Shown here one piece after another: positions 1 through 64,000 of a stretch of 64,000 nt of DNA (position 1 is the first letter of the stretch; the number at the start of each line of letters is the position of its first letter). The notes under the pieces are model-generated. The model was not told the origin of the DNA. It saw only the letters and a list, made by a program, of their open reading frames with translations, and made no database searches. Position numbers and translations under genes: made by a program. Source of the DNA: Sphingomonas sp. CL5.1. Its GTDB lineage: Bacteria > Pseudomonadota > Alphaproteobacteria > Sphingomonadales > Sphingomonadaceae. The stretch covers positions 2,349,001 through 2,413,000 of the forward strand of contig NZ_CP050137.1 in the NCBI RefSeq assembly GCF_013344685.1, read 5' to 3'.

Positions 1-658
1 CCTCGCGGATGCGGTGGCAGCGCACCGCGAACGCGCCCGGATCGCGCGCGCGCAGCGTGGCGGCGGCCGGATCGACCTGCGCGCAGCCGCGCGCCAGGAT
101 CAGCCCGGCCAGCGCGTCGCGCGTCCCGCTGGTCGCCGGCGGGCCATAGACGCGGATCGGTGTGGCGGGCAGCGCGGGGTTCACGTCGTGCCACGTCCGC
201 GCGGCGTTCGGGCGGCCGCCCGGCGTCGCGGCGAGCGCGCGGTAGAGATCGGCCGGGGTCAGCGCCATCCGCGCGCCGCGCTTCGCTTCGGCGAGGACCA
301 CGCCGTCGATGCCGATCTGGATTTCCAGCAGCCGCCCCGCGCCGTTACGCGCGCAGGCGTCATATTCCACCCGCCGCATGCGGCGCGAGGCGTCCTCGAT
401 ATCGGGATGCGCCGCGCCGATCCCCGCGCAGAACAGCCTCATCCCCGCGCCCGTGCCGGTGGACTCGATCACCGGCGGCCTGGCGCCCGGCGTATTGACG
501 AGGAACTGTTCCGCCACGATGGCGGTGAAGGGATAGACGGTGGAGGAGCCGACCGCCCGGATCTGCTCGCGTGTGCCTGCGCCGCCGCCCGCCGCCTGAT
601 CGTGGCAGGCGGCGAGCGACAGCGATATGGCGACGAGCAGCGCGGCGCGGCGAATCAT
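1..658 (-). CDS. pstS: PstS-like phosphate-binding lipoprotein (partial)
   Basis: Periplasmic phosphate-binding component of the Pst ABC importer; only about the first 219 residues lie in the window. The N terminus is a lipoprotein signal with lipobox LAAC (Cys18), so the mature protein should be membrane-anchored. The segment GSSTVYPF just after it is the phosphate-binding P-loop-like motif of PstS proteins, and SGTRDALAGL further on is a second conserved binding segment. The gene follows phoR on the same strand after a 62-base gap that holds tandem PHO-box-like repeats. pstC, pstA, pstB, phoU and phoB probably follow off the left edge, as in related genomes, but cannot be seen here. The family assignment is firm; the phosphate specificity rests on motifs and context. 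Confidence 0.9.
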   Translation of the reverse strand, partial: MIRRAALLVAISLSLAACHDQAAGGGAGTREQIRAVGSSTVYPFTAIVAEQFLVNTPGARPPVIESTGTGAGMRLFCAGIGAAHPDIEDASRRMRRVEYDACARNGAGRLLEIQIGIDGVVLAEAKRGARMALTPADLYRALAATPGGRPNAARTWHDVNPALPATPIRVYGPPATSGTRDALAGLILARGCAQVDPAAATLRARDPGAFAVRCHRIRE

Positions 659-704
659 CAAAACCCCATACGCCTTCGATAGGCGGCGTTCGTTTCCGGT
701 ACGC

Positions 705-737
705 CTGTGTGACACTGAGGTTACGCTAATATGACAG
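705..737 (-). promoter_or_regulatory. Candidate PHO box upstream of pstS
   Basis: On the minus strand three 7-mers repeat at an exact 11-base spacing: CTGTCAT (737-731), GCGTAAC (726-720) and GTGTCAC (715-709). PhoB binds direct repeats of CTGTCA-like 7-mers spaced 11 bases apart. The first unit is a perfect match, the third is close and the middle one is degenerate. The site covers the last codons and stop of phoR and lies about 50 bases before the pstS start, so pstS can have its own phosphate-starvation promoter. Binding is inferred, not shown. Confidence 0.6.
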
Positions 738-1980
738 CGGCATCGGCCGCGCGCAGCATCACCGTGACGCGCGTGCCCTCGCCGACCGTGCTGGCGATAT
801 CGAGCCTGCCGCGATGACGCTCCACGATATGCTTGACGATCGCGAGGCCAAGGCCAGTGCCGCCGAGCGAACGGCTGCGCCCGGCATCGACGCGATAGAA
901 GCGTTCGGTGAGCCGAGGCAGATGCTCGGGCGGGATGCCCTCGCCCTGATCGGCGACGACGAGGCGGACCATGTTCCCCGCCGCCGGCGCCGCCTCGACG
1001 CGGATCGGCGTGCCGGGGCGGCCGTATTTCATCGCATTGCCGATCAGGTTGTGCAGGAGCTGGGAGAGCTGGACGGCATCCCCCGTCACCACCGGCAGGC
1101 CGGGTGTGACGTGGAGCGAGATATCGTGCCCGCGCCCGTCATGCGCGCCAGCCAGCGCTGTTGCCGTCTCGCGGATCAGCCGCGCAAGATCGATCGAATC
1201 GGGCGGCTGGCGGAACTTGTCCGCCTCGATCCGCGACAGGCTCATCAGGTCGCCGACCAGCCGATCCATCCGCTGCGCCTCGTCGAACACGATGCGCAGG
1301 AAGCGAGTGCGGATTTCCGCGTCGTCGCCCGCCTCGTCGGCCAGCGTCTCGACATAGCCGAGGATCGAGGCGAGCGGGGTGCGCAGCTCATGGCTGGCAT
1401 TGGCGACGAAATCGACGCGCATCTTCTCGGCGGCATGGGCGTCGGTGCGGTCGAGCAGGTGGATCAGCCGGCGGTTGCCACCGATCGCGTTGGCGCGCAT
1501 CTCCCATCGCTGGTTCAGCCCGCCCAGCCCGACCAGCTCGATCGGCGGCGGCTCGCCGTCGCGCGGCTGCGAAAGATGCGTGGCGGCGGCCGGATGCCGG
1601 ATCGCGGTGCGCACGTCCTCTCCCGCGACATGCTCGCCGAACAGCGTCCGCGCCGCGCGGTTGGCGAGCGCGACGCGCGTGCCCTCGAGCAGCAGCACCG
1701 GCTCGAGGATGGCGTCGATCGCCACCTCGATCGCGGGGCCGGGGACGGCGGCGTCGCGGGCGAGGGCGGCGGCCTCCGCCTCCCGCTCCTCGCGCATCTG
1801 CGAGGCGGCGAGCAGCGCGACCAACCCGCCGGCGAGCGCGACCAGCGGCACCTGCCAGTCGCCCGCCAGCGCCCAGGTGACGGCTGCCGTCACGGCGACG
1901 ATGCCGGCCGCGAGCCAGCCGCGAGGGGTGATTCCGTCCAGCACGGCGCGCGCTTTAGCCGATCGCCGGCGCGCGCGCAT
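721..1980 (-). CDS. phoR: Phosphate regulon sensor histidine kinase PhoR
   Basis: Membrane sensor kinase of the PhoR-PhoB system, 419 residues. Order of parts: two hydrophobic segments (about 21-40 and 44-60), a PAS-like region (about 80-180), a HisKA domain with ASHELRTPL (phosphoacceptor His197), and an HATPase_c domain with the N-box around Asn311-Asn315, DQGEG (344-348) and GGTGLGLA (373-380). The reading frame is open upstream to 2094, but that would overlap the divergent gene at 2065; the ATG at 1980 gives a normal PhoR N terminus. The pstS gene follows, which supports PhoR over other kinases of this class. The partner response regulator is not in the window. Confidence 0.9.
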   Translation of the reverse strand: MRARRRSAKARAVLDGITPRGWLAAGIVAVTAAVTWALAGDWQVPLVALAGGLVALLAASQMREEREAEAAALARDAAVPGPAIEVAIDAILEPVLLLEGTRVALANRAARTLFGEHVAGEDVRTAIRHPAAATHLSQPRDGEPPPIELVGLGGLNQRWEMRANAIGGNRRLIHLLDRTDAHAAEKMRVDFVANASHELRTPLASILGYVETLADEAGDDAEIRTRFLRIVFDEAQRMDRLVGDLMSLSRIEADKFRQPPDSIDLARLIRETATALAGAHDGRGHDISLHVTPGLPVVTGDAVQLSQLLHNLIGNAMKYGRPGTPIRVEAAPAAGNMVRLVVADQGEGIPPEHLPRLTERFYRVDAGRSRSLGGTGLGLAIVKHIVERHRGRLDIASTVGEGTRVTVMLRAADAAVILA

Positions 1981-2064
1981 CCGGGCGTAAACCGAAAGGT
2001 AAACGTCCCGGCGTGATACGTCCCGGCGGCCCTGCTTGTCTCGCGGGGCCGATTGTGGGACTGC

Positions 2065-2484
2065 ATGGACGAGATGAGCGACGAAACCGATCATGACGGC
2101 GAACCGCGCGACGCGGGTGCGACGCGCAGGCGCGCGCTGATGCTCGGCGCCGTGGGGGCGGCGGCGGTCGTGTCGATCCGCCCGGCGCTGGCGCAGACCG
2201 CCGGATCGGTGCTCACCTGCGAGATACCGGTGCCCGATCCGGGCCGCGCGGGCGGCTATATCGACGCCAACGGCAAGGTCGTTCCGGCGGGAACGAAGAA
2301 CGCCTTCGCGCCGCCGCTCCGCCCATTGAAGGGCGAGGACGTGCGCCGCGCGATGGCGACCGGGGGCAATCTGCCCGGCACGGATTACGAGCGCAGCCGC
2401 GCCTATCTCAAATATGTCGGGCGGTTGCAGCGCGGGACGACTGGCTTCACCTGCTTCGCCTCGCTCCAGATGCTGCGGAAGTAA
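2065..2484 (+). CDS. Tat-exported small protein of the HPr-rel-A cassette
   Basis: A 139-residue protein I do not recognise as a named family. Residues 20-26 (TRRRALM) followed by a hydrophobic stretch (about 24-37) and ALA-Q (cleavage near 43/44) form a twin-arginine signal peptide. The mature part is about 96 residues, with only two cysteines (Cys52 and Cys130), a Pro- and Gly-rich first half, and the C terminus FASLQMLRK. ATGs at 2065 and 2074 are both possible; the first is used. Seven bases separate it from the PqqD-like gene, so it is very likely co-expressed with the kinase cassette. It could be the cassette's substrate or just a co-expressed exported protein. A Tat route suggests it folds in the cytoplasm first, where cytoplasmic enzymes could act on it. 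Confidence 0.75.
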   Translation: MDEMSDETDHDGEPRDAGATRRRALMLGAVGAAAVVSIRPALAQTAGSVLTCEIPVPDPGRAGGYIDANGKVVPAGTKNAFAPPLRPLKGEDVRRAMATGGNLPGTDYERSRAYLKYVGRLQRGTTGFTCFASLQMLRK

Positions 2485-2491
2485 ACGCGCG

Positions 2492-2755
2492 ATGGCCGCG
2501 ACGCGCTATCGCGCGCCGGCCCAGGGCGGGCTGCGCATCGCGCCGCTCGACGATCTCGTCGCCATCTATCACCGCGCGTCGGGCATCACCCATCTGGTCG
2601 TCGCCCCGGTGCCCGAGCTGCTGGAGGCGATGGCGGGCGAATGGCGCACGCTGGAGGCGCTGGCCGGTGCCTTCGGCCTCGCGCCGGACGAGCGCGGCGC
2701 GCTGACCGAGCGGCTCGGCGAGCTGGTCGCGGCCGGACTGGTCGAGGTGGGGTGA
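2492..2755 (+). CDS. PqqD-like protein, HPr-rel-A system
   Basis: An 87-residue protein of the PqqD fold, the type used as a RiPP recognition element that binds leader peptides and presents them to modifying enzymes. The line LDDLVAIYHRASG (19-31), the HLVV strand (34-37) and the helix beginning PELLEAM match the usual PqqD order of strand, strand, helix; the C-terminal half is a small winged-helix-like part ending in LVAAGLVEVG. The ATG at 2492 is chosen because the homologous region starts there. Its TGA overlaps the GTG start of the kinase by four bases (GTGA), so the two are translationally coupled. Protein-family curators call this subgroup the PqqD family of the HPr-rel-A system. Its partner peptide is unknown. 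Confidence 0.85.
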   Translation: MAATRYRAPAQGGLRIAPLDDLVAIYHRASGITHLVVAPVPELLEAMAGEWRTLEALAGAFGLAPDERGALTERLGELVAAGLVEVG

Positions 2756-3603
2756 GGCACGTTTTCTCCGTCCGCATCGGGCCGACCTCGTTCCGCGTCG
2801 GATCGGACTGGCGCGCGCCGGTCGAGCAGCTCCGCGCGCTCTACGCCGGTTATCCCACTCCAGAAGGGGGGATAACCGATTACACCGTGCGGCTGTCCGC
2901 GACGCGGCCGTGGCGGCGCTTCGTCCGCCCGTCGGTGGCGATCGCGGGGGACTATATGCTGCCGGACGCGGCGCCGCTGCCGCTCGCGCACGGCCTGCTC
3001 GCCGCCGAGATGGCGATGAACCTGCAACTCGCGCTGGGTGAGCGGCGCTTCCTGCTGCTCCACGCCGCGACCGTGGAGCGCGAGGGGCGGGCGATCGTGC
3101 TGACCGGCGAATCCGGCGCGGGGAAATCGACGCTCGCGGCGCTGCTCTCCGCGCGCGGCTGGCGATTGATGGGGGACGAGTTCGCGCTGCTCGATCCCGA
3201 TACCGGGCTGCTCCACGCCTTTCCCCGGCTGGTGAGCCTCAAGAACGCGGCGATCGACGTGGTGCGCGCGGCGCTGCCCGATGCGCGCTTCGGGCCATTG
3301 CTGGCGGGGACGCCGAAGGGTGATATCCGCCATCTCGTGCCGGGCGAGGCGGCGCTGGCGACGATGGACCGTCCGGCGCGGCCCGTGCGGCTGATCTTCC
3401 CGCGCTACGGCTTCGCGGCCGACGCCCGACCTGTCGGCGCGGGCGAGGCGTTCGTCCGGCTGACGCAGGCATCGACCAATTATGTCGCGCTCGGCGAGCA
3501 GGGATTCGACGCGCTGACCCGCTTCGTGCGCGACGTGCCCGCGATTGCACTGGATTATCCCCACGCGGAAAGCGCGATCGCGGCGATCGAGACGGAAGCA
3601 TGA
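2752..3603 (+). CDS. HprK-related kinase A
   Basis: A 283-residue P-loop kinase distantly related to HPr kinase/phosphorylase. The Walker A motif is GESGAGKST (119-127). It is preceded by HAATVE (104-109), where HprK has its conserved His-containing strand, and followed by GDEFALLD (141-148), the acidic segment matching the catalytic region of HprK. The first 100 residues are a separate N-terminal domain. The GTG start overlaps the previous stop by four bases; the end overlaps the next start by four bases (ATGA at 3600). True HprK acts on Ser46 of HPr in carbon regulation; nothing here shows that. HprK-like kinases of similar design phosphorylate lasso peptides, so a peptide or protein substrate is a reasonable guess. 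The catalytic class is well supported; the substrate is unknown. Confidence 0.88.
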   Translation: MRHVFSVRIGPTSFRVGSDWRAPVEQLRALYAGYPTPEGGITDYTVRLSATRPWRRFVRPSVAIAGDYMLPDAAPLPLAHGLLAAEMAMNLQLALGERRFLLLHAATVEREGRAIVLTGESGAGKSTLAALLSARGWRLMGDEFALLDPDTGLLHAFPRLVSLKNAAIDVVRAALPDARFGPLLAGTPKGDIRHLVPGEAALATMDRPARPVRLIFPRYGFAADARPVGAGEAFVRLTQASTNYVALGEQGFDALTRFVRDVPAIALDYPHAESAIAAIETEA

Positions 3604-4634
3604 GGAGCGGCGCGGTGCATCTGCTCTGCCGCCTGCTCGCCGTTCCCGAGACGGCGCTGAGGGTCGATGCCGGACGATGGAGCGAGGTGATAACGGTCGC
3701 GCGCGCCGAGTTGCTGATCGGCTCGCTCGCATTCCGCCTGCGCGGCCTGCCGCTGCCGGCGCGGGTGGAGGCGATCCTCGCGGCGGCGATCCGCTCGGCG
3801 GAGGAAGGACGGCGGCAGGCCTTGTGGGAGGCGGAAATGGCGCGCCGCGCGCTCGCGCCGCTCGGCTGTAAGGTGGTCCTACTCAAGGGCACCGCCTTCG
3901 TCGCGGCGGGGCTGGACGCGGGGCGGGGGCGGCATATCGGCGATCTCGACATCCTCGTGCCGCGCGCCGTGCTCGACGCGTCGGAGGCGGCGCTGCTCGC
4001 GGCCGGATGGGAATGGGTGAAGCCCGATCCCTATGACGACAGCTACTATCGGCGCTGGATGCACGAGCTGCCGCCGCTGATCCATCGCGAGCGCGACCGG
4101 ATGATCGACGTCCACCACACGATCCTGCCGCCGACCGCCCGGCTCACGCCCGACGCCGCGCAACTGCTCGCCGCCGCCGAGCCGCTCGAAGGCGGTCTGT
4201 CTATCCTGTCGCCGGAGGACATGGTGGTCCATGCCGCGATTCACCTGTTCGCGGACGGCGATCTGTCGGGCGGCCTGCGCAACCTGTGGGATATCGACCG
4301 GCTGGTGCGCGAGTTCACCGCGCGCGACCCGGATTGGCAGGTCAGGCTGGCGAGGCGCGCCGCCACGCATCAGGCGGAGCGGGTCGTGTCGCGGGCGCTG
4401 CGGGCGGCGCACCTGCTGTTCGATACGCCGGTTGCGGAGGGCCGCGCCGAGCGCGTGTTCGACACCATCGCGCGCCGTCGCCTGCTCGCGCGCGACGGTT
4501 GGGGGCGCGGCATCCGGCCGGCGACGCGACTTGCCTTCTACGTCCGCTCGCACTGGCTCCGCATGCCGCCGGCCATGCTGGCGCGGCATCTGTGGATCAA
4601 GGCCAAGTCGCGTGGTCGCCGCGAAAGTGCCTGA
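3600..4634 (+). CDS. Nucleotidyltransferase family protein (NTP_transf_5)
   Basis: A 344-residue member of the uncharacterised nucleotidyltransferase family NTP_transf_5. Visible motifs are VLLKGTAF (93-100), GRHIGDLDILV (110-120), which supplies the two metal-binding Asp residues of the polymerase-beta-like fold, and IDVHHTIL (169-176), probably the third acidic position. The rest is helical. It overlaps the kinase by four bases and ends the cassette. Members of this family occur next to HprK-like kinases and PqqD-like proteins both in HPr-rel-A loci and in some peptide-modification clusters. Transfer of a nucleotide or nucleotide-sugar to the same substrate is an inference from fold and position. 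Its last 38 bases overlap the convergent VanZ-like gene. Confidence 0.85.
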   Translation: MRSGAVHLLCRLLAVPETALRVDAGRWSEVITVARAELLIGSLAFRLRGLPLPARVEAILAAAIRSAEEGRRQALWEAEMARRALAPLGCKVVLLKGTAFVAAGLDAGRGRHIGDLDILVPRAVLDASEAALLAAGWEWVKPDPYDDSYYRRWMHELPPLIHRERDRMIDVHHTILPPTARLTPDAAQLLAAAEPLEGGLSILSPEDMVVHAAIHLFADGDLSGGLRNLWDIDRLVREFTARDPDWQVRLARRAATHQAERVVSRALRAAHLLFDTPVAEGRAERVFDTIARRRLLARDGWGRGIRPATRLAFYVRSHWLRMPPAMLARHLWIKAKSRGRRESA

Positions 4635-4965
4635 ACAGCGCGACCAACGCGATCACCGCGAGGATCGCGCCGGTGTCGGCGAGCCAGTCCATGATGTCGC
4701 AATCGCGATGCAGCGCGGGGATCGATTGCGCTACTTCGATCAGTGCGCCGAGGAAGGATAGCCGTTCGGCGATCCGCCACAGCGGCGCCTTCGGATAGGC
4801 GAGCGTCGCCAGCACCGTCAGCGTGGCGAAGGCGGCCATATGCTGCCACTTGTCCCCGACGTTGACGAGTTGCGGCGGATGCGGCAGCAGCGCCATCGTG
4901 ATCGCGAAGGTCGCCGCGATGGCGAGCAGCAGCCGCCAGAAGGTCAGGCGTTCCTGATGGGTCAT
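4597..4965 (-). CDS. VanZ-like membrane protein
   Basis: A 122-residue protein with three or four hydrophobic segments (about 10-27, 43-57, 68-80, 97-111) and the VanZ-like signature GDKWQHMAAF (37-46). It also has an Asp-rich stretch between the last two segments (HRDCDIMDWLAD, 86-97) typical of this family. The biochemical role of VanZ-like proteins is not settled. The gene follows gph with a four-base overlap (4962-4965), so the two are co-translated, and it converges on the nucleotidyltransferase gene with a 38-base overlap. The call is by motif; no function is proposed. Confidence 0.85.
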   Translation of the reverse strand: MTHQERLTFWRLLLAIAATFAITMALLPHPPQLVNVGDKWQHMAAFATLTVLATLAYPKAPLWRIAERLSFLGALIEVAQSIPALHRDCDIMDWLADTGAILAVIALVALFRHFRGDHATWP

Positions 4966-5612
4966 AGTCTCTCGAGCACGGGAATCAGGTCGTCGAAATG
5001 CGCGATCACGGCGTCGGCGCCGAGCGTTTCGACGGGTTGGTTGAGGAAGCCGAACGCGCAGGCGATCGCCGGTATCCCCGCCGCGTGCGCCGCGCCGACG
5101 TCATAGACCGAATCGCCGACGAACGCGGCGCGGCCGCCGCCGCAACGCGCGATCATCGCCTCGATCGGCGCGGGCGAGGGCTTGCCCGCGCCGCCGACGA
5201 TCGTCGCGAAGCGGCCGGTGATGCCGACCGCGTCGAGCAGCAGCCGCGCGAGGCGCTCCGCCTTGTTCGTCACCAGCGCGATCGTCACGTCCAGCCCCGC
5301 CAGCGCGTCCAGCATCGGCAGCGCGCCCGGAAAAGGCATGGTATGGATCGCGATGTTGGCCGCATAGAAATCGATCATCACCGGATAGAGCCGGTCGAGC
5401 ATCGATTCGTCACCTCCGCCGGTCGCCGCCAGCGCGAGCGACAGCATATGCCGCCCGCCGCCGCCGATCATCGGCCGCACGCGATCGACCGGCAGCGGCG
5501 CGCGCCCTTCAGTCGCCAGCGCGTGATTCACCGCCGCGGCAAGGTCCGCGCTCGTATCGAGCAGCGTGCCGTCGAGATCGAACCCGACGATCGTGAACGG
5601 AAAAACATTCAT
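4962..5612 (-). CDS. gph: HAD-family phosphoglycolate phosphatase
   Basis: A 216-residue HAD hydrolase of the Gph type, which dephosphorylates 2-phosphoglycolate arising from DNA 3'-phosphoglycolate repair. All four HAD motifs are present: DLDGTLLDT (12-20, nucleophile Asp12 and acid/base Asp14), LVTNK (113-117), GKPSP (143-147, Lys144) and VGDSVYD (165-171). A helical cap occupies about residues 20-90. Length fits the family. Related HAD phosphatases with other substrates cannot be excluded by sequence alone. It is divergent from glmU, with about 60 bases between the start codons, and overlaps the VanZ-like gene at its end. Confidence 0.85.
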   Translation of the reverse strand: MNVFPFTIVGFDLDGTLLDTSADLAAAVNHALATEGRAPLPVDRVRPMIGGGGRHMLSLALAATGGGDESMLDRLYPVMIDFYAANIAIHTMPFPGALPMLDALAGLDVTIALVTNKAERLARLLLDAVGITGRFATIVGGAGKPSPAPIEAMIARCGGGRAAFVGDSVYDVGAAHAAGIPAIACAFGFLNQPVETLGADAVIAHFDDLIPVLERL

Positions 5613-5674
5613 CGGTCATGCGCCAGACAGCAGGGCTATGGAAATGGCAAGCCTCCAATGCGAAAGCACTCCGC

Positions 5675-7033
5675 ATGAACGACAGACCGATTGCCGCCAT
5701 CATCCTCGCCGCCGGCAATGGCACGCGGATGAAATCCGATCTGCATAAGGTGCTTCATCCGCTCGCCGGGCGGCCGATGCTGCTGCACCTGCTGTCGAGC
5801 GTCGCCGCGCTGGAGCCGGCGCGCACCGTTGTGGTGGTCGGTGCGCGGCGCGAGCAGGTGGAGGCGGCGGTCGCGCCGGTCGGCGCGGAGGTGGTGCATC
5901 AGGCGGAGCAACTCGGCACCGGCCATGCCGTGCATCAGGCGGAGTACGCACTCGCCGGATTCGCGGGGGACGTGCTGATCCTCTATGGCGACGTGCCGCT
6001 CGTGTCCGCCGATACGATGCGGCGGATGCTGGAGCGGCTCCACGCCCCGGATGCGCCGGCGATGGTGGTGCTCGGCTTCCGTCCGGTCGATCCCGCCGCT
6101 TACGGCCGGGTGATCGCGGACGGCGACGGGCATATCGTGAAGATGGTCGAGTATAAGGACGCATCGCCTGAGGAATGCGCCGTAAATCTCTGTAACTCTG
6201 GCCTGATGGCGGTACGGAGCGAGGATCTGTTCGGCCTGCTGGCGCGCGTCGGCAATGACAATGCCGCGGGCGAATTCTATCTGCCCGATATCGTGATGCT
6301 CGCCGCCGCCGATGGCCGCCCCTCGGCGGTGATCGAGACAGGCGAGGCGGAAGTCGCCGGCGTCAACAGCCGCGCTGAACTGGCCATGGTGGAGCGCGCG
6401 TGGCAGGCGCGCCGCCGCGCGCAGGCGATGGCCGATGGCGCCACGCTGATCGCGCCGGAGACGGTGTGGTTCTCGCACGACACCTCGCTCGGCCGCGACG
6501 TGACGATCGAGCCGAACGTGGTGTTCGGCCCCGGCGTCACCGTGGCGGACGGCGCGACGATCCACGCCTTCAGCCATCTGGAAGGGGCGAGCGTCGGCGC
6601 AAGCTGCTCGGTCGGCCCTTATGCGCGCTTGCGGCCCGGCGCGGTGATGCAGGCGAAATCGCGCGTCGGCAATTTCGTCGAGATGAAGAAGGCGGTACTT
6701 GGCGAGGGCGCCAAGGCAAACCATCTGACCTATCTCGGCGATGCCGAGGTGGGTGCCGGCGCGAACATTGGCGCCGGAACGATTACATGCAATTATGATG
6801 GTTTCTTCAAATATCAGACGAAGATTGGTGCGGGGGCCTTCATCGGCTCCAACTCCGCCTTGGTCGCGCCGGTGACGATCGGCGACGGGGCGATCGTCGG
6901 CGCGGGCGCGGTGGTGACGCGCGACGTGAGCGCCGATGCATTGGCGCTCGTCCGGCCGGCGCAGGAGGAGAAAGCCGGCTGGGCCGCCCGTTTCCGCGAG
7001 ATGATGACGGCGCGCAAGAAAGCCGCCAGATAA
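5675..7033 (+). CDS. glmU: Bifunctional UDP-N-acetylglucosamine pyrophosphorylase / glucosamine-1-phosphate N-acetyltransferase
   Basis: GlmU acetylates glucosamine-1-phosphate and then couples it to UTP, giving UDP-GlcNAc for peptidoglycan and lipopolysaccharide. The N-terminal uridylyltransferase begins with LAAGNGTRMKSDLHKVLHP (11-29), the nucleotide-binding loop of the family. The C-terminal half is a left-handed beta-helix of hexapeptide repeats with NHLTYLGDAEVGAGANIGAG, the acetyltransferase active-site region. From the ATG at 5675 the length is 452 residues, the normal size; an in-frame start at 5618 would add a non-homologous tail. glmS follows 46 bases downstream, so the two steps from fructose-6-phosphate to UDP-GlcNAc are co-expressed, with only GlmM elsewhere. 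Confidence 0.96.
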   Translation: MNDRPIAAIILAAGNGTRMKSDLHKVLHPLAGRPMLLHLLSSVAALEPARTVVVVGARREQVEAAVAPVGAEVVHQAEQLGTGHAVHQAEYALAGFAGDVLILYGDVPLVSADTMRRMLERLHAPDAPAMVVLGFRPVDPAAYGRVIADGDGHIVKMVEYKDASPEECAVNLCNSGLMAVRSEDLFGLLARVGNDNAAGEFYLPDIVMLAAADGRPSAVIETGEAEVAGVNSRAELAMVERAWQARRRAQAMADGATLIAPETVWFSHDTSLGRDVTIEPNVVFGPGVTVADGATIHAFSHLEGASVGASCSVGPYARLRPGAVMQAKSRVGNFVEMKKAVLGEGAKANHLTYLGDAEVGAGANIGAGTITCNYDGFFKYQTKIGAGAFIGSNSALVAPVTIGDGAIVGAGAVVTRDVSADALALVRPAQEEKAGWAARFREMMTARKKAAR

Positions 7034-7079
7034 GCACCTGAACCGAACCTTTCCCGAACTTTTCGAAAGACAGAGCAGT

Positions 7080-8903
7080 ATGTGCGGCATCGTAGGCATT
7101 CTTGGCACCGCGGACGTGGCGGACCGGCTGCTCGAAGGGCTGAAGCGGCTGGAATATCGCGGCTATGACTCGGCCGGCATCGCCACCGTCCATGACGGCG
7201 TGATCGACCGCCGCCGCGCCTCGGGCAAGCTGGTCAATCTCGCGCGCGAGCTGGCCGCCAATCCGCTGCCCGGCGACGTCGGCATCGCGCATACCCGCTG
7301 GGCGACGCACGGCGGCCCGACCACCAACAACGCCCATCCGCACGCGACCGAGCATGTCGCGGTGGTCCACAATGGAATCATCGAGAATTTCAAACCCCTG
7401 CGCGAGGAACTTATCGCGCGGGGGCGGGTGTTCACCAGCGAGACCGATACCGAGGTGGTCGCGCATCTGGTGAGCGAGCAGGTCGAGGCGGGCCTTGCCC
7501 CGGCGGCGGCGGTCAGCGCGGTGCTGCCGCGTCTCCACGGCGCGTTCGCGCTGGCGATCCTGTTCCGCGACCACCCCGAGCTGCTGATCGGCGCGCGGCT
7601 CGGCTCGCCGCTGGTGGTGGGGCATGGCGACGGCGAGACCTATCTCGGCTCCGACGCGCTCGCGCTCGCGCCGCTCACCCAGCGCATCGCCTATCTGGAG
7701 GAGGGCGACTGGGTGGTCTGCACCCGCGAGGGCGCGCAGGTGTTCGATCGCGACGACAATCCGGTCGAGCGGCCGATCACCATCTCCGGCGTCACCGGCG
7801 CGCTGATCGACAAGGGCAACCACCGCCACTTCATGCAGAAGGAGATCTACGAGCAGCCGATCGTCGTCGCCCAGACGCTGCGCGCCTATCTCCAGCGCAT
7901 GGAGGATCGCGTCACGCTGCCGATCCCCGACTATGACCTGTCGTCGATCAAGCGCGTCATGATCGTCGCCTGCGGCACCAGCTTCTATGCCGGGATGGTC
8001 GCGAAATACTGGTTCGAGCAGTTCGCGCGCGTGCCGGTCGACCTCGATGTCGCCTCCGAGTTCCGGTATCGCGCGCCGGTGATGGAGCCGGGCGGGCTGA
8101 TGATCGTCATCAGCCAGTCGGGCGAGACGGCGGACACGCTCGCCGCGCTGCGCCACGCCCGCAGCGAGGGGCAGACGATCGCGGCGGTGGTCAATGTGCC
8201 GACCAGCTCGATGGCGCGCGAGGCGGACCTGCTGCTCCCGACGCACGCCGGGCCGGAGATCGGCGTCGCCTCGACCAAGGCGTTCACCTGTCAGCTCGCG
8301 GTGCTGGCCGCGCTCGCCGCCAATCTCGCGCGGGCGAAGGGCAGGCTGTCGCCGGCCGACGAGAAGGCGATCGTCAAGCATCTGTCGGAAGCACCGGCCG
8401 CGCTCAACGCCGCGCTCGCCTATGACGAGGCGATCGAGGCGATGGCGGGGGCGGTCGCCGGCGCGCGCGACGTGCTCTATCTCGGGCGCGGGACGGATTA
8501 TCCGCTGGCGCTGGAAGGTGCGCTGAAACTGAAGGAAATCAGCTATATCCACGCGGAAGGTTACGCGGCGGGCGAGATGAAGCACGGCCCGATCGCGTTG
8601 ATCGACGAGAATGTGCCGGTGATCGTCATCGCGCCGAGCGGCCCGTTGTTCGACAAGACCGTCAGCAACATGCAGGAGGTGCAGGCGCGCGGCGGCAAGG
8701 TGGTGCTCATCAGCGACTATGACGGCGTGGAGGCGGCGGGCGAAGGCTGCCTCGCGACGATCACCATGCCCAAGGTCCACCCGCTGATCGCGCCCCTGGT
8801 CTATGCGGTGCCGGTGCAACTGCTCGCCTATCACGTCGCGGTGGCGAAGGGCACGGACGTCGATCAGCCGCGCAACCTCGCGAAATCGGTGACGGTGGAG
8901 TGA
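7080..8903 (+). CDS. glmS: Glutamine--fructose-6-phosphate aminotransferase (isomerizing)
   Basis: GlmS converts fructose-6-phosphate and glutamine to glucosamine-6-phosphate, the entry to amino-sugar synthesis. The protein starts MCGIVGIL, with Cys2 as the glutaminase nucleophile after Met removal. GIAHTRWATHG (residues about 68-78) and HNGIIENF are conserved glutaminase segments. Two SIS isomerase domains follow, with CGTSFYAG and SQSGETADT in the first. The C terminus PRNLAKSVTVE is the usual closing motif. Length (607) is standard. A purine-rich stretch (AAAGACAGAG) lies just before the ATG. I saw no glmS-ribozyme-like element in the short gap after glmU. Confidence 0.97.
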   Translation: MCGIVGILGTADVADRLLEGLKRLEYRGYDSAGIATVHDGVIDRRRASGKLVNLARELAANPLPGDVGIAHTRWATHGGPTTNNAHPHATEHVAVVHNGIIENFKPLREELIARGRVFTSETDTEVVAHLVSEQVEAGLAPAAAVSAVLPRLHGAFALAILFRDHPELLIGARLGSPLVVGHGDGETYLGSDALALAPLTQRIAYLEEGDWVVCTREGAQVFDRDDNPVERPITISGVTGALIDKGNHRHFMQKEIYEQPIVVAQTLRAYLQRMEDRVTLPIPDYDLSSIKRVMIVACGTSFYAGMVAKYWFEQFARVPVDLDVASEFRYRAPVMEPGGLMIVISQSGETADTLAALRHARSEGQTIAAVVNVPTSSMAREADLLLPTHAGPEIGVASTKAFTCQLAVLAALAANLARAKGRLSPADEKAIVKHLSEAPAALNAALAYDEAIEAMAGAVAGARDVLYLGRGTDYPLALEGALKLKEISYIHAEGYAAGEMKHGPIALIDENVPVIVIAPSGPLFDKTVSNMQEVQARGGKVVLISDYDGVEAAGEGCLATITMPKVHPLIAPLVYAVPVQLLAYHVAVAKGTDVDQPRNLAKSVTVE

Positions 8904-8981
8904 TCGCGCGGCCGGGGAGGTGACCGCCTTTCCGGCGCAACCCCCTTGCCCCGCGCTCCGGGCGTTGCCATCGGCTTGGCG

Positions 8982-10469
8982 ATGACTGCCAGGATCGACA
9001 TGGGATTCGACGGAGCGGGAGCCTCCGTCGAGCTAGACCTCGAGGAGCTGCTGGCGACGCGCCTGCTCGTCCAGGGCAATTCCGGCTCGGGCAAGTCGCA
9101 CCTGCTGCGCCGCCTGCTCGAAGGCAGCGCGGGGCTGGTCCAGCAGGTCATCATCGATCCCGAGGGCGATTTCGTCTCGCTCGCCGATGCGTTCAGCCAT
9201 ATCGCGGTGGACGCGGCGCACTACAGCTTCGCGGAAATCGAGCGGCTCGCCGCCCGCGCGCGCGAGCATCGCGCCTCGGTGGTGCTCAATCTGGAGGGGC
9301 TGGAGGTCGACGACCAGCTCCGCTGCGCCGCCGCCTTCCTCGCCACCTTGTTCGAGGCGCCGAGGGAGCAATGGTTTCCCATATTGGTCGTGGTCGACGA
9401 GGCGCAGCTCTTCGCGCCGGCCGCCGCCGGGGAAGTGGGCGAGGAAGCGCGCCGCGCCTCGCTGGCGGCGATGACCAACCTGATGTGCCGTGGCCGCAAG
9501 CGCGGGCTGGCCGGGGTGATCGCCACCCAGCGCCTCGCCAAGCTCGCCAAGAATGTCGCGGCGGAAGCGTCCAATTTCCTGATGGGGCGCACCTTCCTTG
9601 ACATCGACATGGCCCGCGCCGCCGATCTGCTCGGCATGGAGCGGCGGCAGGCGGACCAGATCCGCGATCTCGCGCGCGGCGAGTTTCTCGCGCTCGGCCC
9701 GGCGATCACGCGGCGCCCGATCAAGGTGCGGATCGGCAGCGTGACGACGGCGGCGCGCAACGTCGGCCCCAGGCTGACGCCACTGCCGGAAGCCGACGCG
9801 GACGGCCTGCGCGAGCGGCTGTTCACCGCCGACGAGACGGATGCGCCGCCGCCGATCCCCGTGCCGTCGCCGCCGAGCTTCTCCGAGCTGATGCAAAGCG
9901 CGGCCACGCCGCCGCCGGCGGCCGTGCCCGACATGCCCGTGCTCGACGAGGCCGAGCAGGCGGCGGTGCGCGGCGCCGTGCTGGCGGAAATGGCGGGGGA
10001 GGATGCGCGCGTGCCGCTGCCGCAATCCTATCAGGATTATCAGGTGCGCTGCCGGATGCGCGGCGTCACGGCGGACGAGCCGCTGGATCATTTCCGCCGC
10101 CAATATGGGATGGCCCGCGCCGGCCTGAACCCGGAGCAGGACTGGGATGACGTGCTGGCGCTGGCGGAGGCGCTGCCGGAGGAGATGTTCGCGCCCTTCC
10201 TCGGGCTGGCGCGCGCGGCGCGGTTTGGAGAGGAATGCCCCGACAACGGGACGCTCGCCGCGCTCTACCAGACCGCCTCGCCGAGCCGGGCGCGGCGGAT
10301 GCTCGACTTCATCGAGGAGAAGGGGCTGATCGTGGTGCGCGTCGATATGCTCGGCAAACGCTCCGTCAGCCTGCCGCATCTGGGCTGGACGACGGAGCCG
10401 GCGATGCCCGAGCCGTCCCGCGCGCGCACGCCGCCGCGCCGCACGGCCGGCGCACGGCGGCGGGCCTGA
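8982..10469 (+). CDS. HerA-like P-loop ATPase (DUF87)
   Basis: A 495-residue ATPase of the HerA/FtsK superfamily. Walker A is GNSGSGKS (32-39); a Walker B strand ends in VVVDEAQLF; an arginine-rich segment CRGRKRGL and the ATQRLAKL motif are typical of DUF87/HerA-like ATPases. The N-terminal region resembles a HAS-barrel remnant. The C-terminal third carries a Pro- and Ala-rich linker (about 290-330) and a separate helical part, then a basic tail (RTPPRRTAGARRRA). No NurA nuclease or other partner sits next to it, so it is an orphan in this window. HerA-type enzymes move DNA or act in phage defence; which applies here is unknown. The ATG at 8982 is preferred to an upstream TTG at 8946; ATG 9000 is also possible. 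Confidence 0.82.
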   Translation: MTARIDMGFDGAGASVELDLEELLATRLLVQGNSGSGKSHLLRRLLEGSAGLVQQVIIDPEGDFVSLADAFSHIAVDAAHYSFAEIERLAARAREHRASVVLNLEGLEVDDQLRCAAAFLATLFEAPREQWFPILVVVDEAQLFAPAAAGEVGEEARRASLAAMTNLMCRGRKRGLAGVIATQRLAKLAKNVAAEASNFLMGRTFLDIDMARAADLLGMERRQADQIRDLARGEFLALGPAITRRPIKVRIGSVTTAARNVGPRLTPLPEADADGLRERLFTADETDAPPPIPVPSPPSFSELMQSAATPPPAAVPDMPVLDEAEQAAVRGAVLAEMAGEDARVPLPQSYQDYQVRCRMRGVTADEPLDHFRRQYGMARAGLNPEQDWDDVLALAEALPEEMFAPFLGLARAARFGEECPDNGTLAALYQTASPSRARRMLDFIEEKGLIVVRVDMLGKRSVSLPHLGWTTEPAMPEPSRARTPPRRTAGARRRA

Positions 10470-10545
10470 ACGCACGCTCCCCGATTGCGGCGGGCTGGAG
10501 AAAACTCCATAGCTGCCTCATCATAATTCGAACGGGGAGACGAAC

Positions 10546-11946
10546 ATGAAGTCACTGGTGATGACGACGGGCGCGCTGCTGCTGGCGCAGACCGCGATGG
10601 CGCAGACCCCGACGCTCAGGCCCGATCAGCAGGCGTTCCGTGCGATCTATCAGGAGTTGGTTGAAACCGACACGAGCATCACCAGCGGAAGCTGCACCGA
10701 TCTCGCGGCGAAGATCGGCGCGCGCTTCAAGGCGGCGGGCTTCAGCGACAGCCAGATCACCTATTTCTCCGTGCCCGAGCATCCCAGGGACGGCGGCGTC
10801 GTCATCGTTTATCCGGGCACGTCGCAGGCGGTGAAGCCGATGCTGCTGCTCGGCCATATCGACGTGGTGACGGCCAAGCGCGAGGACTGGACGCGCGATC
10901 CGTACAAGATGATCGAGGAGAACGGCTTCTTCTATGGTCGCGGCACCGCCGACATGAAGGCGATGGACGCGATCTGGATCGACACGCTGCTGCGCTTCAA
11001 GGCGAGCAACTACAATTCGAAGCGCACGGTGAAGCTGGCGCTGACCTGCGGCGAGGAGACGACCGGCGCGTTCGACGGCGCGGAATGGCTCGCCAAGAAC
11101 AAGCCGGACCTTATCGCCGCCGAGTTCGCGCTGAACGAGGGCGGCGGCGGCCGTGCCGGGCCGGACGGCAAGCCGATCGTCATGTCGCTCCACGTCGGCG
11201 AGAAGATCGTCCAGAACTACCGGATCGAGGCGACCAATCCGGGCGGACACAGCTCGATCCCGATCCGCGACAATGCGATCTACGAACTGGCCGACGCGCT
11301 GGTGAAGATCCGCGACTACGAGTTCCGCACGCAGGTGAACGACACCACCCGCGCCTATTTCGCCAAGTCCGGCGCGGCGCGAAAGGACGAGATCGGCGCG
11401 GCGATGCTCGCGGTTTCGAAGAACCCGGCGGACACGGCGGCGGTGGCGATCCTCAACAAGGATCGTTCCTATCACTCGATGCTGCGCACCACCTGCGTCG
11501 CGACCCTGCTCGACGGCGGCCATGCCAACAACGCGCTGCCGCAGCGCGCGGGCGCCAACATCAACTGCCGCATCTTCCCCGGCAATGACGTGGAAGCGAT
11601 CCGCGCCGAGCTGGAGAAGGTGATCGGCGATCCCAGGATGAAGGTGACGCTGACGCCGCCGATCCGCCCGGCCGCCGTGCCGCCGACGCTCGATCCCAGG
11701 ATCGTCGGCCCGGCCGAGAAGCTGGTCGCCAAATATTATCCCGGCGTGCCGCTGGTGCCGACCATGTCGACCGGGGGCACCGACGGCATCTATCTGGAGA
11801 CGATCGGCATCCCGTCCTATGGCCCGCCGGGTCTCTACAACGATCCCGAGAGCGGGGCGCATGGCCTGAACGAGCGGATGCGGGTCGACGCGGTCTATAA
11901 GGGGCGCGACTTCCTGTTCGACCTCGTCAAGGATTATGCCGGCTGA
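10546..11946 (+). CDS. M20-family metallopeptidase, exported
   Basis: A 466-residue M20/M25/M40 peptidase with a Sec signal peptide (1-19, ending AMA-Q), so it should act in the periplasm. Metal-binding and catalytic motifs are GHIDVV (103-108, His104 and Asp106), GRGTADMK (131-138, Asp136), CGEET (168-172, with the catalytic Glu) and ALNEGG (195-200). HGLNER near the C terminus supplies the last His ligand region. The dimerisation domain lies between about 210 and 340. The class usually removes N-terminal residues or splits dipeptides; the exact substrate is not evident. A good ribosome site (GGGGAGACG) precedes the ATG. Confidence 0.9.
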   Translation: MKSLVMTTGALLLAQTAMAQTPTLRPDQQAFRAIYQELVETDTSITSGSCTDLAAKIGARFKAAGFSDSQITYFSVPEHPRDGGVVIVYPGTSQAVKPMLLLGHIDVVTAKREDWTRDPYKMIEENGFFYGRGTADMKAMDAIWIDTLLRFKASNYNSKRTVKLALTCGEETTGAFDGAEWLAKNKPDLIAAEFALNEGGGGRAGPDGKPIVMSLHVGEKIVQNYRIEATNPGGHSSIPIRDNAIYELADALVKIRDYEFRTQVNDTTRAYFAKSGAARKDEIGAAMLAVSKNPADTAAVAILNKDRSYHSMLRTTCVATLLDGGHANNALPQRAGANINCRIFPGNDVEAIRAELEKVIGDPRMKVTLTPPIRPAAVPPTLDPRIVGPAEKLVAKYYPGVPLVPTMSTGGTDGIYLETIGIPSYGPPGLYNDPESGAHGLNERMRVDAVYKGRDFLFDLVKDYAG

Positions 11947-11959
11947 TGTGAACGCATCG

Positions 11960-11983
11960 CCCCGCCGGAAACGACCGGCGGGG
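11960..11983 (+). terminator. Hairpin after the M20 peptidase gene
   Basis: A perfect 9-bp stem CCCCGCCGG / CCGGCGGGG with a six-base loop starts 14 bases after the stop codon. A third copy of the left arm follows at about 11994-12002. There is no T-run, so this may be a weak terminator or a pause/stability hairpin rather than a classical terminator. Confidence 0.45.
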
Positions 11984-12009
11984 AGTGGCGTCGCCCCGCC
12001 GGTCGTGGG

Positions 12010-13332
12010 ATGGCGCGGGCGATGACACCGCTGACTCGCCGCGATATCTTCGCCCAGGCCTGGCCGATCATCCTCGGTCAGGTGCTGGTGCCGCTGGTCG
12101 GGGTGGTCGATACCACGGTGATCGGGCGCACCGGGAACGCCGCGACGCTGGCGGGGGTCGCGCTGGGCGTGACCACCGTCAACCTGATCTTCTGGACCTT
12201 CGGCTTCCTGCGCATGGGCGTGACCGGCCTCACCGCGCAGACGCTCGGCGCCGGCGGCGGGGAGGAATTGCGCGCCTTGCTGCTGCGGGCGTTGCTGCTC
12301 GGGCTGGGGCTGGGCATCGCGCTGCTGGCGCTGTCGCCGGCGATCGTGCCGCTCGCGCTTTCGCTGATGCAGGTGCCCGCGTCGGCGGCGGAGGCCGCGC
12401 ACGGCTTCACCACCGCGCGCTTCGCCGGGGCGCCCGCCGCACTTGGCTTCTACGTCCTCAACGGGTGGCTGCTCGGGCTGGGCCGGACGCGGCTGGCGCT
12501 GGCGTGTCAGGTGGCGTTCAACGGCGTCAACATCGCGCTAGACGTGCTGCTGGTCGCCGGCTTCGGCCTTGGCGCATGGGGCGCGGGAATCGGGACGTCG
12601 ATCGCCGAATGGGTCGCGCTGGCGAGCGGCCTATGGGCGGCGCGGCATGTGCTGGGGCCGGGCTGGTGGCGGATCGGGCGGCGCGCGACATTCGCGCCGG
12701 GCGCGTTCCGACGGCTGCTTTCGGTCAACGCCGACATCATGATCCGCACGGTGGCGCTGCTGTTGCTGTTCACCTGGTTCGCGCGCGCCGGGGCGCGGCT
12801 GGGCGCGGTGCCGCTCGCCGCCAATCATGTGCTGATGCAGTTCGTCAGCGTCAGCGCCTTCGTCCTCGACGGTTTCGCCTTCACGGCGGAGGCGCGCGTC
12901 GGGGCGGCGACCGGCGCGGGATCGCGCGCGGCGTTGCTGCGGGCGGCGCGGCTGACGGGGGAGTTCTCGCTGGCCGGAGGACTGGTCTTCGCCGGCGTCA
13001 TTGCCGCGACTGGACCGTGGCTGATCGCGCTCGTCACGCACGATCCGGCGGTGCAGCGACAGGCGCTGGCGATGCTGCCCTATTGCGCGCTGGTGCCGCT
13101 GTTGGGGATGCCGAGCTGGCTGCTCGACGGCATCTTCATCGGCGCGACGCGTGGGCGCATCTTGCGCAACGCGGCGCTCGTTTCGGTGGCGCTCTATCTA
13201 GTGACCGACACGATGCTGCGCGGGTGGGGCGATATCGGCGTGTGGATCGCGCTGCTGGCGAGCTACCTCTATCGCGCGGCCGCGCTGGGCGTGGCGCTGC
13301 CCCGGCTGGTCAGGAGCGTGGAAGCGGCGTAG
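12010..13332 (+). CDS. MATE-family efflux transporter (DinF-like)
   Basis: A 440-residue inner-membrane protein with about 12 hydrophobic segments, in two similar halves, as in the MATE multidrug/oligosaccharide/polysaccharide flippase superfamily. The first segment (QAWPIILGQVLVPLVGVVDT) and the following GRTGNAATLAGVALG match the start of DinF-subfamily proteins. MATE pumps export organic cations and other toxic compounds using Na+ or H+. Substrate unknown. Starts at 12010 and 12022 are equally plausible. It ends one base before the convergent amidohydrolase stop. Confidence 0.9.
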   Translation: MARAMTPLTRRDIFAQAWPIILGQVLVPLVGVVDTTVIGRTGNAATLAGVALGVTTVNLIFWTFGFLRMGVTGLTAQTLGAGGGEELRALLLRALLLGLGLGIALLALSPAIVPLALSLMQVPASAAEAAHGFTTARFAGAPAALGFYVLNGWLLGLGRTRLALACQVAFNGVNIALDVLLVAGFGLGAWGAGIGTSIAEWVALASGLWAARHVLGPGWWRIGRRATFAPGAFRRLLSVNADIMIRTVALLLLFTWFARAGARLGAVPLAANHVLMQFVSVSAFVLDGFAFTAEARVGAATGAGSRAALLRAARLTGEFSLAGGLVFAGVIAATGPWLIALVTHDPAVQRQALAMLPYCALVPLLGMPSWLLDGIFIGATRGRILRNAALVSVALYLVTDTMLRGWGDIGVWIALLASYLYRAAALGVALPRLVRSVEAA

Positions 13333-13333
13333 C

Positions 13334-14878
13334 TCACTTCGCCTTCTGGTCGGGCAGCCGCGTCTTCCCCCAGAACCCCTCGGGCATCTCTGTATATTTC
13401 TCCAGCCCGGCGCGATGGATGGCGAGATCGGATTCGCGTTGCGCCGCTGTCAGCACCTTGTCCTCGTCCACCGTCAGCACCTTGCGATCACGCATCAGCA
13501 CCCGGCCGTCGACCAATACGGTCGAGACGTCCTCGCCATTGGCGTAATAGACGATGCGATAGACCGGCATGTTCATCGGCGTCAGGTGCGGCTTGAACCA
13601 GTCGACCAGGATGACGTCGGCCTTCTTGCCCGGTTCGAGCGAGCCGATCTCCTTCTCCAACCCCAGCGCCTTGGCGGCGTCGATCGTCGCCATTTCCAGC
13701 ACCTTGCCGGCGGGCAGCACCTTGGCGTCGTGGAAGTAGAACCGGTGATAGCGCGTCGCCTGGAACATGTGGCGGAACATGTCGAAGCTGCGATCCGGCG
13801 CGACACCGTCCGAGCCGAGCATGACGACTGCCCCGGCGTCGATCAGCTCGGTCGTCGGATTGCGGCCGTACATGGAGAAGACCGCGCTGGGATTGTGCGA
13901 GATGCGCGTGCCGGTGGAGGCGATCAGCCTGATCTCCTCGTCGGTCAGGCTGGTGGCGTGCGAGAAGATCGCGTCCGGGCCGAGCAGGCCGAGCACGTCA
14001 TTGGCATATTTCACCGTGCCGCGCGTGTGGCCGTCCTGCAGGAACAGGACATGGTAGCGTTTCGACAGGTCGCGCGCGGCGTGGGCCTCGCGCTTCACCT
14101 CGTCCAGCGCGGCGCCTTCCAGTTTCTGGTCCGGGCTGATCGTCGGGAACACCACCGCCATCTTCACCCGGCCGTCCGCCGCGCCGTTCCATTTGCGGAT
14201 CAGTGTTTCCGACACCGCCATCTGCTTGTCGAACGGCACCGCGACGTCATGGTGCGCCGTGCCGTTCCATTCGGTGAAGGAGCTGGGATAAGGGCCGCGA
14301 CGCGGGCCGACGCCGAGAAACCAGCGGACGCCGATATCCTTGACGCCGTCGAGATAGGCGTCGCCGTATTTGGGGTCGTCCACACGATAGACGTCCGCGC
14401 CACCGCCGAAGAAGTTGACCGAGGTGGTGACACCGAATTTCAGCCGCTCCAGCCCGGCGAGCATCGCGTCGGCGCGCCAGAAATCCGGCGTGGAGCCGTG
14501 CGCGTACATGCGCTCGGCGATATCGTTCCAGTCGTCGCTGTCGGCGCCGAGCGACTTGAGCAGTTCGTGGCCGGCATGACCGTGGCCGTCGATCAGCCCC
14601 GGCATCACGATCTTGCGGCGCGCGTCGATCACCTCGCGCGGGTGGAAGCGCGCCTTCAGCTCGGCGGTGGTGCCGACGGCGGCGATGCGATTGCCGACGA
14701 TCGCCACCGCGCCGTCCTCGATCACCCGCCGCGCCGGGTCCATGGTGATGACGGTGCCGTCCGCGATCAGGATATCGGCCGGTTCGGGCGCGGCCGCGCC
14801 GGCCGGGGCGTGGAGCGCGAGCAGCGCGGCGGCGAGAGGAAATGCCCTGATCGAGCGGCGAACGTCGTCCATTTCCAT
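13334..14878 (-). CDS. Amidohydrolase-family protein, exported
   Basis: A 514-residue metal-dependent hydrolase of the amidohydrolase superfamily with an N-terminal signal peptide (about 1-30, ending GAAA-P). The metal motif HxH is present as GLIDGHGHAG (94-103, His99 and His101). QDGHT, FSHATSLT and GSDGVAPDRS supply the later His and Asp positions of the ATZ/TRZ-like group. The composite domain seen in this superfamily is made from the N- and C-terminal ends (DILIADGTVITMD and GKKADVILVDW). Chlorohydrolases, guanine deaminases and imidazolonepropionases share this fold, so the substrate cannot be named. Export to the periplasm suggests a scavenging role. It converges on the MATE gene with a one-base gap. 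Confidence 0.88.
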   Translation of the reverse strand: MEMDDVRRSIRAFPLAAALLALHAPAGAAAPEPADILIADGTVITMDPARRVIEDGAVAIVGNRIAAVGTTAELKARFHPREVIDARRKIVMPGLIDGHGHAGHELLKSLGADSDDWNDIAERMYAHGSTPDFWRADAMLAGLERLKFGVTTSVNFFGGGADVYRVDDPKYGDAYLDGVKDIGVRWFLGVGPRRGPYPSSFTEWNGTAHHDVAVPFDKQMAVSETLIRKWNGAADGRVKMAVVFPTISPDQKLEGAALDEVKREAHAARDLSKRYHVLFLQDGHTRGTVKYANDVLGLLGPDAIFSHATSLTDEEIRLIASTGTRISHNPSAVFSMYGRNPTTELIDAGAVVMLGSDGVAPDRSFDMFRHMFQATRYHRFYFHDAKVLPAGKVLEMATIDAAKALGLEKEIGSLEPGKKADVILVDWFKPHLTPMNMPVYRIVYYANGEDVSTVLVDGRVLMRDRKVLTVDEDKVLTAAQRESDLAIHRAGLEKYTEMPEGFWGKTRLPDQKAK

Positions 14879-14987
14879 CTCCCCCCATCGCCTTGCCCGC
14901 TCGATAGGCCGCTATTCCATCATCCGAAAATTAAATGTCTGCATGGCTTTTATCGCGAACCGCAATGGAAGGGCAGGGGCCGATCAC

Positions 14988-15761
14988 TCAATCCTGGCTT
15001 CGGCCCAGCGCGGTGATCGTCGGCCAGTCGCCGTCAAGCTCCACGCGGGCGCGGATGCCATAGACGGTTTCGAGGTTGGCGGGAGTCAGCACCTCGCCCG
15101 GCGTGCCTTCGGCGATCAGCGTGCCGCGATCGATCAGGAGCAGCCGGTCGCAGTAGCGCGCCGCCATGGTGAGATCGTGGAGCACCGCGATCACGGCCGC
15201 CCCGCCGCGCGCCTCGGCGCGGAGCAGTTCCATCACGTCGATCTGGTGACCGGGATCGAGGCTGGCGAGCGGCTCGTCGGCGATCAGCGCGGGCGCCTCC
15301 ACCGCCAGCGCGCGCGCCAGCAGCACGCGCGCGCGCTCGCCGCCGGAAAGATTGGTGGCGAGGCGATCGCGCAGCGGCAGCACGTCGGTGCGCGCCATCG
15401 CCCGCTCGATCGCGGCCTTATCGGCATCACGGATGCGCGACATCGGCCCGAGGTGCGGCAGCCGGCCCAGCCCGACCAGCCGCTCCACCGACAGTGGCCA
15501 GTGCAGCGTCTGCCCCTGCGGCAGATAGGCGATGCGCCGCGCCAGCGCCGGGCGCGGGATCGCGGCGATATCCTCGCCGTCCAGCGTTATCCGGCCGCCA
15601 CGCGGCACCAGCGCGAGCATCGCGCGGGCGAGCGTCGATTTGCCCGCGCCGTTCGGGCCGACGATGCCGGTCAGCTCGCCCGGCACGAACGTGGTGCTCA
15701 CCTCGCGCACGACCGCGCGGCGCCCGAGCGTGACGCCGATCTGTTCGAGACGGATGCTCAC
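14988..15761 (-). CDS. btuD: Cobalamin ABC transporter ATP-binding protein
   Basis: A 257-residue ATPase of the FecE/BtuD group. Walker A is GPNGAGKS (35-42), followed by the LSGGERARVLLARAL signature, Walker B LIADEPLASLDPG and the switch HDLTMAARYCD. The frame is open far upstream through the permease gene, but homology begins at the GTG at 15761, whose GTGA overlaps the btuC stop by four bases, giving translational coupling. The vitamin B12 assignment is by context: coupled permease, divergent BtuF-like binding protein and a riboswitch-controlled BtuB nearby. Ferric-siderophore import is the alternative. Confidence 0.85.
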   Translation of the reverse strand: MSIRLEQIGVTLGRRAVVREVSTTFVPGELTGIVGPNGAGKSTLARAMLALVPRGGRITLDGEDIAAIPRPALARRIAYLPQGQTLHWPLSVERLVGLGRLPHLGPMSRIRDADKAAIERAMARTDVLPLRDRLATNLSGGERARVLLARALAVEAPALIADEPLASLDPGHQIDVMELLRAEARGGAAVIAVLHDLTMAARYCDRLLLIDRGTLIAEGTPGEVLTPANLETVYGIRARVELDGDWPTITALGRSQD

Positions 15762-16759
15762 CACAGCCGCCGCTCCCGCATGAGATGGACGAGGAAGACG
15801 GGCACGCCGAGGAAGGCGGTGACGACGCCGAGTTTCAGCTCGTTGCTGGTATCGATCAGCCGCACCGCGAGATCGGCGAAGGTGAGCAGCGCCGCGCCGC
15901 CGATCGCCGAGGGGACGAGGATCGCGGACGGGCTGCGATCGGTCAGCGGGCGCACGAGATGCGGCACGATCAGCCCGATGAAGCCGATCGCGCCCGACAC
16001 CGCCACCGCGCCGCCCACGCCGATCGCGGTGCCGGCGAGCAGGCGCAGCCGGGTGCGGCGCAGGTCCACGCCGAGCGTCTGCGCGCCGTCCTCGCCCAGC
16101 GTCAGCGCGTCGAGCGCGCGGCCGTCCCACAACAGCAGCGCCATGCCGGCCGCGATGCACGGAAGCGCGATCCATAGATGCTCGAACGAGCGGTTCTCAA
16201 GGCTGCCGAGCAGCCATGTCATGATCTCCATCGCCGCGAACGGATTGGGCGAGAGGTTGAGCGCAAGGCTGACCCCGGCGGTCGCCAGCGTGCCGATGGC
16301 GATGCCGGCGAGGATCAGGGTGAGCGGGCTTTCGGAACGTCCGGCAAGGATGAACAGCGGCGCCAGCGCGAGCATCGCGCACGATACGGCGAGCAGCGGC
16401 AGCATCACCGGATGCAGCCCGGCCAGCCCGAAATAGATCGCGGCGACCGCTCCCAGCGACGCCGCGTTCGACGTGCCCAGCACCGAAGGCTCGGCGAGCG
16501 GATTGCGCAGATAGCCTTGCAAAGCCGCACCGGCGAGGCCGAGCATCGCGCCGACCGCGAGGCCCAGCAGGGTGCGCGGCATCCTGAGATCGAACAGGAT
16601 GGTGGTGGCGATCGGATCGCCGTGACCCGCGAAGGCCGCGATCATGCGCGGCAGCGACAGGCCGACCGTTCCCAGCAGCAGCGAGCCGGTCGCCGCGAGC
16701 AGGGTGAAGGCGAGCAGGCCGGCGATCAGCAACGGGCGGGACGGCGTCATGCGGCGCAC
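15758..16759 (-). CDS. btuC: Cobalamin ABC transporter permease (FecCD/BtuC family)
   Basis: A 333-residue polytopic membrane protein of the FecCD family with about ten hydrophobic segments. RMPRTLLGLAVGAMLGLAGAALQ and RNPLAEPSVLGTSNAASLGA are the family's signature segments, and GAIGFIGLIVPHLVRPL is the cytoplasmic loop that contacts the ATPase. It imports cobalamin or ferric chelates across the inner membrane. The adjacent BtuF-like gene and the B12 riboswitch on btuB favour cobalamin. It begins only 32 bases from the divergent btuF start, too little room for two full promoters unless one or both starts are further inside (16750 for this gene). Confidence 0.87.
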   Translation of the reverse strand: MRRMTPSRPLLIAGLLAFTLLAATGSLLLGTVGLSLPRMIAAFAGHGDPIATTILFDLRMPRTLLGLAVGAMLGLAGAALQGYLRNPLAEPSVLGTSNAASLGAVAAIYFGLAGLHPVMLPLLAVSCAMLALAPLFILAGRSESPLTLILAGIAIGTLATAGVSLALNLSPNPFAAMEIMTWLLGSLENRSFEHLWIALPCIAAGMALLLWDGRALDALTLGEDGAQTLGVDLRRTRLRLLAGTAIGVGGAVAVSGAIGFIGLIVPHLVRPLTDRSPSAILVPSAIGGAALLTFADLAVRLIDTSNELKLGVVTAFLGVPVFLVHLMRERRLW

Positions 16760-16791
16760 CCGTTGCGCTTGCCGGCGGCGGGGAGTCGGTT

Positions 16792-17646
16792 ATGGAAGCG
16801 CTCATGCTGCGATACAGGCTTCTCGCGCTTGCCCTGCCGCTGGCCGCGTTGGGCGGCGCCGCGCTCCATGCGGCGACGGCGGCCGGTTCCGCGCCCGTGG
16901 TCAGGCCGAAGCGGATCGTCTCGCTCAACCTGTGCGCGGACCAGCTCATCCTCGCGCTCGCCGATCGCGATCAGATCGCCGGGCTGACGCGCAGCGCCAC
17001 CGATGTGGAAATGTCGGGCGAGGCGGCGCGCGCGCGCGGGTTGCCGCTCCTCTCCAATTCGGCCGAGCAGATACTGGCGATCGACCCCGATCTGGTCATC
17101 GGCATGCCCGCGCGGGGCAGCGCCGCGATGGCGGCGCTCAAGGGGCATCATTACCATATGCTCGATCTGGAGATCGCCGATACGCTCGACGGCGTCTATG
17201 CGTCGATCCGCCAGACCGCCGCCGCTGTGGGCCATCCGGAACGCGGCGAGGTGCTCATCGCGCGCATGGAGCGCGACCTCGCGCGGATCGGCCGGCCGGG
17301 CAGGGGCAAGGTCGCGGCTTACTATCAGCGGCGCGGCTTCATGACGGGGACCGGCACGCTGATCGACGAACTGATGCGCCGCGTCGGGCTGGTGAACCTC
17401 GCGACGAAGCTCCACAAGCCGGCGCTGGCGCGGGTGAGCCTGGAGGAGATGGTCGCCGCGCGGCCCGATTTCCTGATCGTCGAAAGCGCCACCGATCGCG
17501 TCACCGATCAGGGCACGGAGATGCTGCATCATCCGGCGCTCGCCGGCATCCCGCGCATCAGCGTGCCGGAGGCGTGGACGGTCTGCGGCGCTCCGGCCTA
17601 TGTCCTCGCGGCGAAGCGGATCGCGGAGCAGATCGAACGCCGCTAG
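16792..17646 (+). CDS. btuF: Cobalamin-binding periplasmic protein (BtuF-like)
   Basis: A 284-residue solute-binding protein with a signal peptide (hydrophobic about 6-25) and the segment RIVSLNLCADQLILALAD, the characteristic N-terminal motif of BtuF/FecB-like proteins that feed FecCD permeases. EQILAIDPDLVIG and the C-terminal EAWTVCGAPAYVLAAKRIAEQIE also fit. ATGs at 16792 and 16804 are both possible. The gene is divergent from btuCD and convergent with btuB, an unusual split of one uptake system over both strands. Unlike btuB it has no riboswitch in front of it. Confidence 0.85.
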   Translation: MEALMLRYRLLALALPLAALGGAALHAATAAGSAPVVRPKRIVSLNLCADQLILALADRDQIAGLTRSATDVEMSGEAARARGLPLLSNSAEQILAIDPDLVIGMPARGSAAMAALKGHHYHMLDLEIADTLDGVYASIRQTAAAVGHPERGEVLIARMERDLARIGRPGRGKVAAYYQRRGFMTGTGTLIDELMRRVGLVNLATKLHKPALARVSLEEMVAARPDFLIVESATDRVTDQGTEMLHHPALAGIPRISVPEAWTVCGAPAYVLAAKRIAEQIERR

Positions 17647-17715
17647 GACCGCGCGGCATTCGATTCCGGCGTCCCGCGAATGGCGCTTTCGCATGCTTCC
17701 GGCGCTCCCGCCGGC

Positions 17716-17745
17716 GCACCGGCGTTCCGCCCGCCGAACCGGCGC
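17716..17745. terminator. Possible hairpin between convergent btuF and btuB
   Basis: The 154-base gap between these convergent genes is full of CCGGCG units. Around 17716-17745 GCACCGGCGTTCCGCC can pair, with one mismatch and one bulge, with the CGCCGAACCGGCGC that follows. No T-run is present in either direction. It may help end transcription from both sides, but the evidence is weak. Confidence 0.3.
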
Positions 17746-17800
17746 TACGCCAGCATCGGGATCGTCGCCGGTGCGGAGCTTCATTGCCGTCTCCCGCCGA

Positions 17801-19807
17801 TCAGAACGTCACGCGCACGCCGCCATAGGCCGCGCGGCCGGGCGCGTTGTACGTGAACACCTCCTGATATTTCCGGTCGAGCAGGTTCTCCACGCGACCG
17901 AAGACCTGGACATGCGCGCCGATGTCGTAGCTCGCGTTGAAATTGACGAGCGTATAGGCCTTCAGGTCCACCAGCAGGCGCGAATAGTCGGAATTGAAGG
18001 CATAATCGCGCTGGCGGCCGTTGTAGCGGACGGTCAGCGTGGCGGTCAGCGGCAGGGACTTCGGCGCATAGGTGGCGTTGAACGAGGCGACGTCCTTCGG
18101 CCGGCGGACCGCCTGGCCGGTGATCGGCACCGGGAACTGGAAGCTGCCGTCGCCCGGCGCCGGCCCGGCGAGCGCGTCGATCGTCTGCGGCGCGTTCAGG
18201 TAGGTGTAGCTCGCGTCCAGCCGGAAATCGGAAACCCGCGCGGAGGCATAGACTTCGACGCCCTCCTGCCGCGTCCGGCCGCTCTGGTTGTAGCTCTGCT
18301 GAATATAGGTGCCGCTGCCGGAATCATAGACGTAGGTCGTGTCGATCTGGTCGGTGAAGATGTTGTTGAAATAGGTCGCGCCGATCGTCACCGACCTGTC
18401 CAGCAGCGACTGCTCGACGCCCGCTTCCCAGCCCTTCGACTGTTCCGGCCGCAGCGCGGGATTGCCGATGTAGAGGCCGCTCGTATAGCCGAACAATTCG
18501 CCCGGCGTCGGCGCCTTGATGCCGGTGCCGTAGGCCGCGTGGAAGCGCGTGCCGCCGGGCAGGAGATAGCTGGCGGTCGCGCGATAGGTCGCGGCATCGC
18601 GGAAGCGGTTGTAGTCGTCGATCCGCGCGGAGGCGCCCAACGCGAGGCGATCGTCCACCGTCACGTCATAGCTGGCGACATAGCCGCGGGTCTCGAGGAC
18701 GTGCGTGCTCTGGTCGGCATAAGCGGTGGTGTTGCGGAATTCCTGCCGCTCGTAATCCATCGCCAGCGTGAAGCGGTTCTTCACATGGTCGCTGCCGAAG
18801 CGCACCGTGCTGTCGAAGGTCGCGCGGTAGCGGCGACCGACGTCGCCGGACGGGCCGTAGGGGCCGTCGAAGTCACGCCGGTTGTCGGTGATCGCAGCGG
18901 TGGCGGCGTTGGTCCAGGCGTCGTCGAACAGGCTCCACGTCGCCCCGACCAGCCCGTACCAGCCGCGATTGCGCGCCGTGTCGCCCGGCGTGTCGATCGC
19001 GGTGATGACCGGATAGCCCTGCACGATCGGCGAGGTGGGGGCGATCTGCTGATCGTTGAGATCGGCGTGGGTGAGGCTGTAGCGGCCGACGGCGGTCAGC
19101 TTGAAATTGGCCGCGGGCGTCCAGTTCAGCTTCGCCGACGCGCCCAGGTTGTCGGAGCCGACGTCGAGCTTCCCGCCGGGCGCCACGGGATAGCCGTCGG
19201 TCTGGTAATAGCTGGTCGTGAGCGCATAATCGAACTGGTCGCCGACCACGCCGCCGGCACGCGCGCCGCCGGAGAAGGTGCCCATCGAACCGCCCTCGGC
19301 GCGGAGCGAATAGCCCGGCTTCTCGCGGCCCGAGAGCGTGGTGTAGGTGATGACGCCGCCGATCGCGTCCGAGCCGTAGAGCGAGCTTTGCTGGCCGCGC
19401 AGCACCTCGATCCGCGACGCCTCGTCGTTGAGCAGCGTGCCGAAGTCATAGGTGCCGCTATAGGGGTTTTCGGCCTTGATGCCGTCGATGAACACCAGGG
19501 TTTGATTGGCCTCGGCGCCGCGGATGCGGATATCGATCAGCCCGCCGATCGCGCCGTTGCGGTTGACCGCCACGCCTGGCACGTCGCGCAGCACGTCGGC
19601 GACGATGCGCGTCTGGCGGTCCTGCATCTCCCGATCGTCGATCACGGTGACCGACGAGCCGATCAGGTCGAGCGGGATCGCGTCGCCTGAGCGGCTGGCG
19701 GTGACGACGACATCGTCGCCCGCCGCCGCGTCCACGGCCGCCATATCCTCGGCATGGGCCTGACCGGCGATGACGATCGCCAGCAACGAAACATAACTGG
19801 TCTTCAT
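17801..19807 (-). CDS. btuB: TonB-dependent vitamin B12 receptor BtuB
   Basis: A 668-residue outer-membrane receptor. Signal peptide 1-20 (ends AHA-E), then a TonB box within DDVVVTASR, a plug domain (IPLDLIGSSVTVIDD, RNGAIGGLIDIRIRGAEANQ, SLYGSDAIGGVI) and a 22-strand barrel ending in an aromatic residue (GGVRVTF). The plug motif RGAEANQTLVFIDG is typical of BtuB-like receptors. The ATG at 19807 is used; the frame stays open to 19900 but that would add a non-signal tail. A cobalamin riboswitch about 190 bases upstream on the same strand makes the B12 assignment strong. BtuF, BtuC and BtuD next door complete the import path. Confidence 0.94.
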   Translation of the reverse strand: MKTSYVSLLAIVIAGQAHAEDMAAVDAAAGDDVVVTASRSGDAIPLDLIGSSVTVIDDREMQDRQTRIVADVLRDVPGVAVNRNGAIGGLIDIRIRGAEANQTLVFIDGIKAENPYSGTYDFGTLLNDEASRIEVLRGQQSSLYGSDAIGGVITYTTLSGREKPGYSLRAEGGSMGTFSGGARAGGVVGDQFDYALTTSYYQTDGYPVAPGGKLDVGSDNLGASAKLNWTPAANFKLTAVGRYSLTHADLNDQQIAPTSPIVQGYPVITAIDTPGDTARNRGWYGLVGATWSLFDDAWTNAATAAITDNRRDFDGPYGPSGDVGRRYRATFDSTVRFGSDHVKNRFTLAMDYERQEFRNTTAYADQSTHVLETRGYVASYDVTVDDRLALGASARIDDYNRFRDAATYRATASYLLPGGTRFHAAYGTGIKAPTPGELFGYTSGLYIGNPALRPEQSKGWEAGVEQSLLDRSVTIGATYFNNIFTDQIDTTYVYDSGSGTYIQQSYNQSGRTRQEGVEVYASARVSDFRLDASYTYLNAPQTIDALAGPAPGDGSFQFPVPITGQAVRRPKDVASFNATYAPKSLPLTATLTVRYNGRQRDYAFNSDYSRLLVDLKAYTLVNFNASYDIGAHVQVFGRVENLLDRKYQEVFTYNAPGRAAYGGVRVTF

Positions 19808-19999
19808 GGGTATTCCCCCCGCGGCGTCGCGAGCCTGACGGAGGGAGCGGCCGCCCGATGCGAGCGGTCGGCGTGCGATGGTGAGCGGACGCCAATGCAC
19901 CCACCCGCGCGCCGATGCGGCCCCCGCCGCATGTTCGCCGCTCAGACGGATGGATACCGTGCCCCGGTCTCTCCCTGGACCAAGGCAAGAGCGACCAAT
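19808..19999 (-). other. btuB leader between riboswitch and start codon
   Basis: About 190 bases of leader RNA. It can form at least one GC-rich hairpin, near 19914-19934 (ATGCGGC, loop, GCCGCAT on the minus strand). A G-rich stretch (GGGGGAA) just before the ATG at 19807 is the likely ribosome site. These could be the expression platform of the riboswitch. I see no gene here. Confidence 0.4.
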
Positions 20000-20172
20000 A
20001 CGCCGGCAGGTCTCCTGGCTCGCGGGTCACGGCCCGATGCACGCCTTCCCAGGTTGCCCCAGTGGCCGCCCGGACGAATCCGGGCAGTGCATCGCGCTCG
20101 CCGCTTACAGTTGCAGGGACAGCCCCGGATTCGGCGCGCCTTTCGGACGTGCCTCACCGCGTTCCCATATTA
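20000..20172 (-). ncRNA. Cobalamin riboswitch
   Basis: Read on the minus strand, this segment has the conserved parts of an adenosylcobalamin riboswitch in order: GGTGAGGCACG near the 5' side, GGGGCTGTCCCTGCAACTGTA in the middle (given here in part: CTGTCCCTGCAACTGTAAGC), CACTGG and GGGAAGGC further on, and a B12 box AGCCAGGAGACCTGCC at about 20005-20020. Binding of coenzyme B12 normally shuts off the downstream gene, here btuB. The limits are approximate to about 10 bases. The B12 box and the core match the family closely. Confidence 0.93.
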
Positions 20173-20294
20173 AGCCCTTTCGGGCACCGGCGCGATCTTG
20201 CGAGGAATGACTTCCTCAGGCGCGCCCATAGCGGAACTGCGGCACGGCGCAATGATGAAGATGGACTCTCGTTCAACGGAGGGGCCGGAGCAGC

Positions 20295-20330
20295 GAAAAG
20301 GCCCGCCGGATCGCTCCGACGGGCCTTTTC
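20295..20330 (-). terminator. Rho-independent terminator after rplI
   Basis: On the minus strand the stem GGCCCGTCGGA / TCCGGCGGGCC (one mismatch) with a GCGA loop is followed by TTTTC. It lies about 22 bases after the rplI stop and ends the rpsF-rpsR-rplI transcript. The plus-strand reading also has a T-run (GGGCCTTTTC), so it could work both ways. Confidence 0.85.
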
Positions 20331-20351
20331 CTGTCCACGAGGAGAGAGGGC

Positions 20352-20948
20352 TTACGCCTGCTCCGCTTCCTCCGGCTGAACCTCGGCGGTGGCGCCCGGC
20401 TCGGCGTTGGGATCATAGTTCTCGGTGAAGCCGCCCTGATCGCGGCCTTCCTCGAACATCTGCGCCGTCACGTCGACGCCCGAGGCCTGAAGCTCGGCTT
20501 CCTCCGGCGAGCGGGCGACGTTGACCTTCACCGACACCGCCACTTCCGGGTGCAGCGCAACCTTCACCTCGTACACGCCGATCGCCTTGATCGGGCGATC
20601 GAGCACGACCTGGCTCTTGGCGACCTTGTGCTTGTCGGCCACCAGCGCCTCGACGATGTCGCGCACCGCGACCGAGCCGTAGAGTTGGCCGGTGTTCGAC
20701 GCCTGACGGATGATCGTCACGGCGACGTTGTTGAAGCCCTTGGCCTCCTTCTCGGCGTCGACGCGGCGGTTCGCGTTCTCGGCCTCGATGCGGGCGCGGT
20801 TGGCCTCGAACACCTTGCGGTTGGCCTCGTTGGCGCGCAGCGCCTTCTTGTTCGGCAGCAGGTAGTTGCGGGCGAAGCCGTCCTTCACCTTCACCACATC
20901 GCCGATGGTGCCGAGCTTTTCGATGCGCTCAAGCAGAATCACGTCCAT
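20352..20948 (-). CDS. rplI: 50S ribosomal protein L9
   Basis: bL9, 198 residues, a structural protein of the large ribosomal subunit. It starts MDVILLERIEKLG and has the linker helix and the GDVVKVKDGFARNYLLPNKKA segment that define the family. The C-terminal domain is followed by about 40 extra acidic residues (GFTENYDPNAEPG and on) beyond the roughly 150-residue length of E. coli L9. Extended L9 tails occur in sphingomonads. Third gene of the rpsF-rpsR-rplI operon, 11 bases after rpsR, with a terminator behind it. Confidence 0.97.
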   Translation of the reverse strand: MDVILLERIEKLGTIGDVVKVKDGFARNYLLPNKKALRANEANRKVFEANRARIEAENANRRVDAEKEAKGFNNVAVTIIRQASNTGQLYGSVAVRDIVEALVADKHKVAKSQVVLDRPIKAIGVYEVKVALHPEVAVSVKVNVARSPEEAELQASGVDVTAQMFEEGRDQGGFTENYDPNAEPGATAEVQPEEAEQA

Positions 20949-20959
20949 AAGAGCGCTCC

Positions 20960-21184
20960 TTACTTCACGACGTAGGGCAGCAGGCCCAGATGACGCGCGC
21001 GCTTGATCGCCTGGGCGAGTTCGCGCTGCTTCTTCGCCGACACGCTGGTGATGCGCGACGGCACGATCTTGCCACGCTCAGAGACGAAGCCCTGGAGCAG
21101 CCGGACGTCCTTGTAATCGATCCGGGGCGCGTCCTTCGCGGAGAAGGGGCAGCTCTTGCGGCGGCGGAAGAACGGACGGGCCAT
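20960..21184 (-). CDS. rpsR: 30S ribosomal protein S18
   Basis: bS18, 74 residues, a small-subunit protein that pairs with S6 on the platform. The stretch [20 protein letters not shown] and the end [12 protein letters not shown] are diagnostic. Its ATG overlaps the rpsF stop by one base (TAATG), giving tight coupling of S6 and S18 synthesis. Confidence 0.97.
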
Positions 21185-21585
21185 TATGCGAGCTCCTCTT
21201 CACGGTCACGACGCGGGCGCTCACCGCGCTCGCCACGCTCGGCGCGACGCTCGCGGTCACGCTCCTGCTTGCGCATCATCACCGACGGGCCGGCCTCATG
21301 GGCGTCGACCTTGATGGTCATGTAGCGGATGATGTCCTCGTTGATCTGGTTCTGGCGCTCCAGCTCGGCGATGGTGTCGCCGGGGGCGTCGATCTCGATC
21401 ATCACGTAATGCGCCTTGCGGTTCTTCGCGATGCGATAGGCAAGGCTGCGCAGCCCCCAGGTCTCGGTCTTGACGACCTTGCCCTCGTGGGCCTCGACGA
21501 TCTTGGTGGCGGCTTCCGCCAGCGCGTCCACTTGCGCCTGCGCCAGGTCCTGGCGCGCAAGGAACACGTGCTCGTAAAGAGCCAT
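21184..21585 (-). CDS. rpsF: 30S ribosomal protein S6
   Basis: bS6, 133 residues. [14 protein letters not shown] and [20 protein letters not shown] are family landmarks. The C terminus carries a charged Arg/Glu tail ([18 protein letters not shown]) longer than in E. coli before post-translational glutamylation; such tails are common in alphaproteobacteria. First gene of the operon. The 198-base gap upstream should hold the promoter; I could not single out boxes with confidence. Confidence 0.97.
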
Positions 21586-21783
21586 CTGCTTTCCTTCGTT
21601 GACCGATCGCTGACATGGCCCCGTGCCATGCCCCTCCGGCTGTCGTCACAACAAACAATCTCGCGGGCGAAGGATCGCTCCGCCGCCCGTGAAGGCGCGT
21701 CCCTTAGCGGAAAGCGACGGAAAGGCAAGCGCGACGGCGGCCCTTAAACCAAATCTCCATCGCTGGTCGGCTAGGGGCGGCGC

Positions 21784-23214
21784 ATGACATTGGCTGGCTC
21801 GCGGATATCATGGCGCTGGTGCGCGCTGCTCGTCGCGCTGGCGGCGCTGGCGCTGTGGATCGGCTGGGTCGGGTTCATCGCATCGGACGATTCGCTTTAT
21901 TATGCCGGCGCGCGGGCGTGGCTCACGCACCCGCCGGCGGCGGGGACGGACCATTGGTCGACGCGCTTCCCGTTGCTCCTGCCCTTCGCCGCCATCATCG
22001 CCGCGCTCGGGCCGGGCTTCGCCGCCTTCGGGGTGACGGCGGTGCTGTTCTATATCCTGCTGGTGACGCTGACCGGCCTGTTCGCGCGGAGCGTCGGCGG
22101 GCAACGCGCGGGATGGATCGCGGCGCTGCTGATCGCGACGCTGCCGGTGGTGATCGTCTATGCCTCGACCGTCAGCGTCGATCTGGCCGAGGCCGCCGCG
22201 CTGGTCGGCGGCGCGCTGCTGCTCGGCGGCGCGGCGGACGATCGCGCGGGGCTGTGGCGCGGTATTGGCGCTGGGCTGTGCTTCGGCATCGCGATCCTGT
22301 GCCGCGAGACGAGCGTGCTGCCGCTCGTCGCCTTCGCGCCGATGCTGCTGATCGGGCGCCCGGTGCCGCGCCGCGTGCTGGTCGCGATGGGCGTCGGCGT
22401 CGCGCTGGTGCTGGGGGCGGAGGCGCTGTTCCAATATGCCATGACCGGCGATCCGCTACGCCGCTACGGTATCGCCTTCCATCACGACGAGCATATCGAC
22501 CGCGCCGCCAATCTGGAGGGTAATTTCCTGTTGTGGCCGCCGATCGACCCGCTGCTGGTGCTGCTGGTCAACGACGATTTCGGGCTGCTGTTCTGGCTCG
22601 CGGGGATCGCCCTCGCGTTCGGCGCCGCGCGCGGGCTGGAGCCGGGCGCGCGGCGGCGGCTGATCGTGCTGGCGGCGATGGCGGGGGCGAGCTTCCTGCT
22701 GGTCGCGGCGCTCTACACCAAGCTGGTGCTCAACCCGCGCTACTTCACGCTGGCGGCGGTCGCGGCGGCGGTGGTGCTGGCGCTTTGGCTCGACCGGCTC
22801 GCGGCGCGCTGGCGGGCACTGCTGCTCGCCGCCATCGTCGGGAGCAACCTGCTGCTGCTGAGCGTCGGCAACCGCCATCCGCACTGGGAGATGGAGGTGC
22901 TGGTGGACGCCGCGCGCAGCCACCCGCGCGAGATCGTGGCGGGCGATCCGCACGAGGTGCGCCGCGCGGAGATACCGATGGCCTTCGCGCATCTCGCCAA
23001 CCTCCGCTACGCGCCCACCCGGCCGGGCGGGCTGGTCGTCGCGCCGGCCACATCCGCGCCGCCCGGCACGATCGTCGCGCATTATCCCGTCCCGCCGACG
23101 CGGCTGGGGCAGGTGCTGCGCGCGCTCGGGCTGGAGGCGATCGTTCCCGCGCCCGTCGCGCGGCGCATGTTCGCGCCGGGCGCGGAAATGGTGCTGGTCC
23201 GCACGCGAGGTTGA
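21784..23214 (+). CDS. GT39/PMT-type membrane glycosyltransferase
   Basis: A 476-residue integral membrane protein with about ten hydrophobic segments. After the first segment comes SDDSLYYAGARAWL (about 33-46), the acidic loop that carries the catalytic Asp in GT-C enzymes of the PMT/ArnT group. A periplasmic C-terminal part follows the last membrane segment at about residue 360. Enzymes of this type move sugars from polyprenyl phosphate to lipid, protein or polysaccharide. Donor and acceptor are unknown. It sits alone before fabD with no other envelope-sugar genes in the same strand block. Confidence 0.78.
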   Translation: MTLAGSRISWRWCALLVALAALALWIGWVGFIASDDSLYYAGARAWLTHPPAAGTDHWSTRFPLLLPFAAIIAALGPGFAAFGVTAVLFYILLVTLTGLFARSVGGQRAGWIAALLIATLPVVIVYASTVSVDLAEAAALVGGALLLGGAADDRAGLWRGIGAGLCFGIAILCRETSVLPLVAFAPMLLIGRPVPRRVLVAMGVGVALVLGAEALFQYAMTGDPLRRYGIAFHHDEHIDRAANLEGNFLLWPPIDPLLVLLVNDDFGLLFWLAGIALAFGAARGLEPGARRRLIVLAAMAGASFLLVAALYTKLVLNPRYFTLAAVAAAVVLALWLDRLAARWRALLLAAIVGSNLLLLSVGNRHPHWEMEVLVDAARSHPREIVAGDPHEVRRAEIPMAFAHLANLRYAPTRPGGLVVAPATSAPPGTIVAHYPVPPTRLGQVLRALGLEAIVPAPVARRMFAPGAEMVLVRTRG

Positions 23215-23264
23215 CCCCGCGCCGTTCCCGCGCTTACGCCGCGCGCTTCGATCAGGGAGGCATC

Positions 23265-24200
23265 ATGCGCGCGTTCATCTTTCCGGGGCAGGGCAGCCAG
23301 TCCGTCGGCATGGGCAAGGCGCTAGCCGACGCCAGCGGCCATGCCCGCGAGGTGTTCGAGGAGGTCGACGAGGCGCTCGGCCAGAAATTGTTCCGGCTGA
23401 TGACCGAAGGCCCGGCGGACGAACTGACCCTCACCGAGAACGCCCAGCCCGCGATCATGGCCAACGCCATCGCCACCTTGCGTGTGCTGGAGCGCGAGGG
23501 CGGTGTGTCGCTGGCCGACAAGGCCGATTTCGTCGCGGGGCATTCGCTGGGCGAATATAGCGCGCTGTGCGCGGCGGGGACGTTCGACCTCGCGACCACC
23601 GCGCGGCTGCTCAAGCTGCGCGGGCAGGCGATGCAGGCGGCGGTGCCGGTGGGCGAGGGCGCGATGGCAGCGCTGCTCGGCGCGGACCTCGAAAAGGCGC
23701 AGGCGATCGCGGCCGCAGCCGCCGAGGGGCAGGTCTGCACCGTCGCCAACGACAATGATCCGTCGCAGGTCGTCATCAGCGGCGCGAAGGACGCGATCGA
23801 TCGCGCGGTGGCGATCGCCAAGGATCACGGCGCGAAGCGGGCGCTGCTGCTCCCCGTTTCCGCGCCGTTCCACTGCCCGCTGATGCAGCCCGCCGCCGAT
23901 GCGATGGAGAAGGCGCTGGCCGACGCGCGCATCGCCGCGCCGCTGGTGCCGCTCTACTGCAATGTCGACGCTAGGGCGGTGAGCGACGTCGATGCGATCC
24001 GCGCCGGGCTGGTGCGGCAGGTGACGGGCATGGTGCGCTGGCGCGAATCGATGCTGGCGATGCAGGACGCCGGGGTGGGCGAGTTCGTCGAGTTCGGCGG
24101 CAAGGTGCTCGGCCCGATGGTCAAGCGCACTGCGCCCGACGCCAATGCGACCAGCGTGGTGTCGATGGACGACATCGAAGCGCTGCTGAAGACGCTCTGA
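23265..24200 (+). CDS. fabD: Malonyl-CoA--acyl carrier protein transacylase
   Basis: FabD loads malonate from CoA onto ACP for fatty acid elongation. The protein (311 residues) starts MRAFIFPGQGSQ, the classic N terminus, and has the nucleophile motif GHSLGEY (92-98, Ser94) and the catalytic His in SAPFHCPLM. A strong Shine-Dalgarno (AGGGAGG) four bases before the ATG at 23265 fixes the start although the frame is open far upstream. First of the fabD-fabG-acpP-fabF set spread over 4.8 kb here. Confidence 0.97.
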   Translation: MRAFIFPGQGSQSVGMGKALADASGHAREVFEEVDEALGQKLFRLMTEGPADELTLTENAQPAIMANAIATLRVLEREGGVSLADKADFVAGHSLGEYSALCAAGTFDLATTARLLKLRGQAMQAAVPVGEGAMAALLGADLEKAQAIAAAAAEGQVCTVANDNDPSQVVISGAKDAIDRAVAIAKDHGAKRALLLPVSAPFHCPLMQPAADAMEKALADARIAAPLVPLYCNVDARAVSDVDAIRAGLVRQVTGMVRWRESMLAMQDAGVGEFVEFGGKVLGPMVKRTAPDANATSVVSMDDIEALLKTL

Positions 24201-24210
24201 TTCAAATCGC

Positions 24211-24286
24211 GGTTCTGGCCCGCTCCCCCACCCGCCTCCCATCGGCATCATGGCTGGGAGGCCGGGTGGGGGAACGGGCCGGAACC
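24211..24286. repeat. Intergenic palindrome between fabD and fabG
   Basis: A long imperfect inverted repeat: the left arm (24211-24241) runs GGTTCTGGCCCGCTCCCCCA then CCCGCCTCCCA, and the right arm (24255-24286) is its near-complement, separated by 13 bases. It fills most of the 112-base spacer. Size, position between genes and lack of coding content suggest a REP-like dispersed element; as RNA it would be a strong hairpin that could set the fabD:fabG ratio. Confidence 0.65.
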
Positions 24287-24312
24287 GCCTCCGATAATCG
24301 GGAGATTCTGGA

Positions 24313-25053
24313 ATGTTCGACCTGACAGGCATGACCGCGCTGGTGACCGGCGCTTCGGGCGGGATCGGTTCGGCGATCGCGCGCGGGCTGGCGGCGCAGG
24401 GGGCGCGGCTGGCGGTTTCCGGCTCCAATGCGGAAAAGCTCACCGCTTTCCGAGCCAGCCTCGGCGGGGATCATGTCGCGGTGCCGGCGGACCTTTCCGA
24501 TCCGGTTTCGGTCGATGCGCTGGTGCCGGCGGCGGTGGAGGCGCTCGGCGGGCGGCTAGACATCCTCGTCAACAACGCCGGGATCACGCGCGACAATCTC
24601 GCGATGCGGATGAAGGACGAGGAGTGGCGGCAGGTGATCTCGGTCAACCTCGAAGCCGCCTTCCGCCTGATTCGCGCCGCCGCCAAGCCGATGATGAAGC
24701 AGCGCTTCGGCCGCGTCATCTCGATCACCTCGATCGTCGGGCAGACGGGCAATCCGGGGCAAGCCAATTATGCCGCGTCCAAGGCGGGCCTCGTCGGCAT
24801 GTCCAAGGCGCTGGCGCAGGAGCTGGCGAGCCGCAACATCACGGTGAATTGCGTCGCCCCCGGCTTCATCCGCTCGGCGATGACCGACGTGTTGCCGGAA
24901 GCGCAGAAGGCTGCGCTGCTCGGCAAGATTCCCGCCGGCGATCTCGGCACGGGCGAGGATATCGCCGCCGCCGTGGTCTATCTCGCGTCGAAGGAGGCGG
25001 GGTACGTCACCGGCCAGACGCTGCACGTCAACGGCGGGATGGCGATGGTGTGA
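24313..25053 (+). CDS. fabG: 3-oxoacyl-ACP reductase
   Basis: FabG reduces 3-oxoacyl-ACP with NADPH. 246 residues of the short-chain dehydrogenase fold: cofactor motif TGASGGIG (12-19), NNAG (87-90), catalytic Ser140, Tyr153 and Lys157 (ANYAASKAG), and the family-typical C terminus GQTLHVNGGMAMV. GTG/ATG alternatives are not needed; ATG 24313 follows a GGGAG-like site. Neighbours fabD, acpP and fabF make the fatty-acid role certain relative to other SDRs. Its last 26 bases overlap the convergent GT87 gene. Confidence 0.96.
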   Translation: MFDLTGMTALVTGASGGIGSAIARGLAAQGARLAVSGSNAEKLTAFRASLGGDHVAVPADLSDPVSVDALVPAAVEALGGRLDILVNNAGITRDNLAMRMKDEEWRQVISVNLEAAFRLIRAAAKPMMKQRFGRVISITSIVGQTGNPGQANYAASKAGLVGMSKALAQELASRNITVNCVAPGFIRSAMTDVLPEAQKAALLGKIPAGDLGTGEDIAAAVVYLASKEAGYVTGQTLHVNGGMAMV

Positions 25054-26257
25054 TACCCGCGAAGGCGTGATCGAGCAGCGCCATTCGCCGCACCGCGACG
25101 GCGAACAGCGCGAGCAGGCTCATCACGCCGAGCGGGATCAGCGTCAGATGGGCGATGCTCCGCGCGAACAGCGGCATCGCCCAGGCGATCGCCAGCACGC
25201 TCGCCTCCCAGCGCAGGAAGCCACGCGCGCGCCCGTCCGCGACGAGGAAGGCGATCGCCATTCCCGCGAGCGTATAGTCGTAATCGAGCGCATAGGGCGT
25301 GGAGAGCAGCGCGGCGGCGAGCACCACCGCGTTGCGCACCGCCGGCGTGGCGCGCAGCGTCGCGATCAGGGCGGCGAGCAGCGCGATGGCGGTGACGGCG
25401 CCCTGCACCGCATAGGCCAGCGCCACCGATCCGCCCAGCGCGCGCACCGCGCCGAACGCCGTCTGGATCTTCTCCCAGCCGGTGTTGCCGGCCTCGATCA
25501 CCACGCTGCGGGTGAGCGGCAGCGAATCGAGGAACGCCTGCCACACCGGCCAGCCCCAGATCGCATAGGTCGCCAGCACCAGCGCGCCGGCGGACAGGAT
25601 CGCGCCGGCCACCGCCCGCCGCCGCCCGCTCGCGAGCAGGACCAGCGGCAGCAGCACCGCGAATTGCGGCTTGTAGACAAGGCACCCGATCAGCAGCCCG
25701 GCGGCGAACGGCCTGCGTTCCAGCAGGAACAGCCCGCCGCCGAGCAGGGCGGCGGTGAGGAAGCCGTTATGGCCGTGGCCGAGGCACACCATCACCACCG
25801 GCGCGGCGGCGGCGATCAGCAGGGTCAGCCGGTGCGGCACGATGCGGGTGACGAGCCACAGCGCGGCCGCGAGCGTCACCGCCTGCCACAACACGAGCGC
25901 GGCGACATAGGGCAGCAGCGCGAGCAGCGTCGCGACGAGCAGGAACGGCGGCGGATAATGCCAGCCGTAGAAGGGAACGTGCGGATCGTGGTGCACCGCG
26001 CGCTGCACCGCCGCCTGCGCTCCCCAATCCCACGCTTCCGCCGCGTGGCCATGCAGCGCCATGTATCCCGCCGACCAGACGTTCGAGAAATCGGTGCCGA
26101 GCGGCCGGCCGAGGAAATCGCGCGTGCCGTGCGCGGTGGCGAACAGCGCGACGAACATCAGCACCGTCGCCGCGAGCGACATCCGCGCGACCATCGCGAT
26201 GCGTCGCCGGTCGAGCCAGCTTCCGGTGGCGATCGCCTCGAACATGGGCATCTGCAT
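25028..26257 (-). CDS. DUF2029 / GT87-type membrane glycosyltransferase
   Basis: A 409-residue polytopic membrane protein of the GT87 (DUF2029) family, which includes mycobacterial polyprenyl-phosphomannose-dependent mannosyltransferases. About ten hydrophobic segments; the loop after the first contains GTDFSNVWSAG (catalytic-type Asp of GT-C enzymes), and FYGWHYPPPFLL and LVYKPQFA are conserved family segments. STPYALDYDYTL lies in a late segment. It is the only minus-strand gene inside the fatty-acid block, between fabG and acpP, and its end overlaps fabG. Substrates unknown. Confidence 0.82.
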   Translation of the reverse strand: MQMPMFEAIATGSWLDRRRIAMVARMSLAATVLMFVALFATAHGTRDFLGRPLGTDFSNVWSAGYMALHGHAAEAWDWGAQAAVQRAVHHDPHVPFYGWHYPPPFLLVATLLALLPYVAALVLWQAVTLAAALWLVTRIVPHRLTLLIAAAAPVVMVCLGHGHNGFLTAALLGGGLFLLERRPFAAGLLIGCLVYKPQFAVLLPLVLLASGRRRAVAGAILSAGALVLATYAIWGWPVWQAFLDSLPLTRSVVIEAGNTGWEKIQTAFGAVRALGGSVALAYAVQGAVTAIALLAALIATLRATPAVRNAVVLAAALLSTPYALDYDYTLAGMAIAFLVADGRARGFLRWEASVLAIAWAMPLFARSIAHLTLIPLGVMSLLALFAVAVRRMALLDHAFAGITPSPSRR

Positions 26258-26370
26258 GACGCCGATCCGTTAATGTTTCGCGGACGACTCCCCTGCCTCC
26301 CCCTTGCCAGTGGTGGGGCCGCGCTCTACGTGCGTGGGGCAACAGCAAACCTCGCAAGAAGGAACAGGGT

Positions 26371-26607
26371 ATGAGCGAGACCGCCGACCGCGTGAAGAAG
26401 ATCGTCGTCGAGCACCTCGGTGTCGAGGCCGACAAGGTGACCGAAGACGCGAGCTTCATCGACGATCTCGGTGCCGACAGTCTCGATATCGTCGAGCTGG
26501 TGATGGCGTTCGAGGAAGAATTCGGTGTCGAGATTCCTGACGACGCCGCCGAGAAGATCACGACCGTCAAGGACGCGATCAGCTATATCGACGAGCACAA
26601 GGGCTGA
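26371..26607 (+). CDS. acpP: Acyl carrier protein
   Basis: 78-residue ACP that carries the growing acyl chain on phosphopantetheine. The attachment motif is [10 protein letters not shown] with Ser37. The protein is strongly acidic, as ACPs are. A good ribosome site (AAGGAACAGGG) precedes the ATG. Fatty-acid role is set by fabF 157 bases downstream. Confidence 0.98.
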
Positions 26608-26632
26608 TCCGGGGCTGACCTTTTCAGACCGG

Positions 26633-26725
26633 AACTGTCCTCAAACGCCCTGAGCTTGTCGAGGGGCTGCCGTTCGCCGATCATGGCGAACCGGCAGGAC
26701 AGAGCTTCGACAGGCTCAGCCCCGC
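26633..26725. repeat. REP-like palindromic element between acpP and fabF
   Basis: A nested palindrome fills the acpP-fabF spacer: CCCTGAGCTTGTCGAG (26648-26663) faces CTTCGACAGGCTCAG (26705-26719), CTGTCCT faces AGGACAG, and an inner hairpin pairs CCGTTCGCC with GGCGAACCGG. The unit CTTCGACAGGCTCAG is a common dispersed intergenic repeat in sphingomonads. As RNA it could attenuate fabF relative to acpP. The coordinates bracket the outer arms. Confidence 0.75.
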
Positions 26726-26764
26726 AGCGGGCTGGGCCTGTTGTTATTTTTCGGAGAGTTACGA

Positions 26765-28024
26765 ATGCGCCGTGTCGTCGTCACTGGTCTTGGCCTCGTC
26801 ACCCCGCTGGGGGCCGATGTGGAAACGGCCTGGGCCAACCTCATTGCCGCCCGTTCGGGCGCCGGCCCGATCACCCGCTTCGATGCGTCGGACCAGAAGT
26901 GCCGCATCGCCTGCGAGGTGAAGCCGGCCGATCACGAATATGGTTTCGATCCGTCGAAACGCGTCGACCACAAGATCCAGCGGCAGGTCGATCCGTTCAT
27001 CATCTACGGCATCGATGCCGCAGGGCAGGCGCTGGAAGACGCCGGCCTGACCGAGATGAGCGAGGCCGAGCGGTTGCGCGCCGGCTGCTCGATCGGCGCG
27101 GGCATCGGCGGGCTCCCGGGCATCGCGAGCGAATCGATCGTCTGCGAAACCAAGGGGCCGGGCCGCGTCTCGCCGCATTTCGTGCATGGCCGGCTTATCA
27201 ACCTGATCTCGGGGCAGGTTTCGATCAAATACGGGCTGATGGGGCCGAACCATGCGGTCGTCACCGCCTGCTCGACCGGCGCGCATTCGATCGGCGACGC
27301 GGCGCGGATGATCGCGATGGACGATGCCGACGTGATGCTGGCGGGCGGCGCGGAGGGGGCGATCTGTCCGCTCGGCATCGCCGGCTTCGCGCAGGCGCGC
27401 GCGCTGTCGACCGGCTTCAACGACACGCCGGAGAAGGCCAGCCGCCCCTATGACCGCGATCGCGACGGCTTCGTGATGGGCGAGGGCGCGGGCGTCGTCG
27501 TGCTCGAGGAATATGAGCGGGCCAAGGCGCGCGGCGCGAAAATCTATGCCGAGGTGATCGGTTACGGCCTGTCGGGCGACGCCTATCACGTCACCGCGCC
27601 GCACCCGGAGGGGTCGGGCGCGTTCCGCTCCATGGAGATGGCGATGCGCAAGAGCGGCCTCGCGCTGTCCGACATCGACTATATCAACGCCCACGGCACC
27701 TCCACCCCGCTCGGCGACGAGCTGGAGCTGGGCGCGGTGCGCCGCCTGTTCGGCGACGCGCTCGGCGGGCTTTCGATGTCCTCGACCAAGTCGGCGATCG
27801 GACATCTGCTGGGCGGCGCCGGCGCGGTCGAATCGATCTTCTGCATCCTCGCGATGCGCGACCAGATCGTGCCGCCGACGCTCAACCTCGATAACCCGAG
27901 CGAGAATTGCGTCGGCGTCGATCTCGTCCCGCATGTCGCGAAGAAGCGGCAGGTGAAGGCGGTGCTGAACAATTCGTTCGGCTTCGGCGGCACCAATGCC
28001 TCGCTGGTGATGAAGGCCGTATAA
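26765..28024 (+). CDS. fabF: 3-oxoacyl-ACP synthase II
   Basis: FabF (KAS II) elongates acyl-ACP by condensing it with malonyl-ACP. 419 residues; it starts MRRVVVTGLGLVTPLG. The active-site Cys169 lies in VTACSTGAHS, and the two His residues are in INAHGTSTPLGD and in KSAIGHLLGGAG. C terminus NSFGFGGTNASLV is standard. The ATG at 26765 follows GGAGAG; an in-frame TTG at 26741 lies inside the repeat-bearing spacer and is rejected. Confidence 0.97.
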   Translation: MRRVVVTGLGLVTPLGADVETAWANLIAARSGAGPITRFDASDQKCRIACEVKPADHEYGFDPSKRVDHKIQRQVDPFIIYGIDAAGQALEDAGLTEMSEAERLRAGCSIGAGIGGLPGIASESIVCETKGPGRVSPHFVHGRLINLISGQVSIKYGLMGPNHAVVTACSTGAHSIGDAARMIAMDDADVMLAGGAEGAICPLGIAGFAQARALSTGFNDTPEKASRPYDRDRDGFVMGEGAGVVVLEEYERAKARGAKIYAEVIGYGLSGDAYHVTAPHPEGSGAFRSMEMAMRKSGLALSDIDYINAHGTSTPLGDELELGAVRRLFGDALGGLSMSSTKSAIGHLLGGAGAVESIFCILAMRDQIVPPTLNLDNPSENCVGVDLVPHVAKKRQVKAVLNNSFGFGGTNASLVMKAV

Positions 28025-28035
28025 ATTCTCCCTGT

Positions 28036-28118
28036 CGTCATGCCGGGCTTGACCCGGCATCCAGAGCCAAGACACCATCGCGCGTTGCTCTGGATGCCGG
28101 ATCAGGTCCGGCATGACG
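28036..28118. repeat. REP-like palindromic element between fabF and mltG
   Basis: Two 32-base arms (28036-28067 and 28087-28118) are inverted copies with three mismatches, around a 19-base centre. The arm begins CGTCATGCCGGGCTTGACCC and continues into GGCATCCAGAGC. The form CGTCATGCCGGactTGAtCCGGCATCCA is a widespread intergenic repeat in sphingomonads and other alphaproteobacteria. It starts 12 bases after the fabF stop and could act as a hairpin terminator as well. Confidence 0.8.
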
Positions 28119-28161
28119 TTTGACGATGGCGGCAGGCTCGGCACGGACGGAGGATAGGGCG

Positions 28162-29130
28162 GTGAGAAGGCTCGGGTGCCTTGGAACGCTGGTCGTGCTG
28201 CTGGGCGTCGTCACGCTCGGCTGGCTGACGCATGACTGGACCGGCGCGGGCCCGGCGCGAAAGCCGGTCGCGGTGATCGTGCCGGAGGGGGCGACCCTCG
28301 CCCGTGCGGCGAGCGAGCTTCAGAAGGCCGGCGCGATCCGCTCCGCGACGCGTTTCCGCGGCTTCGCGCGGCTCTTCGGCAACGGGCAGGCGATCAAGGC
28401 CGGCGAATATGCCATTCCCGCCCACGCCAGCGCCTCCGACGTGCTGGCGCTGTTGCAGGAGGGCAAGGTCCGCCAGCGGCTGATCCCGGTGCCGGAGGGC
28501 TATCCCTCGATCCTCGTCCACGAGGCGCTGATGAAGGCGGACGGGCTGGTCGGCGACGTGCCGGTGCCCGCCGAAGGCTCGATCCTGCCCGACAGCTATG
28601 CCTATCAGAAGGGCGATACCCGCGCCTCGGTCGTCGCGCGGATGCAGAAGGCGATGCGCGATTATCTCGCCGCCGCGTGGAAGCGCCGCAAGCCCGGCAT
28701 CGCGGTGAAGACGCCGGAGCAGGCGATCATCCTCGCCTCGATCGTCGAGAAGGAAACCGGCAAGCCCAGCGAGCGGCGCGAGGTCGCGGCGGTCTATGCC
28801 AACCGGCTCAAGCGCGGGATGCCGTTGCAGGCTGATCCGACCGTCATCTACCCGATCACTAAGGGCAAGCCGCTCGGCCGCCGCATCCTGCAATCGGAAC
28901 TGCGCGCCAAGAACGGCTACAACACCTATGCCCAGCCCGGCCTGCCGATCGGCCCGATCGCCAATCCGGGGCGCGCCTCGATCGACGCGGTGCTCGATCC
29001 TGCGCAGACCGCCGCGCTCTATTTCGTCGCGGACGGCACCGGCGGCCATGTGTTCGCCAACACGCTCGACCAGCATAATGCCAACGTGAAGAAATGGTAC
29101 GCGATCCGCCGCGCGCGCGGGGAGATGTAG
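28162..29130 (+). CDS. mltG: Endolytic murein transglycosylase MltG
   Basis: MltG (YceG) cuts nascent glycan strands in the periplasm and sets their length. One N-terminal membrane segment (about 5-21), a LysM-like domain (VIVPEGATLARAASELQKAG and on), then the catalytic domain with the Glu of ASIVEKETGK, LQADPTVIY and LPIGPIANPG, all conserved in the family. The GTG at 28162 is chosen because GGAGG lies eight bases before it; an in-frame ATG at 28126 sits next to the repeat and has no ribosome site. 322 residues. It follows fabF, the usual place for mltG in many bacteria. Confidence 0.92.
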   Translation: MRRLGCLGTLVVLLGVVTLGWLTHDWTGAGPARKPVAVIVPEGATLARAASELQKAGAIRSATRFRGFARLFGNGQAIKAGEYAIPAHASASDVLALLQEGKVRQRLIPVPEGYPSILVHEALMKADGLVGDVPVPAEGSILPDSYAYQKGDTRASVVARMQKAMRDYLAAAWKRRKPGIAVKTPEQAIILASIVEKETGKPSERREVAAVYANRLKRGMPLQADPTVIYPITKGKPLGRRILQSELRAKNGYNTYAQPGLPIGPIANPGRASIDAVLDPAQTAALYFVADGTGGHVFANTLDQHNANVKKWYAIRRARGEM

Positions 29131-29219
29131 CGACGCGCGTGAATTGATCCCGTAACCGACCGTGACAAATCGGCGACAGCCACTATATGCGGCCCGGCAC
29201 GACGCGAGCCTGGCCGGAC

Positions 29220-30677
29220 ATGCTGACCACAAACCCCTTCGATGACGACCATCTGCACGAGGAGTGCGGGATCTTCGGCGTTTCCGGCGCGGAGAGCGCC
29301 GCCGCGCTCGTGGCGCTGGGGCTTCATGCGCTCCAGCACCGCGGGCAGGAGGCGGCCGGGATCACCTCGTTCGACGGGGCGCAATTCCACACGCATCGCG
29401 CGATGGGCCATGTCGCCGGGAATTTCGATCGCGACGAGGTGATTCGCGCGCTGCCCGGCACCGTCGCCTGCGGCCATGTGCGTTATTCCACCACCGGCGA
29501 GACGGCGCTCCGCAACGTCCAGCCGCTCTATGCCGATCTCGCGTCCGGCGGGTTCGCGGTGGCGCATAACGGCAACATCTCCAATGCGATGCGCCTGCGC
29601 CGCGAGCTGGTGCGACGCGGATCGATCTTCCAGTCGACCAGCGATACCGAGACGATCATCCACCTCGTCGCGACCTCCAGCTACCGTTCGCTGCTCGATC
29701 GCTTCATCGATGCGCTGAAGCAGGTCGAGGGTGCCTATTCGCTGATCGTGATGACGCCGGAGGGCATGATCGCCTGCCGCGATCCGCTCGGCATCCGCCC
29801 GCTGGTGATGGGCAAGCTGGGCGATGCGGTCATCTTCGCTTCCGAAACGGTGGCGCTCGACGTTGTCGGCGCGGAGTTCGTCCGCTCGGTCGAACCGGGT
29901 GAGCTGGTGATCGTGCAGGGCGCGGAGATGCGCTCGATCCACCCGTTCGCCACGCATGCGGCGCGGCCGTGCATCTTCGAATGGGTCTATTTCTCGCGGC
30001 CGGATTCGATCGTCGGCGATCATTCGGTCTATTCGGTGCGCAAGGCGATCGGCGCGCAGCTCGCGATCGAATCGCCGGTGGACGCCGATCTGGTGATCCC
30101 GGTGCCGGATTCGGGCGTACCGGCGGCGATCGGCTATGCGCAGGAATCGGGCATCCCGTTCGAGCTGGGCATCATCCGCTCGCATTATGTCGGCCGCACC
30201 TTCATCCAGCCGGGCGACAAGGTGCGCCATCTCGGCGTGAAGCTGAAACACAACGCCAATCGCGCGCTGATCGCGGGCAAGCGCGTGGTGCTGATCGACG
30301 ATTCGATCGTGCGCGGCACGACCAGCGTGAAGATCGTGCAGATGATGCGCGAGGCCGGGGCGGCCGAGGTGCATATGCGCATCGCCAGCCCGCCGACCAA
30401 GCATAGCTGCTTCTACGGCGTCGACACGCCGGAGCGCGCCAAACTGCTCGCCGCCAAGCTCGATCTCGCCGCGATGACCGGCTACATCGGCGCGGATTCG
30501 CTCGGCTTCGTCTCGATCGACGGGCTTTACAAGGCGCTGGGCGAGCAAGGCCGCGCTGATGTCCGCCCGCAATATTGCGACGCCTGCTTCACCGGCGATT
30601 ACCCCACCACACTGACCGATCACGACGAACTGGCCGAGGTCGACCAGTTCGCCTTGCTCGAAGAGCGCGTCGCCTGA
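29220..30677 (+). CDS. purF: Amidophosphoribosyltransferase
   Basis: PurF makes phosphoribosylamine from PRPP and glutamine, the first committed purine step. 485 residues. A short propeptide ending HLHEE precedes Cys16 (CGIFG), which becomes the N-terminal nucleophile after self-cleavage. The glutaminase domain has HALQHRGQEAAGI and HNGNISNA; the PRTase domain has the PRPP-binding loop VVLIDDSIVRGTTS. ATG 29220 is used; an in-frame ATG at 29187 would make the propeptide unusually long. Confidence 0.96.
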   Translation: MLTTNPFDDDHLHEECGIFGVSGAESAAALVALGLHALQHRGQEAAGITSFDGAQFHTHRAMGHVAGNFDRDEVIRALPGTVACGHVRYSTTGETALRNVQPLYADLASGGFAVAHNGNISNAMRLRRELVRRGSIFQSTSDTETIIHLVATSSYRSLLDRFIDALKQVEGAYSLIVMTPEGMIACRDPLGIRPLVMGKLGDAVIFASETVALDVVGAEFVRSVEPGELVIVQGAEMRSIHPFATHAARPCIFEWVYFSRPDSIVGDHSVYSVRKAIGAQLAIESPVDADLVIPVPDSGVPAAIGYAQESGIPFELGIIRSHYVGRTFIQPGDKVRHLGVKLKHNANRALIAGKRVVLIDDSIVRGTTSVKIVQMMREAGAAEVHMRIASPPTKHSCFYGVDTPERAKLLAAKLDLAAMTGYIGADSLGFVSIDGLYKALGEQGRADVRPQYCDACFTGDYPTTLTDHDELAEVDQFALLEERVA

Positions 30678-30691
30678 ACCAGAGCATCGAG

Positions 30692-31408
30692 ATGACCGAA
30701 CAGAACAAGCCACTCGCGGGAAAGCTTGCGCTCGTGACCGGCGCCTCGCGCGGGATCGGCGCCGCGACCGCCATCGCGCTCGCCGAACGGGGCGCGCATG
30801 TCGTGCTCACCGCGCGCACCGCGAAGGAACTGGAGGGTGTCGAGGAAACCATCTTCGATGCCGGCGGGTCCGCGACGATCGCCCCGCTCGACCTGACCGA
30901 AACCGACGCGATCGCGCGGCTGGCGATGGCGGTGGCGGAGCGGTGGCAGGCGCTGGACGTGCTGGTGCTCAACGCGGCCATGCTCGGCTCGCTCGCGGCG
31001 GTGCCGGCGATCGACGCCAAGGAGCTTGCGGCGGTGCTGACGCTCAACGTCTCGGCGCAAGTCGCGCTGATCCAGGCGTTCGATCCTTTGCTCAGGCGCG
31101 CCGATGCGGGCAAGGTGATCGCGCTCACTTCGTCGGTCGGTCGCAAGCCGCGCGCCTATTGGGGCGCTTACGGCGCATCCAAGGCGGCAATGGAGACCCT
31201 CGTCGCGGCCTATGGCGACGAGGTGGAGGAGATCAGCCGCATCCGCACCGCGATCGTCGATCCCGGCGCGACGCGCACCGCGATGCGCGCGCGCGCCTAT
31301 CCCGGCGAGGACCCGGCGTCGGTGAAGGAACCGCGGGTCGTGGCGGAGCGGATCGCCGCGCTGGCGGTGGAGGGATTCGCCGCGAATCATTTCGAGCGCG
31401 TCGGCTGA
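30692..31408 (+). CDS. SDR-family NAD(P)-dependent oxidoreductase
   Basis: A 238-residue short-chain dehydrogenase: cofactor motif TGASRGIG (16-23), NAA at 94-96, catalytic Ser147 or Ser148, Tyr160 and Lys164 (AYGASKAAM). It starts 14 bases after purF and ends 45 bases before proB, so the three are probably co-transcribed. Substrate unknown. SDRs of this clade often sit after purF in sphingomonads, which may only reflect shared ancestry. The frame is open upstream into purF; homology begins at the ATG chosen. Confidence 0.88.
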   Translation: MTEQNKPLAGKLALVTGASRGIGAATAIALAERGAHVVLTARTAKELEGVEETIFDAGGSATIAPLDLTETDAIARLAMAVAERWQALDVLVLNAAMLGSLAAVPAIDAKELAAVLTLNVSAQVALIQAFDPLLRRADAGKVIALTSSVGRKPRAYWGAYGASKAAMETLVAAYGDEVEEISRIRTAIVDPGATRTAMRARAYPGEDPASVKEPRVVAERIAALAVEGFAANHFERVG

Positions 31409-31453
31409 GAATCCGTTGTGCCGGGCGGGCGGCACGCGCTAACGCGGGCCGCG

Positions 31454-32554
31454 ATGCTGTTCCCGCCCGATACCTGCCCCCGGATCGTCGTCAAGATCGG
31501 ATCGGCGCTGCTCGTCGATGCCGAAGGCGGCGTGCGCCGCGCGTGGCTGGAGGGGATAGCGGCCGATATCGCGGAGCGGACGCGCGCCGGGCAACAGGTG
31601 GCGGTCGTCTCGTCGGGCGCGATCGCGCTGGGCGCGCGGCGGCTGGGGCTGGCCAAGGGCGGCCGCGCCAGCCTTGAGGATGCACAGGCGGCGGCGGCGA
31701 CCGGGCAGATCGCGCTGGGCCACACCTGGGCCGAGGTGCTCGGCGGCGAGGGGCTGACGGCGGCGCAGATATTGGTGACGCTCGACGATCTGGAGGATCG
31801 CCGGCGCTACCTCAACGCGGCGGCGACGTTGGGGAGGCTGCTCCAGCTCGGCGTCGTGCCGATCATCAACGAGAATGACAGCGTTGCGACCGCCGAAATC
31901 CGCTTCGGCGACAATGACCGGCTCGCGGCGCGCGTGGCGCAGGCGGCGGGCGCGCAGGGCGTGGTGCTGCTGTCCGACATCGACGGGCTGTATGACCGCA
32001 ACCCGGCGCTGCCCGGCGCGCGGCATATCGCGCGGGTCGAGCGGATCGACGCGCGGATCGCGGGGATGGCCGACGACGGCTCCGCGTCCGGCATGGGCTC
32101 GGGGGGAATGGTTTCGAAGATTCAGGCGGCGCGGATCGCGGGCCGGGCGGGGGTCGCGCTGGCGATCGCGTCGGGCCGGATCGAGCGGCCGCTGTCGACC
32201 GAGGCGCGGCACACGATCTTCGTCCCCGAGCGGCGCGCGCGGGCGCGCAAGGCGTGGCTGGCGGGACGATTGACCGCCAAGGGGGTCATCACCGTCGATG
32301 CCGGCGCGGCGCAGGCGCTGGCGGCGGGACGCAGCCTGCTCGCGGCCGGCGCGACTGGCGTGACGGGGCGGTTCGCGCGCGGCGATGTGGTGACGATCGA
32401 GGGGCCGGAAGGCGCGGTGGCGCGCGGGCTGGCCGAATATGATGCCGCCGACGCGATGCGGCTGCTCGGCCGACGGAGCGATGAGCAGGAGGCGATCCTT
32501 GGCTATGCCCCGCGCGCGGCGCTGGTCCATCGCAACCATATGGCGCTGCTGTGA
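31454..32554 (+). CDS. proB: Glutamate 5-kinase
   Basis: ProB phosphorylates glutamate, the first step of proline synthesis. 366 residues in two domains: an amino-acid-kinase domain with RIVVKIGSALL, SSGAIALGARRLGL, NENDSVATAEIRFGDND and GSGGMVSKIQAA, then a C-terminal PUA domain (TVDAGAAQALAAGRSLLAAG). proA is not next to it; instead an epimerase overlaps its stop by four bases (GTGA at 32551). Confidence 0.95.
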   Translation: MLFPPDTCPRIVVKIGSALLVDAEGGVRRAWLEGIAADIAERTRAGQQVAVVSSGAIALGARRLGLAKGGRASLEDAQAAAATGQIALGHTWAEVLGGEGLTAAQILVTLDDLEDRRRYLNAAATLGRLLQLGVVPIINENDSVATAEIRFGDNDRLAARVAQAAGAQGVVLLSDIDGLYDRNPALPGARHIARVERIDARIAGMADDGSASGMGSGGMVSKIQAARIAGRAGVALAIASGRIERPLSTEARHTIFVPERRARARKAWLAGRLTAKGVITVDAGAAQALAAGRSLLAAGATGVTGRFARGDVVTIEGPEGAVARGLAEYDAADAMRLLGRRSDEQEAILGYAPRAALVHRNHMALL

Positions 32555-33447
32555 TCCTTGCGCTGACCGGCGCGACCGGTTTCGTCGGCGGCCATGTTGT
32601 CCGCCGCGCGCTGGAAGCGGGGCATCAGGTACGCGCGCTGGCGCGGCGGCCGCAACCGGCCCGCGATGGGGTAAGCTGGATCGCGGGCGCGCTCGACGAT
32701 CCCGCGGCGCTTGCAGAACTGACCGCGGGCGCGGACGCGGTGATCCATATCGCCGGGGTAGTGAACGCACCCGACCGCGCCGGCTTCGCGGCGGGGAATG
32801 TCGACGGCACGCGCGCGATCGTCGCCGCCACGGCACCGGGGACGCGCTTCGTCCATGTCTCCTCGCTCTCGGCGCGCGAGCCGCAACTGTCGATCTACGG
32901 CTGGTCGAAGCGTGAGGCGGAAGAGGTCGTCGCGGCCTCCGCGCTGGCGTGGGATATGGTGCGCCCGCCCGGAATCTACGGGCCGGGCGACATGGAGATG
33001 CTCGACGTTTTCCGCTTCGCGCGGCGGGGCTTCTCGATCACGCCGCCGGCGGGGCGGGCGTCGTGGATACACGTCGACGACCTCGCCCGCTTGCTGGTGG
33101 TGCTCGCCGAGACGCCGGCCGGGCGGGCGATTTACGAGATGGACGATGGGCGCGAGGGCGGCTGGACGCATCATGCGTTCGCGGAAGCGGTCGGCGTGGC
33201 GCTTGGCCGCGCCGTCCGTCCAATCGCCCTGACGCCGGGCCTGCTGCGGCTGGGCGCGCGGGTCGATCGGCTGATACGCGGGAAGCGCGCCAGGCTGACT
33301 GCCGACCGGGTGGCCTATTTCTGCCATCCGGACTGGACGGTCGATCCCGCGAAACGCCCGCCAGCGGCTTTGTGGGCCCCGGCGATCGCGAGCGACACGG
33401 GGTTGCGCGAAACCGTTGAAAGCTATCGCGCGGCGGGGTTGCTGTAG
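32551..33447 (+). CDS. NAD-dependent epimerase/dehydratase-like protein
   Basis: A 298-residue extended short-chain dehydrogenase: NAD(P) motif GATGFVGG (7-14), Ser104/Ser105, Tyr116 and Lys120 (YGWSK). It resembles the NDUFA9-like or sugar-epimerase branch; the substrate cannot be told. GTG start overlapping the proB stop by four bases means translational coupling with proB. A perfect 17-bp hairpin follows the stop and ends the purF-proB run. Confidence 0.85.
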   Translation: MILALTGATGFVGGHVVRRALEAGHQVRALARRPQPARDGVSWIAGALDDPAALAELTAGADAVIHIAGVVNAPDRAGFAAGNVDGTRAIVAATAPGTRFVHVSSLSAREPQLSIYGWSKREAEEVVAASALAWDMVRPPGIYGPGDMEMLDVFRFARRGFSITPPAGRASWIHVDDLARLLVVLAETPAGRAIYEMDDGREGGWTHHAFAEAVGVALGRAVRPIALTPGLLRLGARVDRLIRGKRARLTADRVAYFCHPDWTVDPAKRPPAALWAPAIASDTGLRETVESYRAAGLL

Positions 33448-33449
33448 CC

Positions 33450-33491
33450 GAAACTCGACCGGCGGCGCCATGCGGCCGCCGGTCGAGTTTC
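33450..33491. terminator. Bidirectional terminator hairpin
   Basis: A perfect 17-bp stem, GAAACTCGACCGGCGGC (33450-33466) against its exact complement (33475-33491), with an eight-base loop, lies between the convergent epimerase and PEP-CTERM genes. The plus-strand arm ends in GAGTTTC and the minus-strand arm likewise, so both directions have a short T-run in the stem end. Confidence 0.8.
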
Positions 33492-33504
33492 ACGCGTCCA
33501 GGGG

Positions 33505-34134
33505 TCAGGCCGTGGCGGCCCGGCGGAAACGGATGCGCAGCCCAGCGCCGACCATGCCGAAACCCACGATCATCATCGCCCATGTCGCCGGCTCCGGCAC
33601 GCCGCCGGCGCCGGAAACCAGCGCGGTGAAGCCGCCGGTGTTGTCGGCGTAATAGCCCGAGGTGCCCTGGAAGCCATAGGCATCGGCAAAGCCGAGATAG
33701 AACATCGTCGCGCCGGTGGGCACGGAGAAGGTGCCACCCGAGCCGATCTTGAAGATCGTGTCCACCCCGGCGCCGCTGCCGGTGAATACGCCGAGCAGCG
33801 CCAGCGACATGGGATCGTTGAAATTGCCGATCGAGGAGCCGGTCGCATTTGAGATGTTCGAGGTCAGCGAGAAACCGTCAGGCCCGTGCGCGCCATAGCC
33901 GCCGCCGGGGTCCGCCTGCCCCGTGGCGGTGATCGTCAGCGTCTGTCCGCCGGAAACCGCAAGCGAAGGTGGCAATATGCCCGCGCCTCCCCCGGCCGAT
34001 GGTATCGAGCCAAGCCCCGCCGCGAAGATATTGGCCTGTGCGTCGACATAGACCGAGGTGGCGGCGAACGCCGGGCTGGCCAGGGGCGCGGCGGCCAGGG
34101 CGACGCCACACATCAATTTCGAAAGAGCACGCAT
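33505..34134 (-). CDS. PEPxxWAMM-type exported sorting-tail protein
   Basis: A 209-residue protein with a Sec signal peptide (about 1-24, ends AFA-A), a Gly/Ser/Thr-rich low-complexity middle (about 25-180) and a C-terminal tail VPEPATWAMMIVGFGMVGAG followed by RIRFRR. This is the sphingomonad form of the PEP-CTERM signal: PEP motif, hydrophobic helix and basic end, cut and processed by an exosortase. The exosortase is not in the window. Function of the middle part is unknown. ATG 34134 is preferred; an in-frame ATG at 34158 adds residues before the signal. Confidence 0.88.
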   Translation of the reverse strand: MRALSKLMCGVALAAAPLASPAFAATSVYVDAQANIFAAGLGSIPSAGGGAGILPPSLAVSGGQTLTITATGQADPGGGYGAHGPDGFSLTSNISNATGSSIGNFNDPMSLALLGVFTGSGAGVDTIFKIGSGGTFSVPTGATMFYLGFADAYGFQGTSGYYADNTGGFTALVSGAGGVPEPATWAMMIVGFGMVGAGLRIRFRRAATA

Positions 34135-34239
34135 CTGACTGATCCTTTGCAAAGCCAAGATCAGGCGACACGGCCCGTTTTTTTGAGTCGCCTCCGGCGC
34201 TTTCTACACGCGATTAACCATGATTCACAGGGATATTCC

Positions 34240-34254
34240 GTGCCATATTGGCAC
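34240..34254. promoter_or_regulatory. Palindromic operator candidate upstream of the PEP-CTERM gene
   Basis: GTGCCA-TAT-TGGCAC is a perfect 15-base palindrome in the 122-base gap upstream of the PEP-CTERM gene and behind eda. On the minus strand TGGCACG then runs into GAATATCCC, which has the GG of a sigma-54 -24 element but CC instead of GC at -12. It is either an operator or a decayed sigma-54 promoter. Confidence 0.35.
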
Positions 34255-34256
34255 AG

Positions 34257-34880
34257 TCAGCCGCGCAACCTTGCGGCTGCTCGCGCCTTGGACTCCACCT
34301 CCGCCATGCTTGCGCCGGCCGGCGTCACCCAGCTTCCGCCGACGCACAGCACGCGATCGAACGCCAGCCAGTCACGCGCGCTCGCTTCGGTGATGCCGCC
34401 GGTGGGGCAGAAGCGGCACTGGTGGAAGGGGGCGGCGAGCGCCTTCAGCGCCTTCAGTCCGCCGGAGGTTTCGGCGGGGAAGAACTTGAAACGGGTAAGG
34501 CCCAGATCCAGCCCCCGCATGATGTCGCCGGCGGTCGCGACGCCGGGGAGGTAGGGGACGCCGCTGTCGATCACCGGTCGGGCGAGCCGCTCGGTGAGGC
34601 CGGGGGACACGATGAACTCTGCGCCTGCGTCCATCACCTGTTCGAACTGCTCGGTGGAGACGACGGTGCCGGCACCGACGATCGCGCCCGGCACCTCCTT
34701 CATCGCGCGGATCGCGTCGAGCGCGGCGGGGGTGCGTAGCGTCACCTCCAGCACGCGCAGGCCGCCTGCGACGAGCGCCTCGGCCAGCGGTTGCGCCGTC
34801 GCCGCATCGTCGATGACGAGCACGGGAATGACCGCGCTGGCGCGCATGATCGCGTCGATCGCGGGAAGGGGGGCGGACAT
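34257..34880 (-). CDS. eda: KDPG aldolase (2-dehydro-3-deoxy-phosphogluconate aldolase)
   Basis: Eda splits KDPG into pyruvate and glyceraldehyde-3-phosphate, the last Entner-Doudoroff step. 207 residues of a TIM-barrel class I aldolase: Glu45 in EVTLRT and the Schiff-base Lys132 in [16 protein letters not shown] and PTGGI are phosphate- and substrate-binding segments. Its ATG overlaps the glk stop by one base (TGATG). Last gene of the zwf-pgl-edd-glk-eda set. Confidence 0.97.
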
Positions 34881-35845
34881 CAGCTATGCTCCTGGGCGAA
34901 GGCGGCGGCGGCGCCGAACAGGCCGGGCTGGGGGTGGGTGATGAGCTTTACCGGGATGGCGGCCATCATAGACTGGAACCGCCCCTTGGCGACGAAACGG
35001 TGCCCGAAGCCGGAGCGCAGCAGCCGGTCCTTGATCCGGAGGCCAAGCCCCCCGGCGATCACCACCCCCTTCGCGCCATGCGCCAGCGCGAGATCGCCCG
35101 CCACCGCGCCGAGCGCGAGGCAGAAGCGATCGAGCGCGGCGAGCGCGATCGGATCGCTGCCCTCCAGTGCCTCCTGCCAGATCGTCTTGTCGTCCCGCGC
35201 AGGGACGGCTCGCCCTTCAAGCGCGGCCAGCGTCTCGTAGATCGCGACGATGCCTGGCCCGGCGCAGACGCGCTCGGCGGAAACGCGCGTAAAACTGCCG
35301 CGCAGCCGCTTCACCAGCGCGTCCTCGATCGCGTCGAGCGGGGCATAATCGATATGGCCGCCCTCGGTGGCGAGGACGTGATAGCGATGCGGCGTGCGCA
35401 GCACCTGCGCCACGCCCAGCCCGGTGCCGGGGCCGCAGACGGTAGAGACGCCCTCCGCCGGCAGCGGATCGTCCGGGCCGCAGAGATGCTCGAACTGGTC
35501 GGGCGGCAATTGCGCCGCGGCATGGCCGACGGCGCCGAAATCATTGATGACCGTATAGGTATCGACGCCGAGCCGTTCGGGGATCAGCGACGGGCGGATC
35601 ACCCAGGGATTGTTGGTCAGCCGGATTACGTCGCCGGTGATCGGCGAGGCGATCGAGAGCGCCGCCGCGCGGGGCAGGGGGCGATCGAGTGTCGCGGCGA
35701 ATGCCTGCCACGCGGTTTGCAGCGAGGCGTGTTCCGCCGTCTTGAACGTCACCGGCTCGGCGAGGCGCGTCACCTTGCCGCCCCCCACTTCGGCGATGGC
35801 GAAGCGGGCATGGGTGCCGCCGATATCGACCGCTACGACCTCCAC
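34880..35845 (-). CDS. glk: Glucokinase
   Basis: Glk phosphorylates glucose with ATP to glucose-6-phosphate, the substrate of zwf. 321 residues, ASKHA fold, beginning [20 protein letters not shown] with the ATP phosphate-binding motif; LTNNPW, NDFGA and GPGTGLG are glucokinase signatures (Asp in NDFGA is the catalytic base). It starts three bases after edd and overlaps eda, so it is firmly inside the Entner-Doudoroff operon. Confidence 0.95.
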
Positions 35846-35848
35846 CGC

Positions 35849-37660
35849 CTATAGCCCCGCGCCCGCGAGCATGGCGCTCGCGCCTTTTTCAGCTTCATCG
35901 GCCAAGCCACGGAACATGCCGAACAATTCACGCCCGAACCCTTCTGCCGGGGGCGGGGCAGGGGCCTGCTCGCGCGCGGCCCATTCCGCCGGATCAACGA
36001 GGGCGTCGAGCGTCCCCGCCACCGCGTCCACCCGGATCAGGTCGCCGTCGCGGATGCGGCCGATCGCGCCGCCACCCAGCGCCTCGGGCGAGACGTGGAT
36101 CGCGCACGGCACCTTGCCGCTCGCGCCGGACATGCGGCCGTCGGTGACGAGCGCGACACGGAAGCCCCGGTTCTGGAGCACGCCGAGCGGGGGTGTCAGC
36201 TTGTGCAGCTCCGGCATCCCGTTGGCGCGCGGCCCCTGATAGCGGACGACGACCACCACGTCGCGCTCCAGCTCGCCGCGCCGGAAGGCGTCGAGCACCT
36301 CCGACTGATCGTGGAACACGCGCGCCGGGGCCTCGACGATCCAGCGCTCACGCTCGACGGCGGAAACCTTGATGCAGGCGCGGCCGATATTGCCGGCGAG
36401 GATGCGCATCCCGCCGTCCGGCGAGAAGGGCGCGGCGGCGGAGCGCAGGATCGTCTCATTCCCGCTCGCGCCCGGATCGCGCCACACCAGCGCATCGTCC
36501 TCCAGCGTGGGCTTGCGCGCGGCGTCCGCCAAGGTCTCGCCGCCAGCCGTCAGGATATCGCCGTGGAGGTGGCCGCTGGCGATCAACTCGCGGATCACGA
36601 ACGGCATCCCGCCCGCCGCCTCGAAGGCGTTCACGTCCGCCGATCCGTTGGGATAGACGCGCGCGATCAGCGGCACGGCGGCGGATAGCCGGTCAAAATC
36701 CTCCCAGTCGATCACGATCCCCGCCGCGCGCGCGATGGCGGGGACGTGGAGCAGGTGGTTGGTCGAGCCGCCGGTCGCGAGCAGCCCCACCGCCGCGTTG
36801 ACGATCGCGCGCTCGTCGACGCACGCGCCCAGCGGGCGATAATCCGCGCCGCGCCAGCCCAGCCCGGCGAGGCGGTGGACGGCGGCGCGGGTCAGCTCCT
36901 GCCGCAGCTTGGTGCCCGGATTGACGAAGGCCGCGCCGGGGATGTGCAGCCCCATCACCTCCATCATCATCTGGTTGGTGTTGGCGGTGCCGTAGAAGGT
37001 GCAGGTGCCGCGATCGTGATAGGCGGCGATCTCGCTGTCGAGCAGTTCCTCGCGCGAGGCGTCGCCGGTGGCGTAGCGCTCACGCACCGCCGCCTTGTCC
37101 TTGTTGGCGAGGCCCGAGGGCATCGGGCCGCCGGGCACCGGCAGCATCGGCAGGTGGCCGAAGCGCAGCGCCCCCATCAGCAGCCCCGGCACGATCTTGT
37201 CGCAGATGCCGAGCAGTAGCGCGCCCTCGAACGTGCCGTGGGAGAGCGCGACGGTGGTCGCCAGCGCGATCGTGTCGCGGCTGAACAGCGACAGCTCCAT
37301 CCCCGGATAGCCCTGCGTCACGCCGTCGCACATCGCGGGCACGCCACCCGCCACCTGCGCCGTCGCGCCCACCTCGCGCGCCCAGAGCTTCATCAGCTCC
37401 GGGTAGCGGTAATAGACCGCGTGGGCGGAAAGCATGTCGTTATAGGCGGTGACGATGCCGATGTTCATGCCGCCGCCGGCCTTCATCGCCTCGCGGTCCT
37501 CCGGCGTGCCGGCATAGGCGTGGGCGAGGTTGGCGCAGCCCAGCGACGGGCGGCCGATCCATATCTCCCGCTGGCGATCGAGCAGCGCGAGGTAACGGGC
37601 GCGGCTCTCCCGGCTGCGCTCGATGATACGATCCGTGACGGCGCTGACGATCGGGTTCAT
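35849..37660 (-). CDS. edd: Phosphogluconate dehydratase
   Basis: Edd dehydrates 6-phosphogluconate to KDPG, the signature Entner-Doudoroff reaction. 603 residues of the IlvD/Edd family, an iron-sulfur dehydratase; conserved Cys-bearing segments are [29 protein letters not shown] and [27 protein letters not shown] is the C-terminal motif. It is nine bases from pgl and three from glk. Confidence 0.97.
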
Positions 37661-37669
37661 GCGGCCAGC

Positions 37670-38377
37670 CTACGGCGCCCAGTGGATATCGACCGGCAAC
37701 TCCGCGTCCGCCAGCACGCGCCCGATCGGATAGGGCGAACCGGCACCCTTCGCGATCGCGTCCTCGATCACCTTCCGCTTGGCGCCGCCCGTCACCGCGA
37801 TCATCAGCGCGCGGGCGGTGACGATGCCCTGCCGAGAGAGGGTGACGCGGGGGACCGGCGCTTCGCTCGGCAGCGGATCGGGCATCACGCCCAAGGCGCG
37901 ACGCTCGCGCGGGCCGTTCAATGCCTCGTCATAATCCGGGCCGGGGAAGATCGAGGCGGTATGCCCGTCCGCGCCGACGCCCAACAGGCACAGGTCGAGC
38001 GGCCAGTGCAGGTCCTGCATTAGCGCGTCGGCCGAGCGCCCGGCGGCCTTGTAGTCGTCCACAGCCTTGGGGACGATCGGTATCACCCGCGCGCCCTTGG
38101 GGATGAAGGTCTTGCCGATCATCGTGACGTTCGACAGCGGGTCGCCCAGCGGCACGATGCGCTCGTCGGTCGGCACGATCGTCACGCGCTTCCAGTCCAG
38201 CTTGGCGGCGGCGAGCTTTTCATAGACCGGCACCGGCGTCTTGCCGCCGGCCAGCGCGATCACCGCCGCGCCGCGCGCTTCGATCGCGCTGTCGATGATG
38301 AAGCCGATATCCCCCGCGATGGCCTCGGCCATCTCGGCCGCGTCGTCATAGTCCCACCATTCGATCTCGTCGCTCAT
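37670..38377 (-). CDS. pgl: 6-phosphogluconolactonase
   Basis: Pgl (DevB type) hydrolyses 6-phosphogluconolactone made by Zwf. 235 residues: LAGGKTPVPVY, PTDERIVP and GVGADGHTASIFPG are the family motifs (substrate phosphate site and catalytic region). It lies 33 bases after zwf and nine before edd, in pathway order. Confidence 0.95.
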   Translation of the reverse strand: MSDEIEWWDYDDAAEMAEAIAGDIGFIIDSAIEARGAAVIALAGGKTPVPVYEKLAAAKLDWKRVTIVPTDERIVPLGDPLSNVTMIGKTFIPKGARVIPIVPKAVDDYKAAGRSADALMQDLHWPLDLCLLGVGADGHTASIFPGPDYDEALNGPRERRALGVMPDPLPSEAPVPRVTLSRQGIVTARALMIAVTGGAKRKVIEDAIAKGAGSPYPIGRVLADAELPVDIHWAP

Positions 38378-38410
38378 GTCGTTTCCCGTAGCGGCGGCTG
38401 TGCCGCGGTT

Positions 38411-39874
38411 TCAATCGTCCTGCCAGGTCACGCCGTCGCGCTCGGTCAGCGCGATCGCGGCGGACGGTCCCCAGGTGCCGGCCGGATAATGTTTGGGCTT
38501 CATGTCGTTCGCCGCCCAGCCGGCGCGGATCGCGTCGATCCACGTCCATTGTGCCTCCACCTCGTCGCGGCGGACGAACAGGGTCTGGTCGCCCTCGATC
38601 AGGTCGAGCAGCAGCCGCTCATAGGCGATGCGGCGGCGTGTGCCGGCGAACTCGGCGTCGAGGCTGAGGTTCAGCGGCACCTCCCGCAGGCGGATGCCGT
38701 CGCGGTCCAGCCCCGGCTCCTTCGCCATGACGAGAAGCTGGATATATTCCTCAGGCTGCAAGCGGATGATGAGCATGTTCGGCTGGAGCAGCCCGCCGCG
38801 CCCGGCGAACATCGAATGCGGCACCGGCTTGAACTGGATCGCGATCTCGGAGCGGCGCACCGGCATCCTTTTGCCCGTGCGCAAATAAAACGGCACGCCC
38901 TGCCAGCGCCAGTTGTCGACATGCGCCTTGATCGCGACGAACGTCTCGGTATTCGAATCGCGCCCTAGCTCCTCGTCGTAACCCTTTACGATCTGGCCGT
39001 TAACCGCGCCGCCGAGATACTGGCCGATCACCGTGTTCTGCGGCACTTCCTCCGGCTTCATCTGGCGCAGCGAGCGGAACACCTTGGCCTTCTCGTCGCG
39101 GATCGCGCTGGTGTCATAGCGCGCCGGCGGCTCCATTGCGATCAGCGCGACGAGCTGGAGCATATGATTCGCCACCATGTCGCGCAGCGCGCCGGCGCCG
39201 TCGTAATAGCTCGCGCGATCCTCCAGCCCGACCGTCTCGGAGACGGTGATCTGCACGTTGTCGATCCCGCGGGCGTTCCATACCGGCTCGAAGAAGGAAT
39301 TGCCGAAACGCAGCGCGAGGATGTTCTGCACCGTCTCCTTGCCGAGATAATGGTCGATGCGGAAGATGCGGTCCTCGGGAAAGGCGCGCGCCACCGTGTC
39401 GTTGATCTCGCGGCTCGAGGCGAGGTCGTAGCCGAGCGGCTTTTCCAGCCCGATGCGCACTGTCTCCCCGGCGAGGCCGACCGATTCGAGGCCCTTCACC
39501 GCCGGCTCGAACAGCGAAGGCGCGGTGGAGAGGAAGATCGCGAGGCCGCCCGAGACGTCGCCGACCTTCTCGGCGAGCGGCTTGAATGTCTCTTCATTCG
39601 AGAGGTCGGCCGGCTGATAGGAGAGACGATCGAGGAAGCTGCCCAGCGCCTTCTCGTCCTTGCGGTCGGCGGGGAGGAATTCGTCCAGCGCCTTCTTGGC
39701 GAACTGGCGGAAGCCCTTGTCGTCGAGGTCCGAGCGCGCCGAGCCGATGACGGCCAGCCCCTGCGGCAGCAGCCCGTCGGCATGGAGGCCGTAGAGCGAC
39801 GGCAGCAGCATCCGCTGCGCCAGATCGCCGGTCGCGCCGAACAGCAGGAGCTTGGAGACCGGGTTGCGCTGCAT
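38411..39874 (-). CDS. zwf: Glucose-6-phosphate 1-dehydrogenase
   Basis: Zwf oxidises glucose-6-phosphate with NADP+ or NAD+. 487 residues: coenzyme motif FGATGDLA (12-19), active-site RIDHYLGKE with the catalytic His/Lys region, and EKPLG. First enzyme of the Entner-Doudoroff set here. It starts 17 bases after the argC stop, close enough for one transcript with argC; a GGGAAAG ribosome site precedes the ATG. Confidence 0.97.
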   Translation of the reverse strand: MQRNPVSKLLLFGATGDLAQRMLLPSLYGLHADGLLPQGLAVIGSARSDLDDKGFRQFAKKALDEFLPADRKDEKALGSFLDRLSYQPADLSNEETFKPLAEKVGDVSGGLAIFLSTAPSLFEPAVKGLESVGLAGETVRIGLEKPLGYDLASSREINDTVARAFPEDRIFRIDHYLGKETVQNILALRFGNSFFEPVWNARGIDNVQITVSETVGLEDRASYYDGAGALRDMVANHMLQLVALIAMEPPARYDTSAIRDEKAKVFRSLRQMKPEEVPQNTVIGQYLGGAVNGQIVKGYDEELGRDSNTETFVAIKAHVDNWRWQGVPFYLRTGKRMPVRRSEIAIQFKPVPHSMFAGRGGLLQPNMLIIRLQPEEYIQLLVMAKEPGLDRDGIRLREVPLNLSLDAEFAGTRRRIAYERLLLDLIEGDQTLFVRRDEVEAQWTWIDAIRAGWAANDMKPKHYPAGTWGPSAAIALTERDGVTWQDD

Positions 39875-39891
39875 CGTCTTTCCCGAAAGGT

Positions 39892-40809
39892 CTAGAGGTT
39901 GAGGCCGGCGAGCGGGTCCAGCCCCGCCATCAGGTTGAGGTTCTGCACCGCCGCGCCCGACGCGCCCTTGCCGAGATTGTCGAGGCAGGCGACCAGCCGC
40001 GCCTGCGCGCCGTCCGGGCCGGTGAAGACATAAAGATCGAGCCGGTCGCTACCCGCCGCGCCTTGCCGCACGAGCAGTTCGTCGGGCTGGTCGTGATGCA
40101 CGGTGACGATCGGGCTGCCGGCGAAGGCGGCGGACAGCGCATCGACGATCGCCGCGCGCGTCGGCCGGCCGGGCAGCAGCGCGAGCGGCAGCGGCACCTC
40201 CACCACCATGCCGCGCAGCGCGTTTATCACCATCGGCGCGAAGATCGGCGCATGGGCGAGGCCGGCATGGCGCTGCATCTCCGGCAGATGCTTGTGCGCC
40301 AGCCCGAAGCCGTAATCGCGATATGCCAGCGTCGCATCGCCCTCGAACCGCTCGATCAGCGACTTGCCGCCGCCCGAATAGCCCGAGACGGCATTGACGC
40401 TGAGCGGCCAGTCGGCCGGCACCAGCCCGGCGCGCACCAGTGGCGCGACCAGGGCGAGGAAGCCGGTGGGATAGCAGCCGGGATTCGAGACGAGCCGCGC
40501 ACTGGCGACGTCGAAGCCCAACTCCGGGAAGCCATAGGTCCAGCCATCGGCCACGCGATGCGCGCTGGAGGCGTCGATCACGCGGGTGCGCGGATTGTCG
40601 ATCAGCGCCACCGCCTCGCGCGCGGCGTCGTCGGGCAGGCAGAGGATGACGAAATCGGCATCATTCAGCGCCTCGCGCCGCGCCGCGCGGTCCTTGCGCC
40701 GCGCCTCGTCGAGCAGGGCGAGCGACAGGCCGTCGCGCCCCTCCAGCCGCTCGCGGATCTCGAGGCCGGTGGTGCCGGCCGCGCCGTCGATGAAGACGCT
40801 CGCGCTCAT
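39892..40809 (-). CDS. argC: N-acetyl-gamma-glutamyl-phosphate reductase
   Basis: ArgC reduces N-acetylglutamyl-phosphate in arginine synthesis. 305 residues, the shorter type 2 form: GAAGTTG nucleotide motif at the N terminus (9-15) and active-site Cys112 in SNPGCYPTG; HKHLPEMQRH supplies the catalytic His. It overlaps the SH3-domain gene by four bases and is followed by zwf after 17 bases. Arginine and sugar genes sharing a run is unexpected. Confidence 0.95.
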   Translation of the reverse strand: MSASVFIDGAAGTTGLEIRERLEGRDGLSLALLDEARRKDRAARREALNDADFVILCLPDDAAREAVALIDNPRTRVIDASSAHRVADGWTYGFPELGFDVASARLVSNPGCYPTGFLALVAPLVRAGLVPADWPLSVNAVSGYSGGGKSLIERFEGDATLAYRDYGFGLAHKHLPEMQRHAGLAHAPIFAPMVINALRGMVVEVPLPLALLPGRPTRAAIVDALSAAFAGSPIVTVHHDQPDELLVRQGAAGSDRLDLYVFTGPDGAQARLVACLDNLGKGASGAAVQNLNLMAGLDPLAGLNL

Positions 40810-41123
40810 TCCGGCTGCCCCAGCAGGGCGGCATCGAGATAACCGACCAGCCCGTGCCGCGTGGCGATGCCCCAGCCGTCATCGCCGGTCACGTCGAGCA
40901 GCTCGAACGGCTCGCCGGCGGCAAGCGTCGCGAGCGTTTCGGAATCGGCCGCGCGCGCGGCGCGCAACGTGGTGGCGGCCCTGAGGATGCGCTGCACGGC
41001 GGCGGCATAATGCGGGGCGAAGACATATTCGGCGAGCCGGACATCGGCGATGTCCGGGCGTACCGCGTTAGTCAGCGGATCGAGCGGACGCGAGCGCCCC
41101 GTCAAGGCGAAGGTCCTGGGCAC
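40806..41123 (-). CDS. Small SH3-domain protein, possible NlpC/P60 remnant
   Basis: About 105 residues. The line LDPLTNAVRPDIADVRLAEYVFAPHYA looks like the N-terminal part of sphingomonad C40 (NlpC/P60) peptidases, and the second half (LAAGEPFELLDVTGDDGWGI, then RHGLVGYLDAALL) is a bacterial SH3 domain. The catalytic peptidase domain that should follow is missing: the protein stops at the argC start with a four-base overlap. It may be a truncated peptidase or a stand-alone wall-binding domain. The start is uncertain: GTG 41123 is used, TTG 41105 is possible, and the longer frame to 41216 overlaps MarR heavily. Confidence 0.6.
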   Translation of the reverse strand: MPRTFALTGRSRPLDPLTNAVRPDIADVRLAEYVFAPHYAAAVQRILRAATTLRAARAADSETLATLAAGEPFELLDVTGDDGWGIATRHGLVGYLDAALLGQPE

Positions 41124-41517
41124 GCCCGCCCGTTCTGGCTGGCGATCGTCTTGCTTCGCCGATGAGTTGGCCGAACTCCTCAAGAAAATCTGCCCCTTCG
41201 GATGTCTGCGCGACAAAGATATTGCGCTTGTCGCTGTCGTCGCGCTGGCGGCGCAGATAGCCGAGCGCGCCCAGTCTGTTCAAGGCGCGCGTGATGACGG
41301 GTTTCGAGACGTTCAGATTTTGCGCGAGTCCGCGGACGGTATGCGGCCCCGGCAGGAGATAGACCACCAGCAGAAGGGCCATCTGGCGGTTGGTCAGATC
41401 CGGTTCGCCGGACCGGACATAATCGACCAGGGTGTTCATCCACGAACTCAACGCACGCTTGGACAGACTCGGCACAGGGACATTCCGATACGAAGAAGTC
41501 GGGAACGGAGCTTCCAT
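41068..41517 (-). CDS. MarR-family transcriptional regulator
   Basis: A 149-residue winged-helix regulator. RQMALLLVVYLLPGPHTVRGLAQNLNVSKPVITRALNRLG (about 44-83) is the MarR recognition helix region, and LGYLRRQRDDSDKRN is the wing. The C-terminal tail after about residue 120 lies over the SH3 gene in another frame and is not conserved-looking. It is first in the minus-strand run leading to argC and the Entner-Doudoroff genes, so it may regulate its own transcript. Ligand unknown. The upstream gap to secG (124 bases) would hold its promoter. Confidence 0.82.
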   Translation of the reverse strand: MEAPFPTSSYRNVPVPSLSKRALSSWMNTLVDYVRSGEPDLTNRQMALLLVVYLLPGPHTVRGLAQNLNVSKPVITRALNRLGALGYLRRQRDDSDKRNIFVAQTSEGADFLEEFGQLIGEARRSPARTGGRAQDLRLDGALASARSAD

Positions 41518-41641
41518 GCGCCGTCAACGCCGGAGCGGGGCAGTGGTTTCAGGGGTGTCACGAATAACCCCCGGTTGATGTTGCGGGGCGGCTCGCCTAT
41601 GTCCCCGCCGGTTCGCCAGACAGGCCCATTCCGGAAGATCG

Positions 41642-41998
41642 ATGTTCACCTTTCTCCTCGTCGTCCATGCCATCATCGCCGCCGCGCTGGTGACGGTGAT
41701 CCTGATGCAGCGGTCGGAGGGCGGGGGGCTTACGTCCGGCGGCAGCCCGGCGGGGCTGATGTCGGCGCGCGGCGCGGCCGATTTCCTGACGCGCTCGACG
41801 GCGGTGCTCGCCACGTTGTTCGTGCTGATGTCGATCGTGCTGGCGGTGATCTCGGCGACGCGCAGCTCCACCTCGGTCGACACGTCGCTGCAACGCGCGC
41901 CGGTGACCGCGCCGGCGGCGGCGCCCCAGCCGCAGCAGCCGGTCGATACCGCGCCGGCCGCCCCGCCCGCCGACAACGGCGTGCCGCTGGCGCGCTGA
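41642..41998 (+). CDS. secG: Preprotein translocase subunit SecG
   Basis: SecG, 118 residues, an accessory of the SecYEG translocon. Two membrane segments (about 1-17 and 53-73) with the loop ILMQRSEGGGLTSGGSPAG and MSARGAADFLTRSTAVLA between, the family core. The tail is Ala/Pro-rich. Divergent from marR and followed by a hairpin terminator. Confidence 0.94.
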   Translation: MFTFLLVVHAIIAAALVTVILMQRSEGGGLTSGGSPAGLMSARGAADFLTRSTAVLATLFVLMSIVLAVISATRSSTSVDTSLQRAPVTAPAAAPQPQQPVDTAPAAPPADNGVPLAR

Positions 41999-42025
41999 CT
42001 TTTTAACGGTTCGCCGGATTTTGTC

Positions 42026-42059
42026 GCGCCCGCGTGGTTGCGGGCGCTTGTCGTTTTCA
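42026..42059 (+). terminator. Terminator after secG
   Basis: An 8-bp perfect stem GCGCCCGC / GCGGGCGC with a six-base loop (42026-42047) is followed by TTGTCGTTTTC. It lies 28 bases after the secG stop and separates it from pyrG. Confidence 0.75.
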
Positions 42060-42086
42060 TTGTTTCGAGGCTAAGCGTTATCTCCC

Positions 42087-43721
42087 ATGGCGCGGTTCAT
42101 TTTCATCACCGGCGGCGTGGTCTCCTCGCTCGGCAAGGGTCTCATGGCGGCATCGCTCGCGGCGCTGCTCCAGGCGCGCGGCTATCGCGTGCGCATCCGC
42201 AAGTTCGATCCCTACCTCAACGTCGATCCGGGGACGATGAGTCCTTATCAGCACGGTGAGGTCTATGTCACCGACGACGGGGCGGAGACCGACCTCGACC
42301 TCGGCCATTACGAGCGTTTCACCGGGGTCGCCGCGCGGCAGAGCGACAACATCACTTCCGGCCGGATCTACCAGCAGATCATCCAGCGCGAGCGGCGCGG
42401 CGACTATCTCGGCGCCACCGTGCAGGTGATCCCGCACGTCACCGACGCGATCAAGGAATTCGCGCGGGCCGAGACGGACGACCTCGATTTCGTGCTGTGC
42501 GAGATCGGCGGCACGGTGGGCGATATCGAATCGCTGCCATTCATCGAATCGATTCGCCAGCTCAAGAACGAGGTGGGACGCGGCAACGCCATCTCGATCC
42601 ACGTCACTTTGGTGCCCTATATCGCGGCGGCGGGCGAGCTTAAGACCAAGCCGACGCAGCATTCGGTGCGCGAGCTGGCCGCGCTGGGCGTGCAGCCCGA
42701 CGTGCTGGTCTGCCGCTGCGAGCAGCCGCTGCCGGCGGGCGAGCGGGCCAAGATCGCGCTGTTCTGCAACGTCCCCGAATCCGCCGTCATCCCGGCGCTG
42801 GATGCCAGGAGCATCTATGCCGTGCCGCTCCAGTATCACGCCGAGGGGCTGGATTCGGAGGTGCTGCGTGCCTTCGGCATCACGCCGTCCTCGCCGCCGG
42901 ACCTCACGCGCTGGGAAGAGATCGTCGATCGCCTGACCAATCCTGAGGGCGAGGTGACGATCGGCGTGGTCGGCAAATATGTCGGGCTTCAGGACGCCTA
43001 CAAGTCGCTCAACGAGGCGCTGGTGCATGGCGGGATCGCGAATCGCGTGAAGGTCAACATCCGCTGGATCGACGCGGAGCTGTTCGAGGGCGAGGACGCG
43101 GCGATCGCCGCACATCTGGAGCCGTGCCACGCGATCCTCGTCCCCGGCGCGTTCGGGGAGCGCGGCGCGGAGGGCAAGATCGCCAGCGTGCGCTTCGCCC
43201 GCGAGCGCGAGATTCCCTATTTCGGCATCTGCTTCGGGATGCAAATGGCGTGCATCGAGGGCGCGCGCGATCTTGGCGGGATCGCCGGCGCCTCGTCCAC
43301 CGAGTTCGGCCCGACCGACGAGCCGGTGGTCGGCCTCATCACCGAATGGATGGGCCGCGACGGGCTGGAGAAGCGCGAGGCGAGCGGCGACATGGGCGGC
43401 ACGATGCGGCTCGGCGCCTATGAGGCGAGCCTTGGCGGCAACAGCCGCGTCGCCTCGATCTACGGCTCGGACACGATCAGCGAGCGGCATCGCCATCGCT
43501 ACGAGGTGAACACCGGCTATCGCGACGTGCTGGAGCAGGGCGGGCTGGTCTTCTCCGGCATGTCGCCGGACGGGACGCTGCCGGAGATCGTCGAGCGGCC
43601 GGACCATCCGTGGTTCATCGGCGTCCAGTTCCACCCGGAGCTGAAATCCAAGCCGTTTGACCCGCATCCGCTGTTCGCCAGCTTCATCGAGGCGGCGGTC
43701 AAGCAGAGCCGGCTGGTCTGA
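42087..43721 (+). CDS. pyrG: CTP synthase
   Basis: PyrG aminates UTP to CTP using glutamine. 544 residues: the synthetase domain begins [18 protein letters not shown] (P-loop) and has [20 protein letters not shown]; the class I glutaminase domain has the nucleophile Cys in [10 protein letters not shown] and the His/Glu pair in [10 protein letters not shown]. Full length. Order secG-pyrG is common in alphaproteobacteria. Confidence 0.97.
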
Positions 43722-43750
43722 CCGGCCCGCAGCGCGCTATCGTCGCCGCG

Positions 43751-44428
43751 ATGGCCCGCATCCTGGTGATCGAGGACGACGAGAGCACCGCGCGCGAGAT
43801 CGCGGCGGAACTGTCCGCGCACGGCCATGACGTGCTGATCGCGGCGGACGGCGCGGCGGGGCTGGAGCGCGCCACCCGCGAGGCGTTCGACGCCATCACG
43901 CTCGACCGGATGCTGCCGGGGCTGGACGGGCTGGAGGTGGTCGCCAGCCTGCGCCAGCGCCGCGTCGACGTGCCGGTGCTGATGATCAGCGCGCTGAGCG
44001 ACGTGGACGAGCGGATCGCCGGGCTGCGCGCCGGGGGTGACGATTATCTCGTGAAGCCCTTCGCCCCCAACGAGATGGCGATGCGCGTCGAGGTGCTGAT
44101 CCGCCGCCGCCGCGAGCAGGCCGGCGTGATGGTGCTGCGCGCCGGCGATATCGAGCTGGACCTCACGCGCCGCACCGCCACCGTCGCGGGCGAGCCGGTG
44201 CGGCTGCTGCACATGGAATTCCGCCTGCTCGAATTCCTGATGCGCAACCAGGGCGAGACGGTGAGCCGCCGCATCATCTTCGAGCAGGTCTGGGGCTATT
44301 ATTTCGATCCCGGCGCGAACCTCATCAACGTCCATATCGCGCGGCTGCGCAAGAAGCTCGACCGGCCCGGCGCGCCATCGGCGATCGCGACCGTGAAGGG
44401 CGAGGGCTATCGCCTTGATGCTCGCTGA
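43751..44428 (+). CDS. OmpR-family response regulator
   Basis: A 225-residue response regulator with a receiver domain (acidic pocket EDD at 8-10, phosphorylation site Asp52 in ITLDRMLPG, KPF at the beta5 loop) and a winged-helix DNA-binding domain (EFRLLEFLMRNQGETVSRRIIFEQVWG). It starts 29 bases after pyrG and overlaps the histidine kinase gene by 11 bases. The RND efflux operon lies next on the same strand, so it may be the target. Confidence 0.93.
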   Translation: MARILVIEDDESTAREIAAELSAHGHDVLIAADGAAGLERATREAFDAITLDRMLPGLDGLEVVASLRQRRVDVPVLMISALSDVDERIAGLRAGGDDYLVKPFAPNEMAMRVEVLIRRRREQAGVMVLRAGDIELDLTRRTATVAGEPVRLLHMEFRLLEFLMRNQGETVSRRIIFEQVWGYYFDPGANLINVHIARLRKKLDRPGAPSAIATVKGEGYRLDAR

Positions 44429-45767
44429 CCGGCTGCGCTTCGCGGACATCCGGCGCACCAGCGCCTTCCGCCTGACGGCGATGCTCGGCGTGACCTTCGC
44501 CGCCGGCATCGTGCTGCTGCTCGGCGCGATCTACCTGCTGACCGCGCGGGAGCTGACCAGCCGCAGCGACCGCATCCTCGCGGACCTTGCCGCGCAGGTG
44601 CTGGCGACGCCGGCCGAGGCGCTGCCCGACCGCATCCGGCAAGAGAATGCGCGCGACGAGCCGGGGCTGAACTTCTTCGGCCTCATAAGCGGCGACGGGG
44701 AGACGATCGCCGGCAAGCTCTCCACGATGCCGGCGAAGGGATATGACCGGCCGGTCGACGTGGAGGACGCCGGCGGCGGGATCGGGCCGATCCGCCTGCT
44801 CGCTCGCCGCACCCCGAACGGCGAGACATTGCTGGTCGGGCGCGACATCAGCCAGATCCGCGACCTGCGCCTCAGGATGCTGGAGATATTGGTGTGGAGC
44901 GGCCTTGCCATCGTGCTCGGCGTCGGCCTCACCGCGATCGGCCTCAGCATCGGTCCGCTGCGCCGGGTGCGCGATCTCCAGGCGGCCAGCCGGGCGATCG
45001 CGGCGGGCGACCTCGCGCTGCGGATGCCGATCGCCGGGCGGCACGACGAGCTGGACCTGTTCGCCGATACCGTGAACGCGATGGTCGAGGACGTCGCGCG
45101 GACCATCGCGCAGGTGAAGGGCGTGACCGACGCGATCGCGCATGACCTGCGCACCCCGCTGACCCGCGTGCGCGCCGGCCTGCATCGCATCGCGCAGGAC
45201 GATGCCCTGTCGCCCGGCCAGCGCGAGCGGCTCGAGTCGGCGGTGGTCGATCTCGATACCGTGCTGGAGCGGTTCGCCGCGCTGCTGCGCATCTCCGAGC
45301 TGGAGGCGGGGCAGCGCCGCGCCGGCTTCGCCTCGGTCGATCTCGGCGCGATCGCGGCGCGGGTGGGGGAATTGTACGAGCCGCTGGCCGAGGACAGCGG
45401 CATCGCGCTCGTCATCGATTGCGCGCCGCTGCCCTTCCACGGCGACGAGAAGCTATTGTTCGAGGCGGTCAGCAACCTCGTCGACAATGCGATCAAGTTC
45501 GGGCGCGAGGGCGGTCATGTGTCCGTCGTCACCGGCGGCGGGGACGAGGACTGGCTGCTCGACGTGCGCGACGACGGGCCGGGCATCGCGGCCGACGAGC
45601 GCGAGGCGGTGCTGCGGCGCTTCCATCGCGGCAGCAACGCGGCGGGCGCGCCCGGTTCCGGGCTGGGGCTGAGCGTGGTGTCCGCGATCCTCGGCCTTCA
45701 CGGGCTGCGGCTGGAATTGCTCTATGCCGGCCCCGGGCTGATCGCCCGCATCCAGCCGGCGGGATGA
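44418..45767 (+). CDS. Sensor histidine kinase
   Basis: A 449-residue membrane kinase: segment 1 at about 19-42, periplasmic loop to about 155, segment 2 at about 158-178, HAMP (about 180-232), HisKA with IAHDLRTPL (phosphoacceptor His242) and HATPase_c with NLVDNAIKFG, RDDGPGI and GSGLGLSVV. The signal is unknown; such kinases near RND pumps often sense metals or envelope stress. ATG 44418 is preferred; TTG 44415 is also in frame. Confidence 0.92.
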   Translation: MLADRLRFADIRRTSAFRLTAMLGVTFAAGIVLLLGAIYLLTARELTSRSDRILADLAAQVLATPAEALPDRIRQENARDEPGLNFFGLISGDGETIAGKLSTMPAKGYDRPVDVEDAGGGIGPIRLLARRTPNGETLLVGRDISQIRDLRLRMLEILVWSGLAIVLGVGLTAIGLSIGPLRRVRDLQAASRAIAAGDLALRMPIAGRHDELDLFADTVNAMVEDVARTIAQVKGVTDAIAHDLRTPLTRVRAGLHRIAQDDALSPGQRERLESAVVDLDTVLERFAALLRISELEAGQRRAGFASVDLGAIAARVGELYEPLAEDSGIALVIDCAPLPFHGDEKLLFEAVSNLVDNAIKFGREGGHVSVVTGGGDEDWLLDVRDDGPGIAADEREAVLRRFHRGSNAAGAPGSGLGLSVVSAILGLHGLRLELLYAGPGLIARIQPAG

Positions 45768-45779
45768 GCGCCGCCCAAG

Positions 45780-45795
45780 GTGAAATTCATTTCAC
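45780..45795. promoter_or_regulatory. Palindromic operator candidate upstream of the RND operon
   Basis: GTGAAAT-TC-ATTTCAC is a perfect 16-base palindrome 110 bases before the RND pump start and 12 bases after the kinase stop. It is AT-rich against a GC-rich background, as operators often are. The regulator is unknown. Confidence 0.45.
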
Positions 45796-45835
45796 TCGCC
45801 AATCCCCGCTTTCGGGAGGATTAGGCCGGTCCCGT

Positions 45836-45887
45836 CGGCGGCGCCCCCTGACACCCCCCTCGTCATGGCGCCGCCGGCAACTGTTTT
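45836..45887 (+). terminator. Hairpin before the RND operon (terminator or attenuator)
   Basis: A perfect 10-bp stem CGGCGGCGCC / GGCGCCGCCG (45836-45845 and 45867-45876) with a 21-base loop is followed by CTGTTTTAG. It may end the two-component transcript or attenuate the pump operon that starts 18 bases later. Confidence 0.5.
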
Positions 45888-45904
45888 AGGTCAACGGGAC
45901 GTTT

Positions 45905-48900
45905 ATGCTCCAGCTCGTCAAGATCGCGCTCAGCAAGCCTTATACGTTCGTCGTCCTTGCGATCCTGATCCTGCTGTTCGGCGGCGCGGCGGCGTTGCGC
46001 ACGCCGACCGACATCTTCCCCGACATCAAGATCCCGGTGATCGCCGTGGTGTGGACCTATCGCGGCCTGCCGCCGGAGGACATGGCCGGGCGAGTCATCT
46101 ATTATTACGAGCGCCAGCTTTCCTCCTCGGTCAACGATATCGACCATATCGAGAGCCAGTCGCTCGCCGGCATCGGCGTGGTGAAGATCTTCTTCCGCCC
46201 CGGCGTCGATATCCGCACCGCCACCGCGCAGGTGACGGCGACCTCGCAGACCGTGCTGAAGCAGATGCCGCCGGGCATCACCCCGCCCACGGTGCTGAAC
46301 TACAACGCCTCGACCGTGCCGATCCTGCAACTGGCGCTGTCCGGCGCGGGGCTTTCCGAGCAGAAGATCTTCGATCTCGGGCAGAATTTCATCCGCCCCG
46401 CGCTGGCGTCGGTGCAGGGCGCGGCGATCCCGTCGCCCTATGGCGGCAAGGAGCGGCAGATACAGGTCGATCTCGACCCCGCCGCGCTCGCCGCGCACCG
46501 CCTCTCCGCGACCGACGTGGCGGCGGCGCTGGCTTCGCAGAACCAGATCGTCCCCGCCGGCACCGCCAAGATCGGGCAGTACGAATATAATCTGAAGCTC
46601 AACAACAGCCCCTCGGTGATCGACGACCTGAACCGCCTGCCGATCAAGACGGTGGATGGCGCGACGGTGACGATCGGCGATGTCGCGCACGTCCGCGACG
46701 GATCGCCGCCCCAGCGCAACGAGGTGCGCGTCGACGGCGGCCGTGCGGTGCTGATGACGGTGCTGAAAAGCGGCTCCGCCTCGACCATCGCGATCGTCGA
46801 TCAGGCGAAGGCACTGCTGCCCAAATTGCGCGAGACGCTGCCGCCGTCGCTGAAGATCGACCTGCTCTCGGACCAGTCGCTGTTCGTGAAGGCGGCGGTG
46901 TCCGGCGTGGTGCGCGAAGGCATGATCGCCGCCGGGCTGACCAGCCTGATGATCCTGCTGTTCCTCGGCTCGTGGCGCTCGACCGTCATCATCGCCGCGT
47001 CGATCCCGCTCGCCATCCTCGCGGCGATCGCCGGGCTGGCGGCGTTCGGGCAGACGCTCAACATCATGACGCTCGGCGGGCTGGCGCTCGCGGTCGGCAT
47101 CCTCGTCGACGACGCGACCGTCACGATCGAGAACATCAACTGGCATCTCGAGCAGGGCAAATCGGTGCGCCAGTCGATCCTCGACGGCGCGGAGCAGATC
47201 GTCGGGCCGGCGTTCGTCTCGCTGCTGTGCATCTGCATCGCTTTCCTGCCGATGTTCTTCCTGCCGGGTGTGGCGGGGTTCCTGTTCGCGCCGATGGCGA
47301 TGGCGGTGGTGTTCGCGATGATCGCCTCGTTCGTGCTGTCGCGCACGCTCGTGCCCACGATGGGCAATTACCTGCTGCGCGATCACGCCACGCCGCACAC
47401 CGCCGAGGTGATGGCGACGCACGACGCCAAGGCCGGGCGGCCGCAGACGCGTAATCCCCTCCGCCGCTTCCAGCACGGGTTCGAGGCGCGCTTCGAGCGG
47501 GTGCGCGCCTGGTATGTCGAGTTGCTCGCGTTCGCGCTCGGGCGGCGCAAGCCGTTCGTGATCGGCTTCATGGCCGTGGTGCTGCTGTCGTTCGCGCTGG
47601 TGCCGATGCTGGGGCGCAACTTCTTTCCGGCGGTGGATTCGGGGGAGATCAACCTCCATGTCCGCGCGCCGGTCGGCACCCGGCTGGAGGAAACGGCGGC
47701 GCTGTTCGACCATATCGAGGACCGCATCCGCCAGGTGGTGCCGCCCGAGCAGCTCGGCTCGATCGTCGACAACATCGGCCTGCCGGTCAGCGGCATCAAC
47801 CGCGCCTATTCCAACACCGGCGGCGTCGGCCCGCAGGACGGCGACATCATGATCACGCTGAAGGAGGGGCATGCGCCGACCGCCGGCTACGTCCGCACCT
47901 TGCGCCAGGTGCTGCCCGCGGCCTTCCCCGGATCGACCTTCTCCTTCCTGCCCGCCGACATCGTCAGCCAGATCCTGAACTTCGGCGCGCCGGCCCCGAT
48001 CGACGTGCAGATCGCCGGGCCGGACACCAAGGGCGGCGCGGCCTATGCCCGGATGCTCGCGGCCCGGCTCGGCCGCATCCCCGGCATCGCCGACGTGCGC
48101 GTGCAGCAGGCGGACAATTATCCCGAATTCGGCTTCGACGTGGATCGCGCGCAGGCCGATCGCGTCGGCATCACCGAGAATGACGTGACCCGCAACCTGT
48201 CGGTCGACCTCGCCGGCAGCTTCCAGGTCGCGCCGACCTTCTGGCTCAACCCGAAGAACGGCGTGTCCTATCCGATCGTGGTGCAGGCGCCGCAATATCG
48301 CACCGAGAGCCTGTCGCAGCTCGACAATCTGCCCGTGTCCGGCACGAAGCCGGGGACGTTCCAGCTGCTCGGCGGGCTCGGCACGCTGCATCGCGAGGCC
48401 AGCCCGGCGGTGGTGTCGCACTATGCGGTGCAGCCGGTGTACGACGTCTATGCGACGACGCAGGGCCGCGATCTCGGCGCGGTGGCGGGTGATATCCAGA
48501 AGGTGCTGAAAGATACGCAGGGCGCGCTGCCCAAGGGCGCGCGGGTGGCGTTGCGCGGGCAGGTGGAGACGATGAACACCGCCTTCACCGGCCTGCTGAT
48601 CGGCCTCGCCGGGGCGATCGTGCTGATCTACCTGTTGATCGTCGTGAACTTCCAGAGCTGGCTCGATCCGTTCGTGATCGTCACCGCCTTGCCCGCCGCG
48701 CTCGCCGGGATCGTGTGGATGCTGTTCGCGACGCATACTCCGCTCAGCGTCCCGGCGCTGACCGGCGCGATCATGTGCATGGGCGTGGCGACCGCCAACA
48801 GCGTGTTGGTGGTGAGCTTCGCCCGGGAGCGGCTGCGCGCCGGCGGCAATGCCTTGCGCGCGGCGGCGGAGGCTGGCGCGACCCGCTTCCGCCCGGTGCT

Positions 48901-49123
48901 GATGACCGCGCTGGCGATGATCATCGGCATGGCCCCGATGGCGCTGGGGCTGGGCGAGGGCGGCGAGCAGAACGCCCCGCTCGGCCGCGCGGTGATCGGC
49001 GGGCTGATCTGCGCGACGATCGCCACTCTCGTCTTCGTCCCCGTCGTCTTCGCCATCGCCCACGGCCGCAAGCAGCACGCGCCGGCCACGCCCGAACCCA
49101 CCGGAGAACCGATCCATGCCTGA
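45905..49123 (+). CDS. RND efflux pump, inner-membrane transporter (AcrB superfamily)
   Basis: A 1072-residue proton-driven RND transporter with 12 membrane segments in two halves and two large periplasmic loops. The proton-relay motif GILVDDATVTIENI in segment 4 carries the two adjacent Asp residues of this superfamily. GLTSLMILLFLGSWRSTVIIA and GGLALAVGILVDD mark the first half; VLIYLLIVVNFQSWLDPF starts the second. It resembles the branch lying between AcrB-type drug pumps and CzcA-type metal pumps, so drug, solvent or metal substrate is open. The adaptor gene overlaps its end by eight bases. Confidence 0.92.
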   Translation: MLQLVKIALSKPYTFVVLAILILLFGGAAALRTPTDIFPDIKIPVIAVVWTYRGLPPEDMAGRVIYYYERQLSSSVNDIDHIESQSLAGIGVVKIFFRPGVDIRTATAQVTATSQTVLKQMPPGITPPTVLNYNASTVPILQLALSGAGLSEQKIFDLGQNFIRPALASVQGAAIPSPYGGKERQIQVDLDPAALAAHRLSATDVAAALASQNQIVPAGTAKIGQYEYNLKLNNSPSVIDDLNRLPIKTVDGATVTIGDVAHVRDGSPPQRNEVRVDGGRAVLMTVLKSGSASTIAIVDQAKALLPKLRETLPPSLKIDLLSDQSLFVKAAVSGVVREGMIAAGLTSLMILLFLGSWRSTVIIAASIPLAILAAIAGLAAFGQTLNIMTLGGLALAVGILVDDATVTIENINWHLEQGKSVRQSILDGAEQIVGPAFVSLLCICIAFLPMFFLPGVAGFLFAPMAMAVVFAMIASFVLSRTLVPTMGNYLLRDHATPHTAEVMATHDAKAGRPQTRNPLRRFQHGFEARFERVRAWYVELLAFALGRRKPFVIGFMAVVLLSFALVPMLGRNFFPAVDSGEINLHVRAPVGTRLEETAALFDHIEDRIRQVVPPEQLGSIVDNIGLPVSGINRAYSNTGGVGPQDGDIMITLKEGHAPTAGYVRTLRQVLPAAFPGSTFSFLPADIVSQILNFGAPAPIDVQIAGPDTKGGAAYARMLAARLGRIPGIADVRVQQADNYPEFGFDVDRAQADRVGITENDVTRNLSVDLAGSFQVAPTFWLNPKNGVSYPIVVQAPQYRTESLSQLDNLPVSGTKPGTFQLLGGLGTLHREASPAVVSHYAVQPVYDVYATTQGRDLGAVAGDIQKVLKDTQGALPKGARVALRGQVETMNTAFTGLLIGLAGAIVLIYLLIVVNFQSWLDPFVIVTALPAALAGIVWMLFATHTPLSVPALTGAIMCMGVATANSVLVVSFARERLRAGGNALRAAAEAGATRFRPVLMTALAMIIGMAPMALGLGEGGEQNAPLGRAVIGGLICATIATLVFVPVVFAIAHGRKQHAPATPEPTGEPIHA

Positions 49124-50273
49124 CGCTCCCTCCACCGCCGCCGCCCCGCGCGGGCTGAAGCAGGCCGGCATCATCGCCGCGCTGGTCGCGGCGGGCGTGG
49201 TCGCGGCCGGCGCCTTCACCCGCGGCCATGATGTACAGGCGGCGACGCGCATCTCGGACGCGCAGTCGATCCCGACCGTCCACCTGATCGCGGCGAAAGG
49301 CGGGGCGGCATCGAACGCCCTGGAGCTGCCGGGCACGATGGAGGCGTGGAACGCGGCGAAGCTCTATGCGCGCGTCAGCGGCTACGTGCGCGGCTGGTCG
49401 AAGGATATCGGCGCGACGGTGGGGGCGGGAACGCCGCTCGGCACGATCGACACGCCGGAGCTGGACCAGCAGATCGTCGAGGCGCGCGCCGCGCTCGCCA
49501 GCGCCAAGGCCCATGCCGGGCTGGCGCGCAGCACGGCGGCGCGGTGGAATGACCTGCTCACCACCGCTTCCGTCTCGAAGCAGGAGGCGGACGAGAAGAA
49601 CGGCGACCTCGCGGTGAAGGTCGCCGCCGTGCGCGAGGCGCAGGCCGCGCTCGGCCGCCTGGAGGCGATGAAGTCCTTCGCGGTGGTCCGCGCGCCCTTC
49701 GCCGGCACGGTGACGGCGCGCAACGTGGATATCGGCGATCTCGTCGGCCCCGGCAACGGGGGCACGCAACAGCCGATGTTCGCCGTCGCCGACACCCGGC
49801 GCATCCGCGTCTATATCAGCGTGCCGCAATCCTATTCGGCGACGGTGAAGCCGGGCATGGCGGCGACGCTCGGCGTTCCCGCCTTTCCGGGGCGCAGGTT
49901 CCCGGCGCACGTCACCGGCACGTCCGGCGCGGTGGATGCGCAGACCGGCGCGTTCCAGGTCGAATTGCAGGCGGACAATCCCGGCGACCTGCTGAAGCCG
50001 GGCGGCTTCGCGCAGGTGTCGTTCGACCTGCCGGGGCAGGCGGGCGGCGTCGAGGTGCCGTCGAGCGTGCTGCTGTTCCGCTCGGCGGGCAGCGAGGTGG
50101 CGACGGTCGATCCGAACGGCCGCATCCATCTGCGCCGCGTGCAGATCGGGCTGGACAAGGGACAGACGGTGCAGATCCTCTCCGGCCTGCGCACGGGCGA
50201 GCGGATCGTCGACAACCCGCCGGATTCGCTCGCCGAGGGTGAACTGGTGCGCGTGGGGGCCGCGCGTGGCTAA
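49116..50273 (+). CDS. RND efflux periplasmic adaptor subunit
   Basis: A 385-residue membrane-fusion protein: one N-terminal membrane segment (about 15-33), a lipoyl half-motif (LYARVSGYVRGWSKDIGATV and on), an alpha-hairpin (about 110-165), the second lipoyl half (VRAPFAGTVTARNVDIGD) and a beta-barrel domain. Adaptors join the RND pump to the outer-membrane factor. It overlaps the pump gene by eight bases and the outer-membrane factor by eight bases, giving coupled translation of all three. Confidence 0.93.
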   Translation: MPDAPSTAAAPRGLKQAGIIAALVAAGVVAAGAFTRGHDVQAATRISDAQSIPTVHLIAAKGGAASNALELPGTMEAWNAAKLYARVSGYVRGWSKDIGATVGAGTPLGTIDTPELDQQIVEARAALASAKAHAGLARSTAARWNDLLTTASVSKQEADEKNGDLAVKVAAVREAQAALGRLEAMKSFAVVRAPFAGTVTARNVDIGDLVGPGNGGTQQPMFAVADTRRIRVYISVPQSYSATVKPGMAATLGVPAFPGRRFPAHVTGTSGAVDAQTGAFQVELQADNPGDLLKPGGFAQVSFDLPGQAGGVEVPSSVLLFRSAGSEVATVDPNGRIHLRRVQIGLDKGQTVQILSGLRTGERIVDNPPDSLAEGELVRVGAARG

Positions 50274-51696
50274 ACGTCGGTTCGGCGCGATCGCCGCCCT
50301 GGCCTGCGCGGTCGGGGGCTGTTCAATGGCCCCGGCCTACCGGCCCCCGACGGCGGCGGTCCCCGCGCATTACAAGGAGGATGCGACGTGGAAGCCAGCC
50401 GCGCCCGCCGCCTTGCCGGCGAAATGGTGGACGCTGCTGGGCGATCCGCAGCTCGATCGGCTGGAGGAGCAACTCGCCGCCGCCAATCCCACGCTGGCGG
50501 AAGCGCTGGCACGCTACGATCAGGCGAGCGCCTATGTGCGCGAGGCGCGGTCCGGCCTGTTCCCGCAGATCGGGCTGGGCACGAACCTCACCGCCAACCG
50601 CCAGTCCGACAATCGCCCGCTGCGCGGATCGAACCAGCCGGACCTCTATGGCGCGGAGACGGTCGGCGGCGGCATCTCGCTCGATCCCGATCTGTGGGGC
50701 AGGGTGCGCAGCTCGGTCGCGGCCGGCAAGGCGCGGATGGAGGCGAGCGGCGACATGCTCGCCGATGTGCGGCTCAGCCTGCAGGCGCAGCTCGCGCTCG
50801 ATTACGTGCGGTTGCGCGGGCAGGATCGGCAGCTTGCCCTGCTCGCCCGCACGGTCGATGGGTTCCGGGAGGCTGACGCCCTGGTCGAACGGCGCTTCAG
50901 GGGCGGGATCGCCTCGGGCGTCGATACCGCGCGGGCCGGCTCGCTGCTGGAGGGCGCGCGGGCGCAGGTGGAGGATCTGCGCTCCGCGCGCGCGCTGACC
51001 GAACATGCCATCGCCAGCCTGACGGGCACGCCGGCATCGGACTTCACGCTCGCGCCCGCCGACATGCGCTTCGCCATCCCCGCGACGCCGGCGGGCCTGC
51101 CCTCCACCTTGCTTGAGCGCCGTCCCGACATCGCCGCCGCCGAGCGCGAGGTGGCCGCCGCCAATGCCGAGATCGGCGTGGCGAAGGCCGCCTTCTTCCC
51201 CTCGATCATCCTCGGCGGCGCGGGCGGCTTCCAGAGCACCGCGCTCGCCGGGCTGATCTCCGCGCCGAACCTGTTCTGGTCGGTCGGCCCGGCGGCGATC
51301 CTCAACCTGTTCGAGGGCGGGCGGCGGCACGCGAAGCTGGCGGAGGCGAAGGCCGGCTGGGCGGAGGCGACCGCGAGATATCGCGGATTGGTGCTGCGGG
51401 CGTTCCAGGACGTCGAGGATCAACTCGTCCTGTCCGATCGCCTCGCCGTGGCGCAGACGGACGAGAACAGGGCGGCGGCCGATGCCGGGCAGGCGCAGCG
51501 CATCGCGCTCAACCGTTATGTGAAGGGCGCGGCGACCTATCTCGACGTGGTGACGGCGCAGGCCAGCGCGCTCGATCTGGAGCAGCGCGCGCTGTCTCTG
51601 GAGACGCGCCGCGTGCAGGCGCAGGTCGGGCTTATCCGTGCGCTCGGCGGCGGATGGAACGTCAGTCCTCCAGCATCGCCAGCAGGGCGGGGCTGA
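50266..51696 (+). CDS. RND efflux outer-membrane lipoprotein (NodT family)
   Basis: A 476-residue TolC-like outer-membrane factor with a lipoprotein signal (lipobox VGGC, Cys19) and the NodT opening MAPAYRPP. Two repeats of the OEP domain follow; GLPSTLLERRPDIAAAEREVAAANAEIGVAKAAFFPS is the classical mid-protein signature. GTG 50266 is preferred to the in-frame GTG at 50239. Its last 35 bases overlap the convergent ApbE gene. Confidence 0.92.
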   Translation: MAKRRFGAIAALACAVGGCSMAPAYRPPTAAVPAHYKEDATWKPAAPAALPAKWWTLLGDPQLDRLEEQLAAANPTLAEALARYDQASAYVREARSGLFPQIGLGTNLTANRQSDNRPLRGSNQPDLYGAETVGGGISLDPDLWGRVRSSVAAGKARMEASGDMLADVRLSLQAQLALDYVRLRGQDRQLALLARTVDGFREADALVERRFRGGIASGVDTARAGSLLEGARAQVEDLRSARALTEHAIASLTGTPASDFTLAPADMRFAIPATPAGLPSTLLERRPDIAAAEREVAAANAEIGVAKAAFFPSIILGGAGGFQSTALAGLISAPNLFWSVGPAAILNLFEGGRRHAKLAEAKAGWAEATARYRGLVLRAFQDVEDQLVLSDRLAVAQTDENRAAADAGQAQRIALNRYVKGAATYLDVVTAQASALDLEQRALSLETRRVQAQVGLIRALGGGWNVSPPASPAGRG

Positions 51697-52633
51697 GTCG
51701 CTCCGCGCCGCCGTCGAGGACGACCCGCGCGGCGATGCCGTGGCGCTCCGCCAGCGCCAGCGCGGCCGCTTCGCCCAGTACCGCGAAGGCGCTCGCCCAG
51801 GCATCGGCGTCGATCGCGGCTTCGGCGATGACGCTCGCCGCGATCACGCCATTGGCCGGCGGGCGCCCGGTGCGCGGGTCGATATTGTGGTCGCCGCGCA
51901 CGTAGCTGCCCGAGGTCGCGACAGCGAGGCCGTGGAGCGCGATACGGAGCGGCGGCAGGGCCATGCCCGGCGGATTCTCCAGATCGACCCACCACGGCTC
52001 GCCATCGGGGCGGATGCCACGTCCGGCCAGTTCGCCCCCGATCTCGACCAACGCATGACGTAGCCCATGCGCGCCGAGCAGATCGGCCACCGCATCCACC
52101 GCATACCCCTTGGCGATGCCGGACAGGTCGAGCGCGAGGCCGCCGGGCTGGCGCAGCCGCCGCGTTGCACCCTCCCATGCCAGCCGCCGCCACCCGCTTC
52201 CGGCGCGCGCCGCCGCGATCGCCGCCTCATCGGGCGGGGCGCGCGGTCCCGGCGGGCCGAAGCCCCACAGGTCCACCAGCCGGCCGATCGCCGGATCGAA
52301 GGCGCCGCCGCTCGCTTCGGCAATGGTCAGCGCGCGCGCGATCACCGTCGCGAAATCGGGCGGCAGCGCGATCCATTCGCCGGGTGGCGCGCGATTGAAG
52401 CGGCTGAGCAGCGAGCCGTCGTCCCAATGGCTCATCTCCGCGACCAGCCCCGCCAGCCGCGTCACGATCGCGCGTTCGGCGCCGGCGACATCGCTTCCGC
52501 GCGGCGCGGCGACAAGGACGCGCCAGCGCGTCCCCATCGTCTCGCCCTCCAGCGTCACCACCGGCGCGGTGCGGTCGTGCCCGGCGAGGACGGCGGGGTC
52601 GATCGCCGGGGGAAGCGCGATGCGCGGGGTCAG
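51662..52633 (-). CDS. apbE: FAD:protein FMN transferase (ApbE family)
   Basis: ApbE proteins attach FMN from FAD to a Thr or Ser of periplasmic partner proteins. About 323 residues: TLEGETMGTRW near the N terminus, DLSGIAKGYAVDAVADLL, the ALVEIGGELAGRG segment, and HNIDPRTGRPP with the metal- and FAD-binding residues. No clear signal peptide or lipobox is visible with this start. The start is odd: no ATG or GTG lies near the homologous start, and a CTG at 52633 overlaps the previous stop (CTGA) as a coupled start would. Last gene of the PepSY-DUF2271-DUF4198 operon. The flavinylated partner is not obvious; a PepSY protein is upstream. Confidence 0.85.
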   Translation of the reverse strand: MTPRIALPPAIDPAVLAGHDRTAPVVTLEGETMGTRWRVLVAAPRGSDVAGAERAIVTRLAGLVAEMSHWDDGSLLSRFNRAPPGEWIALPPDFATVIARALTIAEASGGAFDPAIGRLVDLWGFGPPGPRAPPDEAAIAAARAGSGWRRLAWEGATRRLRQPGGLALDLSGIAKGYAVDAVADLLGAHGLRHALVEIGGELAGRGIRPDGEPWWVDLENPPGMALPPLRIALHGLAVATSGSYVRGDHNIDPRTGRPPANGVIAASVIAEAAIDADAWASAFAVLGEAAALALAERHGIAARVVLDGGAERLSPALLAMLED

Positions 52634-53466
52634 GGGGTCATCACCTCGAGCGTTGTGGTGTAGTTCATCCGCCGCTCGGTCGCCCTGGGATTGCTGACCT
52701 TGGCATCGGTCGCGGTCGCATTGAGCCAATACATGCCGGCATTGGGCCAGTTGACCGTCACCACGCCGTCATTGCCGGTGGTCAGCTCCACCGCGCCCTC
52801 GGCGTTGCGGTAGCGTTTGCCGCCGGGGATCACCGTCACCTTCAGGCCCGGCGCGGGCTTGCCGTCGATCAGGAAGCGGAAGCGCGCCGGCTCGCCCGCG
52901 ACCAGCTCGTCCGGGTGCGTGACGGGCGCGAACTCCAGCCCCTTGCCGGTCGGCTTGAACACCGTCGTCGTCGGCTCGCCCGCCGTCACGAAGATCTCGT
53001 TGCGGCTCAGCGATTCCGTCACCTTCACGTCGGTGGCGTTGGCGGGGATATCGTCGATCGTCAGCGGCGCGGGCGCGCCGGGCTGCGGCGGGCCGCGCCG
53101 GCCGATGCGCTTTTCAACGCCGTCCGCCTTGAAGCTGCCCATGAAGCCGGTCATCTCGCTGCCGATCTTCCACGTCCCCGGCTTGTCGAGCTTCACGTCG
53201 AACACCGAGCGATAGCGCCCGGTCGCGCAGTTCTGGATCTCGCCGGCCGCGCCGTCCGGCTGCCATACCTTCACCGATTCGAGCCGGCCAGGCTGGTGAT
53301 CGGCGTAGAACAGGTCGTTCGAGACGGCGCTGTCCACCGTCACCCAGCTATCGGTGCCGGAAAAGACCGTGCCCGACGGCAGTAGCCACATGCGATGCGC
53401 GGAAAGCCCGGCCGGCACCGACAGCAGGGCTGCGGCGGCGAGCAGGCGGGTGGTCAGCTTGTTCAT
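52630..53466 (-). CDS. DUF4198 periplasmic protein
   Basis: A 278-residue exported protein: signal peptide 1-23 (ends LSA-H), so the mature chain starts His-Arg-Met-Trp, a possible metal-binding N terminus. The rest is beta-rich and Ig-like, with EIFVTAGEPTTTVFKPTGKG and the C-terminal domain APGLKVTVIPGGKRYRN typical of DUF4198, a family found with nickel/cobalt and other metal transport loci. In sphingomonads it occurs with PepSY, DUF2271 and ApbE genes. Metal binding is an inference. Confidence 0.85.
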   Translation of the reverse strand: MNKLTTRLLAAAALLSVPAGLSAHRMWLLPSGTVFSGTDSWVTVDSAVSNDLFYADHQPGRLESVKVWQPDGAAGEIQNCATGRYRSVFDVKLDKPGTWKIGSEMTGFMGSFKADGVEKRIGRRGPPQPGAPAPLTIDDIPANATDVKVTESLSRNEIFVTAGEPTTTVFKPTGKGLEFAPVTHPDELVAGEPARFRFLIDGKPAPGLKVTVIPGGKRYRNAEGAVELTTGNDGVVTVNWPNAGMYWLNATATDAKVSNPRATERRMNYTTTLEVMTP

Positions 53467-53478
53467 GTCTTGCTCCCC

Positions 53479-53952
53479 TTAACGGACTTCGATCGCGCCG
53501 AGCTCGTGGCTGCCGCTGGCGCGTCCCTTCGCTCCCGGCACCGTCAGCGGCACGGTGACGATCTCGCGGCCGCCGGTCTCGCGCGCGGCCTCGACGTTCA
53601 GCACATAGGCGCCGGGCTTGAGATCGGCGGGCAACGGAATCTGGTACTGGCCCGGCGCGCGGGTCGCGCCGCTCACCCCGTTCGCCGGCATGGACAGGCT
53701 GCGCCCGCCCTTGCGCCACCATGCGCGCAGGTCGGACAGCCACTTCGTCCCCGGCTCGTTGCCGCCCTTCTTCACGTCATACCAAACCGCCAGCGTGCGC
53801 GCCGCGCCGCCCCCGGCCGGCTCCAGCCAGATCGCGACATACGGTTTGTGATATTCCGCGACAGACAGGCGCGGCACGGTGACGGTGATCGTGCCGGCGC
53901 TGGCGGGGGCGGCTATCACACCGCCGAGAGTAAGCATCAGGGCAGGACGCAT
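53479..53952 (-). CDS. DUF2271 periplasmic protein
   Basis: A 157-residue exported protein, signal peptide 1-19 (ends ASA-G). The mature part (TITVTVPRLSVAEYHKPYVA, then a long beta-rich chain ending ELGAIEVR) matches DUF2271, whose members sit in operons with PepSY and ApbE proteins. WYDVKKGGNEPGTKWLSDLRAW is the central conserved part. Function unknown. It is 11 bases from the PepSY gene and 12 from DUF4198. Confidence 0.85.
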   Translation of the reverse strand: MRPALMLTLGGVIAAPASAGTITVTVPRLSVAEYHKPYVAIWLEPAGGGAARTLAVWYDVKKGGNEPGTKWLSDLRAWWRKGGRSLSMPANGVSGATRAPGQYQIPLPADLKPGAYVLNVEAARETGGREIVTVPLTVPGAKGRASGSHELGAIEVR

Positions 53953-53963
53953 CGGATATCCTC

Positions 53964-54623
53964 TCAATGGATCAGCAGGACGGCGATCAGCGCCGGAATG
54001 GCCAGCCCGGCGCCGACCAGCGGCCAGGTCGACGGGCGGTGGCGGGCGTGGAGTTGCAGCAGCAGCAGGCCGGTAAGGGTGAACAGGATGCAGGCGCCCG
54101 CGAACACATCGATGAACCAGAACCACGCCCCGCCGGCGTTGCGGCCCTTGTGGAGATCGTTGAGGTAAGAGATCCAGCCGCGATCGGTGACCTCGGCGGT
54201 GATCTTCCCGCTCGCGCGATTGATGCTCACCCAGGCGTCGCCGCCGGGGTGCGGCATCGCGACATAGACCTCGTCGTCGGACCACTCGCCCGCCCGCGCG
54301 CCCGGATCGAGGCCGACCGCCGTCAGCACCGCCGCGGCCACCGGCGCGGGGAGCGGCGCGTCATTGGCGGGCGAGTGGGCGAGCGAGGCGCGTAGCGGCG
54401 CCGGCAGCTCGCCCGCGCGCTGCGTCACCACCGGCGAGGCGCTGATCGTCGCGGCGTGGTTCAGCGTGATCCCGGTGATCGCGAACAGCAACATCCCGAT
54501 CAACGAGAGCGCGGCACTCACCCAATGCCAGGTGTGGAGCTGCTTCAGCCACCACGTGCGCCAGCGCCGTCGTGGCGGCGCGCGCAGGGCGGGGGAGGGA
54601 GAAGGCGAAACGGAACCGGTCAC
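53964..54623 (-). CDS. PepSY domain-containing membrane protein
   Basis: A 219-residue protein with three or four membrane segments (about 35-55, 160-182, 198-218) and a PepSY-type periplasmic part between (DDEVYVAMPHPGGDAWVSINRASGKITAEVTDRGWISYLND). WLKQLHTWHWVSAALSL carries two His residues of the kind that bind haem in PepSY transmembrane reductases, and LHKGRNAGGAWFWFIDV is a second His-bearing helix. Such proteins pass electrons across the membrane, for example to reduce ferric chelates. First gene of the operon; a 27-base palindrome lies about 40 bases upstream. Confidence 0.86.
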   Translation of the reverse strand: MTGSVSPSPSPALRAPPRRRWRTWWLKQLHTWHWVSAALSLIGMLLFAITGITLNHAATISASPVVTQRAGELPAPLRASLAHSPANDAPLPAPVAAAVLTAVGLDPGARAGEWSDDEVYVAMPHPGGDAWVSINRASGKITAEVTDRGWISYLNDLHKGRNAGGAWFWFIDVFAGACILFTLTGLLLLQLHARHRPSTWPLVGAGLAIPALIAVLLIH

Positions 54624-54660
54624 GAAACGTCCCCTAGCCTGACATCAGGGCACGGGCAAC

Positions 54661-54687
54661 GGCTATTGCGAGGCACTCGCGATAGCC
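54661..54687. promoter_or_regulatory. Palindrome upstream of the PepSY operon, Fur-box-like
   Basis: GGCTATTGCGAG-GCA-CTCGCGATAGCC is a 27-base inverted repeat with 12-base arms and one mismatch. Its core, TTGCGAG and CTCGC(G/A)A, resembles the Fur-type boxes placed before iron genes in sphingomonads. It sits 38 bases before the PepSY start, a normal operator position. Regulator identity is inferred. Confidence 0.5.
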
Positions 54688-54757
54688 GTATCTGATAAAT
54701 CCGGCGATATGCGGTTCCGGCGAAAATCCGGCGATCGGAAGCGTCCGTGGGGAAGGA

Positions 54758-54831
54758 TGGAGGCCCGACCGGGAATCGAACCCGGGTGCAAGGATTTGCA
54801 GTCCTCTGCGTCACCACTCCGCCATCGGGCC
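54758..54831 (-). tRNA. tRNA-Cys (GCA)
   Basis: A 74-base tRNA including an encoded CCA (54760-54758). Acceptor stem GGCCCGA (54831-54825) pairs with TCGGGCC (54768-54762), discriminator U. The anticodon is GCA (54799-54797) in a GGACTGCAAATCC stem-loop, and the T arm has GGTTCGATTCC. All elements fit a functional cysteine tRNA. Confidence 0.96.
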
Positions 54832-54962
54832 TCGATATGCGGGAGGCGGGCAGATGCGTCGGCGGCCGCGCCGTGTCAAGCGCGCCGCGACTGTTGGCGT
54901 GGCGAGGGGGACGCGATACAAGCTGCGCGCAGGCATTAGTGTATTGAATCAGTAAAACAGTT

Positions 54963-55649
54963 ATGCAACAGGGCATGGTGATGATGGGGACCCCTTCCTT
55001 GGCGAATGAATTCGAGGCGATGCGCACCGCGATGGTGGCGAGCCAGCTCCGCCCCAACGCGGTCAACGATCCGCGCGTCGTGATCGCGATGACCGGGGTT
55101 GCGCGCGAGAGGTTCGTCCCGTCGGAAGCGGCGCCGCTCGCCTATCGCGACACGGCCGTCCCGCTGGGCGGCGGACGCGCGCTGAACCTGCCGATCGCGA
55201 CCGGGCGGCTGCTTACCGAGGCGCGGCTCCGGCCCGCCGACCGCGTCCTGCTGATCGGTGCCGCCACCGGTTATGCCGCGACGGTGCTCGCCGGACTGGT
55301 CGCGCATGTCGTCGCGGTGGAGAGCGACGCGGACCTCGCCGCCCGCGCGCGCGCCACGCTGGCCGGGCTCGGCAATGTGGAACCGGTCGAGGGGCCGATG
55401 GAGCAGGGCCATGCCGCCGGCGCACCCTATGACGTGCTGATCGTCGACGGCGCGATCGAGGAACTGCCCGACACGCTGGTCGCGCAGCTTCGCGACGGCG
55501 GCCGCATCGCGACCGGGCTGGTCGATCGCGGCGTGACGCGGCTGGCGAGCGGCAGCCGCACCGGCGGCGGTTTCGGCCTCGCCGACTTCGCCGATATCGA
55601 ATCGGTCGTGCTGCCGGGGTTCGCGCGGCGGCGCGGGTTCAGCTTCTGA
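54963..55649 (+). CDS. pcm: Protein-L-isoaspartate O-methyltransferase
   Basis: Pcm methylates isoaspartyl residues in damaged proteins for repair. 228 residues: MRTAMVASQLRPNAVNDPRV, RERFVP and the SAM motif LLIGAATGYAATVLAGL mark the family. Starts at 54963, 54975, 54981 and 54984 are all in frame. It precedes a TolC-type gene by eight bases, an order seen in many alphaproteobacteria. Confidence 0.9.
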   Translation: MQQGMVMMGTPSLANEFEAMRTAMVASQLRPNAVNDPRVVIAMTGVARERFVPSEAAPLAYRDTAVPLGGGRALNLPIATGRLLTEARLRPADRVLLIGAATGYAATVLAGLVAHVVAVESDADLAARARATLAGLGNVEPVEGPMEQGHAAGAPYDVLIVDGAIEELPDTLVAQLRDGGRIATGLVDRGVTRLASGSRTGGGFGLADFADIESVVLPGFARRRGFSF

Positions 55650-55657
55650 GGTATCCT

Positions 55658-57163
55658 TTGGGCCGCTACACATCCCTCGTCGCGGTCGCCGCGATCCTTG
55701 CCGCGCCGGCTTCCGCCGAGACGCTGCGCGATGCCCTGGCCAAGGCTTATCGTGACAACCCCACGATCACCGCCGGCCGCGCCCAGCAGCGCGCGACCGA
55801 CGAAAACGTGCCGATCGCCAGGGCGGCGGGGCGGCCGGGCGTGTCGGCCACCGGCTCGATCACCGACAACCTGATCCGCTCCGGCAATTCCTTCACCACT
55901 CCGGAGCGCATCGCCCAGACCGGGATCTCGCTCAACGTGCCGGTCTTCTCGGGCGGCGCGGTGCGCAATTCCGTCCGCGCGGCCGAAACGCGCGTCGCGG
56001 CGGGGCAGGCGGGCCTGCGGGGCACGGAGGCGACGACCTTCACCAATGTCGTCGCGGCCTATAACAACGTGCTGCGCGACGAGGCGATCGTCAGCCTCAA
56101 CGCCCAGAACGTGAAGGTGCTGGAAACCAACCTGAAGGCGGCGCAGGACCGTTTCCAGGTCGGCGACCTAACCCGCACCGACGTCGCCCAGTCCGAGGCG
56201 CGGCTCAGCCTTGCCCGCGCGCAATTGCAGGGGGCGGAGGCCAGTCTGATCGGCAGCCGCGAGAATTATGTCCAGCTCGTCGGCGAGGCGCCCGGCGCGC
56301 TCGAGCCGCCGCCGCCGCTGCCCAATTTGCCGGCGTCGCCCGATTCGGCGGTGGACGTGGCGTTGCAGGAGAATCCCGACCTGATCGCCTCGCGGCGTCA
56401 GCGCGACGCGACGCGCTACGACGTGAAGGTGGCGCAGGCGAGCCGGCTGCCGACCGTCGGCGTCGGCGTCGGCGAGAATTACACCAGCTATCTCGGCTCG
56501 CTCGGCGCCGGCTCCGGGCTGGGCATCGGGCAGAATGGCGCGGCCACCTCGATCGGCCTCAACGTGTCGCTGCCGATCTTCCAGGGCGGCCGTCCGGCGG
56601 CGCAGATCAGGCAGGCGCAGGCGCTGCGCTCGCAGGCGATCGAGAACGCCACTGCCGCCGAGCGGCAGGTGATCGCGCAGACCCGCTCGGCCTATGCCAT
56701 GTGGCGGTCGGCGCAGGAGGTCATCAAATCGTCCGAGACGGCGGTGAGCGCGAATCGGCTGTCGCTGGAGGGCGTGCGCGCCGAGAACAGCGTCGGCAAC
56801 CGCACGATCCTGGATATCCTCAACGCCGAGCAGGAATTGCTCAACAGCCAGGTGACGCTGGTGTCGGCGCGGCGCGACGCTTATGTCGCGGGCTTCGCGC
56901 TGCTCGCCGCGATGGGCCGCGCCGAGGCGCGCGACCTGGGGCTGGACGGCGGCCCGCTGTACAATCCGGCGGACAATTACGACGCCGTAAGGAACCGCAT
57001 CTCCGATTTCGCCACCGGCCCGGCGCCGTCGCCGATCGCGCCGACCACCGCGAAAGTGCCCGCGCAAAGCGCCACTGTGACGCGTCCGCTCGACCCGGAA
57101 CTGGACACGGCTGTTGACAGAAGCGCTCCCTTAACCACAGGTGAGCATACACCGAACCGCTAA
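55658..57163 (+). CDS. TolC-family outer-membrane channel
   Basis: A 501-residue TolC-like protein for type I secretion or efflux. Sec signal peptide 1-21 (ends SA-E), then two OEP repeats: ALAKAYRDNPTITAGRAQQ opens the first, VALQENPDLIASRRQRDATRYDVKVAQASRLPTVG the second; NRTILDILNAEQELLNSQV is the conserved late helix. TTG start at 55658 with GAGG six bases before it. No haemolysin-type ABC exporter is adjacent, so it may serve several pumps. Confidence 0.9.
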   Translation: MGRYTSLVAVAAILAAPASAETLRDALAKAYRDNPTITAGRAQQRATDENVPIARAAGRPGVSATGSITDNLIRSGNSFTTPERIAQTGISLNVPVFSGGAVRNSVRAAETRVAAGQAGLRGTEATTFTNVVAAYNNVLRDEAIVSLNAQNVKVLETNLKAAQDRFQVGDLTRTDVAQSEARLSLARAQLQGAEASLIGSRENYVQLVGEAPGALEPPPPLPNLPASPDSAVDVALQENPDLIASRRQRDATRYDVKVAQASRLPTVGVGVGENYTSYLGSLGAGSGLGIGQNGAATSIGLNVSLPIFQGGRPAAQIRQAQALRSQAIENATAAERQVIAQTRSAYAMWRSAQEVIKSSETAVSANRLSLEGVRAENSVGNRTILDILNAEQELLNSQVTLVSARRDAYVAGFALLAAMGRAEARDLGLDGGPLYNPADNYDAVRNRISDFATGPAPSPIAPTTAKVPAQSATVTRPLDPELDTAVDRSAPLTTGEHTPNR

Positions 57164-57200
57164 TCCGGCGCGTTCGCGAAGCAATGGTGGAACGTCGCGT

Positions 57201-57659
57201 ATGGGGGACGCTAGCGCCGAGCCGTCGATGGAGGACATCCTGTCCTCGATCAAGCGGATCATCGCCGAGGAGGGAGAGGGCGTCCAGCGCTCGCGCCGCG
57301 CCTCGATTCGCCCCGTGCCTTCGGTCGTTCCGCCGCCCGCCCCCGACGATGAGGCGGACGAGGTGCTGGAACTGAGCCACCCGGTGCCGATCCCGTCCGA
57401 GCCGGCGCCTTCCGCCGCCGCGCCGCGCGCGCCGGAAGCGATCGTGTCGCAGGAAACCGCGCAAGCGACTCGCGGCGCGCTCGACGCGCTCTCGCGCCTG
57501 CTGGTGAAGCCCGAGCCGGACAGCGACGGCACGCTGGAGGGACTGGTGCGCGAGATGCTGCGGCCGATGCTGCGCGAATGGCTCGACGCCAATTTGCCTG
57601 GACTCGTCGAATCGATCGTCGCGCGCGAGATCGCCAAGATCACCGGCGGCGGCCGCTGA
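57201..57659 (+). CDS. popZ: PopZ-type polar organising protein (DUF2497)
   Basis: A 152-residue protein with the DUF2497/PopZ layout: an N-terminal helix PSMEDILSSIKRIIAEEGEG (about 9-28), a Pro/Ala/Glu-rich disordered middle (about 35-95) and a C-terminal oligomerisation part with LEGLVREMLRPMLREWLDANLPGLVESIVAREI (about 113-146). In Caulobacter PopZ anchors the chromosome origin at the pole. The neighbours pcm, tolC and valS agree with the popZ locus of other alphaproteobacteria. ATG 57201 is chosen; a GTG at 57141 is also in frame. Confidence 0.85.
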   Translation: MGDASAEPSMEDILSSIKRIIAEEGEGVQRSRRASIRPVPSVVPPPAPDDEADEVLELSHPVPIPSEPAPSAAAPRAPEAIVSQETAQATRGALDALSRLLVKPEPDSDGTLEGLVREMLRPMLREWLDANLPGLVESIVAREIAKITGGGR

Positions 57660-57726
57660 GCTTCCGCGCTGCTCCGGCCGCGCTCGGAGATTGTCGCAAC
57701 GGTTACGATCTGCTCTATCTGCGGCC

Positions 57727-59769
57727 ATGAAATCGCTTTCCGTCGCGAGTCTGCTCGCCATCGCCGTTGCCGCCGCCCCCGCCGCGGCGCGTCCGCTCAC
57801 CATCGACGACGTGATCAGTTTGTCGCGCGTCGGCTCCCCCACCGTTTCCGCCAACGGCAGATGGCTGGTGTGGGCGCAGCGCGAGACCGATCTCGCCGCG
57901 AACAAGGGGCGATCCGACCTCTGGAAGCTTGATCTTTCGAGGCGCGGCGCGCGGCCGGAGAAGCTGGTCGCCGATCCGGCGGTGAGCGAATCAGATCCGC
58001 AGATCGTCGGCGAACTGGTCTATTTCTCCTCCGATCGCGGCGGCGAGGATGCGATCTGGGCGGTGCCCGTCACCGGCGGCGCGCCGCGCAGGATCACCGA
58101 CTTCAAGGGCGGTTTCAACGGCTTCAAGGTCGCGCCGACCGGCGACCGCCTCGTCGTCTGGGCGGATCGCATGCCGGGCGCGCCGTCGCTCGAGCCGCCG
58201 ATGGTGAAGAAAGACCCCAATGCCGGCGAGGCGCGCACCTACGACCAGTTGTTCGTCCGCCATTGGGACAGATGGGCGGACGGCACCCGCTCGCAACTCT
58301 TCGTCCTGCCGCTTGCCGCGACCGGCGCGCCGGGCAACGGCAAGGCGATCGTCGGCGCGCTGGTCGGCGACACGCCCTCCAGGCCGTTCGGCGGCGGCGA
58401 GGAGATCGCATGGTCGCCCGACGGCAAGACGATCTATTTCGCGATGCGCGAGGCGGGGCGGATCGAGCCGCTCTCCACCAATCTCGACATCTTCGAAGCG
58501 CCGGCGGACGGCAGCCGCGCGCCGGTGAACGTGACCGCCGACAACAAGGCGACCGACAACCAGCCGGTCGTCTCGCCGGACGGGCGCAAGCTCGCATGGT
58601 TCGCGATGCGCCGCCCCGGCTACGAGGCCGACCGCCAGGTCCTGACGGTGCGCGATCTCGCCACCGGCAAGACCGTGTCGCTCACGGAGCGGTGGGATCG
58701 CTCGGTCGGCTCGATCGCCTGGGCGCCGGATTCGAAATCGCTCTACGTCACCGCCGAGGACACGCAGGAGAACCCGCTGTGGCGGGTCGACGCGCAGAAC
58801 GGCCAGATCACCCGGCTGACGCAGGAGGGCAATGTCTCGTCGGTCAACGTCACGCCCGGCGGCGTGATCGTGGCGATGAACAGCCTGACCGCGCCGGACG
58901 ATTTCTGGCGCATCGCCGGCAAGGGCGCGCCCGAACGGCTCACCTCGGTCAACGCGGCGAAGCTCGCCGGCGTCGACATGCCGGAGGTGGCGCGCTTCAG
59001 CTTCAAGGGCGCGAACGGCGATACCGTGTGGGGCTATGCGGTGAAGCCCTATGGCCTCACCGGCAAGGCGCCGATCGCCTATATGGTCCACGGCGGGCCG
59101 CAGGGGTCGTCGAACAATAGCTGGTCGTATCGCTGGAATCCGGCGGTGTTCGCGGGCGCGGGTTACGGCCTCGTCGCGATCGATTTCCACGGCTCGACCG
59201 GATACGGGCAGGCGTTCACCGATGCGATCCGCAACAATTGGGGCGGCTGGCCGCTGGAAGACCTGAAGAAGGGCCTCGCCGCCGCGACCGATAAATTCCC
59301 CTGGCTCGCCGCGGACGACGCGTGCGCGATCGGCGCGTCCTATGGCGGCTATATGATGAACTGGATCGAGGGCCAGTGGCCCGATCGCTTCAAGTGCATC
59401 GTCCAGCACGACGGCGTATTCGATGCCCGCGCCATGGCGTATGAGACCGAGGAACTGTGGTTCGACGAATGGGAGCATGGCGGCAAGGCCTATTACGAGG
59501 ACCCGGCCGCGTTCGAGAAATGGAACCCGGTGAACTACGTCGACAAATGGAAGACTCCGATGCTGGTCATCACCGGCGAGCGGGATTTCCGCATCCCCTA
59601 TACGCAGGGCATCGCCGCCTTCACCGCGCTCCAGCGGCGCGACATTCCCTCGCGCCTGATCGTCAACCCGAACGAGAACCATTGGGTGCTGAAGCCGCGC
59701 AATTCGCGCCAATGGTACGGCGAAGTGATCGGCTGGATGGACAGATGGACGGGAAAGGGCGCGCGCTGA
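57727..59769 (+). CDS. S9-family prolyl oligopeptidase, exported
   Basis: A 680-residue serine peptidase with a signal peptide (1-22). N-terminal beta-propeller (about 30-420), then the alpha/beta-hydrolase domain with nucleophile GASYGGYM, Asp in TGERDFRIPYTQG and His in NENHWVLKP. It resembles dipeptidyl- or acylaminoacyl-type S9 peptidases. Periplasmic peptide breakdown is likely; substrate unknown. A hairpin overlaps its stop codon. Confidence 0.92.
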   Translation: MKSLSVASLLAIAVAAAPAAARPLTIDDVISLSRVGSPTVSANGRWLVWAQRETDLAANKGRSDLWKLDLSRRGARPEKLVADPAVSESDPQIVGELVYFSSDRGGEDAIWAVPVTGGAPRRITDFKGGFNGFKVAPTGDRLVVWADRMPGAPSLEPPMVKKDPNAGEARTYDQLFVRHWDRWADGTRSQLFVLPLAATGAPGNGKAIVGALVGDTPSRPFGGGEEIAWSPDGKTIYFAMREAGRIEPLSTNLDIFEAPADGSRAPVNVTADNKATDNQPVVSPDGRKLAWFAMRRPGYEADRQVLTVRDLATGKTVSLTERWDRSVGSIAWAPDSKSLYVTAEDTQENPLWRVDAQNGQITRLTQEGNVSSVNVTPGGVIVAMNSLTAPDDFWRIAGKGAPERLTSVNAAKLAGVDMPEVARFSFKGANGDTVWGYAVKPYGLTGKAPIAYMVHGGPQGSSNNSWSYRWNPAVFAGAGYGLVAIDFHGSTGYGQAFTDAIRNNWGGWPLEDLKKGLAAATDKFPWLAADDACAIGASYGGYMMNWIEGQWPDRFKCIVQHDGVFDARAMAYETEELWFDEWEHGGKAYYEDPAAFEKWNPVNYVDKWKTPMLVITGERDFRIPYTQGIAAFTALQRRDIPSRLIVNPNENHWVLKPRNSRQWYGEVIGWMDRWTGKGAR

Positions 59770-59780
59770 CGCGCCCTTTC
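59753..59780 (+). terminator. Terminator overlapping the S9 peptidase stop
   Basis: GAAAGGGCGCG (59753-59763) pairs exactly with CGCGCCCTTTC (59770-59780) around a six-base loop that contains the TGA stop. The T-run is short (TTTC), so ending efficiency is uncertain. Confidence 0.6.
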
Positions 59781-59848
59781 ATCACGGGTTCAGCTTCGCG
59801 GGTCTAATCGGGAACACGCTCCGTCAGTTTCCTTCGAGAGGTTGATCG

Positions 59849-60418
59849 ATGCGTGTTTCCAATATGTTGCTTGCCGGCGCGGGTGCGCTGCTGATCGCGG
59901 GCGGCGCTTATGCCGCGGAGCGCGTCCATGCGCTCGACGTCGCGCTGCCGGATGGTTCGATCGAGCATATCCATTATCTCGGCGATACGCCGCCGGTGGT
60001 GGCCTTCGCCCCGGTCGAGCGGATCGCCTTGCCCGTGGCCTTCGCGCCCGATCCGATGTTCGCCGCGTTCGACCGGATGTTCGCGGACATGGATCGGCAG
60101 GCCGCCGCGATGATGCGTCAGGCGGCGGTGTCGCCCGATCCGGCCGTGCTCGGGTCGCTGCCGGCCGGCACGGTTTCCTATTCCTTCTATTCGGCCAGCA
60201 TCGGCGGGCAGGGCGGCTGCACCCGTTCGTTCCAGATGACGTCCTATGGCGCGGGCAAGCAGCCGCAGGTGGTGCGGCACACGAGCGGCGATTGCCCGGC
60301 GCCGGATCGGCCGCAGCAGCAGGTGGTCGCGCCTGCCGATACCGCTCCGGCGATCAGGACGATCCCGGTGAAGGCCGACGCGCCCGCGCCGAAGAAATAC
60401 GATCCGCGCACGATCTGA
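59849..60418 (+). CDS. Small exported protein of unknown function
   Basis: A 189-residue protein I do not recognise. Signal peptide 1-22 (ends AYA-A). The mature part begins RVHALDVALPDGSIEHIHYLGD, has a Met- and Phe-rich helix around MFAAFDRMFADMDRQAAAMMR (about 70-90), one pair of cysteines (GGC at about 125 and GDC at about 148) that may form a disulfide, and a Pro/Lys-rich tail. GAGAGG lies before the ATG. It stands between terminator-like hairpins, so it is probably its own transcript. Confidence 0.75.
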   Translation: MRVSNMLLAGAGALLIAGGAYAAERVHALDVALPDGSIEHIHYLGDTPPVVAFAPVERIALPVAFAPDPMFAAFDRMFADMDRQAAAMMRQAAVSPDPAVLGSLPAGTVSYSFYSASIGGQGGCTRSFQMTSYGAGKQPQVVRHTSGDCPAPDRPQQQVVAPADTAPAIRTIPVKADAPAPKKYDPRTI

Positions 60419-60442
60419 AGCTCCCTCGTAGCGCGCTTTCAC

Positions 60443-60470
60443 GGGCGGCCCCTGGCCACGGGGGTCGCCC
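60443..60470 (+). terminator. Hairpin between the small exported protein and valS
   Basis: GGGCGGCCCC pairs with GGGGTCGCCC (ten pairs, one G-U) around an eight-base loop, 24 bases after the stop codon. A T-rich stretch (GGCTTTTCTTTT) lies 17 bases further on rather than directly behind, so it may be a weak terminator. Confidence 0.5.
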
Positions 60471-60521
60471 TGATTGCGTGCGCCGGCTTTTCTTTTGGCG
60501 CTCCACCGGTAAAGCCGCTGC

Positions 60522-63245
60522 ATGACCGAACTGTCCAAGACCTTCGACCCCGCCGAAATCGAATCGCGCTGGTATGCGCATTGGGAGGGCAAGGGCCTGT
60601 TCCGCCCCGAACGGCCGGGCGCGGAGCCGTGGACGATCGTCAACCCGCCGCCGAACGTCACCGGCTCGCTGCACATCGGGCATGCGCTCGACAATACGTT
60701 GCAGGATATCCTGACGCGCCACGCGCGGCTGAAGGGCAAGGATGCGCTCTGGGTGGTCGGCACCGACCATGCCGGCATCGCGACGCAGATGGTGGTCGAG
60801 CGCCAGATGGCAGAGCGGCAGGAGAAGCGCACCGATTTCACCCGCGAGGAATTCGTCGCGAAGGTGTGGGAATGGAAGGCGCAGAGCGGCGGCGCGATCA
60901 CGCGCCAGCTCCGCCGGCTCGGCTGCTCGATGGACTGGGCGAACGAGCGGTTCACGATGGACGAGGGCTTCAGCAAGGCGGTGCTGAAGGTGTTCGTGGA
61001 CCTGCATCGGCAGGGCCTGATCTATCGCGACAAAAGGCTGGTGAACTGGGATCCCGGCCTCGGCACCGCGATCAGCGACCTCGAGGTCGAGACGCGCGAG
61101 GTGAACGGCAAGTTCTGGCACCTGCGCTATCCGCTGGCGGACGGCAGCGGCTTCATCTCGGTCGCGACGACGCGGCCGGAGACGATGCTGGCCGACATGG
61201 CCGTGGCGGTGAACCCGGAGGATGAACGCTACAAGGCGCTGATCGGCAAGCGCGTGAAACTGCCGATCACCGGCCGGCTGATCCCGATCATCGCCGACGA
61301 ACATGCCGATCCCGAGCTAGGATCGGGCGCGGTGAAGATCACGCCGGGCCATGATTTCAACGACTTCGAGGTCGGCAGGCGCGCCGGGATCGAGGCGCGC
61401 GACATGCTCAACATGCTCGATGCCAAGGCGCAGGTGACGCAGGTGGCGGACGGCCTGATCCCGGCCGATCTGATCGGCATCGACCGCTTCTGGGCGCGCA
61501 AGCAGGTGGTCGAGCGGCTGGAGGCGGAGGGCTTCCTGGAGCGTGTCGAGGATCGCGTGATCCAGACGCCCTACGGCGACCGTTCCGGCGAGGTGATCGA
61601 GCCGTGGCTGACCGACCAATGGTATGTCGATGCAGCGACGCTGGCGAAGCCGGCGATCGAGGCGGTCACCTCCGGCAAGACGCGCATCGTGCCGAAGACG
61701 TGGGAAAAGACCTATTTCAACTGGATGGACAACATCCAGCCGTGGTGCGTCTCGCGGCAATTGTGGTGGGGACATCGCATCCCGGCGTGGTTCGCGGATG
61801 ATGGCCGCATCTTCGTCGCGGAGAGCGAGGCGGACGCACAGGCGCAGGCCGGCGAGGGCGTGGCGCTGGTGCAGGACCCGGACGTGCTCGACACATGGTT
61901 CTCCTCCGCGCTCTGGCCGTTCGCGACGATGGGCTGGCCGGAGGATGCCGATCCCACGCTCCACGGCCGCTACCCCAATGACGTGCTGATCTCCGGCTTC
62001 GACATCCTGTTCTTCTGGGACGCCCGCATGATGATGCAGGGCCTGCATTTCATGAAGGACGTGCCGTTCCGCACGCTCTATCTGCACGGGCTGGTGCGCG
62101 CGGCGGACGGCGCGAAGATGTCCAAGTCGAAGGGCAATACCGTCGATCCGCTCGGGCTGATCGACAAATATGGTGCGGATGCGCTGCGCTTCTTCATGGC
62201 GGCGATGGAGAGCCAGGGCCGCGACATCAAGATGGATGAGAAGCGCGTCGAGGGTTATCGCAACTTCGCGACGAAGCTGTGGAACGCCAGCCGCTTCTGC
62301 CAGGCTAACGGCATCGGCGGATCGGCCACGCTGGAGCCGCCGGCGGCGAACGCGGCGGTCAACAAGTGGATCGTCGGCGAGTGCGTGAAGGCGATCCAGT
62401 CGGTCGATCTCGCGCTGGCGGAGCTGCGCTTCGACGCGGCTGCCAACGCCATCTACCACTTCGTGTGGAGCCAGTTCTGCGACTGGTATCTGGAGCTCAT
62501 CAAGAGTCAGATCGACGACGAGACGCGCGCCGTCGCGGGCTGGGTGCTCGATCAGGTGCTGGTGGTGCTGCATCCGTTCATGCCGTTCATCACCGAGGAA
62601 TTGTGGCATGCGCTCGCCCCCCGCGCGCATGAGCTGATCGTCGCGCAATGGCCGATGGTGGATGCGCGCGCGATCGATCCGGCGGCGGCGGCCGAGGTGG
62701 ACTGGCTGATCGATTTCCTTAGTACCCAGCGCGAGGTGAGAGCGGAGGTGAACGTGCCGCCGGGAGCGCGCCCGGCGCTCTACGTACTGGGACATCAGAC
62801 CGTAGCCGGTAGCGCCGATCCCGCGACCTTTCCTGATGCCTTGATTCACCGGTTCGATCGCTATCGCGCGACAATTAACCGGATGGGTCGCGTTGACGTG
62901 GTGACCTTCCTCAATACGGGAATGCGGTTCGATCTGAAGTCGGGCGAGCGAGAAAGTCGAGTCGGCGAGACTCCATTGCTGGGCAGTGGTGTTCAGTTTG
63001 TTGTGGGAGACGATACCTACTTCATTGCATTGGAAGGAACGATCGACCTCGACGCCGAACGCGCCCGCCTCGCCAAGTCGATCGCGGGCGCGGAGAAGGA
63101 GCGCGATGCTCTCGCCGCACGGCTCGGCAACGCGAGCTTTGTCGAGCGCGCCAAACCGGAAGCGGTGGAGAAGGCGCGCGCCGACCATGCCGACAAGGCG
63201 GCGGAGGCCGAGCGGCTCGCGGCGGCGCTGGCGCGGCTGGGGTGA
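60522..63245 (+). CDS. valS: Valyl-tRNA synthetase
   Basis: Class I synthetase, 907 residues. HIGH motif in [15 protein letters not shown] (about 46-60), the editing (CP1) domain in the first half with [15 protein letters not shown], and [12 protein letters not shown] in the second half; an anticodon-binding helical domain and a coiled-coil arm ([22 protein letters not shown]) close it. The gene is complete. A stretch of about 300 bases in the C-terminal third (about 62720-63045) has lower GC and codon use unlike the rest of the gene. Confidence 0.97.
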
Positions 63246-63296
63246 CGGAGGCAATGCGGCGGGCTATGGCTCGCCCGAACGAAGGAAGGGTCGCAG

Positions 63297-64000
63297 GTGT
63301 CGGAAGCGGATGCAGCGCAAGGATCGCCCGCCGCCGCGCCGCGGCATCCGCACGGCCATTCGCATAACCTGACGACCGGGCCGATCGGCTCGGCGCTGCT
63401 GATGTTCGCGCTGCCGACACTGGCGTCGAACATCCTGCAATCGCTGAACGGCTCGATCAACGCGATCTGGGTCGGGCGCTTCCTTGGCGAAGGGGCGCTG
63501 GCCGCGACCTCCAACGCCAATATCATCATGTTCCTCACGTTCGGCGCGGTGTTCGGCTTCGGCATGGCGGCGACGATCATGGTCGGCCAGAGCTGGGGCC
63601 GGCGCGACGTGGAGGCGGCGCGGCGCGCGTTCGGCTCGGCGATCGGGCTGGTGCTGGCGACGGCGATCACCGTCTCGACGCTCGGCTGGATCTTCGCGCC
63701 GCAGATCCTCCGCCTGCTCGCGACGCCGCCGGGCGCGTTCGATCCGGCGCTGACCTATCTGCGCGTGATCTTCCTCGGCCTGCCGGCGTCGATGCTGCTG
63801 GTGCTGATGTTCATGGGGTTGCGCGGCACGGGCGATTCGGTGACGCCGCTGTGGTTCATGGGGCTGTGCGTCGTGCTGGACGCGGGGCTGAACCCGTTGC
63901 TCATCATCGGCGTGGGGCCTTTTCCCCGGCTCGGCATCGCGGGATCGGCCACGGCGACGCTGATCGCCAATGTCGTCGCGGTGACGGCGCTGGTGCTGCA
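63297..64000 (+). CDS. MATE-family efflux transporter (partial)
   Basis: About 234 residues of a MATE exporter running off the right edge. GTG start at 63297 with AAGGAAGGG seven bases before it. A His-rich N-terminal tail (HPHGHSHN) precedes the first membrane segment; LMFALPTLASNILQSLNGSINAIWVGRFLGEGALAATSN is the family's opening, and FGFGMAATIMVGQSWG and MGLRGTGDSVTPLWFMG are later signatures. This is a different MATE from the one at 12010. The C-terminal half is not in the window. Confidence 0.88.
   Translation, partial: MSEADAAQGSPAAAPRHPHGHSHNLTTGPIGSALLMFALPTLASNILQSLNGSINAIWVGRFLGEGALAATSNANIIMFLTFGAVFGFGMAATIMVGQSWGRRDVEAARRAFGSAIGLVLATAITVSTLGWIFAPQILRLLATPPGAFDPALTYLRVIFLGLPASMLLVLMFMGLRGTGDSVTPLWFMGLCVVLDAGLNPLLIIGVGPFPRLGIAGSATATLIANVVAVTALVL

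Follow-up and report, generated by a model that had tools for sequence, protein, structure and literature searches.

Linear polyphosphorylated peptides (LPPs) of Bacillota and lasso peptides of the paeninodin/pseudomycoidin type are the closest described systems to the cassette considered here. According to the available portion of PMC13381572, LPP precursors are 35-200 aa long, with a conserved N-terminus and a variable C-terminus; the kinase LppK acts on Ser3, just past the leader, and no effect of LppN was detected in the system in which it was assayed. Among lasso peptides, PadeK, ThcoK, and SyanK phosphorylate a C-terminal Ser, and PsmN adds a hexose to the phospho-Ser (PMC9266682, available portion).

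We analyzed a 64,000-nt stretch of Sphingomonas sp. CL5.1 DNA (the window), in which a gene for a small protein with a twin-arginine (Tat)-type signal precedes genes for a PqqD-like protein, an HprK-like kinase, and a nucleotidyltransferase (NTase). An earlier note on this DNA had held that no function is known to have been described for the set. That statement stands insofar as no publication was found in the literature on HPr-rel-A, HprK-related kinase A, TIGR04352, TIGR04353, or PF14907; it needs amending in that NCBIfam names the trio HPr-rel-A, and an RRE, an HprK-like kinase, and an NTP transferase without a lasso cyclase are known experimentally from the LPPs of Bacillota (PMC13381572, available portion). 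The named enzyme set now gains a concrete candidate substrate.

Cassette architecture and enzyme families

The four cassette genes and the enzyme motifs are as follows.

2065..2484, + strand: small Tat-signal protein, proposed substrate; 139 aa; passes no curated family model
2492..2755, + strand: PqqD-like RRE domain protein; 87 aa; TIGR04353
2752..3603, + strand: HprK-related kinase A; 283 aa, GTG start; TIGR04352
3061..3063, + strand: kinase His104; aligns to the corresponding His in 1ko7, an HPr kinase
3106..3132, + strand: Walker A motif GESGAGKST (K125) of the kinase, read from the sequence
3600..4634, + strand: NTase; 344 aa; PF14907; D115/D117 (in GDLDILV) and D170 invariant
3939..3959, + strand: GDLDILV of the NTase, read from the sequence

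All four ORFs are real genes. Their coordinates, and those of both motifs, agree with the earlier description of four genes in a row with 4-base overlaps among the last three: PqqD/kinase at GTGA (2752-2755) and kinase/NTase at ATGA (3600-3603). A gap of 7 nt separates the Tat ORF from the PqqD gene, so that overlaps are confined to the last three genes. The Tat protein may in truth start at position 2074 (ATG), the point at which Met aligns in the 120 listed homologs. The identical four-gene set also occurs in beta- and gammaproteobacteria, which makes the cassette more than chance; gene order and leader are mostly common to the alpha-, beta-, and gammaproteobacterial loci.

Neighbors scanned in the window encode PstS-like, PhoR-like, VanZ-like, and phosphoglycolate-phosphatase-like proteins, GlmU, and GlmS, with a MATE transporter past glmS (12010-13332). 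As the earlier note had claimed, a lasso cyclase (Asn_synthase) is missing among the scanned neighbors (window genes 2-13332), and the closest PF00733 match in the whole genome lies ~171 kb from the cassette. The same genes include nothing recognizable as a dedicated exporter or a leader peptidase.

The kinase scored 241.3 bits against TIGR04352 (cut-off 200) and the PqqD-like protein 37.3 bits against TIGR04353 (cut-off 35), a model matched at E<=0.01 by 21 of 21 aligned PqqD relatives; by these curated models the pair is assigned to the NCBIfam HPr-rel-A system. The best PDB matches of the PqqD profile were the lasso B1 proteins 6jx3 and 5v1u (TfuB1 and TbiB1), which are leader-binding RREs, and this proximity among solved structures agrees with the reading of the PqqD-like protein as a probable leader-binding type. 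HPr kinases 1ko7, 1jb1, and 2qmh were among the best PDB matches of the kinase profile, and the cassette kinase keeps the His, the P-loop, and the acidic pair of HPr kinases, consistent with its earlier description as HprK-like. His104 occupies the position of what we take to be the catalytic His of HPr kinase.

The NTase scored 173.3 bits against PF14907 (cut-off 31.2), and D115, D117, and D170 were invariant in 31 aligned rows. No credible match to its sequence was found in the PDB. Its structure model (pLDDT 93.9) was closest in fold to MenT1 and ANT(2'')-Ia, the best Foldseek match being MenT1 (8an4; E 3e-3, prob 1.00, TMt 0.60, TMq 0.36), with none at E<=0.001. With its DxD...D active site and this fold, the protein models as a polymerase-beta-type nucleotidyltransferase.

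Co-occurrence of the Tat-type protein with the kinase

The earlier note had treated the Tat protein as partner of the kinase, a view against which its absence beside most homologous kinases would count; the survey showed no such absence. Among 149 related genomes, a leader-only profile gave exactly one match at E<=1.3e-6 (>=30.5 bits) in 44 of the 45 kinase-positive genomes and no strong match in any of the 104 kinase-negative genomes, where the next best reached 21 bits (Fisher p 3.4e-37, treating related genomes as independent). The 45th genome (G049) has the Tat protein by full-length match, bringing the count to 45/45 by all evidence. One cassette protein per genome is usual. In the genome of the window, whose leader is a seed of the profile, the cassette leader scored 49.1 bits and the runner-up 16.6; scores in seed genomes are high by construction. 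On 15 genomes absent from the profile, the cassette protein was the top match in 14. Remote true precursors scored as low as 20.2 bits (G155) and 16.1 bits (G454), and the profile found no match in G449, although its locus L172 has a precursor.

Weak leader matches of 18-21 bits occurred in 11 of the 104 kinase-negative genomes. Weak Tat matches (E 5e-4 to 1e-3) were seen in four kinase-negative genomes (G004, G016, G098, and G104), where the leader profile gave nothing at E<=0.01 in G016, no listed match in G098 or G104, and 18 bits at a different site in G004. The kinases of G332 and G234 and the second kinase of G011 fall below the family cut-off and belong to the 119-locus set but not to the 45 genomes, among which G011 is counted through its other kinase.

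The survey of named loci kept 80 of 212. A precursor lay near the kinase at 38 of 42 sphingomonad loci and 36 of 38 other loci; both non-sphingomonad loci that lack one, and one of the sphingomonad loci without it, are at contig ends. All six alphaproteobacterial kinases above the cut-off outside the sphingomonad family had a precursor. In the first pass, weak scores beside a kinase were accepted if the match began at the RR pair, and 29 loci were missed; a second profile regained 20 loci earlier missed or mispicked. Picks at L075, L096, and L127 were false and were dropped. Beta- and gammaproteobacterial picks scored at least 17 bits except L168 (1.3), L182 (7.7), and L153 (10.4); L182, cut by a contig end, is out of the sequence sets but within the 36 counted.

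The Tat protein was retained in six genomes in which the cassette genes are split (G042, G122, G040, and those of L141, L142, and L148), and body class changed only twice along the kinase phylogeny (45 labeled rows). Since the Tat protein accompanies the trio and shares a conserved export signal, these patterns point to a substrate role, and we consider it very probable that the small protein is the dedicated substrate of the trio.

Leader, body, and a proposed route of modification

Three features of the Tat-type protein bear on its modification.

2125..2193, + strand: leader and Tat-type signal, R21-A43, RRRALMLGAVGAAAVVSIRPALA, a seed of the leader profile
2206..2208, + strand: Ser48, candidate acceptor 1; 5 residues past A-x-A; invariant in 35/35 class I and 121/121 aligned rows
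2452..2463, + strand: C-terminal C-F-A-S (C130-S133); Ser133 is candidate acceptor 2

The RR pair is present in 120 of 120 listed homologs, R22 and A43 are invariant in the 35-row class I alignment, and the core pattern of the leader is x-h-h-[TS]-[LIV]. The leader alignment displays the twin Arg, hydrophobic stretch, and A-x-A of a Tat substrate. TIGR01409 and PF10518 each match 2/35 class I and 1/18 class II members, and PF10399, a Rieske Tat signal, matches 7/35 class I members (all at E<=0.1); with so few leaders seen by curated models, Tat routing is based mainly on motif reading.

At E<=1e-3, 1308 relatives of the sphingomonad protein were found among 7995 scored candidates. None of the 120 relatives listed carries a Pfam domain, and their names are "hypothetical" or "uncharacterized" save for one position-named marine-set record; one listed cluster also bears the name gluconate 2-dehydrogenase subunit. 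Cassette Tat-type proteins are 75-276 aa long (106 proteins, with starts assigned by rule). Profile alignment of the two main body families was confined to the leader (29 columns, E 1.9e-6). C52, C130, and S133 are invariant in the class I alignment and the 121 rows, and a C52/C130 disulfide is possible.

The cassette encodes an RRE next to a precursor whose leader is conserved and whose core varies, and the best reading of the trio and Tat protein is a RiPP-like system. A conserved leader with a variable body would also fit a true RiPP natural product, trimmed to a short secreted peptide such as an antagonist of other bacteria, and RRE-kinase-NTase sets elsewhere are RiPP clusters (PMC13381572, available portion). 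We regard this as unlikely, given that invariant residues are spread over the full length of sphingomonad bodies, that residues 51-139 of the window protein model as one confident domain (no PDB fold match; best E 4.0), and that no exporter or leader peptidase was recognized among the scanned neighbors of the window cassette.

We favor, with some confidence, a cassette that makes a modified, exported protein whose Tat signal doubles as leader. The PqqD-like RRE would bind and present the N-terminal signal. The kinase, by analogy with its relatives, likely phosphorylates the protein on a conserved Ser, most plausibly Ser48, just past the predicted signal-peptidase site, with Ser133 as alternative. 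The NTase would then elaborate the phosphate by nucleotidyl or hexose-type transfer; action on the phosphate is a tentative proposal, and the weakest step given the result with LppN. Judging by the signal, we expect with good confidence that Tat exports the protein, carrying it folded and modified over the membrane before signal peptidase cuts off the leader, a route that would make a dedicated exporter and leader peptidase unnecessary. The candidate acceptor is S48 or S133 in class I but S55 or S59 in class II, a difference that counts against the mechanism.

As unlikely as the trimmed RiPP product is a PqqD-like Tat proofreading chaperone that retains the small protein until it has folded, the targets of kinase and NTase being the chaperone itself or some other partner. 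It would suit a Tat-type signal as the part common to substrates, as well as G040, where precursor and PqqD are together on a different contig from kinase and NTase; against it, the nearest solved PqqD relatives are leader-presenting domains of modification systems, the precursor tracks the kinase in 45/45 genomes, and body class follows kinase phylogeny. Membership of a phosphate-signaling Pho regulon, raised by the divergent phoR-like neighbor in sphingomonads (18 mapped kinase loci; the Tat gene remained beside it in G042 and G122), is very improbable and was rejected, as an upstream Pho-box was not enriched (mean best score 8.56 vs. 8.44 in shuffles) and no PhoR, GlmU, or GlmS relative turned up at E<=1e-10 in the beta/gamma loci (38, each spanning up to 12.8 kb).

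Comparison with described systems

The favored reading, a modified Tat-exported protein, can be set beside five systems. The cassette kinase and PqqD-like protein exceed the curated cut-offs of HPr-rel-A, whereas the Tat proteins match no curated family except generic Tat signals. The P-loop region and catalytic residues of HPr kinase/phosphorylase align with the cassette kinase, which nevertheless falls far under the cut-off of that family's model (TIGR00679; 22.3 vs. 240 bits). In bufferins and other MNIO RiPPs an export signal peptide likewise replaces an ordinary leader, with modification before export, but the signals are Sec or lipoprotein signals and the enzymes iron oxygenases, in place of a Tat-type signal, kinase, and NTase; the available portions of both sources do not mention "twin-arginine" (PMC12452194, PMC12636315). 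If the reading is true, a Tat signal serving as recognition leader would be a case without counterpart in our literature search.

Like the cassette, LPPs combine a discrete RRE, an HprK-like kinase, and an NTP transferase without a lasso cyclase, but have a SipW-like leader peptidase and an MsbA-like transporter where the cassette has a Tat-type signal as leader (PMC13381572, available portion); neither protein was found among the scanned window genes (2-13332). LPP hosts are Bacillota, as opposed to Pseudomonadota. The LPP leader motif YxxPxVLxHQxIxFETxxS is missing from cassette leaders, its sole echo being a P-x-h-h core in part of them, and the proline of the LPP RRE-binding core occurs in only 5/35 class I rows. 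Paeninodin/pseudomycoidin-type lasso peptides share an HprK-like kinase and a nucleotidyltransferase (PMC9266682, available portion) and a PqqD-like B1 protein (PMC13381572, available portion); the cassette differs in having no adjoining macrolactam cyclase and in its proposed substrate, a Tat-type protein.

It is an evenly balanced proposition that the cassette represents a new class, in which a twin-arginine signal is the RiPP leader, the kinase adds (poly)phosphate to a Ser beside the cleavage site, and a nucleotide or sugar cap is added by the NTase; behind this leader, alpha-, beta-, and gammaproteobacteria would carry at least two body families that have nothing but the leader in common. 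Tat would be the route of choice for its ability to transport a protein after folding and modification. By analogy, the logic of the cassette resembles that of Bacillota LPPs and paeninodin-type lasso peptides and, if the reading is true, phosphate-modified RiPP logic would reach beyond the peptides of Bacillota to proteins exported by Pseudomonadota.

The four-gene cassette and its surroundings

The ORFs for the small Tat-type protein, the PqqD-like protein, the HprK-like kinase and the nucleotidyltransferase (NTase) were located where the earlier note had placed them, and the GTGA and ATGA overlaps it described were correct. The Tat gene stops 7 nt short of the PqqD gene and may start at an alternative ATG at 2074. 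Against curated models, the kinase scored 241.3 bits (TIGR04352, cut-off 200), the PqqD-like protein 37.3 bits (TIGR04353, cut-off 35) and the NTase 173.3 bits (PF14907, cut-off 31.2); no curated family model matched the Tat protein above cut-off. One flank holds a phoR-like gene (300.9 bits, below the cut-off of 334.2) and, beyond it, a PstS-like gene; the other has VanZ-like, phosphatase, glmU and glmS genes, the first of which overlaps the cassette:

4597-4965, minus strand: VanZ-like ORF, below curated cut-offs, overlapping the NTase 3′ end by 38 bp on the opposite strand

Of the mapped kinase loci, 18 have the phoR-like gene as divergent neighbor; a search upstream of the cassette gave no Pho box. 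Matches to phoR and glmU were unlinked in 11 of 12 kinase-less genomes, and in one of the 12 (G003) they lie ~0.7 kb apart with no space for the cassette. Approximately 230 kb from the cassette in the window's genome, a 597-aa frame (G000:C1:2583634-2584599) encodes an Asn_synthase-type protein, possibly a lasso cyclase.

Association of the Tat protein with the kinase

In a sample of 149 genomes of the window's family, 45 carried the kinase (TIGR04352 above cut-off). Searches with the Tat protein gave matches at E<1e-4 in 41 genomes, every one among these 45, and five further weak matches (5e-4 to 1e-3), one in a kinase genome (G040). A profile of the leader only (A7; 31 leaders, 35 positions) gave exactly one match at E<=1.3e-6 in 44 genomes, all kinase-bearing; as several seeds came from the window's family, match strength there is partly by construction, which does not apply to the absence of strong matches in the 104 other genomes. 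The best match after those 44 reached 21 bits, and weak matches of 18-21 bits occurred in 11 of the 104. The sole kinase genome missed by A7 (G049) has the Tat protein by full-length match, its upstream part reading differently at that locus (L103). The earlier note had asked whether the Tat protein always accompanies the kinase; leader and full-length evidence together place it in 45/45 kinase genomes, with a strong match in 0/104 others (Fisher's test on 44/45 vs. 0/104, p 3.4e-37, uncorrected for relatedness).

As a whole-genome control, A7 scored the window's cassette protein at 49.1 bits and everything else in that genome at 16.6 or less. In another eight genomes, seven of which had supplied seeds, the cassette alone matched strongly; in G441, the one non-seed, it reached 22.2 bits. 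Among 14 more non-profile genomes, the cassette protein was the top match in 13 (E<4e-4 in 11), and G449 gave no match. Cassette leaders of G155 (20.2 bits) and G454 (16.1 bits) fall within the chance-match range. A second, nearly full-length match away from the cassette (G451:C212:1115-1201, 17.7 bits) could represent either a further precursor or a chance match.

In two genomes, G042 and G122, the PqqD, kinase and NTase genes remain clustered but the Tat gene is distant from them, again with a phoR-like gene as its divergent neighbor; three named loci (L141, L142, L148) lack it, and their genomes hold it on another contig. That unlinked Tat genes are kept argues for function. In G085 the gene is split by a contig end, its body adjoining the kinase (34.6 bits) and a leader at the extreme end of another contig. 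One G040 contig carries kinase and NTase with no PqqD or precursor, and on another the precursor (leader 23.9 bits) adjoins a PqqD gene (59.2 bits), a pairing that argues for PqqD handling the precursor.

Distribution across proteobacteria

Named genomes were scanned with the kinase alignment A1, and the best 80 of 212 loci comprised 42 sphingomonad and 38 beta/gammaproteobacterial or unplaced Pseudomonadota loci. Among these 80, a precursor lay near the kinase in 38/42 sphingomonad loci, a second, sphingomonad profile having been added, and in 36/38 others, including L182, truncated at a contig end, and L168, a weak case (1.3 bits). The four sphingomonad exceptions were L141, L142 and L148 (kept in trans) and L149 (contig end); the two misses among the others, L160 and L166, have <0.7 kb of upstream sequence. 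When a beta/gamma leader profile (21 seeds) was run on 14,588 ORFs from 121 loci, matches scoring 8.5 bits or more were all small cassette-near ORFs or unlinked Tat genes, apart from a 10.0-bit fragment in L137. The protein lies downstream in L091, L161 and L174. In a class-level draw of 289 genomes, eight had the kinase above cut-off, and a leader-bearing protein lay near it in 6/6 of those outside the window's genus (L090-L095), the other two belonging to that genus. PqqD was found in 113/119 kinase loci (missing in L149, L183, L085 and L096-L098) and the NTase in 111/119 by single-sequence search, five of the eight misses having one by clustering. No PhoR, GlmU or GlmS relatives were found in the 38 beta/gamma loci from the best 80 of 212.

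Most loci have one precursor; in L161 the NTase is followed by a tandem pair of distinct class II-like precursors (5689-7107). In L097 (6617-8889 and 5892-6581), what by eye is a PqqD-like stretch forms the N-terminus of a kinase that scores under the family cut-off; an NTase and, on the opposite strand, two small RRRFLAxCGxFAxAT-type proteins adjoin this fusion. This arrangement looks like another branch following the same logic.

Precursor, enzymes and proposed mechanism

The leader follows, with deviations, RR-x-h-h-x(3)-A-x-x-A-[P/S/A]-x-h-h-[TS]-[LIV]-x(2-4)-A-x-A (A7). Residues R22, L25, P40, A43, S48, C52, A113, G127, C130 and S133 are invariant in class I precursors (A4, 35 aligned), and R24, R25, S55, S59, G73 and N170 in class II (A5, 18 aligned), where many rows show 'SGxLSGNLS ... 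SPGYWKxH'. Profile-profile alignment of the two classes was confined to the leader (29 columns, E 1.9e-6, probability 90%). With classes assigned by our own regular expressions, 2 changes of body class suffice for the 45 of 58 kinase-tree rows with label I or II; the other 13 are labelled other or both, and close relatives favor such clustering. A C-terminal C-[FYLW]-x-S occurs in 68/71 alphaproteobacterial precursors and again in some gammaproteobacteria. One precursor with a good leader (L088, 7882-8259) lacks C-x-x-S, possibly through a frameshift; its assembly is listed as 7% contaminated. Ser occurs within 10 residues past the leader end in 94/97 precursors (those of 106 with that end placed by pattern) vs. 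56% of background windows. The window's mature domain was modelled with 10-residue confidence means of 84-97 from residue 51 onward, and structure search matched no solved structure.

Against the PDB, the PqqD profile best matched the lasso leader-binding proteins TfuB1 (E 6e-5) and TbiB1 (E 2e-4). HPr kinases (1ko7 first; 1jb1, 2qmh) were among the best matches of the kinase profile, with His104, the P-loop and D142-E143 aligning with the His, P-loop and Asp-Asp of 1ko7. The NTase conserves K96, D115, D117, D170, H172 and H173 in 31 rows, and its model (pLDDT 93.9) lies nearest MenT1, ANT(2'')-Ia, polyadenylate synthases and CCA-adding enzymes (best E 3e-3).

LppK, the kinase of linear polyphosphorylated peptides (LPP), phosphorylates core Ser3 (PMC13381572), lasso kinases phosphorylate a C-terminal Ser, and PsmN is credited with hexose addition to phosphorylated Ser (PMC9266682). 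By analogy with these enzymes, we propose that the Tat signal would be bound by the RRE, Ser48 or Ser133 would be phosphorylated by the kinase, the phosphate would be elaborated by the NTase, and the product would be exported via Tat and cleaved at A-x-A by signal peptidase; the evidence presented here bears on the sequence-level steps. Our literature search found no paper linking Tat with HprK or an RRE. Bufferins (PMC12452194), with their Sec signals, offer a parallel to the proposed use of a Tat signal as leader. Four Oxalobacteraceae loci (L154, L159, L163, L165) have, on our reading, a polysaccharide-export-like gene upstream, reminiscent of the capsule loci surrounding LPP clusters.
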